Source: a virus. Taken from it: a DNA stretch of 34,843 nt. The stretch covers positions 1 through 34,843 of IMG/VR virus record IMGVR_UViG_3300031952_000075; one strand, given 5' to 3'. The notes under the pieces were generated by a model. That model was not told the origin of the DNA. It searched no databases and worked only from the letters and a program-made list of their open reading frames with translations. The position numbers were made by a program, and so were the translations under genes. Positions 1-34,843 of the stretch are shown here, in pieces (the first letter of the stretch is position 1; the number at the start of each line of letters is the position of its first letter).

Positions 1-915
1 GCCGGTCAGGACGCCGCCGGCCAAGCCGGTCTTCTGCGCGAGGGCCCAGAGTTCCTCCGGGTCCCGGACCACCTGGTAGAGCGGCTTGCCTGTGTTGGGA
101 TCCGGGTAGGTCATGGCGTCCATGAAGATCTGCGCGGCATCGAGGCGGGTGCCTTCCGCCAGGCCGCCGAGTCGCCGGCCCCAGAGGAATCCCTTGGCTG
201 CGCCCGCGGGACCCGCGGCCAGGCCGCCGATGCCGGCCCCCACGGTTCCGACGACCAGCTCAGCCAGACCCATGTCGAGGAGGTAGGGAGCCTGGGCCAG
301 GGCCCGAGCCGGTACGCGCTTTACGAAATTCCAGAGGGCGCCCTGGTCCCGGGTGACCATCTCCGGCGGGATCTTGTCGAGGGTAGCCTGCAGCGCGTCG
401 AGCTTCTCCCGGTTGAAAGGTCCCAGCATCATCTCGCTGGCCTGGTTGGTGGCCGCGTACAGCCTGAATGCCCGCTCTGCCTCGTTTTTCATGTAGCCGG
501 CGTAGGTGGCGGGCATCTCGGTGCTCTTGAAGTAGGTTTCCGCGTAGGGGTTGCGGCCTTGCGAATCCCAGCCTCCGTAGACGTCTTCGGCCGGCACGTT
601 GAGTCGGTCGCCGATGTAAAAGGAGAGCTGGATCTTCTGCATCTCCTCCTGCTGCTTCTCGGGGCGGTCCTTGTACTGGACCTCTGCCATGCTCTTCATG
701 ACCTGGTAGCTTTCCGCGTAGCGACTGGCGCGATACTCCGCCCAGAAGGGATCCGCCTGGGCTGCGCCGGCGCTGGTCATCGTGCGCAGGTCTGTGGGCG
801 CGGCCTTCGCCCATATCTTGTTGGGATCCTCTTCGGGGAGTTCCGGCGGTCGGTAGATCCCGGCCCCGAAAGTGGAGAGATCGGTCGGTTTGGCGCGTTC
901 CCAGATATCGGCCAT
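1..915 (-). CDS. Very large internal virion protein, N-terminal part (cut by window edge)
   Basis: An open frame starts with ATG at 915 and stays open to base 1, so at least 305 residues are present and the C-terminus is missing. It begins MADIWERAKPTDLSTFG. Residues about 220-260 form a glycine/alanine-rich hydrophobic stretch (MGLAELVVGTVGAGIGG, then further GLAAGPAGAAKG). It starts 3 bases after the stop of the 774-residue gene. In T7-like phages the largest internal core protein (gp16 type, often with a lytic transglycosylase domain) follows gp14 and gp15, and these use membrane-active regions during DNA ejection. The role is inferred from position, size and the hydrophobic stretch; no catalytic motif is visible in the part present. 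Confidence 0.75.
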   Translation of the reverse strand, partial: MADIWERAKPTDLSTFGAGIYRPPELPEEDPNKIWAKAAPTDLRTMTSAGAAQADPFWAEYRASRYAESYQVMKSMAEVQYKDRPEKQQEEMQKIQLSFYIGDRLNVPAEDVYGGWDSQGRNPYAETYFKSTEMPATYAGYMKNEAERAFRLYAATNQASEMMLGPFNREKLDALQATLDKIPPEMVTRDQGALWNFVKRVPARALAQAPYLLDMGLAELVVGTVGAGIGGLAAGPAGAAKGFLWGRRLGGLAEGTRLDAAQIFMDAMTYPDPNTGKPLYQVVRDPEELWALAQKTGLAGGVLTG

Positions 916-918
916 GCG

Positions 919-3243
919 TTACTCCAGCACCTGGATGCCTTGGCTGCGCAGGATCCCGTAGGCGGAGGCCTCCGAGATTCCGGTCTTCTTCGCGGCGGCG
1001 CGGACGTCCTCGGCGGTGGCCTGCTTAGTGCGGAACTGCCGCGGCAGCAGAGTCTCCAGCCGATAGAGGGCCTCTCCGGGACTCGTGCCCAACTCGGCGC
1101 CGATCGCGGCCATGCCCAGACGTTCGGGTGTGGTGCCCAGGCGCTGGGCTTCGCGTTTGACGTCCGCGATGGTCTTTACCGCGGCCGCGGCCCTGCGGAT
1201 TTCCTCCTCCTTGGCCGCGCTTTCCCGCCGCTTGAGCTCGAGGTTCTCGCGGGCGATCTGTTCCTTGGTCTTGATCGGAGCCGGGATGAACTTCGGCGGG
1301 ATGCTGTCGTCTTCGAACTCGAGCTGCTGATTGCCCTTCGGATCCAGCCCGAAACGGTAGGTGTAGGGCTTCTTGGAATCCCGCGGATTGAGTCCGGTGA
1401 TCGCGAAAACGGTCCGGCCTCTCTCGTCGACCGCCGTGCCCACGATCTGCACGGTGCCCTCCCCTACTCCGTACAATTCCAGCAGCGCCTCTCTGTCGTA
1501 CTCCGCCAGGGAGGAGCGCTCTTTGTCGGTGATCCAGCGCGTTTCGCTCTCGCGCCGCAGGCGGGCAGCCCGGGTGCGGCGGTCGAGGCGGCCGGCCTCG
1601 TCGGGCGCCGGGGTGATCTCTTTCTTGTAGGGGTTCAGCAGGCCGTCGACCATGTCCTCAACGTCCGTATCCTTGGGGGCCTTCGTGGCCTGGTAGACTG
1701 TCTGCAGCTTCTTGGAAAAGGCTTCTTTCACCTGCTGGCGGGTGAGGGTCATGTCCTTACCGCTGTTCTTCTCCGCGGCATCGAAGAACTTGTCGATGCG
1801 CTCCAGGGAATCAACGACCACCGGCTGGTAGTACACATCGGAGTTGGCGTAATTGAGGTAGCGGTTCATCACGGTTGGGCCCACCCAGAATTCTCCGGTG
1901 TCGGGATCCCGGAGCTGACTGATCCGCTGAAAGGCTTTGATCTTGTCGCTCTTCGTCTGCCAGGGCCGGCGCAGGACCTCGTCCATGGCCCGCAAGCCGG
2001 CGGGGGTGGTGCCATCATCTTCTCCGCCCCTACCCTCGGCGGCCATCAGGCGGTTTCCGTAATTCTCCCAGAAAGTATAGGTCGAGGTGGTCATTCGGCC
2101 GGCGTAGTTATTCTCGCGATTGTACAGCGCTTTCAGCAGCGCCGCTCCGTTCTTGGGCTGGACGTTGTTGATGATCAGCATCTCCTTATCTGCTTTCTCG
2201 TCTTCGATGCGGAGTTTCTCGTTGTAGTCGGCACGCACCATCTTCTCGGTCTGGCCGCGGTAGGGCATGGGGACGGCCTGCAGCACCGATTGCATGGCGG
2301 CCTCCGGGTCCTTGCCCCCGGTGATCTGCTCGTAAAACTGGGTCGTGGCCTGGTCTTGGAAAGTGGAGGCGACCTGGCCGGCAGCGCCGAGAGCTACCTT
2401 GCGGAAGTTCTCGGCCTGCTCTGCGTTGACCTCGCTGGCGCCTTCCCAGGAGGAGATCAGGTCCATGCCGGCGGCATAGCCCTGCGCCCCGACCGTCTCG
2501 CGCAGCCGCTTGCCCTGGATGCCCAGATCGTACTGTAGGAGGAGATCTCCGCGCATCGCGTTTTTTATGTCGGGGGTCAAACTCTGGGATCCGGATAGGG
2601 CGGCATCGACCAGGGCAAAGTTTTCATGCCGGATGGCCTGGTCCACCGAATGGGTGATGGACTGCTGGTCGATGCGGGAGATGTCCTGCAGGGCCTTGTT
2701 TTCGAGGGTATCGGTGGCGACGCGCTTGGCCGTGTCGTAGCTGGCATACAGTTGATCGAGAGCCCAGGATTTGATCTTGGGAAACATCTTGTATTCTTCC
2801 TCGATCTCCTGCTGCTGGGTGTTGAACCAGGCATCGAAGTCCCCTGTCTTCGCTCCGAGTTTCAAGGATCGATATTCTGTTCTTGTGGAAAGTTCCGCGG
2901 CCTGCTGTCCCTCCCCAGAAGAATAGGGGATCTCGGGACGACCCGGAATCGGTGTGCTGATGATTTCGTAATCGTTATTGAAGACGAGCTCCCGGGCTTT
3001 CTGTTGGGCCACCTGATCCCTGGCCATAGCTCCTTTCTTGGCCTCTGCGAGTTTCACCCCGGTGACGGCCGCGACGATGGCCTCGCCGATCATTTCCGCG
3101 CCTTCGAGGACGAAACCGAGCGCCGCGACGCCGACGTCCTCCTTCCGGTGTTTCTCCGCGAGTTGCGTTCCCTTGGCCCCGCGCAGGGAATTGAAAGCGG
3201 AATAGATCGGGCTATAGTCGACTTGGAAAATTGGCAGCGCCAT
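919..3243 (-). CDS. Internal virion protein, gp15-like by position (774 aa)
   Basis: This is a long frame with no frameshift. The N-terminus (MALPIFQVDYSPIYSAF) is followed by an alanine-rich hydrophobic helix around residues 40-65 (GFVLEGAEMIGEAIVAAV). The rest is mostly charged, helix-forming sequence with a Lys/Arg/Glu-rich coiled-coil-like stretch near residues 670-700. The start A is shared with the upstream TAA stop (TAATG), so translation is probably coupled. No enzyme motif is seen. The size and place between a small (170 aa) and a very large virion protein match T7 gp15, part of the ejected core. This is an inference from gene order. Confidence 0.7.
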   Translation of the reverse strand: MALPIFQVDYSPIYSAFNSLRGAKGTQLAEKHRKEDVGVAALGFVLEGAEMIGEAIVAAVTGVKLAEAKKGAMARDQVAQQKARELVFNNDYEIISTPIPGRPEIPYSSGEGQQAAELSTRTEYRSLKLGAKTGDFDAWFNTQQQEIEEEYKMFPKIKSWALDQLYASYDTAKRVATDTLENKALQDISRIDQQSITHSVDQAIRHENFALVDAALSGSQSLTPDIKNAMRGDLLLQYDLGIQGKRLRETVGAQGYAAGMDLISSWEGASEVNAEQAENFRKVALGAAGQVASTFQDQATTQFYEQITGGKDPEAAMQSVLQAVPMPYRGQTEKMVRADYNEKLRIEDEKADKEMLIINNVQPKNGAALLKALYNRENNYAGRMTTSTYTFWENYGNRLMAAEGRGGEDDGTTPAGLRAMDEVLRRPWQTKSDKIKAFQRISQLRDPDTGEFWVGPTVMNRYLNYANSDVYYQPVVVDSLERIDKFFDAAEKNSGKDMTLTRQQVKEAFSKKLQTVYQATKAPKDTDVEDMVDGLLNPYKKEITPAPDEAGRLDRRTRAARLRRESETRWITDKERSSLAEYDREALLELYGVGEGTVQIVGTAVDERGRTVFAITGLNPRDSKKPYTYRFGLDPKGNQQLEFEDDSIPPKFIPAPIKTKEQIARENLELKRRESAAKEEEIRRAAAAVKTIADVKREAQRLGTTPERLGMAAIGAELGTSPGEALYRLETLLPRQFRTKQATAEDVRAAAKKTGISEASAYGILRSQGIQVLE

Positions 3244-3755
3244 TATCGAACCCCCACTCTTCCCGGCCCAGAGACCTTCGATCCAATGGACGGCCGCCCG
3301 CCCAATCCCAGGACGTCTTCATAGGCTTCCTTGGCCACGTCCAAGTTCTCCAGGGTCGTGCCGTAGATATCGATCTGGCGCTGGGCGATCTCCTTCTGCG
3401 TCTCCACGAATCCTCCCACCTGCTGCTCCGCCTCCCCGCCGAGGGCCTGGCTGGTGGCAGCTCCTACCTGGCCGGTCAGCCCAGCGAGCACGTTGATGTT
3501 GCCGTAGTTCTGCAGCAGGGCGCGGTATTGAGTGTCAAATTCGATATCCCCGGTAGTGCCTCCCTGGATGGGTTGCAGCGCGGTGGGCATCTTCGCCAGG
3601 AATCCCTCGAGGGCGCCCTTCTTGGCTCCGGCTTCCGCGAGTTGGATATTAGTTTCTCCCAGGCCCAAGGTGGCCTGCAGCTTGAGTTCTTCCTTGCGCT
3701 GCTTTTGTTCTTTTCCGAACTTGAAGATGTTAAATGCCAGGTCCAGCAGACCCAT
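3243..3755 (-). CDS. Small internal virion protein, gp14-like by position (170 aa)
   Basis: It starts MGLLDLAFNIFKFGKEQKQR, a short amphipathic hydrophobic segment followed by a helical, Ala/Gln/Gly-rich body with few aromatic residues. It lies directly after the large tail-tube gene and overlaps the next gene by one base. In T7-type genomes this slot holds gp14, a small ejected protein that inserts into the outer membrane. The N-terminal hydrophobic helix fits such a role, but sequence-level family membership cannot be confirmed by eye. Confidence 0.65.
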   Translation of the reverse strand: MGLLDLAFNIFKFGKEQKQRKEELKLQATLGLGETNIQLAEAGAKKGALEGFLAKMPTALQPIQGGTTGDIEFDTQYRALLQNYGNINVLAGLTGQVGAATSQALGGEAEQQVGGFVETQKEIAQRQIDIYGTTLENLDVAKEAYEDVLGLGGRPSIGSKVSGPGRVGVR

Positions 3756-3756
3756 C

Positions 3757-5520
3757 TCATGCCTCCACCGGTGCTAAGCGCGTGATCATGCCCAGCACCG
3801 TCAGCGGAAATGGTTCATCTTGCACGATCGTGATCGTGCCGTCCGGGCTGATATTGCCGGCCAGGGGAATCTCATAGTCTCCGGTAAACGGCGCCGGCCC
3901 TTCTCCCAGCGGCTGGTCCGGGAGGCCCGTATAAACGATCTTCTGCAGGCTGTCGAGGTCCGCGCCCACCTTGCCGGCGTAGCTGTTGTACATCCGCAGG
4001 ATGGTCTGTACGACCTGCTTCTTCTTTCCTTGCCAGGTGAAGTTGGCCTGCAGCTCGGGCCGGGTGGGGGTGACTTCCATCGCGCCGCTGCCGACCGGCA
4101 AGGGCAGGCCGACATGAATCTTGGTAAAGGTCTTGGCGTAGACGGCTTGGCCGCCGGAAACCACAACTGCCGGCATGCTGGCGCCGTCCGCGATCGCGTG
4201 AACGGTCTTTCCCTCCAGGTGCCCCAGGCCGCTGACGGTGTCGGTCTCGGCGCCGACCCAGCGGATCCCGGAATCGACGTAATGGATCTCGCTAAAATCG
4301 TCGTCTTCCAGGATCCGGATGTGCTCGATGCAGTACTTCGTGCCGCGTTTTATTTCCAGCCACAGGATGTCTCCGGAGGGGGTGCGCATGACCGCGGCGC
4401 TCTCTAAGGTTCCGCTATCGGCAGGGTACTGCCGACCAAATCCCACATAGGTGGTCCCGGCCTGCTCCTGGTCGAAGGTGGCGCTGACCAGTACTCCATC
4501 CGTGCGAACGGCAAAGAGGATGCTGTGGGGGCTGATCATCGCGGCGAGCTGCTTCACGCCGGGTTTCAGGATGTGATCGTGTTCCCGGGTGACGTCGACG
4601 TCCATCAAGCCGCCTCCCTCCTGCGAGTAGGCCAGAAGATGAAGGCTGGGCGAGGGCGCCCCGACATAGAGGACGTAGTTTTTCAACTTCGCTGCCTGCA
4701 GGGTCGCAACGCCTTCGTAGCCGATGGCGTCCAGGTAGAAACTGCCGGCGGTGGGGAAGCCTCCCGCGTCGGCGTAGGTGCTTTGGTCCAACCCTGCCAC
4801 CACACGTTTGTGGGCCTCCGCCCAGCGGATCCGGCTGCCCAGGCCGTCGGTGGCGAATCCTATAATGGCGTCGTCGGGGTTGGTCCCGGTAGTGAAATCC
4901 GTCAGGCGATAGATTCCAGTAGCCGCATTCGGGGCCCGGCTCACGAAATAAGTCTCTGTTTCGTTGTCCGTAGCTGCCAACATCAGCCGGGCAGCGACGA
5001 CTGCGATCACCGATGGGTAATCCCCGGTCGCCGAGAAGGTGCGAGCCCCGGTGAAGGTCGGGGTACTGATAGCCAGGGGGGCCGGGCTGCTCTCGGCGAT
5101 CTTCTGCACCAGATGGTTGTGGTGGACGATCCACAGCTCCCCGTTGATCACTTTCATCTGGGCTTCGAATAGTTCCGCCTCAAGAAGGGTGTGGGCCAGG
5201 GTGAAGTCCGCGGCCGAGTATTGCAGCTTGGTAAAATCGGATTTCCAGAACTGGACGATCAGGTTGCTGAACTCACAGGTGTAGATGGCTCCACTCTTGG
5301 CTGGGAAAAAGAACAGCAGGCCTTTCTTCGTGCCGCTCGAGTAGCCGTAGCCGTCGAAGTAGGTCCCCGGAAAGCGCCGGAAGCCTCCCCCCGGCATGGG
5401 GAGGGCGTTCTTCATGGTGCGGCATCCGGTCTGGTAGGCGATGCTGTCGACTCGGGCTTCCTGTTTCGGACTGATCTCCCCGGATCCCAGGTTATTAGTG
5501 AGCGTGGTGAGCTGCTGCAT
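3757..5520 (-). CDS. Tail tubular protein B-like stabilisation protein (587 aa)
   Basis: The N-terminus (TLTNNLGSGEISPKQEARVD, then a GCRTMKNALPMPGGGFRRFPG segment) is characteristic of podovirus tail nozzle or stabilisation proteins, which start with a statement-like NLsgGEiSP..xaR.D and RRPGT motif. The body is beta-rich with regular Gly/Thr/aromatic spacing, as in the propeller-like domain of T7 gp12. It follows the tail tubular A-like gene by three bases, the same order as T7 genes 11-12. It would form the tail nozzle through which DNA leaves the capsid. Confidence 0.85.
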   Translation of the reverse strand: MQQLTTLTNNLGSGEISPKQEARVDSIAYQTGCRTMKNALPMPGGGFRRFPGTYFDGYGYSSGTKKGLLFFFPAKSGAIYTCEFSNLIVQFWKSDFTKLQYSAADFTLAHTLLEAELFEAQMKVINGELWIVHHNHLVQKIAESSPAPLAISTPTFTGARTFSATGDYPSVIAVVAARLMLAATDNETETYFVSRAPNAATGIYRLTDFTTGTNPDDAIIGFATDGLGSRIRWAEAHKRVVAGLDQSTYADAGGFPTAGSFYLDAIGYEGVATLQAAKLKNYVLYVGAPSPSLHLLAYSQEGGGLMDVDVTREHDHILKPGVKQLAAMISPHSILFAVRTDGVLVSATFDQEQAGTTYVGFGRQYPADSGTLESAAVMRTPSGDILWLEIKRGTKYCIEHIRILEDDDFSEIHYVDSGIRWVGAETDTVSGLGHLEGKTVHAIADGASMPAVVVSGGQAVYAKTFTKIHVGLPLPVGSGAMEVTPTRPELQANFTWQGKKKQVVQTILRMYNSYAGKVGADLDSLQKIVYTGLPDQPLGEGPAPFTGDYEIPLAGNISPDGTITIVQDEPFPLTVLGMITRLAPVEA

Positions 5521-5523
5521 GCT

Positions 5524-6102
5524 CTACCTCTGCTCGTCCCAATACTGGGGCGGTTCTTCCTGCTGTCTGGCCGATGCATCCGCGGCCTCGGCCAGGTCTC
5601 TCTTGTCTTTCCAGAGCGCCAGGACGATTGCCTTGCGCTCGTCGGAGCTGGCCAGGGGAATGCTAAGGAGTATGGCCAGCCAGACCTCGATGGCCTGGCG
5701 CAGGTAGGCTGGCAGCTTGCTGGGATCCGCCGGCCGGGCGATGTACCGCAGAAAGGCTTCCTCCGCGTCAGTGGCCAGGCGGTCCTGTTCGATAGCCCAG
5801 GTGGCGCCGCCCACGTCAACGGAATCGCGGACCATCATGCGGATGTAATCGCCGGGGAGCTGGTAATAGTAGGCGAAGCCGTAGGCTGGCGCTTCAGTCA
5901 GGCGTTCCAGCTTCAGCCGCTTCGTGGCCGCCTGCCAATCGATTACGCCGTAGACGTCTTCGATGGCGCGGCCCATGAACTGCTGGCAGGAATTGGCCAG
6001 GGCGCTCCCGTCCAGGAGGTTGTTGATCCTTTTGCTTCCCAGATGTGAGAGCGCCTGATTGGCGACGTCCGTCCAGCCCGAAGGGTAGACGAAATCAGCC
6101 AT
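5524..6102 (-). CDS. Tail tubular protein A-like adaptor (192 aa)
   Basis: The protein starts MADFVYPSGWTDVANQALSH and shows the pattern of podovirus head-tail adaptors: ALSHLGSKRINNLLDGS, then a conserved Cys-containing helix (ALANSCQQFMGRAIEDVYGVIDW), then YYYQLPGDYIRM, which matches the common Y.LP.D..R motif. Its length is close to T7 gp11 (196 aa). Its place between capsid-type genes and the tubular B-like gene supports a role as the ring joining portal to nozzle. Confidence 0.85.
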   Translation of the reverse strand: MADFVYPSGWTDVANQALSHLGSKRINNLLDGSALANSCQQFMGRAIEDVYGVIDWQAATKRLKLERLTEAPAYGFAYYYQLPGDYIRMMVRDSVDVGGATWAIEQDRLATDAEEAFLRYIARPADPSKLPAYLRQAIEVWLAILLSIPLASSDERKAIVLALWKDKRDLAEAADASARQQEEPPQYWDEQR

Positions 6103-6114
6103 GGTGTTCCGGCT

Positions 6115-6588
6115 TTAGGCGCCGGGTGCGGCCTGCGCCAGCTTCTCGGCGATCTGTGCCTTGGTGAGGCCCGTGGTCTTGATGCCCTTCTTCTCGGCCA
6201 ACGCCTCGAGTTCCGATCGGGTAACGGGCTTAGCCTGGCCCTCCGTGGCGGGCCCGCTGTAGGGCGGTGTGCCGGATTGGGTGGCCGCCTCTGTGGTCTT
6301 GTCCGCTTCCGCCACCTTCTCCTCCTTGGCCTGCTCCAGTTTGTGCAGCCGATCGCTCAGGCCCTCACGCTCCTCGGCGTTCAGGTTCGTGAGGTTCTTG
6401 GCCAGCTCATCCAGGGGATCCGCGCTCGGCGCGGAGGGCTCCGCGAGCTCGGGTTGCAGGGCGCGGAGGTGGTGCATCTGCCGGCTGGCGGTGATGCGCT
6501 TCACTTCGGAGGGTTCCAGGTCATAGACTTCGCCCTCGTAGTACAGGCGGTCGTTGAAGAATCTGTCGTTGCAAAGATAACGTGCCAT
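6115..6588 (-). CDS. Unknown virion-region protein with SAP-like C-terminus (157 aa)
   Basis: The ATG at 6588 is chosen because AAGGAGA lies just upstream. The N-terminus (MARYLCNDRFFNDRLYYEGEV) is followed by a charged helical middle and a Ser/Thr/Pro-rich linker. Residues about 120-157 contain TRSELEALAEKKGIKTTGLT followed by KAQIAEKLAQ, which resembles a SAP or Rho N-terminal helix-extension-helix DNA-binding motif. It is the first gene after a terminator hairpin and precedes the tail tubular genes. A gp7-type head completion role is possible, but this is not established. Confidence 0.75.
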   Translation of the reverse strand: MARYLCNDRFFNDRLYYEGEVYDLEPSEVKRITASRQMHHLRALQPELAEPSAPSADPLDELAKNLTNLNAEEREGLSDRLHKLEQAKEEKVAEADKTTEAATQSGTPPYSGPATEGQAKPVTRSELEALAEKKGIKTTGLTKAQIAEKLAQAAPGA

Positions 6589-6603
6589 AGGGGTCTCCTT
6601 CTG

Positions 6604-6635
6604 TAAAAATGCCCCGGGCGTCATTGCCCGGGGCT
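6604..6635 (-). terminator. Intrinsic terminator after the capsid genes
   Basis: A perfect 9-bp GC stem (GCCCCGGGC at 6611-6619 with GCCCGGGGC at 6626-6634) and a 6-base loop are followed on the minus strand by ATTTTTA. It lies between the minor capsid gene (ends 6660) and the next gene (starts 6588). It probably reduces transcription into the tail genes relative to capsid genes, or is overcome by antitermination. Confidence 0.85.
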
Positions 6636-6659
6636 TGTTCTCTTTCTTCCGGCTCCTCT

Positions 6660-7106
6660 TTACACGTTGTCGATCGGCCCATACTCGAGGTGAGCGTGGA
6701 CCACTTTCGCCGTGAAGGTGCCGGAACTCTTCGGGGTGGCGCCTGCGCGCATGTACCGGGACCAGTAATGCGGCAACGGGAGCACCCAGGCCACGCCCTT
6801 TACGGGCGCGACGCCCAGCACGGTATCGACCTGGGGGCCGGTGATGTGCTTGGTCGTGCTGTTTATGGTCGGATCGCTCGTGACGAAGGGGATGAACCCA
6901 TCGGTCGAGACGAAATCGGCCTTTGCGGTGAACACTACCTCCGGACCTTCCATGGAGCTCCGGTGAAACAGGGTAACCCCCGCGTTCGCTTTGAACCGCA
7001 GGGCCCTGGCGTCGATGGTGTTCCAATCCAGCTCGTCGGCGCTGTAAACGTCGGTGTCCTTGGTGGCGAGGGAGATATCGCCGAATCCTTCCAGTGTGCT
7101 TCTCAT
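6660..7106 (-). CDS. Minor capsid/head decoration protein candidate (148 aa)
   Basis: The protein (MRSTLEGFGDISLATKDTDV...) is Thr/Val/Gly-rich with alternating hydrophobic residues, suggesting a beta-sandwich. It has no membrane segment or enzyme motif. GAGGAAAGG precedes the ATG. It sits directly downstream of the major capsid gene and upstream of a strong terminator, so the two genes likely share a highly expressed transcript. A capsid decoration or stabilising role is inferred from this position only. Confidence 0.7.
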   Translation of the reverse strand: MRSTLEGFGDISLATKDTDVYSADELDWNTIDARALRFKANAGVTLFHRSSMEGPEVVFTAKADFVSTDGFIPFVTSDPTINSTTKHITGPQVDTVLGVAPVKGVAWVLPLPHYWSRYMRAGATPKSSGTFTAKVVHAHLEYGPIDNV

Positions 7107-7118
7107 GGCCTTTCCTCC

Positions 7119-8090
7119 TTATGCCGCCACCGTGGCTTCGGTGTCGATCAGGGCCTCCATCATCCGTAGCGGGATGCCCGCGATCCGGGTGATGGGCCCG
7201 TAGCCCTCGAGTTCGACGACGCTGAACCAGACGTTGGTCTTGGCATAGGCGTCGTTGTCGATCTGGGCTTTCAGGGTGCGGTTGCAAAAGGCCACGGCGT
7301 TCTGCCCCACCATGGGCAGATAGTTCTTCGCCTTGATGAAGGTAGCGGGGCTGAAAATGTTGGAGGCCCCGGCCGTCTCGATGTTGGCGATGCGCTGCAG
7401 CGCCCGGTCGTCCCGGAGCACCATCGCGGCCCAGATCTCGTAGTGCCGGCACCAGGCCCACATGCTGCCGGTTCCCGTGGGGATCGGAACCAGATGCCTG
7501 CCGCGGTCCTCGTTGACCAGGCCAACGGCCGCGTCCTGCGGATATGCCAGGAAGAAGCCGCGCTTGGAGAACTCGAACAGCAGGATGGAGCTGGTATCTC
7601 CGCCAGATCCGCCGGCTGCCCAGGTTCTACCGGCGACGAGCTTGTTTCTCCGGCGGGTGATGCTCTTGAAGGAATCGGGATAATCGCCCTCGTTGTTGTA
7701 CACGAGTTGCGTCATCCAGTCCTGCGTGAGCCCTTCCAGGTTCATCGCGTCCTCGGAATCCCGGACCTTGTAGGCGTCCTGCACTCCGCGGAAAACGCGC
7801 TCATCGACCTGGCTGTCGCCCTCGTACATCTTGACGGGCTCCGTGATCAGGTCGGCCTGGCTGGCGATTGCGGTGATCGCAGCATACGCCTTGGAGAAGG
7901 CGCCTTTGCCCAGGCGTTTGGCCTGGAGCTGCTTGTTGTAGATACCGTGCGTGGAGGGATACCAGGGGACTTCGTCGATGAATTCGTTGATCTGGCCGAG
8001 CTCCCCAAGAACCGCGGCCGCGTCGTCGAATCCCTCTCTCTTGGCAGTTTCCGCCCACGTCAGGTTCTGGTTGTTGACAATGACACCCAT
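7119..8090 (-). CDS. Major capsid protein (323 aa)
   Basis: Two ATGs are possible (8096 and 8090). The second is preferred because AGGAG lies six bases before it and directly abuts the first. The mature-looking N-terminus is MGVIVNNQNLTWAETAKREG. The sequence GQINEFIDEVPWYPSTHGIYN and the late TNVWFSVVELEGYGPITRIAG segment fit podovirus capsid proteins of the HK97 fold that start without a long delta domain. The gene follows the scaffold gene, and its size fits a shell protein. It has its own long structured leader (see 8091-8350), consistent with high expression. Confidence 0.85.
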   Translation of the reverse strand: MGVIVNNQNLTWAETAKREGFDDAAAVLGELGQINEFIDEVPWYPSTHGIYNKQLQAKRLGKGAFSKAYAAITAIASQADLITEPVKMYEGDSQVDERVFRGVQDAYKVRDSEDAMNLEGLTQDWMTQLVYNNEGDYPDSFKSITRRRNKLVAGRTWAAGGSGGDTSSILLFEFSKRGFFLAYPQDAAVGLVNEDRGRHLVPIPTGTGSMWAWCRHYEIWAAMVLRDDRALQRIANIETAGASNIFSPATFIKAKNYLPMVGQNAVAFCNRTLKAQIDNDAYAKTNVWFSVVELEGYGPITRIAGIPLRMMEALIDTEATVAA

Positions 8091-8350
8091 TGCCATCTCC
8101 TGACTTCAAGTGTGGTGCGGGTTCGGGTCTGGCGGGTTCGGCCGTCCTGTCCCCTGGTCGGGTGTCCCCTTACTCCCTGCCCGGTTTCGTGGGACGGCTC
8201 GTATCAGGTCTATTTTCGGCGCGTCCGTTCCCAGCCTTCCGCTGGTCACTGGCGCGTGACCTTTTTGGAGGAGGGACCGCTCAACGAGCGGCTGTCCCCC
8301 CTCCGGCTAACGTATCGTCATCTCGTCCTATCAGAGGTGACGATAACTTG
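8091..8350 (-). promoter_or_regulatory. Capsid gene leader: possible promoter and two hairpins
   Basis: No coding frame is supported here. On the minus strand TTGACA (8354-8349) is followed at 16-18 bases by only a weak -10 (GATAGGAC area). An inverted repeat TATCGTCA (8313-8320) / TGACGATA (8338-8345) surrounds that -10 and could be an operator. About 15 bases downstream of the predicted start, 8267-8304 forms a long GC hairpin (11-bp outer stem with one mismatch, then a 4-bp inner stem with a 5-base loop). It has no U tract, so it is not a terminator. It may be a stabilising 5' stem-loop of the capsid mRNA. Confidence 0.45.
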
Positions 8351-8581
8351 TCAAGTCTTGCGCTCACCGAATGTTTTCTTGAACTGATCGCCATAGGTGT
8401 GGATGGTCTTGCCTGCGGGTTTCTGTGGCAACGGTTTGCCGTCTTCTCCCAGGGCCGGGGCGGCTGCGGGTGGCGTGGCCGGGGGAGTCGCCGGCGGAGT
8501 GATTGGGGGCGCTGCCGGCGGGGTGTTCGGCGCGGGCTTGGGAAGATGGGCGAGAATGTCGTCGAGTAGGTCCATCATCAT
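8351..8581 (-). CDS. Small proline/alanine-repeat protein in head operon (76 aa)
   Basis: The protein starts MMMDLLDDILAHLPKPAPN, contains a Pro-rich repeat (TPPATPPATPPAAAP) over about residues 20-45, and ends with a charged tail (IHTYGDQFKKTFGERKT). Its ATG overlaps the stop of the scaffold gene (8578). Codon third positions are GC-rich, as in neighbouring genes. The function is unknown; a flexible linker joining two short helical ends would suit a scaffold accessory or minor head protein. The C-terminus resembles the scaffold C-terminus (QATFGKRPQKG versus KKTFGERKT), hinting at a shared capsid-binding tail. Confidence 0.7.
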   Translation of the reverse strand: MMMDLLDDILAHLPKPAPNTPPAAPPITPPATPPATPPAAAPALGEDGKPLPQKPAGKTIHTYGDQFKKTFGERKT

Positions 8582-9426
8582 GCTCCTTTCTGTGGGCGCT
8601 TGCCGAAGGTCGCCTGGAACTCTGGGCTGTAGTGGCCCTGGCCGCCCTGCGGCTTGGGCGCGGCCTCGCCGGCCCCGCCACCGCCCTTGACCATCTTCTC
8701 CTCGCCCAGCATGCTTGCGATCTCCGCGGTGACCAGAGCGAAGGTGGGGTCGTAGAGCAGGCCGCTATCGGCGATCTTCCGCATCAGCGCCTCCCCTTTC
8801 CCCTTACCCAGCTTTTCCGCGTTCGTACCCAACCGGATCATGTGGGAGCGGAGGAGGTTCTTGGCCGCGGTCGCTTTCGCCTCCTCCTTGCCCACGGCCT
8901 CCAGCAGCCTGGCGTCGTAGCTCTCCGCGGCATCCTTCCGGGCCTTGAGCACCTGGTCGCGTCCGGCATTGCTCATGCCCATCAGGGTATCCAGCAGCTT
9001 CTGGGCCTGGGTTTTGGAGAGGCTCATGTCCAGGGCCCGCTCGCGGACCACCTTGACGATTTCCTCCATGCCCTGAACGTCTTTATAGGCAGCGGTGTTC
9101 AGCGGATAGTCCTCCGGCTTATCCGGCAGGCCCATGGCCTCGCGGAAAGTTTTCATCTCCGCCGCATCCGGCTTCTGCGCGTTGGGCACGACAATCGCGC
9201 GCGCCAGACGCTGCTGGCCCTCGTCCCAGGAGCGCACCAGGTCGCTCATGCGGGGGTGCGCCTTCAGGGCCCCCATGAGCCGCTCGTCTTTGCGCTGCTC
9301 CGGAGAGAGCTGCGAAGCGTAGGCGACCGGGACCTGGTCGCCGGGCTTCGGAGGCCCTCCCGGGGACGGGTCTGGGGGTGGATCTCCAAACCACTGCAGG
9401 TGAACGTTGAACTTTTCCGGATCCAT
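8578..9426 (-). CDS. Capsid assembly scaffolding protein (282 aa)
   Basis: The protein is highly charged and helical, with a Pro/Gly/Asp-rich N-terminal part and the sequence FREAMGLPDKPEDYPL near residues 94-109, a motif often seen in phage scaffold proteins. A long amphipathic helical region follows, then a glycine-rich linker and a basic C-terminus (HYSPEFQATFGKRPQKGA) that could bind the capsid protein. It lies between portal-side genes and the capsid gene, where T7 gene 9 lies. It would direct procapsid assembly and then leave the shell. Confidence 0.85.
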   Translation of the reverse strand: MDPEKFNVHLQWFGDPPPDPSPGGPPKPGDQVPVAYASQLSPEQRKDERLMGALKAHPRMSDLVRSWDEGQQRLARAIVVPNAQKPDAAEMKTFREAMGLPDKPEDYPLNTAAYKDVQGMEEIVKVVRERALDMSLSKTQAQKLLDTLMGMSNAGRDQVLKARKDAAESYDARLLEAVGKEEAKATAAKNLLRSHMIRLGTNAEKLGKGKGEALMRKIADSGLLYDPTFALVTAEIASMLGEEKMVKGGGGAGEAAPKPQGGQGHYSPEFQATFGKRPQKGA

Positions 9427-9439
9427 TCGATCCTCCTCG

Positions 9440-9763
9440 TTATTTTTCTGCGGCCTTGCGCAGCGCGTTGAGATCGTCGTTGTTCGATGCCTCCAGTAGC
9501 TTCTCGGTGATCACGTATAGGTTGGCGTCCTGCGTCTCATGGATCACTCCAAGTTCTACCAGAAGACGGTTGCCCAATGCAATCAGCTCCGGGTGGACCG
9601 CCTTGGGGTCGGTCGCCCGCATTCCGCATTCGTTGAGAAACCAGGTCACCAGGATCTTGCCGTCTTGCGTGTTCGCAGCCCGGATGAATATCTGGCGCCG
9701 GCGCTCCTTCTCCTGGATAGCGGCGAGTTGGTCTTCTTTGTCCTGTTGGTCTTCGCGGGTCAG
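9440..9763 (-). CDS. Bbp19-like small virion protein, start uncertain (about 107 aa)
   Basis: The supported part runs from about LTREDQQDKEDQLAAIQEKE to the stop at 9440. It contains IFIRAANTQDGKILVTWFLN followed by a Cys-Gly and, later, ELIALGNRLLVELG, a pattern resembling the Bordetella phage Bbp19 family of small podovirus structural proteins. No ATG, GTG or TTG lies at a suitable place. AGGAGG at about 9783-9788 points to a start near 9775 (ACG) or 9763 (CTG). Sequence further upstream in this frame is the shadow of the neighbouring gene. The overlap with that gene suggests coupling. Confidence 0.65.
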   Translation of the reverse strand: MTREDQQDKEDQLAAIQEKERRRQIFIRAANTQDGKILVTWFLNECGMRATDPKAVHPELIALGNRLLVELGVIHETQDANLYVITEKLLEASNNDDLNALRKAAEK

Positions 9764-9954
9764 CGGGGGCGCCGTATGTGCCTCCTGTCTTGTCGGATCA
9801 TGCCGCGGATTATCTTCTTGGCCTGCTCGAGGATCTCCTGGATCCCGCGGCGGTCCTTCGTTGTGTCGATAACGATGTTGCACTGGCGCTCATGCCAGAG
9901 CACGGCCACGATAGCCTTGGGGTCTGCGTTACTCGTCGGCTGAAATGAGGACAA
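9760..9954 (-). CDS. Small helical protein of unknown function (64 aa)
   Basis: A TTG start at 9954 is chosen because GAGGAGG lies six to seven bases upstream, inside the end of the 301-residue gene; there is no nearby ATG. The protein (SSFQPTSNADPKAIVAVLWH, then IVIDTTKDRRGIQEILEQAK and a basic tail HIRRPR) has GC-rich third codon positions through its length. It overlaps both neighbours. Function is not recognised. An ATG in the same frame at 10026 exists but would overlap the upstream gene by about 100 bases without a good ribosome binding site. Confidence 0.6.
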   Translation of the reverse strand: MSSFQPTSNADPKAIVAVLWHERQCNIVIDTTKDRRGIQEILEQAKKIIRGMIRQDRRHIRRPR

Positions 9955-10834
9955 GCAATTCCTCCTCTTCGCTTTCGCGCTTTGAAAACCCGCCGCCGGG
10001 TCCCTTGCGGGATACCCGGATAGCATCCGGCTGGCGAGCCGGCGAGCTCGCGGCCGGTCTTGCCGGGGCCTTTCGGAACGCCGGCGGCGGTTGAAGTCGA
10101 ATCGCTTCGGGTTTGAATGCTTCCGGCTGGTAGTCGAACGGTTCCCAGCCCTGCGCGGTCTTCGCCTGGCCCTGCTGCTCTTGTCGGGCCTGCTCCTGGT
10201 CGACCGCGCAGTCGATGCTCACTTGCAAAGGCGGCAGGATCTCGGAGGTCGTCTCCGGCCATTTCTCCGGCCAGCTCAAGCCGTGCGGGATCTTCTGCGG
10301 CTTGGCCTTCTTCTTTCGTTCAGGCTGCCGGCGCGTGTCCGGCAGAACGCGGGTGCTGTAGTAGCCGCCGGAGACGGGTACCGCGGGGGCCTGGGGCTCG
10401 AGAACGCCGCTCTGCTGCTGTTCGGCTTGGTCCTGGGCAACCGTGACGTCCGTGGAGATGATCGGATCGTGGACGTCCGCCTCAGCATCCTGCTCCTGTC
10501 GCTCCTGCTCCTGGGCTACGACTGCAGCGGCTCCGGTGACAGCATCCGAATCCTGCTGCTGCGGGTCTTGAGTCTGCGCTACGATGATCGGCGTGACGGT
10601 GACCGCGCTGGCCTGCTGTTGCTGCGGATCCTGCGCCTGGGAGCCGACGACAGGCATGGCGGTGATCGCGTCGGCATCCTGCTGCTGTTTGGCCTGCGCC
10701 TGGGCGACGGTGACTGCGGTGGATCCGGCTCCGCCGGCGGGCTGGATATTTTCTTGGTCGTACCAGCCCTCTGTGATAACGAGAGGATCAAACCAGCCTT
10801 CGACGCGAAGGAGAGGACTGAACCAGCCTATCAT
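9929..10834 (-). CDS. Glutamine-rich repeat protein in the head operon (301 aa)
   Basis: The N-terminus has tandem Trp motifs (GWFSPLLRVEGWFDPLVITE, then GWYD). Residues about 40-145 contain five imperfect repeats of about 23 residues built on the pattern hydrophobic-V-A-Q-x-Q-D-P-Q-Q-Q. The remaining half is Pro/Lys/Arg-rich and ends with an acidic cluster. Its ATG overlaps the upstream stop (ATGA). Similar Gln/Ala repeats occur in phage proteins found near portal and scaffold genes. A virion-associated, possibly extended or fibrous role is inferred; no enzyme motif is visible. Confidence 0.7.
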   Translation of the reverse strand: MIGWFSPLLRVEGWFDPLVITEGWYDQENIQPAGGAGSTAVTVAQAQAKQQQDADAITAMPVVGSQAQDPQQQQASAVTVTPIIVAQTQDPQQQDSDAVTGAAAVVAQEQERQEQDAEADVHDPIISTDVTVAQDQAEQQQSGVLEPQAPAVPVSGGYYSTRVLPDTRRQPERKKKAKPQKIPHGLSWPEKWPETTSEILPPLQVSIDCAVDQEQARQEQQGQAKTAQGWEPFDYQPEAFKPEAIRLQPPPAFRKAPARPAASSPARQPDAIRVSRKGPGGGFSKRESEEEELLVLISADE

Positions 10835-11850
10835 GCGTACTCATCCACGACGATCACGCCAGCGGTTCCGTTGCCTCCGGTGCGCACCGTCGATGCTCCC
10901 GTAGCCGCACCGCCGCCGCCAGATCCGAATCCGATAGCGGCAACTCCGGCACCCACGGCCGTAATACCTATTCCGCCTCTCCCGAATGGGCTGCTTCCAC
11001 CCTGGCCAGAACCAATAACGGGTGTAGCCACAATCAATGTTTTGCCGCCATCCCCGCCCGCACCTGCACCGTTGAGATCTCCATTTGTGGCAATTGCCCC
11101 CCCGGCACCGCCCGCATAGGCCGTGAGCGCCGTGGAAGCTGTAGCCACAGGACCGCCGGTTCCTCCCGGCGCTGTGACTGTAGTGGCACCGACTGCGAAA
11201 GTTGTGCTGCCTCCGTTGCCTCCCGCCGCGCCTGACGCGCCAGCTCCCAGCGCGCCGATGGCATAGGTGTAGTTGGTATTTGGAGTGACTGTGAAAGTTT
11301 TCTCGGCATAGGAGCCGGCACCTCCGCCGCCGGCAGCAGAGGCGGCGCTGGCAACAGAAGTGCAACCTCCACCTCCGCCGCCTCCTCCCAGTAGGCGTAC
11401 AAAAATAGTCTTCGTCTCTGGCCCTGTGGTGAACGTAGTCCCCGCGCTCAGTACCGTCGTCTTGAGCCATCGACCCGATCCGCTCTGCGCGACCTTGACC
11501 GCTCCGTTGGCATCCCGGACCTGGAATCCTACACCATCGAGATAGGATAGCGTCTCGCCGGCCTGCAGCGTAGCCTTGAACAATTCATAGGTCGTGGCGC
11601 TGCGGTTCAGAACGACCGTCAGGTCGTCACTCGAAGCGCCCTTATTCCGCGCCAGCAGGCTTTGTAGGTTGCGCTGCCCGGAGGCCGGCGAGGCGACGAT
11701 GTCCGTGGTGGTGGCTGTACTGATCGCCGTGACTTGCGGGTTCTGCGGGGTCGGTGGAGTTCCGCTGTCTACAAAGTGCGCGGTAACGTCAATGGCGATT
11801 GCGGCACTGGTGACGAGCTGCAGCTTATCGGTGGTTCCCAGTAGTAGCAT
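10831..11850 (-). CDS. Virion fibre with glycine-rich C-terminal domain (339 aa)
   Basis: Residues 1-60 (MLLLGTTDKLQLVTSAAIAI, followed by DVTAHFVD) look like an N-terminal virion-attachment beta domain. From about residue 150 the chain is dominated by glycine runs (LLGGGGGGGG, GAAGGNGGSTTF, GGTGG, GSGGGG), which resembles the phage Gly-rich receptor-binding domains and the polyglycine-II sandwich of T4-like adhesins. It lies between the portal-side decoration gene and the Gln-rich gene, so a head fibre or receptor-binding fibre is likely. Assignment of the polyglycine fold is by residue pattern only. Confidence 0.75.
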   Translation of the reverse strand: MLLLGTTDKLQLVTSAAIAIDVTAHFVDSGTPPTPQNPQVTAISTATTTDIVASPASGQRNLQSLLARNKGASSDDLTVVLNRSATTYELFKATLQAGETLSYLDGVGFQVRDANGAVKVAQSGSGRWLKTTVLSAGTTFTTGPETKTIFVRLLGGGGGGGGCTSVASAASAAGGGGAGSYAEKTFTVTPNTNYTYAIGALGAGASGAAGGNGGSTTFAVGATTVTAPGGTGGPVATASTALTAYAGGAGGAIATNGDLNGAGAGGDGGKTLIVATPVIGSGQGGSSPFGRGGIGITAVGAGVAAIGFGSGGGGAATGASTVRTGGNGTAGVIVVDEYA

Positions 11851-11854
11851 CGCC

Positions 11855-12268
11855 TTAGCCCTTGGTCACGGTGTGGGTGAAGTTCGAGCAGGTGACCTCC
11901 TGGCCGACTACGATCGTAGTCGTGGGCATCTCCAGGTCGAATCCTCCCGCTGTGACGCCGCAGGTGCCATCTCCGATCACCGTGGTGCCGTCGCTCTCCA
12001 GGCTCCTGTACCACTGCGCCGTTCCGCCGGCGGGCGCGGAATCCTCTTTGGTCAGCGCGTTCATGGTGATCAGGCCGTTGACCTGGCTGGCGTAGGCGGT
12101 GGCCGCGAAGCGGAGTTCCGCCAGGAGGGTGGAGGCACCGATCCCATCATCCGCACTGGCCGGTTTGGTGCCTTGATAGATGCGCAGATAGCCGTTGTTG
12201 AATCGGACCTTTGCGGCATCCGCTTCGATGTTCACGAAGTTGTTACTGATCTTCAGGTCCTTAGCCAT
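11855..12268 (-). CDS. Small virion decoration-type protein (137 aa)
   Basis: The ATG at 12268 is chosen because GGAGGGA lies eight bases upstream; it overlaps the portal stop. The protein contains FNNGYLRIYQGTKPASADDG followed by STLLAELRFAATA, then GLITMNALT and GTAQWYRSLESDGT. This is the conserved pattern of a widespread small phage structural protein found near portal or tail genes. It looks all-beta with no membrane segment. Role: capsid or neck decoration by family resemblance, not proven. Confidence 0.75.
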   Translation of the reverse strand: MAKDLKISNNFVNIEADAAKVRFNNGYLRIYQGTKPASADDGIGASTLLAELRFAATAYASQVNGLITMNALTKEDSAPAGGTAQWYRSLESDGTTVIGDGTCGVTAGGFDLEMPTTTIVVGQEVTCSNFTHTVTKG

Positions 12269-14048
12269 TGCCTTGTCCCTCCGTGATCTGGGCACCGACC
12301 ATCTCGCCCTGTGGGTTGCGCCGGATGGCGATGTTGCGGGTGGCCGCGGGGCTGCCCGGGGCGGCCGGCTTGGTGCTCGCCGCGTAGACCTTGGCCTGAG
12401 CCTGGGCCTGTTCGTTCTGCATCTGCTGCTGCAGCATCTGGGCCTTCAGGACGGCGCGGCCCTGCTGGATCCGCTTTACATCGGCCAGGTTTCGGAGGAC
12501 GCGTTGGTCGATGTGATAAATATCTGCGGCGTTCCGCAGGTAGTTGTTGATGTCGACGTTGTCCAACCCCTCCGGGTAAATCTCCGCCAGGGCGATGACC
12601 TCCTGCAGGAAGCGGCGGGTGTTGTCCAGAAGCAGGTAGCGTTTCTGGAGCTGGGCCAGGGGGCTCACCAGGTCGACCTTGATCATCTGACCCCGGAGGA
12701 TCCTCGGGGGCGGTGGCGCTCGGCCGGTGGCCAGTTCGATGGCGACCAGGTCCTCAATCGAGGGTTCGATGTACTCCGTGGAAAGCCGGCCATGAAATGA
12801 CGTCATCATGGCAACCTGCTCGGCCTGGATCAGCTCCGCTTCCGTGGCGGTTTTCAGGCGCTCGATGTTCGCCGAGAAGATCAAGAATAGATCCGCGTGG
12901 TAGCCGGTGCGGACTTCTTTCTGAACCTCCTTTACCATCTCCCAGGCGCCCTCGATGTTGCCGGTGGCCAGGGCCGCGGTGAAATCCTCTCCTGGCTTCA
13001 AGAAGGTGATGCCATTGGGCTCCAGCCGGATCCGGCCCTGCAGGCGATCGGTGGCCTTCAGGGGCGGCTGGGCCGCGCGTTGGCGGAGACGGCTGATGTC
13101 GCGCCGCATGCCGTTGAGCTGCTTCACGTTGGATAGCTGGTGGTAGCCCGGTCCGTCGCCTCCGTATGGGCTGCCGTCCGGGTTGCGGCTGTGGCGCCAG
13201 GCCCAGAAAGGCCGGCGCTCGTAACCGCCTGCGCGGATGGCACGCTTCTCCTGCTGGCAAGTGTACAGGGAATAGATCGGCATGCCGCGGAGGCTCTTCT
13301 CGTCGATGTCCAGGTCGAACTTGCCGAATGGGAAAATGAACTGTTGAAACAACCATTTCTTCACCTTGTTGGTCCGGTAGGCGTCGGCGACCCTGGGGGG
13401 CACGTTGTCGATGCCGAACTCCGCGACGGCCTCAAAGGGCGCAAGCCATAGGTCCCGGATCAGGGTGTCTACCTCTCCCCAGCGGTTCTCCATAAGCAGG
13501 CAGTGCTTCAGGTGAAGGTTCTTGTAGCTGGGAATGCCGCGCTCGACGTTGTTCTCCCGCAACATCACCGCCGTGGAGAAATCGGCGCCAGTGCGCAGGA
13601 GGCTGCGCCCCTCGGTATAGTAGTTGCTCTGATTGGTCTGCCGGTAGCAGTGGCGGTCCATGGCCTGCAACCAGAGGCGTACTTCGTGTAGCTCGTTGAG
13701 GCGATCCTCCTCCATCAGCAGCCGCAGCCAGGGGGCGGTGCGACTGAAGGCGTTGGCCTGCACCCCGTCCGCGAAATCGCTTGATGCCGTTGGTCCGGTC
13801 ATGTCGTAAAGGCTGCGGAAGTCGGGCTGGGGCTGGCTCTCGTCGCTGTCTTCTCCCCAATCCGCCATCGCCGGGTTGATGTAACTGGCGATGTCCTGCC
13901 ACCTGGGGATCAAGGGTTGAACGCGGATCTTCTCCTGGGCCCGAATGCCGAAGAGCGCATTGGTGGCGCTCTCTGAAATCCGCGGGGCTCCCTCAAACAA
14001 CTCCGTGTTGGCCCAATCGGTTTTCGGTTTTACAGGCGCGATCGGCAT
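12261..14048 (-). CDS. Head-tail connector (portal) protein (595 aa)
   Basis: The ATG at 14048 follows GAGGAGGGG. The protein resembles the podovirus head-to-tail connecting protein family (T7 gp8 type): IRAQEKIRVQPLIPRWQDIA, DMTGPTASSDFADGV, PWLRLLMEEDRLNE and QTNQSNYYTEGRSLLRTGAD correspond to the conserved N-terminal half. The C-terminal third is a long helix rich in Gln/Ala (ending QMQNEQAQAQAKVYAAS), as in the portal barrel. It follows the terminase genes and would form the dodecameric ring through which DNA is packaged. Confidence 0.92.
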   Translation of the reverse strand: MPIAPVKPKTDWANTELFEGAPRISESATNALFGIRAQEKIRVQPLIPRWQDIASYINPAMADWGEDSDESQPQPDFRSLYDMTGPTASSDFADGVQANAFSRTAPWLRLLMEEDRLNELHEVRLWLQAMDRHCYRQTNQSNYYTEGRSLLRTGADFSTAVMLRENNVERGIPSYKNLHLKHCLLMENRWGEVDTLIRDLWLAPFEAVAEFGIDNVPPRVADAYRTNKVKKWLFQQFIFPFGKFDLDIDEKSLRGMPIYSLYTCQQEKRAIRAGGYERRPFWAWRHSRNPDGSPYGGDGPGYHQLSNVKQLNGMRRDISRLRQRAAQPPLKATDRLQGRIRLEPNGITFLKPGEDFTAALATGNIEGAWEMVKEVQKEVRTGYHADLFLIFSANIERLKTATEAELIQAEQVAMMTSFHGRLSTEYIEPSIEDLVAIELATGRAPPPPRILRGQMIKVDLVSPLAQLQKRYLLLDNTRRFLQEVIALAEIYPEGLDNVDINNYLRNAADIYHIDQRVLRNLADVKRIQQGRAVLKAQMLQQQMQNEQAQAQAKVYAASTKPAAPGSPAATRNIAIRRNPQGEMVGAQITEGQGNG

Positions 14049-14059
14049 GGTTCCCCTCC

Positions 14060-14788
14060 TCATAAATAATCCATGGGATCCCACTCGGCGGTTCGCTTCC
14101 CGCTCCGGGCGGGTGGCTGGTCGGGAATTATATCGTCCTTATACAACCGCGTAAACCACCATGCGCCCATCAGGTAGGTGGTGACCATGTCGTCGTGAAC
14201 CTCCGTCTCGTCGGCTTCCCAGGTCTTGCGCCTCTTCCCGTCTGGCGGCTTGAAGTGCTTGAGTTGCTTTTCGAACTCCTCCCGCCAGCGCAGGGCCTGG
14301 GCGATGCGGCAGCGGTTCTGCTGCAGGACGATCTGCCCGGCGGAGACCAGGTCCTTCTTGGGCACGTGGATCTCGGCCAGGCCGATGGCCGGCTGCAACT
14401 TGCCGGCCTGGGCCGGCTGCAACTGTCCGAAGCCCGCTTTGATCTCCTTGATCTTCTCCCCGCCGGTGGCGAGGATAGAAATGGGATTGAGCAGCTTGGC
14501 GCGCATCATGTCAATGACCGGCTCCCCGACGCCGGCGCCGTCCACCAGCAGGTCGTGGTTGTTGGCCAGCTCCTTGGTCCCGCAGAGAGTGACCGCGTTG
14601 TCGACCAGCTCCTCGTAGCTGCGCCTCAAGAACTTGTCGATGAAGACGATATCCATCAGGAATCGCAGGCGGTCGACGTTACCTATGGGCAGGGCCTTCT
14701 CGACGATCAAGCCGGTGTGCTTGGCGACCATGAAGATGGCGGAATCCCGGCGCTTGCCCGGGTCGCAGAGCACGGCGTACTCGTTCAC
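14060..14788 (-). CDS. terL: Terminase large subunit, nuclease domain ORF (242 aa)
   Basis: The sequence shows an RNase H-like terminase nuclease: an acidic residue at D9 in EYAVLCDPGKRRDSAIFMV, a second at D83 in LLVDGAGVGEPV, and an HDD motif at 198-200 followed by MVTTYLMGAWW. It starts with GTG at 14788, overlapping the stop of the ATPase ORF by four bases (GTGA), and GGAGG lies seven bases upstream. The nuclease would cut concatemeric DNA at packaging ends. In most phages it is fused to the ATPase; here it is a separate ORF. Confidence 0.88.
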   Translation of the reverse strand: MNEYAVLCDPGKRRDSAIFMVAKHTGLIVEKALPIGNVDRLRFLMDIVFIDKFLRRSYEELVDNAVTLCGTKELANNHDLLVDGAGVGEPVIDMMRAKLLNPISILATGGEKIKEIKAGFGQLQPAQAGKLQPAIGLAEIHVPKKDLVSAGQIVLQQNRCRIAQALRWREEFEKQLKHFKPPDGKRRKTWEADETEVHDDMVTTYLMGAWWFTRLYKDDIIPDQPPARSGKRTAEWDPMDYL

Positions 14789-15840
14789 CTGTGAACCTCC
14801 AGGACTGGGATATCGGCGATCTCCGGAAGACCGAAGCTCATCGGCTGCACCGCGTCGCTGAATGCTCGCTCGATATGGTCATAAGCGAAGACCTGCATTT
14901 CCGGCTCCACGAACTCCACCAGGTACTCTTGCCTGAATAAGCGCGGGCCCATCTCCTCGAGGTTATCGAGCTGCTCTTTCTGATCCAGGTGCCGCGGGCT
15001 GTGGAACGCCTGGATCCCCTTCTTCGCTCGCAGGGCCTGGTACTGTGCCTCGCTGAGCGCTGCCGGCAGCAGATCCCAGGCTTGATCGTCCACATCCCAT
15101 GGCGCCCGGATCTCGTATTTCTCCCACTGCTCGCTCGCCTGGGCGCGGTAGAAAAATCCCTCCCGGCCGTTCGGGGTGCTGATGGCGAGGAGCTCGCACC
15201 AGGGGTTGTCCGTCAACATGGGTCGGATGCCGGAGCGATAGACGCCATCCTCGATGCGGGCGGCCTCGTCCAGGATGATCAGGTCGATCTTCCGGTTGCC
15301 GGTGATGTCCGGGTTGGAATAGCCGCGGGCGCCCTTCTCTGTGGCCGGGACCACCAGGATGCGCGTGCCGTGCTCCGTCTCGAGGAGGGAATCGGAGTCG
15401 CGGACGATCCGTGGGTAGTGGGGATCCCGGCTGATGTAGTCCTTGATTTTTTCCATGTCCTCGGTGGCCTGCTTTTCGGTGGCCCCGACGACGATGGCCA
15501 TGCAGCCGTAGAAGAATCGGCCCAGGTGGGCGGGCTTGGCGGCGATGATGGTGCTCTTCCCGGACTGCCTGGCGCCGTTGATCAGTTTCCGCTTGTGGGT
15601 GCTGGCCAGGACGCGTTGCTGCCAGAGAAAGCGGTTGGGTGTCAGGCCCAACGTGTAACGCAGAGGGTCGAGCTGGTTGGCCAGGTCCTCGAGGCATCCT
15701 CTGGGCAGTGGACTGTAGTGTTTCCTCACCCTGAACTGCCGCTGCAATAGCGCCGGCTGCTCCTGCTTGGGCGGCTCCATCTTGGATCTTCCCGGGGCGT
15801 TGAGAAAACGGATCAAGTCCTCGTAGCTGCTTCGGCTCAC
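14785..15840 (-). CDS. terL: Terminase large subunit, ATPase domain ORF (351 aa)
   Basis: Walker A-like GARQSGKST is at 89-97, Walker B DLIILDEA at 186-193, and a coupling-type STPNG motif at 221-225. This is the packaging ATPase half of a phage terminase. It ends in TGA just as the nuclease ORF begins, with no nuclease residues of its own. It overlaps the small-terminase candidate by four bases (15837). Together the two ORFs total 593 residues, the size of a normal podovirus large terminase, so this looks like a gene split at the domain junction. Confidence 0.9.
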   Translation of the reverse strand: MSRSSYEDLIRFLNAPGRSKMEPPKQEQPALLQRQFRVRKHYSPLPRGCLEDLANQLDPLRYTLGLTPNRFLWQQRVLASTHKRKLINGARQSGKSTIIAAKPAHLGRFFYGCMAIVVGATEKQATEDMEKIKDYISRDPHYPRIVRDSDSLLETEHGTRILVVPATEKGARGYSNPDITGNRKIDLIILDEAARIEDGVYRSGIRPMLTDNPWCELLAISTPNGREGFFYRAQASEQWEKYEIRAPWDVDDQAWDLLPAALSEAQYQALRAKKGIQAFHSPRHLDQKEQLDNLEEMGPRLFRQEYLVEFVEPEMQVFAYDHIERAFSDAVQPMSFGLPEIADIPVLEVHR

Positions 15841-16373
15841 GCTTCCTCCGCGTCGACGGGTATGGCCGCCTCAACTTGCTTGACGATGCGCGCGCGGACC
15901 TCCGGCTGGTCCATGGTGGCCCGGAAGATCGCCGTGCGAATGTAGGCGAATATCTGCACCAGAGCCCCGCCCTCCGCTACCTCTGCCCCGCTCGGGGCGC
16001 CGTCGCTTTTCTCGATCAGATACTTCATGGCGATCAGGTCCCCATCCTGGATGGCCTTCGAATAGAGTTTGTCGACGACCGCCCGGCGCCTGGTGATCTT
16101 CCGGCCGTCCCTTGTGTCGACGTCCTTCGCCTCCGCGAGCTCGCGGATCATCTCCGCATAGGCTTGGCCGCTGGGTGGCCGCCCCTTCCTGTTGATGCGC
16201 GGGTCGTTCGTCCCGAAAGGCCGGCCGGTAGCCGGTCTGCCCTTCGGAGGGCCCGACTTCTTATGCGGCAGCGGCTTCCTGCGCGATTTCCGGGGCGGAC
16301 CTGGCTTCTTGTGGCGCCCCAGTTTCTTACGCGATTTCCGGGCAGAAGCGGCGCCACTCGAACGCCTTGCCAT
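15837..16373 (-). CDS. Terminase small subunit candidate, DUF5681-like (178 aa)
   Basis: The ATG at 16373 follows GGAGGTGA at six bases. The N-terminal 60 residues are Lys/Arg/Pro-rich with a repeated KSRRKPLPHKKSGPPKGRP-type sequence. GTNDPRINRKGRPPSG at about 54-69 matches the start of DUF5681-like phage proteins, which are often encoded next to the large terminase. The remainder is helical. It overlaps the methyltransferase C-terminus by 47 bases. DNA recognition for packaging is inferred from place and basic character. Confidence 0.7.
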   Translation of the reverse strand: MARRSSGAASARKSRKKLGRHKKPGPPRKSRRKPLPHKKSGPPKGRPATGRPFGTNDPRINRKGRPPSGQAYAEMIRELAEAKDVDTRDGRKITRRRAVVDKLYSKAIQDGDLIAMKYLIEKSDGAPSGAEVAEGGALVQIFAYIRTAIFRATMDQPEVRARIVKQVEAAIPVDAEEA

Positions 16374-17811
16374 TCCGCGTCACCTCCGGCTCGAGGTGCC
16401 GTGCGTGGATCCACAGGCACCAGCGCTTTACTATCAGGTCCACGAAGCGCTTGTCTATCTCGATGCCGCGGAACAGCCTGCCGGTCCTTTGGCAACCGAT
16501 CAAGGTGCTGCCGCTGCCGGCGAACATATCCAGCACGATCTCCCCGGGCTCGGTGTTGTTCAGGATGGCGCGCTGCGCGAGTTCCACGGGTTTCTGGTTG
16601 GGATGAAGGTAGTCGGCCTTGGTGTCGGGCCTGGCCTCCCAGACGTCCGATCCCTGCAGGGTGGTGAGCAGCAGCGACTCGCCGGGCTCGAGCATCATGC
16701 TGCGGTGTTTCTTACTGCGCGGCGGATCGTGCTGCAGGTAAAGATGGTTGCCCTCCGGGTCGGCCAGCAGGATCCCCTCGGCCAGCACTGCGAACGCCTG
16801 CGCCTTCTTGCGGACGGCCACGGTCCAGGTGGTGCTCTGGGTGCGGTCCCCGGTCCACCGCGGCGTGGTTTGGCCCTTGCCGGCGTAAAAACAGGGCTCA
16901 TGCTGGTAGTGGTAGTTTCCCCGGCCCATGACGATCCAGGGCTTCAGCCAGATGATGTACTGCCGCTCCATCAGGCCGGCCGCGGTCAGGGCTCGCTCGA
17001 AGTACTTCCGGCTCACTGACGCATGCCAAATGTAGAAGGCTGCTTCGTCGAGGGTGTGCGCCACGGCCTGGCGGAATGCCGGCGCGAGTACTGTCTTCTC
17101 GAGCTCCGCGCCTCGTTTCTCGTCGTTGGAGATTCCGCCCAGATACTTGGCCTCCCCGCGGCTATCGTAGTCCACGCCGTACGGCGGATCGGTGAAAACG
17201 AGCTGCGCGCGCTCCTCGGCCAGCAGGGCCGTGTACGATGCGCGGGCCCTGTTGTCGCCGGCCAGGATGCGGTGCGGCCCCAGGCCCCACAGGTCCCCGT
17301 CCTTGGAGATCTTCGGGGCCCCGCCTGGCAGGTCGTCATCTCCTCTCTCGTCCCTGGTCGGCCGCACCGTCTCGAGGCGGATCTCCCCGGAGGGCAGCCG
17401 CAGGTCGGCGTCCAGCTTCATGCCGGCGCTGAAATCGCGGAGGCCCTCGAGGGTGAATTCCCCGTACTGGCTGGATATGCCCAGTAGCGCGTCCTTGGCA
17501 TCCTCGATGTCCTTCGCCTCGATGATATCGTAGGGTAGCCGATCGGGGACGGGGTGGCCCTGGGCCTCTAACTCCATCAGCGCGAGGGTGCGCTGGTGGC
17601 CGTCGAGGATGTAGCTGGCACCCTGCTCGTCGATCCAGACGTGATAGGGCACGTTGAATCCCTTTTTCAGGATCCGGTTCTTCAGCTTCTCGAGGTTCTT
17701 GCGGCTGATCTTCTTGAGGTGGCCTTGCAGGGCGATGAGCTGCTTGCGGGCGATCAGGCCCTTCCCGGAGCAGGTGATCCGGATGGGCGTCTTCTCAGCC
17801 TTGGTTGGCAT
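16327..17811 (-). CDS. ParB-like domain fused to DNA methyltransferase (494 aa)
   Basis: Residues about 20-130 form a ParB/Srx-like domain with ILDGHQRTLAL at 68-78. A methyltransferase follows: DPPY at 208-211 (motif IV) precedes FAGSGST at 430-436 (motif I), the order of beta-class N4-cytosine/N6-adenine enzymes, with LHPNQKP just before motif I. ATG 17811 overlaps the end of the CxxCxxCC gene. Such fusions are common next to phage terminases and are thought to modify phage DNA against host restriction. Target base and site cannot be read from sequence. Confidence 0.9.
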   Translation of the reverse strand: MPTKAEKTPIRITCSGKGLIARKQLIALQGHLKKISRKNLEKLKNRILKKGFNVPYHVWIDEQGASYILDGHQRTLALMELEAQGHPVPDRLPYDIIEAKDIEDAKDALLGISSQYGEFTLEGLRDFSAGMKLDADLRLPSGEIRLETVRPTRDERGDDDLPGGAPKISKDGDLWGLGPHRILAGDNRARASYTALLAEERAQLVFTDPPYGVDYDSRGEAKYLGGISNDEKRGAELEKTVLAPAFRQAVAHTLDEAAFYIWHASVSRKYFERALTAAGLMERQYIIWLKPWIVMGRGNYHYQHEPCFYAGKGQTTPRWTGDRTQSTTWTVAVRKKAQAFAVLAEGILLADPEGNHLYLQHDPPRSKKHRSMMLEPGESLLLTTLQGSDVWEARPDTKADYLHPNQKPVELAQRAILNNTEPGEIVLDMFAGSGSTLIGCQRTGRLFRGIEIDKRFVDLIVKRWCLWIHARHLEPEVTRNGKAFEWRRFCPEIA

Positions 17812-18163
17812 GCCGGTATAACCTCCGTTGGGTATGGCAGGCGGTGCCCCCGCGTTTGAACAGCCGGCAGGCGTCGGGCCGGGTTTCGTATATGTTGCAG
17901 TGGCCGCTGCCAGGCAGGAAGGGGCAATAGAAATTCCAGGTTGGGCTTTTTCCGTAGGTCTGCCCATCGTCTGCCCTTTTCCTGGGCATTAGTCGGTACT
18001 TGGCGGGCTCGTACTCCTCCGCCGCGAGCGCTGCCTTTATGTTCCGGCCCAGGTCCTGCGGCTTCAGCTTGAGCACCAGGTGGTGGCAGCAGGCATGGCA
18101 CGCGATGCAGGATTCGCCAATCAACCGCTGTTCCACGGCTGTTTTGCTGGGCTTTTTCACCAT
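17795..18163 (-). CDS. YkgJ-like CxxCxxCC cysteine cluster protein (122 aa)
   Basis: From the ATG at 18163 the protein shows CIACHACC (C19, C22, C25, C26), then YCPFLPGSGHCNIYETRPDA followed by CRLF. This is the zinc or iron-sulfur cluster family (YkgJ, PF03692 by memory). Members are small metal-binding proteins of mostly unknown role, present in bacteria and some phages. It overlaps both neighbours, so it belongs to the operon. An in-frame ATG at 18211 lies inside the previous gene and is less likely. Confidence 0.85.
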   Translation of the reverse strand: MVKKPSKTAVEQRLIGESCIACHACCHHLVLKLKPQDLGRNIKAALAAEEYEPAKYRLMPRKRADDGQTYGKSPTWNFYCPFLPGSGHCNIYETRPDACRLFKRGGTACHTQRRLYRHANQG

Positions 18164-18435
18164 GGCTTCCACCGGGTGATCTCGTCGACCATCTTGCTGG
18201 TGGGTTTCCAATCGTGAACCGTGATCCCCTGTGCGCTGTGGTAAACCGCGTAGGGATCCCCGCGCAGGGGCTTCACCAGATCAACATAGAAAGTCCCGCG
18301 GGCGATCGTGATCGTGATGGGGCGCTCGGTGATGGCCTTCTCCATACGGCTGCGCCTGGCTGCCTCCCACCAGTCGGGTCTGCGGGTGGTGTGCTCCTGG
18401 GAATCTGCAATCTGTTTGAGGTGTTTTTCGTCCAT
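18157..18435 (-). CDS. Unknown protein (92 aa)
   Basis: The protein (MDEKHLKQIADSQEHTTRRP...) has a helical, charged N-terminus with WWEAARRSRMEKAI and a beta-like C-terminal half (TITIARGTFYVDLVKPLRGD, then ITVHDWKPTSKMVDEITRWK). It starts just after the stop of the MazG-like gene and overlaps the next gene. No family is recognised and there is no signal or membrane segment. Confidence 0.7.
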   Translation of the reverse strand: MDEKHLKQIADSQEHTTRRPDWWEAARRSRMEKAITERPITITIARGTFYVDLVKPLRGDPYAVYHSAQGITVHDWKPTSKMVDEITRWKPW

Positions 18436-18438
18436 AGC

Positions 18439-18714
18439 TCATTCTCTCTTTCGCAACATGGCAATCAAAAAACGGATAGCCATCGCGCCGGTTTGTGCAA
18501 TTTCTTTGATCAGGTCTCCCTTGCATCCGCGGCCATAGTAGAGATCAAGAGCAGCTCTCACGGCCTCTCCGGCTTCCTCTGCCATAATGCCGGCGCCGTG
18601 TACTGGATCCACGGGCCAGCCAGGGAATTTGATTTCTGCCTTCTTGAGTTCTTCAAAGATGATATGAATCGCAGATTCGTCCGCGGCCTGATATTTCAGC
18701 TCTATTTGCTCCAT
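18439..18714 (-). CDS. MazG-like nucleotide pyrophosphohydrolase (91 aa)
   Basis: The sequence EELKKAEIKFPGWPVDPVHG, then IMAEEAGEAVRAALDLYY (EEAGE at 46-50) and EIAQTGAMAIRFL (from 71) matches the short phage MazG-like family, which keeps the EExxE metal-binding helix. Such all-alpha enzymes hydrolyse nucleoside triphosphates and may adjust dNTP pools or alarmone levels in infection. The second acidic motif is degenerate (EIAQT rather than ExxD), so activity is not certain. TAAGGAGAATCC precedes the ATG. Confidence 0.75.
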   Translation of the reverse strand: MEQIELKYQAADESAIHIIFEELKKAEIKFPGWPVDPVHGAGIMAEEAGEAVRAALDLYYGRGCKGDLIKEIAQTGAMAIRFLIAMLRKRE

Positions 18715-18723
18715 GGATTCTCC

Positions 18724-18780
18724 TTACGGTCGGCAGCGTAGCTGCCAGATGATCTTGTTCTTACCTTGCAGCTTAGACAT
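18724..18780 (-). CDS. Possible micro-ORF (18 aa)
   Basis: An ATG overlaps the end of the 133-residue gene and encodes MSKLQGKNKIIWQLRCRP before TAA at 18724. It fills the only gap between two genes, and its stop sits in the ribosome binding site of the next gene, an arrangement used for coupling. No strong ribosome binding site of its own is seen, so this is tentative. Confidence 0.3.
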   Translation of the reverse strand: MSKLQGKNKIIWQLRCRP

Positions 18781-19174
18781 GCGGCTGAACTTTCGCCTCG
18801 CCTTTGCCAGCTCCCGTTCCCAGGCTGATGGCGGCGGCTTTTTTTTCTCCATCGCTTGCTCCTCCGGATTTCTTGATAGCCCTGGCTTCTTTGTTCATCT
18901 CGTCAATCATCCGCTTGTGCCGGCGCAGAAGGATGCCGCCCAGGATCTTGCTTTGCTCGCACATGGCCTGCAGGGCGATCAGGTCGGCGAGCGTTTGGAT
19001 GATTTCCTTCCGGCTCTCGACCACGGCCGCGGCGACTTCCAGGTCCGTGGCCTTCAGCTTCTGGCGTTCCGCGTAGCCGCCCATACAGCGCTGCAGAAAG
19101 AAGGCGTCTTCGAGGCGCTTGAGCCCCACGCCGGCGCGGGTCTTCACGAACTGCTTCAGTTCCTTGGTCTTCAT
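18773..19174 (-). CDS. Unknown helical protein (133 aa)
   Basis: The protein (MKTKELKQFVKTRAGVGLKR...) is Lys/Glu/Ala-rich and almost entirely helical, with a Gly/Lys-rich tail (SGGASDGEKKAAAISLGTG). Its ATG overlaps the stop of a 20-residue micro-ORF. No domain is recognised. Lack of signal and membrane segments suggests a cytoplasmic accessory protein. Confidence 0.7.
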   Translation of the reverse strand: MKTKELKQFVKTRAGVGLKRLEDAFFLQRCMGGYAERQKLKATDLEVAAAVVESRKEIIQTLADLIALQAMCEQSKILGGILLRRHKRMIDEMNKEARAIKKSGGASDGEKKAAAISLGTGAGKGEAKVQPHV

Positions 19175-19233
19175 CGCTCCTCCTGATGGAAAGATCGCCG
19201 GCGCCGTTTGCGCAGCGCCGGCATCGTGGTCAT
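19171..19233 (-). CDS. Arginine-rich micro-ORF (20 aa)
   Basis: ATG at 19233 overlaps the stop of the upstream gene (ATGA), and its own TGA overlaps the ATG of the downstream gene in the same way. It encodes MTTMPALRKRRRRSFHQEER. GGAG lies just before the start, inside the upstream coding region. Two-sided coupling makes translation plausible, either as a functional basic peptide or as a translational bridge. Confidence 0.5.
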   Translation of the reverse strand: MTTMPALRKRRRRSFHQEER

Positions 19234-19589
19234 GTTTTCTCCGGCCAGTGCCAGGTGCCCGGCTTCAATTCTGCGTCGAACAGCACCGAGCTGCGCCAAG
19301 CGATCCCGCGATCGCATTCCTCCACGTTCGGTCCACAATACTTGTCGTTGCTCCCGTCCAGGAAAACCTGGAGGTTGCAACTTCCCCTGGGCGTGTGCCA
19401 GTTGCGCACGATGATCGCAGCGCGGTGGCCGCCGACTTCCGGCACGTAGTGAACGATGCGCCCTTCGGTGAGACCCGGCATTTCCGCGGGTTTCTGCTCC
19501 TGCATGAGCTCGGGCCCCTTCATGAATGCCCCGCTGCCGAGGGTTGCCTGTCCTTTGTTTCGTTCTGTTGGTCCATTCTGTTGGTCCAT
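19230..19589 (-). CDS. Conserved phage protein of unknown function (119 aa)
   Basis: The protein has an Asn/Gln-rich N-terminus, then GRIVHYVPEVGGHRAAIIVR, SCNLQVFLDGSND and a final GTWHWPEK. This combination is familiar from many phage genomes, where a small protein of about 80-120 residues carries the GRIVHYV and GTWHWPE signatures without a known role. GGAGAGAGGAG precedes the ATG. The first codons contain a 13-base tandem repeat (around 19565-19595). Confidence 0.8.
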   Translation of the reverse strand: MDQQNGPTERNKGQATLGSGAFMKGPELMQEQKPAEMPGLTEGRIVHYVPEVGGHRAAIIVRNWHTPRGSCNLQVFLDGSNDKYCGPNVEECDRGIAWRSSVLFDAELKPGTWHWPEKT

Positions 19590-19732
19590 TCTGTTTCTCC
19601 TCTCTCCTTCGTGATGATTTATGAAAAGCCGACGCCGGTTGCGGCCAGCGCCGGCCCGGGCCCAGCCTCTTTGCGGGCCCTTGGTCCTTCGCGGGTTTTA
19701 CTTCATCGGCGCCCCCTTCTCCCCTCCTGCGT

Positions 19733-19912
19733 TCAGGTGAGCCACCTTGCTACCTGGTCCCTCAACCCCCGGATCTTGGCCTGCAGTCCTCGGCAAAGGG
19801 CTGCCTCCATTTCCAGGCGGTAGATGAGCCAGCCTTTGTCTCCGTCAGGATTCCCTTGCTCGTCGTGGCGGGCTTTGATCAGCTCCAAGCGTTTTAGTTG
19901 GGCAGCGTTCAT
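19733..19912 (-). CDS. Small helical protein (59 aa)
   Basis: ATG 19912 is preferred over 19951 because AGGAGA is placed correctly before it. The sequence MNAAQLKRLELIKARHDEQG continues as a charged helix with Trp-containing ends. No family is recognised. About 140 bases downstream, up to 19590, hold no convincing gene. Confidence 0.6.
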   Translation of the reverse strand: MNAAQLKRLELIKARHDEQGNPDGDKGWLIYRLEMEAALCRGLQAKIRGLRDQVARWLT

Positions 19913-19963
19913 GGTCTTTCTCCTGGTAGTGGAAATCTGCAGAACCGCCATTCGCCCACGGTC

Positions 19964-20194
19964 TTACTCCTTTTCCTCGTCCTCGAAATATTGGTCGAGG
20001 ATTGCGGCCTTGCCATACTCCAGCAGGCCCAGGGCCGTGATGGCGTCGAGGTTCGTCCAGTGGGTCTGATTGGTCTTGTTCTTCATTCGCACGACCATCA
20101 CGCAGTTATCGATCTCGTTGGCGATGTAAAGCGCCTCGGACAGCAGCTCCTGCGGCGACGTCGGGCGGCCGTCTGGCTTATCGCTAAATGGCAT
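19964..20194 (-). CDS. Unknown small protein (76 aa)
   Basis: ATG 20194 follows GGAGG at six bases; an ATG at 20212 is possible but has no such site. The protein (MPFSDKPDGRPTSPQELLSE, then ALYIANEIDNCVMVVRMKN) is acidic at its end (YFEDEEKE). It overlaps the end of the previous gene by 11 bases. Function is not recognised. Confidence 0.65.
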   Translation of the reverse strand: MPFSDKPDGRPTSPQELLSEALYIANEIDNCVMVVRMKNKTNQTHWTNLDAITALGLLEYGKAAILDQYFEDEEKE

Positions 20195-20468
20195 CGATCG
20201 GCCTCCATGCATCGCATACGTTTCGCCCCCGGATGTCTGTCGCCGATGAGGCGCCGAGGCCTACCAGGCGGCATTTGTAGTAGCGGCCCAGATGCCGGAA
20301 CATCTCGGCGCAGGTCTTGCGGCAGATCTTCCGGTCGAAGCTCCGGCGATAGTGGTACTTGCCCAGGGCCCGCTGGATCCGGGTCCTGGGGATGGGCAGC
20401 AGGTCGGCCTCGTAGACGAAGGAGCCGAAAAGGTCCTGGCCTACAATCGCGCCGCGGTCGATGTTCAT
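20184..20468 (-). CDS. Unknown basic protein (94 aa)
   Basis: The ATG overlaps the stop of the upstream gene (ATGA at 20465-20468). The protein contains IPRTRIQRALGKYHYRRSFD and then RKICRKTCAEMFRHLGRYYK, a Cys/Arg/Tyr-rich basic region, and further Cys residues that could bind metal. No known domain is recognised. Operon position next to the envelope-like gene does not define its role. Confidence 0.65.
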   Translation of the reverse strand: MNIDRGAIVGQDLFGSFVYEADLLPIPRTRIQRALGKYHYRRSFDRKICRKTCAEMFRHLGRYYKCRLVGLGASSATDIRGRNVCDAWRPIDAI

Positions 20469-20887
20469 TGTCCCCTGTTCCGCCCCGCCGGCCTTCCGCG
20501 GATTTTCGCCTCGTAACGCAGCGAGATCGTGTCGCCGCCCCCCAACAAGAAGCCCACGTCAGGCCGGTCTTCGCTCTGGAGTGGATGAATACAGAGATGC
20601 TGCCAGCGCACCGTGAATCCGTACTTGCTGGCCTGGAAGAAGAAAACGAAACGGGCGTCGTAGGGGGCATACTGCCAGCCCAGCGTGTCGGCAAAGAATA
20701 TCTGAGCCGATCCGCCCACCTGCAGGAAATCGAACAGCTCCCCGGCGGCCTCCAGCGTGACGTAGGGAGATTCGATCTGGTAGCCGGCCTGCAGGCTTCC
20801 GCCGTCCCAGCCGGGCGCCGTGAACATCAATTCGCTCTGCGCGTGAAAGCCCGCCTCCAGGGCGAAGATGAAAGCCAGCCAGCTCAT
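20465..20887 (-). CDS. Possible envelope-associated beta-rich protein (140 aa)
   Basis: The protein starts MSWLAFIFALEAGFHAQSEL, a short hydrophobic N-terminus without the basic residues of a classical signal peptide. Most of the rest alternates polar and hydrophobic/aromatic residues (SPYVTLEAAGELFDFLQVGG, AQIFFADTLGWQYAPYDARF, VFFFQASKYGFTVRWQH), as in small outer-membrane barrels or lipocalin-like beta proteins. Its ATG overlaps the ParB-like stop. The first 23 residues recur in a 31-residue ORF at 34402-34497. A role in superinfection exclusion is conceivable but unproven. Confidence 0.75.
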   Translation of the reverse strand: MSWLAFIFALEAGFHAQSELMFTAPGWDGGSLQAGYQIESPYVTLEAAGELFDFLQVGGSAQIFFADTLGWQYAPYDARFVFFFQASKYGFTVRWQHLCIHPLQSEDRPDVGFLLGGGDTISLRYEAKIRGRPAGRNRGQ

Positions 20888-22503
20888 GGGGAGGCCTCCG
20901 CCTTCTTTGCCTGCGGCTTCTTCGCCGGCGCCCTCTTCTTGGCCTTCGGCTTGCCCGCCTTCTTGGCGCGCTCCTCCCTCGCCTTGGCTTTCTCGGTGAA
21001 CTCCTTCCGGACCTGCGCCGCGATCGCGTCGATGTCCAGCTTGTAGATCGCGGCTACCTCCTTCATCCGCCGACATTCGGTGCCGTGCCAGCCAGGCCCG
21101 ATCAGGTCCTGGGCCAGGGTGACGGTCAGCATGAACTGGAGTAGCTCGTCGCTTTCGTACTTGGCGATCCGTGTCCTGCCCATGCGCTCCCAGGGGTAGC
21201 CGTATTCCCCCGACTGCCTGGGCAATTCCTTCCAGCCCATCGCCTGGCAGTAGGCCCCTTGAATATCGCTCAGGGTCCGCTGCCATAAGTTCTGCGCAAT
21301 CATGCGCAGCAGCTCGGCCGACATCGCCTTGAATACCTTCTTGGTCTCGAGCACCCGGATCACCGCGTCCCAGGTCCTCTCCCGGATGGCCACCTGGATC
21401 TTCGCCTCGAGGAGTTGTTTCTTGCGGGCGGTCTTCTCCGCGGCGGTGGGCTCGGAGCGGCCATAGCGGTTTTGCTTGCGCTCCCGGCCGTAGGTCAGCC
21501 GGCCCGGGTTGTCGCCGGCGACTACCAGCGCCGGCACCGCGTCCTCGTCGCTCTTCTTGCATTCCTCCCAGGCGGAGGATTCTTTTACGCCGGCTTTCTT
21601 TAGCCGCTGTTGCTCCTTCCAGTCCAGGCCATAAGCTCCCCGGTCCAGGACCTCGAGGTGCTTCTGGCCCTTGAGCTCCTGCCGGCGCCGCTGCACCAGG
21701 GCCTCCAGCTTGCCGTGGAAGCAGGGCGGGTCTGTGCAGTAGTCCTTCTTGCCGCCGTTGCAGACGTCTGCAAAAAGCGCCGGCTGGTAGCCGGTGCGCT
21801 TCGGGCAGGTGGTGCAGGGCCCGGCCTTCGGGTCCAGCTCCGCGTCGTCTCTCTTGAAGGCTGCCCTGCTCAGCTCCAGCAGGATGTGCTGGCGGATGTA
21901 GACGTCGATCTCGCGCACCGAGATCTCCTCGCCCCGCTGGAACAGGAAGCAGCCGAGGATCTCCTTCTGCTGGGCCGGTTGCAGGCGGGCGATCAGGATG
22001 GCGTGGCCAGCCTGGATCTTGCCTTCCTCGAGCTGCTTCTTCGCGGGCGGGATCAAGTCCTGCAGCTTGAGGCGTTGGTAAATGTAACTCGGGCTGCGGC
22101 CTACCTCCTTCGCCAGGAGTTCCACATCGTAGTCGCCTTTGGCGATCAAGCGGGCGTAGCCCTCCGCCTCGTCCAGGGGATGGATGTCCTCGCGTTGCAG
22201 ATTTTCGATGGTCGCGATCTTCATCAGCGTGGCGTCATCGATCTCGCGCACCACGCAGGGAAGGGTGGCCAGGCCGGCCAGGCGGGCGGCCTTCCAGCGG
22301 CGCTCGCCGGCGACCAGCTCGTTGGGCTCATCGGCGTGGGGGTTGACGGGGTTCAGTCGCACCAGCGCGGGATGAAGGACGCCGACTATCCTGATTGATT
22401 CGGCCAGCTCCTGCAGCTTGGCCTGGTTGAATCCGCCGTGCTTCCGGTTCCATGGGTTGGGCCGGATCTGCCCCAGGGGGATCTGCTCCACTTTCTCGTT
22501 CAT
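20884..22503 (-). CDS. ParB/RepB/Spo0J-like protein (539 aa)
   Basis: The ParB N-terminal domain is clear: LGQIRPNPWNRK, then VAGERRWKAARLAG (GERR at 66-69, the nucleotide-binding arginine motif) and ENLQREDIHPLDEAEGYARL from 100. An HTH follows at about 126-146 (LLAKEVGRSPSYIYQRLKL). Residues about 225-265 hold a Cys cluster (CTTCPKRTG, then CNGGKKDYCTDPPCF) seen in several mobile-element ParB homologues. The tail is Lys/Ala-rich and histone-like. It abuts the replication initiator, so it may act at or near the origin. True partition is doubtful because an integrase is present. Confidence 0.88.
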   Translation of the reverse strand: MNEKVEQIPLGQIRPNPWNRKHGGFNQAKLQELAESIRIVGVLHPALVRLNPVNPHADEPNELVAGERRWKAARLAGLATLPCVVREIDDATLMKIATIENLQREDIHPLDEAEGYARLIAKGDYDVELLAKEVGRSPSYIYQRLKLQDLIPPAKKQLEEGKIQAGHAILIARLQPAQQKEILGCFLFQRGEEISVREIDVYIRQHILLELSRAAFKRDDAELDPKAGPCTTCPKRTGYQPALFADVCNGGKKDYCTDPPCFHGKLEALVQRRRQELKGQKHLEVLDRGAYGLDWKEQQRLKKAGVKESSAWEECKKSDEDAVPALVVAGDNPGRLTYGRERKQNRYGRSEPTAAEKTARKKQLLEAKIQVAIRERTWDAVIRVLETKKVFKAMSAELLRMIAQNLWQRTLSDIQGAYCQAMGWKELPRQSGEYGYPWERMGRTRIAKYESDELLQFMLTVTLAQDLIGPGWHGTECRRMKEVAAIYKLDIDAIAAQVRKEFTEKAKAREERAKKAGKPKAKKRAPAKKPQAKKAEASP

Positions 22504-23087
22504 GCTTTCTTCTCCTCTCTCGCTTCGATTTGGGCGACGATGGCGTCCCCTCCGGGTAGCGCCCGAAGTACGGAACGCAGGCCGTGAATCGCGGCCTGCC
22601 TGTCTCCTCTGCTCTCTTGGCCGGGGGAGGGAGACGCAATCTCTTTAAGTAATTCTGAAGATGTATCTCGTTCGGGTTCCGACGCGGAACTACCCCAGTT
22701 CCGACGCGGAACTACCCCAGTTCCGACGCGGAACTGGTTACCTGGGAGACCAGTTCCACTGCGGAACTGGTTGTGGATAACTTTTTCTTCCTCCGGGCCT
22801 ACAGTGTAGAGGTTCACCAGGCCTGAGCGGCGCTCCAGCGTCAGGTAGTGCAGGGCCTTCAGGTCGATGATCCCCTTGGTGATCGCCTGACGGCGAATCT
22901 TCAACCGGCGCTGCATGAGGTTGATGCTTGGGAAGGCCACGCCCGTATTGTAGTTGGCATGCCGGCAGAGGATCACGTACACCAGCAGGGCGGTGGCGGT
23001 GACTCGCTCGTCGTCGATGACCACGTGGTCGACCGCGGCGAAGGGCAGACCGCGGCGCTTGAGGATGGCTTCGGTCTTCGCCTTCAT
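22500..23087 (-). CDS. Replication initiator, winged-helix type (195 aa)
   Basis: From ATG 23087 (overlapping the upstream stop) the protein has a helix-turn-helix N-terminal domain: VTATALLVYVILCRHANYNT, FPSINLMQRRLKIRRQAITK, then LHYLTLERRSGLVNLYTV. This is the plasmid/phage initiator type seen in lambda O-like proteins. The middle of the gene (22675-22780) carries iterons and a DnaA box, so the protein probably binds its own coding sequence and recruits the host helicase. The C-terminal part is short, charged and unlike the N-terminal domain. Confidence 0.8.
   Translation of the reverse strand: MKAKTEAILKRRGLPFAAVDHVVIDDERVTATALLVYVILCRHANYNTGVAFPSINLMQRRLKIRRQAITKGIIDLKALHYLTLERRSGLVNLYTVGPEEEKVIHNQFRSGTGLPGNQFRVGTGVVPRRNWGSSASEPERDTSSELLKEIASPSPGQESRGDRQAAIHGLRSVLRALPGGDAIVAQIEAREEKKA
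22640..22790. other. Replication origin: four dyad iterons, DnaA box, AT-rich flank
   Basis: Four copies of a dyad AGTTCC-N5-GGAACT lie at 22675-22691, 22697-22713, 22719-22735 and 22752-22768 (the first begins with G, the fourth has a variant centre). Spacing is 22, 22 and 33 bases, i.e. two, two and three helical turns. A perfect DnaA box (TTATCCACA on the minus strand) is at 22772-22780, and AT-rich patches flank the array (22641-22665 and 22778-22789). The layout matches the lambda origin inside gene O. Confidence 0.85.
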
Positions 23088-23416
23088 CCGGTCCTCCGCG
23101 CGGTAACCCTGCCCATCGGTGTTTCCGGGTAGACGAGTGCTACATGCTCGGGCTTCTGTAGTCCCTTGTGGACTGCGGCGATCTGGCCCCGGGCTTCCGC
23201 CAGCTCCTCGAGCAGCTCCTTCTCCCGCTTGGCCGCGCGGGCCTTCTCGCGCAGAAGCTGATGGATGGTGTCCCGGGCCTTGTCGGGTGCATACCGCATC
23301 CAGGCCACGTGGTAAAAATGCTTGGTAAGCTGCCAGACCATCAGGGCGATGATCACGCTCTCGGCCTGAAAGGCCAGCCCGGCCCATGGGACCTGCTGGA
23401 TCTGCTGCCAGATCAT
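23084..23416 (-). CDS. Single-pass membrane coiled-coil protein (110 aa)
   Basis: ATG 23416 overlaps the upstream stop (ATGA). An N-terminal hydrophobic segment (about residues 8-30, VPWAGLAFQAESVIIALMVW) is followed by a basic coiled coil (REKARAAKREKELLEELAEA) and a Pro/Arg tail. It overlaps the initiator gene by four bases. Its place ahead of the origin suggests a possible membrane anchor for replication, but that is speculation. Confidence 0.7.
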   Translation of the reverse strand: MIWQQIQQVPWAGLAFQAESVIIALMVWQLTKHFYHVAWMRYAPDKARDTIHQLLREKARAAKREKELLEELAEARGQIAAVHKGLQKPEHVALVYPETPMGRVTARRTG

Positions 23417-23685
23417 TTCGCTTCCTCCTCCTCCTCGAATCGCAGGACGCGGTTGGCGACGGCATCCGGACTGATCTGCCGGCCCGTCTTGTCGGTGAGA
23501 AACTCGGCGAGTGTCTTCCAGTTGGCGCCGGAAACCCGGGCCTTGGCCGCGGCCGACAGCAGCTTGTGGTTCCAGGGGAAGGAGCGCTTCCGCTTCTCCC
23601 CGGCGGTCTTGTCCCCGCCGATGCCGCTGTGGGTGGCGGGGGCATCGCTGATCCGGATCCATGCGGGCACGCCCGGGTAACTCAT
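23413..23685 (-). CDS. Small possible DNA-binding protein (90 aa)
   Basis: ATG 23685 overlaps the stop of the upstream gene. The C-terminal half (SAAAKARVSGANWKTLAEFL, then TDKTGRQISPDAVANRVLRF) looks like a helix-turn-helix arrangement and ends with a run of five glutamates. No named family is recognised. It lies in the recombination/replication operon, where small regulators or SSB-accessory proteins are common. Confidence 0.65.
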   Translation of the reverse strand: MSYPGVPAWIRISDAPATHSGIGGDKTAGEKRKRSFPWNHKLLSAAAKARVSGANWKTLAEFLTDKTGRQISPDAVANRVLRFEEEEEAK

Positions 23686-23891
23686 GAGCGGGCTGCGGCC
23701 GGCTCCTGCTCTTCCTCGAGTTCCAGGTGGAGTTGCGGGTCGTTGATGCCGACCGTCACGCGGTCCCCGAAGCACTCCCCGAGCTGAGCAAACAGGCCGG
23801 AATCGAACTGCATGTCCAGTTTGATCTCGATCCTCAAGCCCTCTGTCTTGTCCTTGGGGGTGATCCCCGCCAGGGTAGCTGCGAATTTCAT
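23682..23891 (-). CDS. Small acidic protein of unknown function (69 aa)
   Basis: The ATG is preceded by AAAGGAG. The sequence MKFAATLAGITPKDKTEGLR, IEIKLDMQFDSG and an acidic LELEEEQEP tail suggests a compact beta-strand-rich protein. Small proteins starting KF.ATLAGI..K...G.RI are often found in phage replication operons, without known function. It overlaps the next gene by four bases. Confidence 0.7.
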   Translation of the reverse strand: MKFAATLAGITPKDKTEGLRIEIKLDMQFDSGLFAQLGECFGDRVTVGINDPQLHLELEEEQEPAAARS

Positions 23892-23910
23892 GTTTTTGCT
23901 CCTTTCGCGG

Positions 23911-23967
23911 TCACAGACCGCCTTCTAAACGAAGGTCGTAATACGCCTCCGTGGACTGTCTGTTCAT
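23911..23967 (-). CDS. Possible micro-ORF (18 aa)
   Basis: An ATG shares bases with the stop of the 194-residue gene (TGATGA) and encodes MNRQSTEAYYDLRLEGGL before TGA. GGGGAGGGGA lies shortly upstream. It occupies an otherwise empty gap of about 75 bases ahead of a good ribosome binding site. Support is limited to position and coupling. Confidence 0.3.
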   Translation of the reverse strand: MNRQSTEAYYDLRLEGGL

Positions 23968-24551
23968 CACTGATCCCCTCCCCCCAGTAGCACCCCTTGA
24001 GATTCCTGCAATAATTCTCTTAGTTCCGCTGGACTCGCTGCGGATGGAGCATCCATCAGTTTTTCATAACAGGACTGCGTCTTGAGCCACCCTTCCGGAA
24101 TGAAAAATATTGCATAGTCGGGGAAGTTCGCCCTATACCAACCGAGGCGACTTGCCGATTTCTCTATCTCTCCTGAATTGGCAAAGTGATATGATTCAAG
24201 CCACTCAATGATGACTTTATTCTGCTCATCAAAATAATCCGGGTACAGAGGCATCCCCTTGCGTTCAAGGATTCTTTCGTGACCATTCTCTGCGTGCTCC
24301 CCATTCCAGCCGAGAACCTCGTTGAGCCGGTCAAAAAACTTGCAAGCCGCGCGATTGTACGTAGGGCATCTTTGATTTCTAACCCTTTCCCGGGCCTCTT
24401 CCCTTTGTTTGCGATACAGGTATGATTTCCGTAGATATTCAATGTTGTGGCAGCATGCTTCGCAAACCTGAAATATTTGCCAGTGACTAGTTGTTAAATC
24501 CGTCTCAAGTACACAACACGCCATGTTTCTGCCGCAGCCCTCACACAACAT
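23967..24551 (-). CDS. Zinc-finger plus nuclease-like protein, low-GC cargo (194 aa)
   Basis: The N-terminus has two Cys pairs (CEGCGRNMACC, CEACCHN) suggestive of a zinc finger. The C-terminal half contains MPLYPDYFDEQNKVIIEWLE followed by SYHF, then GWYRANFPDYAIFFIP, which resembles PD-(D/E)XK/Vsr-like phage nucleases (acidic D...ViEW pattern). AAGGAG precedes the ATG. Base composition is clearly more AT-rich than neighbours, indicating recent acquisition. It might be a homing or restriction-type nuclease. The catalytic assignment is tentative. Confidence 0.65.
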   Translation of the reverse strand: MLCEGCGRNMACCVLETDLTTSHWQIFQVCEACCHNIEYLRKSYLYRKQREEARERVRNQRCPTYNRAACKFFDRLNEVLGWNGEHAENGHERILERKGMPLYPDYFDEQNKVIIEWLESYHFANSGEIEKSASRLGWYRANFPDYAIFFIPEGWLKTQSCYEKLMDAPSAASPAELRELLQESQGVLLGGGDQ

Positions 24552-24608
24552 CCGTGACTCCTTAAATCCCGCCCACCTGACCCGCTGCGCAGTACTGCGT
24601 AGCGACGT

Positions 24609-24812
24609 TCAGGCTAAAAGCGATAAACTGCCCTCCGGCGATTTTGGGACCTGTTTGCGGCCCTTCTCTGCGCAAACAGGATTCCGCGCGATGAGTTGCC
24701 AAACGCCATCCCGCGCCAAGGCAGATGGGTTGCGCCAGCGTTTCTTTGCGCGGCAGTAGGCCTCGATTTCGGCCCGCTCTTCGTCGGTGATGGTGAAGGA
24801 AATCCTGCTCAC
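24609..24812 (-). CDS. Small ribbon-helix-helix-like protein (67 aa)
   Basis: A GTG start at 24812 follows AGGAGGG. The protein begins SRISFTITDEERAEIEAYCR, a strand followed by two helices (then NPSALARDGVWQLIA), resembling the Arc/MetJ fold. It is short enough to be a complete regulator. It lies between the exonuclease gene and the nuclease-like insertion and could regulate the early operon. Confidence 0.6.
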   Translation of the reverse strand: MSRISFTITDEERAEIEAYCRAKKRWRNPSALARDGVWQLIARNPVCAEKGRKQVPKSPEGSLSLLA

Positions 24813-24843
24813 ATTCCCTCCTGTCCCATAGAGGATCCTCCGG

Positions 24844-25644
24844 TTACTCGGGGCGGCCTTCGAGCCTCTTTTGGATGCGGTAAAGCTCCAGGCATTTCAG
24901 GAATCGCTCACGTTGAAGCGCCGGCTCCGGCATCTCGACGTAGTCGAATCCCTCCGATTCCTCTCGGCCGATACGCAGGATCCGGGGTGTGGCGGTGATC
25001 TTGTGGCCGTTCTCCAGGGCGAGGATCGCGTAACCGGCCACCTGGCTCCATTTCTCGTCGGTAGGCCCGTAAAGCGCCTTGCAGGTCTTCAGATCGACCA
25101 GGGTGAGCTGGCCGTCGACGGTAGCGATGAAATCGCAGGTTCCGCCGAATCGGAACTGCTCGCTTACGAGCTGCAGCTCGCTGGCGACGACCTCGACGGT
25201 GTGTTGCTTCTGCCAGTTGTAGAAAGAGAGCATGGCGTTGGCGGCCCGGTCGTGGTCGACCTTGCTGAACTCGTCCTGGTAGCTCTGATCCGGTTCTTCT
25301 TTGAGTAGCTCGCAGGCTGCCAGGTAGTGGGCCAGGGTCCCGGCGTTGGCCAGGGAATCGACGTACCTGCTCGAATCGATCCCGTTGAGCCCTAAGTTGT
25401 TGGCCCATTTCACCAGGGCCGGCTTGTTAAGAACGCCGGTGATGGTGGTGGCTCCCGGGACGCGGGTGCCATCCTGCAGCCGGTAAATCTGATGCCCCTT
25501 GTCGCTCTTGCGGAAGGCGTCGGCCTTCCGCGCGGGCAGCGTGCCGTGAAATTCTGTCTTCGTCTGGCGCTTCATTGCAGTCTTCATACGTCTGGCTTCT
25601 CCTTTTTCGTAGCGGAACCATTCTTGTTGGGTGGGTTCTTTCAT
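24844..25644 (-). CDS. PD-(D/E)XK exonuclease, RecB-like (up to 266 aa)
   Basis: Catalytic residues are visible as D171 in FGGTCDFIATVDGQ and D184-x-K186 in LTLVDLKTCK, the PD-(D/E)XK core. GTLAHYLAA near 103-111 carries the upstream His of RecB/Cas4-like phage exonucleases. The first ATG (25644) lies seven bases after the Sak4 stop but lacks a strong ribosome binding site; ATG 25587, with AAAGGAG eleven bases upstream, is an alternative. With the adjacent ATPase it forms an exonuclease/recombinase pair for phage recombination. Confidence 0.85.
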   Translation of the reverse strand: MKEPTQQEWFRYEKGEARRMKTAMKRQTKTEFHGTLPARKADAFRKSDKGHQIYRLQDGTRVPGATTITGVLNKPALVKWANNLGLNGIDSSRYVDSLANAGTLAHYLAACELLKEEPDQSYQDEFSKVDHDRAANAMLSFYNWQKQHTVEVVASELQLVSEQFRFGGTCDFIATVDGQLTLVDLKTCKALYGPTDEKWSQVAGYAILALENGHKITATPRILRIGREESEGFDYVEMPEPALQRERFLKCLELYRIQKRLEGRPE

Positions 25645-25651
25645 AGCCGGC

Positions 25652-26899
25652 CTACCAGATCTCGAGCTCGGCCTGCGGCTTGGCGTCCTGTTTCTTCTTC
25701 GCCGGACCGGCGATCGCTACGCCCGGGGGTGCATCATCCCAGCCTTGCTGGGCGAGCTGGTTGGTCACAGCGTCGATCAGAGCCTGGGCCTCTGCCGCTG
25801 GATCCGGGGGCGGAGCCTCCGGCGCGGGGATCGGCTTCTCCTTGGCCTCCTTCGCCCGCCGTGCCTTGAACTCGTCGGCGAAGGTCTTTCGCTGCTGGGC
25901 GAGCTGTGCGATCTCCAGTTTGAGGACCATGACACCGGCGGTGGTGGTCTTCTTGATCCGCAGCCTGTACTCCTCGCGCTCCTCCGGAGAGAACAGTTCG
26001 TCCTCCTTGACCAGCTCCGCGATTTCGTTGATGACCGCCTGGCGCTTGGGATCCTTGGGCTCCTTGCCGTTTCCGTTGCTTCCGGCCGGCGGCTTGGCAA
26101 CGCCTGCCGACGGCTGGCCCTGCTCCGCGGCTGCGGGGGTCTGCCCCTGTCCTGCCGGCGGCTGGCCTTGCTTCGCTTCCGGAGGCGGCTCTTTCGGGGG
26201 TTCCGGCGCAGCTACTTTCAGACCCTTCTCTGCCCATGCCAGGAGTAACTTGCCATGCTCCTCGGTGAGCAACCCATAGTTGCCTTCAAAAATATGGGTG
26301 TTGTCCTTCTCCACGGTGGCCCCATGGGTGTCGGTGTCCAGCATGAAGCTGCAGGTCAGCTCGTACTCGAAACCGGGGCGCTGCTCTGCGCCCACGCCGA
26401 CCTTCTTGGGCACTTGCTTGCCCTTCTCGTTTTCCTCCAACACGTAGAGGTCCTTCCCGCGCATGGTGAGGATCAAGTGCATCGTGCTGTAGTTGATTTT
26501 CTCGACGAAAGTGGCGTGCCGCTTCCCACAGGCGCCCCAGTTGATGTAGCTATTCCCGGGCATGCTGTTGTGGATCTCCAGGATCCCGCCGCGGCCGGCC
26601 CATTCGTGGCTGGCCGAATCGATAATCCCGATCTGGAATCCGGCAGCCTCCGCGGCCTCGAGGGCCTGGTTGAATCGCTCTGGCGTGAAGGGTGGCTCCA
26701 GATGAAAGACATTGAAATCGAATTCGTTAGCGTAGTATTCGCTGCGGCGGTGCTCCGTATCGATGAGAGCGATCTTACCGCCGATTCCCTTGGCCAGACG
26801 GAGGGCGGTGTAGGTTTTCCCGCTCCCGCTGGGCCCGATGATGCCGACGCGCACCTTCGCCTGTTTGCGCTCGGCTTTGACGAACGTTAGCTCTGCCAT
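25652..26899 (-). CDS. Sak4-like AAA ATPase / single-strand annealing recombinase (415 aa)
   Basis: Walker A GPSGSGKT is at 22-29, with a Walker B-like GIIDSASHEW about 70 residues later and an IALIDTEHRRSEYYA motif, as in the phage AAA_24/Sak4 group related to RecA/Rad51. The C-terminal 180 residues are a Pro/Gly/Gln-rich linker (with GQPPAGQGQTPAAAEQGQPS) and a charged helix, an unusually long tail. The following gene is an exonuclease, as in other two-gene phage recombination systems. Confidence 0.85.
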   Translation of the reverse strand: MAELTFVKAERKQAKVRVGIIGPSGSGKTYTALRLAKGIGGKIALIDTEHRRSEYYANEFDFNVFHLEPPFTPERFNQALEAAEAAGFQIGIIDSASHEWAGRGGILEIHNSMPGNSYINWGACGKRHATFVEKINYSTMHLILTMRGKDLYVLEENEKGKQVPKKVGVGAEQRPGFEYELTCSFMLDTDTHGATVEKDNTHIFEGNYGLLTEEHGKLLLAWAEKGLKVAAPEPPKEPPPEAKQGQPPAGQGQTPAAAEQGQPSAGVAKPPAGSNGNGKEPKDPKRQAVINEIAELVKEDELFSPEEREEYRLRIKKTTTAGVMVLKLEIAQLAQQRKTFADEFKARRAKEAKEKPIPAPEAPPPDPAAEAQALIDAVTNQLAQQGWDDAPPGVAIAGPAKKKQDAKPQAELEIW

Positions 26900-26916
26900 T
26901 CCTCTTCCTCCTTGGC

Positions 26917-26936
26917 AAAAAAATAGCGGGGCGCTA
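26917..26936 (-). terminator. Possible short intrinsic terminator/attenuator
   Basis: On the minus strand, TAGCG-CCC-CGCTA is followed by seven Ts, between the 81-residue gene and the Sak4-like gene. The stem is only 5 bp and overlaps the upstream stop codon region, so it may act as a weak attenuator separating control genes from the recombination operon. Confidence 0.4.
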
Positions 26937-27179
26937 CGGCCTCGCTTTGGATCCCAATGGTGCGTCGTCTAAAAACGCTGCGCTTTCGAAGCGGCCTCCT
27001 TCCGGTACGATATCGACTTCGTGCAGCGCCGCGACCAGGATATAGGCGTTCTGCTTGGCGCGGGCCATGCGCGGGTCGATGGGGTTGGGCCCGGCGGCCA
27101 GATCGATATCGCGCTTGAGGGCGAAGGCCCGCTCGCTGATCCGGGCGTACAGGTTCTGGCTGATTTCAAGTGTGGGCAT
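26934..27179 (-). CDS. Unknown small protein (81 aa)
   Basis: ATG 27179 follows AAAGGAG at eight bases. The sequence (MPTLEISQNLYARISERAFA, then DLAAGPNPIDPRMARAKQNA) is helical with no known domain. It overlaps the end of the HTH gene by 14 bases, so it is likely cotranscribed. An N-terminally longer frame to 27386 is antisense-like shadow and lacks a start signal. Confidence 0.65.
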   Translation of the reverse strand: MPTLEISQNLYARISERAFALKRDIDLAAGPNPIDPRMARAKQNAYILVAALHEVDIVPEGGRFESAAFLDDAPLGSKARP

Positions 27180-27390
27180 CGGTGTGCTCCTTTCTGGTTT
27201 TCTCCTGCTCTCGCAGGAACTGCTCGACGTGTCCTTCCGAGAAGCGCAGGATCTTATAACCCAGGCGGTAGTAGCCCAGGCGCTCCTCCCGGCACCAGCG
27301 CTGAATGCTCTTGTCGGAAACATGCAGACGGCGCGCGACCTCCTCTGCGGTATAGAGGCGCTCGCCGGCACGGATCGCCAGCTCACTCAT
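27166..27390 (-). CDS. Excisionase/MerR-type HTH protein (74 aa)
   Basis: The protein has the single-helix-turn-helix pattern RLYTAEEVARRLHVSDKSIQ followed by RWCREERLGYYRLGYKILRF, typical of the excisionase-type HTH family (phage Xis or Cox-like regulators). AAAGGAG precedes the ATG. It is the first gene of a minus-strand set that leads to recombination and replication genes. It shares its first 20 bases, with one mismatch, with the 190-residue gene at 28194. It could be the excisionase or an early regulator. Confidence 0.85.
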   Translation of the reverse strand: MSELAIRAGERLYTAEEVARRLHVSDKSIQRWCREERLGYYRLGYKILRFSEGHVEQFLREQEKTRKEHTDAHT

Positions 27391-27476
27391 GGCCGCTCCT
27401 TTCGTTGAAAACGCCCCCTGGGTCGGCTACGCTGGGAGGGGGACTCACAACCATAGCCAAGGACAGGAGGCGTCGA

Positions 27477-27650
27477 ATGACCGAAAGCGAAATCAGAATC
27501 AAGGCGCAGGAATGGACCTTCATGTTCTTCGCGGCCTTGCCCGACAAGGAAAAAGAAAGACTTCTGGGACTCCGAAAATCCGAAAGCGAATATCTGGATA
27601 GAATGCAGTCCGTGGGTAGGCTCATGCTTTCGTATGTCGCTCGTCTGTAG
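27477..27650 (+). CDS. Small plus-strand protein in control region (57 aa)
   Basis: ATG 27477 is preceded by AGGAGG. The protein (MTESEIRIKAQEWTFMFFAA, then LPDKEKERLLGLRKSESEYL) is helical and charged with an aromatic patch. It is divergent from the HTH gene and its last 29 bases overlap, tail to tail, the end of the 190-residue minus gene. The isolated opposite-strand position suggests an independent control, for example an antagonist, but no family is recognised. A weak promoter (TTGAAA, 17 bases, TACGCT) lies upstream at about 27404. Confidence 0.7.
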   Translation: MTESEIRIKAQEWTFMFFAALPDKEKERLLGLRKSESEYLDRMQSVGRLMLSYVARL

Positions 27651-28194
27651 GGGGTTCCAGCGCTTCCGTTGCTGTCTTTAACCCCGCCGGCGCTGGCGGC
27701 TTGCCCGCCTCAATCCAGCTTTCGTAGGCCGTCTTCAGTCCAGGCGGCGCCGACGGCTTGCCCGCCTCAACCGGAACAGGTGCTTCGGGCGTTTTCTTCG
27801 GAGCTTCCGCCTCTGGATCTATCACCAGGTAGGGAGGGAGAAGAAAAGGCATAGAAGCCTCGATGGTCAGCAAGAGGCCCTTAGCCGTCCGCTGAACCGT
27901 TTTCACGTAGGATTCTTGCAGGTTCAGCTCTGCCAATACCTTCTGCAGCTTCCTGCCGTAGCTCTGCCAGACCGGCCAGTTGGCAGGAAGCGGCACCGGG
28001 CTCTTCCTGGTTTCCTCCGGGGGCGGCGCCGGCGGGGGCTTCGGATTCCCCCCAGGAAGATATTCAAGATCATGAGTAAGCCGATCTAAGCGAATCACCC
28101 CGCCAAGCCGGAACGCATTCTTCGTCTCTCCCGGTCTGGCCGCGCGCCTCTGGAATAGCCGCTTGAGTAATCGACGGATCGCCAGCTCGCTCAT
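27622..28194 (-). CDS. Unknown protein with 19-residue tandem repeats (190 aa)
   Basis: Its ATG overlaps the stop of the RHH gene (ATGA). The N-terminus is basic (MSELAIRRLLKRLFQRRAAR), a Pro-rich linker (PKPPPAPPPEETRKSP) leads to a helical domain, and the end contains two copies of a 19-residue unit beginning VEAGKPSAPPGLKTA and IEAGKPPAPAGLKTA, also visible as a 57-base DNA repeat. Function is unknown. Coupling with the RHH gene suggests a partner in the control operon. Confidence 0.75.
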   Translation of the reverse strand: MSELAIRRLLKRLFQRRAARPGETKNAFRLGGVIRLDRLTHDLEYLPGGNPKPPPAPPPEETRKSPVPLPANWPVWQSYGRKLQKVLAELNLQESYVKTVQRTAKGLLLTIEASMPFLLPPYLVIDPEAEAPKKTPEAPVPVEAGKPSAPPGLKTAYESWIEAGKPPAPAGLKTATEALEPPTDERHTKA

Positions 28195-28358
28195 GCCGGT
28201 TTTCCCCCGGTTTCACCCTGGCCCAGGGCTTCCATCCCTCGCTCGATGAGGAAAATTACCTGGTTGGCCATCGTTCGCCTCTGCTGTTCCGCATCGCGCT
28301 TTACCTTAACCTTGAGTTCCTTGGGAACCCGAATCGTCATCACATCTGTCTTTGCCAT
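28191..28358 (-). CDS. Arc-like ribbon-helix-helix repressor candidate (55 aa)
   Basis: The full protein starts MAKTDVMTIRVPKELKVKVK and continues with a second helix ending NQVIFLIERGMEAL. The strand (VMTIRVP) plus two helices is the MetJ/Arc fold. A sigma70-type promoter (TTGACA 28393-28388, 17 bases, TAGAGT 28370-28365) would place the transcript start at the ATG, so the message appears leaderless, and no ribosome binding site is seen. It ends ATGA with the 190-residue gene. Its role as repressor of the divergent operon is inferred. Confidence 0.8.
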   Translation of the reverse strand: MAKTDVMTIRVPKELKVKVKRDAEQQRRTMANQVIFLIERGMEALGQGETGGKPA

Positions 28359-28440
28359 AATGAAACTCTATATGACAATATATGACTTGTCAAGAGAAAA
28401 ATAGCGAAATGTTGCCCATTTCTGTGCTATACTTCAGGCC
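28359..28440. promoter_or_regulatory. Divergent promoter/operator of two RHH genes
   Basis: The 82-base space has a minus promoter (TTGACA-17-TAGAGT) and, on plus, an extended -10 (TG-C-TATACT at 28425-28433) seven bases before ATG 28441. Both predicted start points fall at or beside the ATG. Two abutting 10-base direct repeats TATATGACAA / TATATGACTT (28369-28388) and the palindrome TGAC-TT-GTCA (28383-28392) lie over the minus -35/-10 region and are good candidate operator half-sites. RHH proteins commonly bind arrays with 10-11 base spacing. Confidence 0.65.
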
Positions 28441-28728
28441 ATGAGCAGGGCAAGAAAAGACTATTTCGACGAGCAATTGAAAAAAGAACGCATCACAATC
28501 CGCATCGATGGGGATCTCCGAAAGAGCCTGGAATCCTTCTCGAAATCAGGAATCTACAAGGGGGAGGATCTACAGGTAGTCATTCGAATGTTGGTACGGG
28601 CAGGCATTGAGGTAGAGGAGCGTGTGAAAGAAATGCGAACCGCCGCGATACGGGAAATGCAACAAAAGGCGGCTGCTTTTCAAGCCGTGGGAAAGGCTTC
28701 CCCTGGGCGGACGTTGCCGCGTGGTTGA
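28441..28728 (+). CDS. Ribbon-helix-helix-like regulator, divergent (95 aa)
   Basis: The protein has ERITIRIDGDLRKSLESFSK, a strand followed by a helix, then EDLQVVIRMLVRAGIEVEER, a second helix, in the MetJ/Arc order, with N- and C-terminal helical extensions. There is no ribosome binding site, and the extended -10 is seven bases before ATG, so the transcript is probably leaderless, as for the lambda cI message from PRM. It faces the other RHH gene and starts the plus-strand group that runs toward the integrase, so it may be the lysogeny-maintenance regulator. Confidence 0.75.
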   Translation: MSRARKDYFDEQLKKERITIRIDGDLRKSLESFSKSGIYKGEDLQVVIRMLVRAGIEVEERVKEMRTAAIREMQQKAAAFQAVGKASPGRTLPRG

Positions 28729-28798
28729 TTTCGAATCAGCCCGCCGCTGGCTGCAAGAGCACGGTGACCTATAGTTCTATCGCTTCACGGGAGGGAAT

Positions 28799-29149
28799 AT
28801 GCCAGATGAACGATCGCGACGTTTCTTGGAGCAGCGCCCTATTTTCTGGATCAGTCTTGCCTCTGTACCATTCCTCTTGATTGCGGTCGCGCCCATTAGT
28901 TCTTACGGCTACTATGTCTTCCTCCGCTTGGTAGTACTTATCTCCGCAGGAATATCTGGAGTTGGTGCTTGGGGAGCAAAGAAATACATCTGGGCTGTAC
29001 TGTTCTGGCTTGTAGCGATTCTTTTCAATCCGCTCATCCCGGTTCATCTGGACAAGGAAACTTGGGTCGTTTTGGATCTTCTCTGTGCGGCCCTCATGCT
29101 CCTCGGCTCCTTCGCAGTGAAACGGCCTCCGGGCCGGCCGCCGGAATGA
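28799..29149 (+). CDS. Small multi-pass membrane protein, possible moron (116 aa)
   Basis: GGGAGGG precedes ATG 28799. Three to four hydrophobic segments are visible: about 17-33 (FWISLASVPFLLIAVAPISS), 38-58 (VFLRLVVLISAGISGVGAW), 64-75 (WAVLFWLVAILF) and 90-105. ILFNPLIPVHLDKETWVVLD resembles a signature of a widespread small membrane family (DUF6804 by memory, not checked). It is less GC-rich than the virion genes and lies between regulator and integrase, where superinfection-exclusion or lysogenic-conversion genes often sit. Confidence 0.75.
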   Translation: MPDERSRRFLEQRPIFWISLASVPFLLIAVAPISSYGYYVFLRLVVLISAGISGVGAWGAKKYIWAVLFWLVAILFNPLIPVHLDKETWVVLDLLCAALMLLGSFAVKRPPGRPPE

Positions 29150-29158
29150 TTCGAACCT

Positions 29159-29446
29159 ATGCGAAAAATCAGCGAAGATGAATTAACGTACATTCGGGAT
29201 CAGGCCTATCGCAAGGGTTACCAGGACAGGGGAAGTGAAGTTGAAGAAGCAAGAGAACGCGGTTATGAGCGAGGAAAAAAAGAAGGCGCGCAGGAAGAAA
29301 GACGCAGACTCCTTATCGAAATATCGAATATCCCGCTCAAGAAAAAAGAATTTGGTATAGATTCTGTTGTCTATCTCACAAGATACAAAAAAGAAGTTCT
29401 CAAAAAGCTTGGCTGGCAATATTGGCCCATTGGCTCACCAGATTGA
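29159..29446 (+). CDS. Unknown charged protein (95 aa)
   Basis: The protein (MRKISEDELTYIRDQAYRKG...) is Lys/Glu/Arg-rich and predominantly helical, with a short hydrophobic C-terminal part (SVVYLTRYKKEVLKKLGWQY). It starts nine bases after the membrane protein stop without a good ribosome binding site, and its last 12 bases overlap the end of the convergent integrase gene. A/T-rich codons set it apart from neighbours. No family is recognised. Confidence 0.6.
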   Translation: MRKISEDELTYIRDQAYRKGYQDRGSEVEEARERGYERGKKEGAQEERRRLLIEISNIPLKKKEFGIDSVVYLTRYKKEVLKKLGWQYWPIGSPD

Positions 29447-30595
29447 CTCGATGCTCCCCTGGTACTGCTTCAACGCCGCGAACTGATCCGGATCGAAGCG
29501 CAGGTAGATGTCCGAGACCTCCAGGGAACGGTGGCCCATCATGTCCATGATCGCCCGCTGATCCAGGTTGCCCTCGGCCCGCGAGCGGAAGGTGTAGCGC
29601 AGGCTGTAGGGGACCAGGATACGCTCGCCCACGCGGATCTCGGCAGTCTTCAGCCCCGTCTTGAAGCGGCTTTTCAAGTACTCCTTGCGGATCGGTTTGC
29701 CGTCGAACAGGAACAGGTAGCCCTCCTGGATCCCCGCGAGCTCGACCCAGGAGGTGAGCAGCTCCATGGTGCGCTTGGGCACGAGAACCAGGCGCCGGCG
29801 GGTGTCCACTGTGGTGCTCTTTTTGGGCAAGGCAAGCGCGTCTTCGCTGTCGATCTGCCGGTCGATCAGGATCCCGTTGTGCTCGGCGTAGAGCTGCTCG
29901 AGGTGCAGGGCCCTCCCCTCCCCGGGCCGCAGGCCCGCGTGTAGCATCACGCGGAAGAGGACCCCGAACATCAACCCGGTGACGTCTTTCGGCGCGACCT
30001 TCCAGATCGTGGCCAGCTCCTCCTCCGTGTCCGGGAACAGGGCCCGGCACTCCGCGGCGCTCAGGATGTCCTTCTGCATCGAGCGCCGGGCGAAACGCCG
30101 GAAGCGCGGCGCTTGGCTGATCTTGCGGGCCCGGAGGGCCTCCTGCATCAGGATGTTGACGGTGTTCAGAATCCCGTTCTTGGCGCTGCCCGACAGACTC
30201 AAGCCCCGGAGCCACGTCTCTACGTCCACCGGGCCGATGTCCGCCAGGAGTCGCTTACCCAGCGCCGGCAGGATGTGCTGGGTGAGATTGTGCCGATGCT
30301 CGTAGACGGTGTGCTTCTTGATCCCCCCCTGCTCGGCCTTCCAGGCTATGTAGGGGCAGCGGCCGGGAATGAAGAAGTCTTGCGCAAACGCGGCCAACGT
30401 GCCGGAGATCTTCTGCCGGTCCTGGGCCTTCCACTTCTCCAACTCCCGCAGGGCATCGGTCTTGAGCCGGCAGCCCGTGGAGCGGGCCGTCCTCTTCTCC
30501 CCTTCCCACCACCAGGCGTACCAGATCCGGTTCCGCGCGGTGCGGTTGGGTCTCACATACAGGTGATACTTGTCGGGTGACGAACGTCGAGCCAT
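29435..30595 (-). CDS. int: Tyrosine recombinase integrase (386 aa)
   Basis: The catalytic residues of a phage integrase can be read: R223 in HAGLRPGEGRAL, K258/K259 in LALPKKSTT, R333 in VPYSLRYTF, H355 in MMGHRS and Y364 in SDIYLRF. The usual His of HxxR is Tyr (Y330), as in some phage integrases. The N-terminal part is a SAM-like core-binding domain (about 60-160). ATG 30595 (MARRSSPDKYHLYVR) is chosen over an upstream TTG; GGAGGGG lies 14 bases before it. The gene is next to the att core, as expected for a temperate phage. Confidence 0.93.
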   Translation of the reverse strand: MARRSSPDKYHLYVRPNRTARNRIWYAWWWEGEKRTARSTGCRLKTDALRELEKWKAQDRQKISGTLAAFAQDFFIPGRCPYIAWKAEQGGIKKHTVYEHRHNLTQHILPALGKRLLADIGPVDVETWLRGLSLSGSAKNGILNTVNILMQEALRARKISQAPRFRRFARRSMQKDILSAAECRALFPDTEEELATIWKVAPKDVTGLMFGVLFRVMLHAGLRPGEGRALHLEQLYAEHNGILIDRQIDSEDALALPKKSTTVDTRRRLVLVPKRTMELLTSWVELAGIQEGYLFLFDGKPIRKEYLKSRFKTGLKTAEIRVGERILVPYSLRYTFRSRAEGNLDQRAIMDMMGHRSLEVSDIYLRFDPDQFAALKQYQGSIESIW

Positions 30596-30662
30596 GCGCC
30601 CAATGGTAGCCCCTCCGTGCAAGAAATCAAGGATTCTGTTGTCATTCTGTAGCGAGTTGGGC

Positions 30663-30696
30663 AAAAAAGAAGCCGCCCTCGTTTGGGGGCGGCTTC
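30663..30696 (-). terminator. Intrinsic terminator between att core and integrase
   Basis: A perfect 10-bp stem (GAAGCCGCCC at 30669-30678 with GGGCGGCTTC at 30687-30696) is followed on the minus strand by TTTTTT. It would stop transcripts from the lysis and fibre genes before the integrase. In a lysogen the same hairpin would lie about 27 bases after the reconstituted tRNA gene. Confidence 0.9.
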
Positions 30697-30723
30697 TAAT
30701 TCTTTGCCGGCTTTGTACTTATT

Positions 30724-34843: not shown

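Follow-up and report, generated by a model that had tools for sequence, protein, structure and literature searches.

A candidate replication origin formed by dyad iterons within a phage HTH_36-type initiator gene

Why does a coding sequence of a phage contain four closely spaced inverted repeats, and could the same DNA act as an origin of replication? The window, by which we mean the whole stretch of DNA analysed, is a 34.8-kb virus record, and the repeats are four GTTCC-N5-GGAAC dyads at 22675-22768 inside a minus-strand gene (Table 1). The phage is probably temperate because an integrase gene is present. The original prediction described the locus as a lambda-like origin within the initiator gene, and this main reading was supported by the family and modelled fold of the protein, by the location of the array within a linker predicted to be disordered, by the AT-rich patch beside the array, and by a survey of the family. 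Judging from these sequence analyses, we consider 22640-22780 to be a putative theta-type origin inside its own initiator gene, with a probability of roughly 0.85; winged-helix dimers would bind the dyads and the AT-rich patch would melt.

Table 1 Features of the candidate origin and the neighbouring genes in the window.
Feature	Position	Strand	Evidence or remark
Replication initiator gene, 195 aa	22500-23087	-	PF13730 HTH_36, phrog_270, AlphaFold2 model
ParB-like gene	20884-22503	-	PF02195, PF17762; 4-base overlap with the end of the initiator gene
Iteron dyad, 1st in gene order	22752-22768	-	AGTTCC-N5-GGAACT
Iteron dyad, 2nd in gene order	22719-22735	-	AGTTCC-N5-GGAACT
Iteron dyad, 3rd in gene order	22697-22713	-	AGTTCC-N5-GGAACT
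Iteron dyad, 4th in gene order	22675-22691	-	GGTTCC on the + strand (outer A to G)
DnaA box TTATCCACA	22772-22780	-	Sole TTATNCACA in the window
AT-rich patch, candidate DNA unwinding element	22637-22672		70-73% AT, gene-downstream side of the array

The initiator gene starts with ATG, and a GGAGGA site is located immediately upstream. A Pfam search with its product returned HTH_36 alone (E = 1.9e-7; 31.2 bits against the Pfam cut-off of 25), without the lambda-O domain (Phage_rep_O). The PHROG matches were phrog_270, annotated as replication initiation (E = 5.8e-6), and phrog_8102 (E = 2.3e-4), together with a weak match to the family "replication initiation O-like" (E = 0.008). The initiator had been described as unrelated to lambda O; this held at the level of Pfam domains, whereas the O-like PHROG match speaks weakly against it.

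An AlphaFold2 model was built on an alignment of the window initiator with ten array-carrying viral genes. In the model, residues ~31-96 form a winged helix and residues 160-194 a C-terminal helical hairpin, and a linker (~97-158) connects the two. The pLDDT was 92-95 in the core of the winged helix-turn-helix (wHTH) and below 50 across most of the linker 97-158, and the winged-helix elements (helices 31-43, 55-62, and 66-78, and strands 82-87 and 91-96) were all predicted with high pLDDT. When the model was compared with the PDB by Foldseek, wHTH proteins (repressors) ranked at the top, the best of them just above an E-value of 0.001 and none passing it. Against viral models, many phage HTH proteins were matched, including replisome organizers and the putative replication protein O of phage Min27. 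Taken together, the domain, the PHROG families, and the modelled winged-helix fold indicate that the product is an HTH_36-type phage replication initiator.

Searches of phage records and viral contigs gave no sequence homologue of the initiator, and a search started from L032, the array-carrying initiator nearest to it, returned only L032 itself. Relatives sought through the ParB, ATPase, and portal proteins were set aside, being either near-identical copies that end short of the array (L007, L347, and L348) or distant phages without dyads. Among the subset of ORFs scanned with Pfam and PHROGs, no helicase or helicase loader was recognised; the gene downstream of the initiator is ParB-like, and the upstream ORFs gave no loader match.

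The dyads, each 17 bp long, are spaced 22, 22, and 33 bp apart. Their number and spacing agreed with the original prediction, which had given all four as AGTTCC-N5-GGAACT; this full form is present in three of them, and the dyad at 22675-22691 differs by one mismatch, with the core GTTCC-N5-GGAAC intact as in the others. No array of three or more clustered dyads with any other arm was found in the whole window, and in 100 first-order Markov simulations the clustered N5 copies for any arm reached two at most, as against the four observed. The four dyads had further been expected to lie on one face of the DNA. This is true only roughly because, with a helical repeat of 10.5 bp, steps in multiples of 11 bp build up offsets of 34, 69, and 120 degrees; strict phasing is unsupported. 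Across the arrays of the survey described below, helical periodicity likewise gave no sharp period (9-13 bp).

The array begins 73 nt after the HTH_36 match, ~320 bp into the gene, and corresponds to codons 107-138. As this range is within the linker 97-158, the iterons encode the part of the protein predicted to be disordered. In gene order, the dyads are translated as NQFRSGTG, NQFRVGTG, VVPRRNWG, and GSSASEPE. The three translations reported earlier thus exist, but there are four, the first two sharing one frame because their 33-bp spacing is a multiple of three. The frame changes had been taken as a sign of selection on DNA rather than protein; with the copies numbered upwards from 22675, a recent tandem duplication of copies 1-3, which are near-identical 22-bp units, could by itself account for them. 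Copy 4, at 22752-22768, is the better sign of selection at the DNA level, having retained both arms while three of its five spacer bases changed.

Such a duplication raises the question of whether the whole array is a neutral expansion in a disordered linker, without any function as DNA. The near-identity of copies 1-3 and the predicted disorder are what this explanation would lead one to expect, but every copy is an inverted repeat, the arms of copy 4 were kept while its spacer diverged, and N5 arrays with other arms recur at the equivalent position in HTH_36 genes that are only distantly related. We regard it as hardly credible, and as the least probable of the alternatives considered here.

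On one side of the array, a perfect DnaA box had been predicted, and it is indeed present 3 bp away; TTATNCACA occurs once in the window against an expectation of ~0.2. AT-rich patches had been proposed on both flanks, of which one was confirmed. The region 22640-22672 is 70% AT and ranks in the top 0.4% of 30-bp windows, the average of the window being 38%, whereas the other flank (22769-22800) has just 50% AT. GC skew showed no turn at the dyad array, and Rfam and tRNA scans of the window gave no matches.

These surroundings also bear on the possibility that the dyads are operators of a transcription regulator, through which the operon of the initiator and ParB-like genes would be autoregulated. 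In several other phages, pairs of GTTCC-N5-GGAAC are located upstream of HTH_3 repressor genes. The present array, however, lies deep inside the gene, a promoter and terminator scan detected no sigma-70-like promoter or terminator nearby, and four copies with an AT-rich patch suit an origin better. An operator function is hence highly improbable as the primary role, and binding of the initiator to the dyads could have a regulatory side effect.

To avoid choosing loci by the motif, a survey was conducted with loci selected by the HTH_36 protein match alone, taken from four phyla, namely those of Hyphomicrobium, Bryobacterales, Cohnella, and Streptomyces genomes. PF13730 was used because a whole-genome search with phrog_270 yielded mostly partial matches. 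An array was defined as at least two dyads with the same exact 5-bp arm, and the resulting counts are lower bounds that miss imperfect iterons such as those of lambda or P22. Among 163 loci with full flanks, drawn from the best-scoring HTH_36 matches and representative only of these, 59 had an array within 500 bp 3' of the HTH. Arrays were fewer in the 500 bp upstream of the HTH (7), in the following 500 bp on the downstream side (7), and in the region beyond the upstream flank (4). For arrays of at least three copies, the corresponding numbers were 26, 2, 1, and 1, and N5 was the commonest spacer (16 of the 26). Nearly all of the arrays (56/59) were entirely within the ORF. Clustering at 35% identity chained nearly all loci, and 50-70% was used instead; at 60% identity, arrays were present in 42 of 114 clusters. 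The arms varied by family (GTGCA, GTGAC, GTGAA, GGTTC, GTTAA, and others).

These results suggest that the intragenic array design is common in the HTH_36 family. Multi-frame iterons had been regarded as unusual; this view was not borne out, as the copies are in more than one reading frame in 21 of the 59 arrays and those of lambda are in all three frames. A DnaA box was near the array in only 2 of the 59 (0.26 expected), and the box in the window is therefore a local feature rather than a mark of the class. On balance, we lean towards the view that carrying one's own origin is a trait of the HTH_36 initiator family, with same-arm dyad arrays present in the linker that follows the wHTH in at least one third of the surveyed genes, N5 being the commonest spacer and many arrays extending over several frames. 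An earlier general statement of this pattern may exist in the literature.

The same association was approached from the DNA pattern. When viral contigs were scanned for pairs of GTTCC-N5-GGAAC within 30 bp of each other, 54 loci were obtained, ten of which were inside wHTH genes, directly behind the HTH. The arrays of these ten genes use all three frames and are read as FQxGT, VPxxN, or CSxxEH types. Although the ten proteins are only 11-26% identical to the window initiator, phrog_270 "replication initiation protein" was matched by 9 of the 11 genes including that of the window (8/10 without it), and HTH_36 by 8 of the 11. The remaining loci included operators ahead of HTH_3 repressors and unrelated repeats. 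Two other scans were discarded: the exact 17-mer gave six single matches in viral contigs, approximately at chance level, and a three-dyad scan of bacterial genomes gave mostly unrelated repeats (Treponema, Streptomyces, and Sporosarcina). GTTCC-N5-GGAAC alone is unspecific, because arrays were also found in unrelated contexts.

Several of these contexts were noted in their own right. In L017, L038, L051, L057, L067, and similar loci, two dyads ~35 bp apart lie directly ahead of small HTH_3-like repressor genes or at their 5' ends and are likely autoregulatory operators with the same GTTCC arms. Streptomyces loci (L098, L103, L118, L126, and ~15 more) contain three dyads at 24 + 24 bp; in four of these loci the array is directly behind a ParB_N-like coding segment, and these arrays are possibly intragenic sites of a ParB-like protein. 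Treponema MAGs (L075, L094, L128, and L136) have long arrays in which GTTCC-N5-GGAAC units follow one another every 24 bp; these are translated in part as VPTRNR and FQLGTG repeats. In Pasteurellaceae (L070, L084, L110, L121, and L130), intragenic dyads mostly 42 bp apart encode SSNMELS-type repeats, which look like another initiator family with in-frame iterons.

The Streptomyces arrangement is relevant to another explanation, in which the dyads of the window are parS centromere-like sites of the downstream ParB-like protein, used for partition or regulation and not as an origin. The gene of this protein overlaps the initiator gene and starts ~170 bp from the array, and four of the Streptomyces arrays come right after a ParB_N-like segment. 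However, a ParB encoded in another phage (L008, 5001-6557), which is 50% identical to the ParB-like protein of the window, has a near-identical recognition-helix region (SPSYIYQRLKL vs SASYVYQRLKL), yet L008 is without GTTCC-N5-GGAAC; this comparison concerns one relative, whose 42-kb record is possibly a fragment. When the analysed sequence of the viral loci with GTTCC arrays in their genes was searched with the window ParB, a ParB was found only in L031, outside the ten initiator genes. Moreover, no ParA was recognised among the subset of ORFs scanned with Pfam and PHROGs, and the array is at the class-typical place behind the HTH_36 domain. Partition sites are accordingly very unlikely, even if they are the least improbable of the alternatives.

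No canonical chromosomal-type parS motif for the ParB was found. A palindrome with a parS-like CACGTG core, GACCACGTGGTC, is located at 23019-23030 in the 5' part of the initiator gene. ParB-like proteins are present in the replication modules of both the window and L008, whose initiators are different; in L008 a DnaC-like ATPase gene adjoins the initiator gene, and the window is without it.

Returning to the origin reading, we infer binding, melting, helicase recruitment, and origin firing from the computed array, protein family, predicted fold, AT-rich patch, and association of arrays with the family. Dimers of the winged-helix domain would bind the four dyads, and the bound complex would melt the AT-rich patch, perhaps with the help of host DnaA at the neighbouring box. 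A helicase or primase, encoded by the host or the phage, might then be brought in through the C-terminal helices. The gene would tolerate the array because nothing but the predicted disordered linker, which joins the DNA-binding part to the C-terminal part, is encoded there.

For this phage, the analysis provides a specific candidate origin together with its initiator. More broadly, the single cases of lambda, SPP1, and pSK41 turn into a searchable rule: find an HTH_36 gene and seek N5 dyads behind the HTH. The survey suggests that frame-shifted iterons are common in the HTH_36 class because the encoded linker is disordered. If the proposed binding is true, a single gene could suffice to read off both the origin and the initiator specificity in very many phages, prophages, and related elements.

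Lambda O and its origin (NC_001416) were analysed in the same way as the window. Of the four lambda iterons, iteron 1, TCCCTC-AAAAC-GAGGGA, is an exact 6-N5-6 dyad and the remainder are imperfect. Spacings of 20, 24, and 23 bp separate successive iterons, which occupy frames 0, 2, 2, and 1; a 78% AT patch comes after them. In lambda (PMC7466680, NC_001416) and its Stx-phage relatives, as in the window, the iterons are intragenic and come after the DNA-binding part. Lambda and the window also have in common four inverted-repeat copies in several frames with an AT-rich patch after them in the gene sense. In contrast to lambda, the window has another arm sequence, a shorter C-terminal part, and a DnaA box beside the array, and its next gene is ParB-like whereas that of lambda encodes the helicase loader P. 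With neither Phage_rep_O nor an adjoining P- or DnaC-type loader, the window would be placed outside the lambda O family proper.

SPP1 gp38 binds repeats within its own gene, and oriL has an AT-rich unwinding element (PMC6316719). Repeats inside the initiator gene and an AT-rich element are likewise features of the window. SPP1 also has a dedicated loader, gp39, a helicase, gp40, and a second origin elsewhere (PMC6316719), whereas no gp39- or gp40-like protein was found among the window ORFs scanned. Rep of pSK41, a RepA_N plasmid, binds four Rep boxes situated centrally in its own gene; this ori DNA encodes a linker that is dispensable at the protein level (PMC5703833). The window initiator resembles this Rep in having an N-terminal DNA-binding domain, a central linker coinciding with the candidate ori DNA, and a separate C-terminal domain; it differs in that pSK41 Rep is a plasmid protein of the RepA_N family, whose C-terminal DnaD-like domain was not detected in the window initiator. 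By the position of the array and the AT-rich element next to the iterons, a candidate for unwinding, the window appears to belong to the intragenic-origin type represented by lambda O, SPP1 gp38, and pSK41 Rep.

Further close parallels are other HTH_36 initiators of phages and prophages (L166-L345), which have the same domain and array position with N5 as the commonest spacer, mostly lack an adjacent DnaA box, and carry different arms (GTGCA, GTGAC, GGTTC, and others); the GTTCC arms are common to the window and the viral loci L016, L022, L026, L032, L035, and L060. Against this background, the sequence gives good support for a lambda-like origin in the initiator gene of the window; as such it is an ordinary case, one more instance of a design already known.

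Follow-up and report, generated by a model that had tools for sequence, protein, structure and literature searches.

A divergent pair of Arc/Mnt-kind genes as the probable lysis-lysogeny switch of a temperate podovirus

The record and its gene order

The window analysed here is the entire IMG/VR record IMGVR_UViG_3300031952_000075, 34,843 bases in length. Its portal protein is distantly akin to those of epsilon15-type podoviruses, with 158 matching phage records that are all below 60% identity; the RecA-like ATPase was also tried as a lineage marker and was poor. The minus strand carries, in leftward order, the lysis genes, a terminator-like stem, a tyrosine integrase, the switch region, the early genes, the terminase, the portal, and the capsid and tail genes. 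The early genes past the switch comprise a RecA-like ATPase, a PD-(D/E)XK nuclease, an HTH_36 protein, ParB and a methyltransferase. The features in and around the switch region are the following, where RHH stands for ribbon-helix-helix.

27166-27390, minus strand: HTH_17 gene of the early operon (PF12728, 4.6e-11)
27622-28194, minus strand: second gene of the early operon, 190 aa, with no family match in Pfam or PHROGs
28191-28358, minus strand: early-side RHH gene, 55 aa, Arc-like (Pfam RHH_5, PHROGs), leading the leftward early operon
28365-28393, minus strand: early promoter TTGACA-17-TAGAGT, 10/12 of consensus, 6 nt before the ATG at 28358
28369-28392, no strand: operator candidate over the early promoter, made of the abutting 10-bp repeats TATATGACAA/TATATGACTT and of TGACTTGTCA
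28425-28433, plus strand: extended -10 element TGCTATACT, 7 nt before the plus ATG
28441-28728, plus strand: prophage-side gene, 95 aa, probable RHH (phrog_582, hhalign, AlphaFold), Mnt-like in position and size
28799-29149, plus strand: membrane protein DUF6804 (PF20619, 1.8e-20; hydropathy), co-oriented with the plus RHH gene
29159-29446, plus strand: unknown ORF of 95 aa, last of the plus group, with a 12-bp overlap with the end of the integrase gene
29435-30664, minus strand: tyrosine integrase (PF00589, 2.7e-11; phrog_1, 8.5e-34), convergent with the plus genes
30668-30697, no strand: terminator-like stem-loop between the lysis genes and the integrase

One further record, G001, has 99.96% identity to window positions 1-22400. 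Between the right and left window ends it carries about 7.5 kb more, and this extra DNA is filled by one ORF of 2602 aa with no match in Pfam. Because G001 stops before the switch, the switch is known from one record. At the contig end, tandem repeats of about 126 bases form a gene (window 34494-34843, G001 1-480), to which the assembly break is probably due. The integrase and the portal alignment were searched in genome_contigs with no match, and therefore no bacterial host was assigned; an Rfam search of the window returned none. The large terminase (14060-15840) consists of two overlapping ORFs, 14785-15840 and 14060-14788, and the same split is present in the relative G004.

The two regulators and the space between them

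Pfam assigns the minus protein to RHH_5 at 7.3e-8; its match to Pfam Arc, at E 0.005, is under the family cut-off (17.1 vs 20.4 bits). Its three best PHROGs by E-value, among those naming a regulator or a partition protein, are phrog_795, phrog_228 and phrog_3178 (3e-5 to 3e-4); P22 Mnt and Arc hit the same three, with E-values of at most 4e-8. Precisely, phrog_795 and phrog_3178 are the two best PHROGs of Mnt, and the three together are the three best of Arc. We considered the name of phrog_795, 'partition protein ATPase', as a mere label, because Mnt and Arc both have this PHROG as their best match. Identity is 28% to Mnt and 27% to Arc, over 43-45 aa, and no homologue was found in viral_contigs. 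By these sequence matches, the minus protein is a clear RHH protein of the Arc/Mnt group.

The minus RHH gene overlaps the next gene, of 190 aa, by 4 bases. The HTH_17 gene further on also scores HTH_3 at 0.0018, under the cut-off, and we take it to be AlpA/excisionase-like. Through a 22-base near-exact repeat at window positions 27370-27391 and 28174-28195, the 190-aa and HTH_17 genes share their first residues, MSELAIR.

For the plus protein no RHH family was found in Pfam, and PHROGs gave only phrog_582, 'Arc-like repressor', at E 0.094. Its hhalign comparison over the RHH core with 13 switch-region proteins gave P 0.016, versus P 0.59 for the one neighbouring control protein compared in the same way, and a leave-one-group-out profile test gave 3.6 bits, a score that 32 of 5136 background ORFs also reached. 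A tblastn search of plasmids found only three Salinibacter records, annotated as CopG RHH proteins, at E 2-6. No homologue was found in viral_contigs, nor in phages at E 0.1, where one hit at E 6 appeared with the limit set at 10. Sequence searches of solved structures returned designed or reconstructed proteins and chance hits only. A single-sequence model of the plus protein was poor (pLDDT 61) and its structure matches were non-significant, with RHH proteins (MazF-type antitoxin, NikR) at the top of the ranking. The second model, obtained by AlphaFold with an alignment of RHH-type proteins only, which makes it lean to the RHH fold, had pLDDT 85 and the RHH helix layout; its PDB matches were at E >1. 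The structural rows for the plus-protein model included the SO_1444-SO_1445 chain, an endoribonuclease antitoxin, PrpA, ParD and Arc, at Z 5.5 to 3.7, in a VIA-align list that also has unrelated rows at similar Z, and a viral-library search with the model gave no match at 0.001. As a whole, these comparisons suggest that the plus gene probably encodes an RHH protein, with a probable RHH fold. The minus and plus proteins of the window are not detectably related to each other (P 0.32). At 95 aa, the plus protein would presumably have no room for a LexA-like protease domain. The DUF6804 protein encoded behind it is a candidate for a prophage-expressed envelope (exclusion) gene product.

The two ORFs diverge across positions 28359-28440, that is 82 bp. 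A preliminary description of this DNA had presented them as two RHH genes facing away from that space; its layout and its minus RHH gene are borne out, while the plus gene is an RHH gene only with probability. When the upstream 60 nt were shuffled by mononucleotides, 0.25% of the shuffles gave a promoter match as good as that of the minus gene. On the plus side the -10 element is TATACT with TG before it, and there is no recognisable -35 element. We searched upstream of both genes for the Shine-Dalgarno-like motifs GGAG, GAGG, AGGA and AAGG and found none, in agreement with the earlier statement that neither gene has a ribosome binding site. The promoters adjoin the ATGs, at 6 and 7 nt, as had also been described, so that transcription is predicted to start at the ATG and both switch genes are predicted to be leaderless.

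Within the early promoter, TATATGACAA (28369-28378) and TATATGACTT (28379-28388) are exact abutting repeats, with no further copy in the window within one mismatch, and the palindrome TGACTTGTCA lies at 28383-28392. The 8-bp direct repeat with a spacing of 10 was reached in 1.5% of dinucleotide shuffles of the spacer (P ~0.015), and is thus mildly unusual with respect to chance. The longest inverted repeat was reached in 17% of such shuffles, and we rejected the palindrome as evidence by itself, being no better than chance (P 0.17). Hence both elements noticed earlier over the minus promoter are present, and the direct repeat is the one that stands out. Ten bp come to roughly one turn of the helix, which is what side-by-side binding of RHH dimers would call for.

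The absence of a CI/Cro-type gene, also noticed earlier, was checked on 98 ORFs of at least 60 aa from position 17,950 to the window end, leaving aside genes already assigned or scanned. The only HTH families in this set were HTH_17 and HTH_36; ParB, outside the set, carries its own HTH. In the structural half we scanned 39 of the 89 ORFs, chosen mainly from the minus strand, with no HTH found. No HTH_3 or CI family reached 0.001 in the 98 plus 39 ORFs, and for both switch genes Pfam and PHROGs gave no HTH family. The claim is therefore upheld for the scanned ORFs of the window (39 of 89 in the structural half) and for the extra 7.5 kb of G001, where no CI-type gene was found.

The same slot in portal relatives

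Portal alignments led to 45 loci in viral_contigs, the window's near-copies included, and the portals of the relatives are 34-48% identical. Among 29 records searched, an integrase was present in 12 and RHH_5 in 5. Sequence was taken from 29 records (26 of the searched 29 plus G003-G005) and mapped in part, and 11 of them showed a recognisable switch region: G006, G008, G009, G010, G011, G025, G026, G028, G029, G030 and G033. G010, G026 and G028 were merged with near-identical records, which, with the window added, gave nine distinct modules.

Five of the nine modules are divergent RHH-type pairs, namely those of the window, G008, G009/G010, G011 and G025/G026/G028. In G008 the prophage side matches 56B_RHH at 6e-6 and the early side was assigned to RHH by eye only; in G009/G010 the early side matches phrog_795 at 1.5e-6 and the prophage side phrog_228 at 0.037; in G011 the early side matches phrog_228 at 0.003 and the prophage side was assigned by profile, at 16.6 bits; the G025 group has RHH_5 at 2.8e-5 and phrog_4738 at 1.5e-5. 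Three other modules (G030, G033, G006) have a CI-type HTH gene opposite a small RHH-like gene. The CI-type gene of G030 matches HTH_3 at 3.7e-6, that of G033 is HTH only via PHROG repressors at 0.004, and G006 has HTH_3 at 4.6e-8 opposite a protein with weak matches to ParD (0.002) and HicB (0.007). The early genes of G030 and G033 are 59% identical over 34 aa, their RHH status being assigned by eye. In the ninth module, G029, a CI-type gene stands opposite a gene without an RHH match. We did not count G007, where a lipoprotein gene lies between two RHH-like genes, nor G013, whose RHH-like gene had no visible divergent partner; the maps of G031, G017 and G021 showed no clear switch.

In G009, G011, G025 and G026 the two pair partners are related (0 of 1000 shuffles as high), and in G008 marginally so (0.042). 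By tblastn, proteins of different modules are mostly not detectably related, the exceptions being that the early protein of the window finds G013 and that of G011 finds G009/G010; by blastp, the early protein of the window matches the prophage-side protein of G025. Little likeness between pairs and yet a constant layout are as would be expected of immunity modules. In fact, the slot looks like an immunity slot, because in it four other modules are RHH/RHH and four have a CI-type HTH gene.

Several features recur around the slot. An early promoter of at least 9/12, ending 5-9 nt before the start, was found in six of the nine modules (window, G008, the G025 group, G030, G033 and G006), versus 9 of 513 background ORF starts (Fisher P 1.5e-8), or 3 of 81 in AT-rich upstream regions. 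The background consisted of the starts of ORFs of at least 120 aa, near-copies dropped, taken as longest-ORF starts, and the start codons of the switch modules were chosen by the analyst, with a downstream shift in G006 and G011. In these six modules, then, the early gene looks leaderless by its promoter position. A normal ribosome-binding site precedes the early gene in G009 and G011, two of the five RHH/RHH modules; the G009 record has no integrase or resolvase match. The early geometry TTGACA-17-TAGNNT-6-ATG is identical in the window, G025, G026 and G028. The prophage side looks leaderless only in the window (8/12) and in G011 (9 or 10/12 by hexamer).

The best direct repeats of the spacer were spaced by 10 bp in the window, G009 and G025, by 20 in G026, by 8 in G008 and by 24 in G011. 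For G025 and G026, the direct repeat taken by itself gave P ~0.1 and the 5-mer count 0.019 and <0.001, respectively, and in the G011 spacer neither test stood out. In seven of the nine modules (window, G008, G011, the G025 group, G030, G033, G006), the prophage-side regulator is followed on its own strand by a gene whose product is a membrane protein, a lipoprotein or an exported protein; the exceptions are G009, where it is on the opposite strand, and G029. An HTH_17 gene was found in the early operon of all five modules tested for it: window, G025 (weak, 0.02), G029, G030 and G033.

Record G026 (IMGVR_UViG_3300034684_000184) has two prophage-side RHH genes, at 42584-42817 and 99-347, which are 60% identical. 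They sit on the two sides of the contig end, close to the early RHH gene, an arrangement such as a duplication of the repressor gene would produce.

Interpretation and comparison with known switches

In phage P22, Arc and Mnt repress as their annotation describes: Arc 'represses Ant gene' and Mnt is for 'maintenance of lysogeny'. A spacer of 90 bp separates the divergent genes mnt (83 aa) and arc (53 aa), sieA lies on the mnt side, and the annotated Arc operator (14798-14818) falls within the arc/ant promoter (14793-14821). The window resembles this immI region in having two divergent RHH genes, the plus one being probable, across a similar space (82 vs 90 bp), with similar sizes of the first operon gene (55 vs 53 aa) and of the prophage-side gene (95 vs 83 aa), with a candidate operator inside the operon promoter, and with DUF6804, a candidate exclusion gene, on the plus side as sieA is on the mnt side. 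It differs from immI in that ant is missing, the operon in question is the early one, next to the integrase, and no c2/cro was found. Moreover, the window starts are predicted to be leaderless, whereas P22 arc and mnt score 7 and 6 on the same scale, and the plus protein, unlike P22 Mnt, is not demonstrably of the Mnt family. As far as sequence can tell, the anatomy is that of P22 immI almost feature by feature, moved to the primary immunity position. The preliminary description had set the pair apart from Arc and Mnt; this is not so for the anatomy, and by analogy the pair would be a known kind redeployed.

Our preferred reading, to which we give a probability of about 0.66, is that the pair has primary control of the lysis-lysogeny decision in a temperate podovirus, with divergent RHH repressors of the Mnt/Arc kind replacing CI/Cro. 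The switch function, which we infer, had been proposed before and gains support from the position between the integrase and the early operon and from what relatives have in the same slot. In the prophage, the plus protein, in the Mnt position, would be made from the extended -10 promoter along with the DUF6804 membrane protein, and would bind the 10-bp repeats over the early promoter. The leftward early operon, that is the minus RHH gene, the 190-aa gene, the HTH_17 gene and then the recombination and replication genes, would thus be silenced. Upon infection or induction, the minus RHH protein, in the Arc position, would be made first from the early operon, and would damp its own promoter and/or the plus promoter, leading to commitment to lysis. 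As in lambda and in c2/cro of P22, a divergent repressor pair would control the early operon; those CI/Cro switches have the HTH fold, whereas no such gene was found here.

P22 Mnt and Arc operate beside C2/Cro, and by the same token the pair of the window might be a secondary, immI-type module that regulates an accessory function (an antirepressor, the 190-aa gene), with another, unrecognised repressor holding lysogeny. A look-alike exists: a scan with the G025-type protein found divergent RHH/RHH pairs in two viral contigs outside the clade, L216 (2641-3138) and L217 (1358-3123), whose four proteins all match RHH_5 (7.8e-9 to 7e-4), and in L217 P22_AR_N and Bro-N domains follow in the operon behind one RHH gene. 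In the window, however, the genes behind 28191 contain no P22_AR_N, Bro-N or other antirepressor domain, what the minus RHH gene leads is the early operon itself, the 98 plus 39 ORFs and the added 7.5 kb yielded no second repressor candidate, and four of the nine modules have CI-type genes in the same slot; we consider this reading unlikely. The repeats lie on the minus promoter only, which would also suit a minus RHH protein acting alone as autoregulator of the early operon, with the plus gene being unrelated, expressed in the prophage and not a repressor, a possibility to which the low scores of the plus protein as RHH (phrog_582 E 0.094, 3.6 bits) lend some weight. This is quite improbable, given that the plus protein sits where relatives have RHH or CI-type regulators, that its hhalign P was 0.016 versus 0.59 for one control, and that tblastn against plasmids, though at E 2-6, found nothing but records annotated as RHH CopG.

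Many RHH proteins are antitoxins, and the 4-base overlap of the minus gene with its neighbour would fit an antitoxin (of the ParD, VapB, HicB or MazE kind) with a toxin partner in place of a switch. Yet neither the 190-aa neighbour nor the other neighbours match a toxin family in Pfam or PHROGs, and a divergent second regulator and a recurring position near the integrase are not a toxin-antitoxin layout, so we hold this to be very improbable. With no such family matches, both the toxin-antitoxin and the antirepressor readings were rejected for the window.

Returning to the pair as the primary switch, two of its traits have precedents. A switch with two leaderless transcripts has a counterpart in PY54, whose divergent switch genes cI and cro both have leaderless mRNA (PMC4488713); they encode lambda-related CI and Cro proteins and not RHH proteins. 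RHH repressors can hold lysogeny, as does F55, which regulates lysogeny in the archaeal virus SSV1 (PMC9608457); unlike the window, SSV1 is an archaeal fusellovirus, and no divergent RHH partner is described in the available part of that source.

In bacterial phages, RHH repressors are known from P22 as side regulators, and in the open-access literature, which leaves most subscription journals outside, we found no bacterial phage with a primary switch of two RHH proteins. A wider proposal, on which we are evenly balanced, is that in a clade of temperate podoviruses distantly akin to epsilon15 immI-type divergent RHH pairs serve as the only switch, the prophage-side repressor is swapped freely between RHH and CI-type HTH, the early regulator is made from a leaderless transcript, and immunity is a plug-in slot and not a lineage of CI/Cro proteins. 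The modules compared here form, within one clade and in the same slot, a natural series (RHH/RHH, HTH facing RHH-like, HTH with another partner), which makes testable whether the repressor fold matters to the lysis-lysogeny decision, and also what induces a repressor of 95 aa that is too short to include a protease domain. The comparison is also a caution that phages without a recognisable CI gene may still be temperate.

Within the early operon of the window there is, besides, an ORF of 67 aa with a GTG start (24609-24812, minus strand) and without a Pfam or PHROG family match. It encodes a third RHH-like protein, with an hhalign P of 7e-4 versus the switch RHH proteins.
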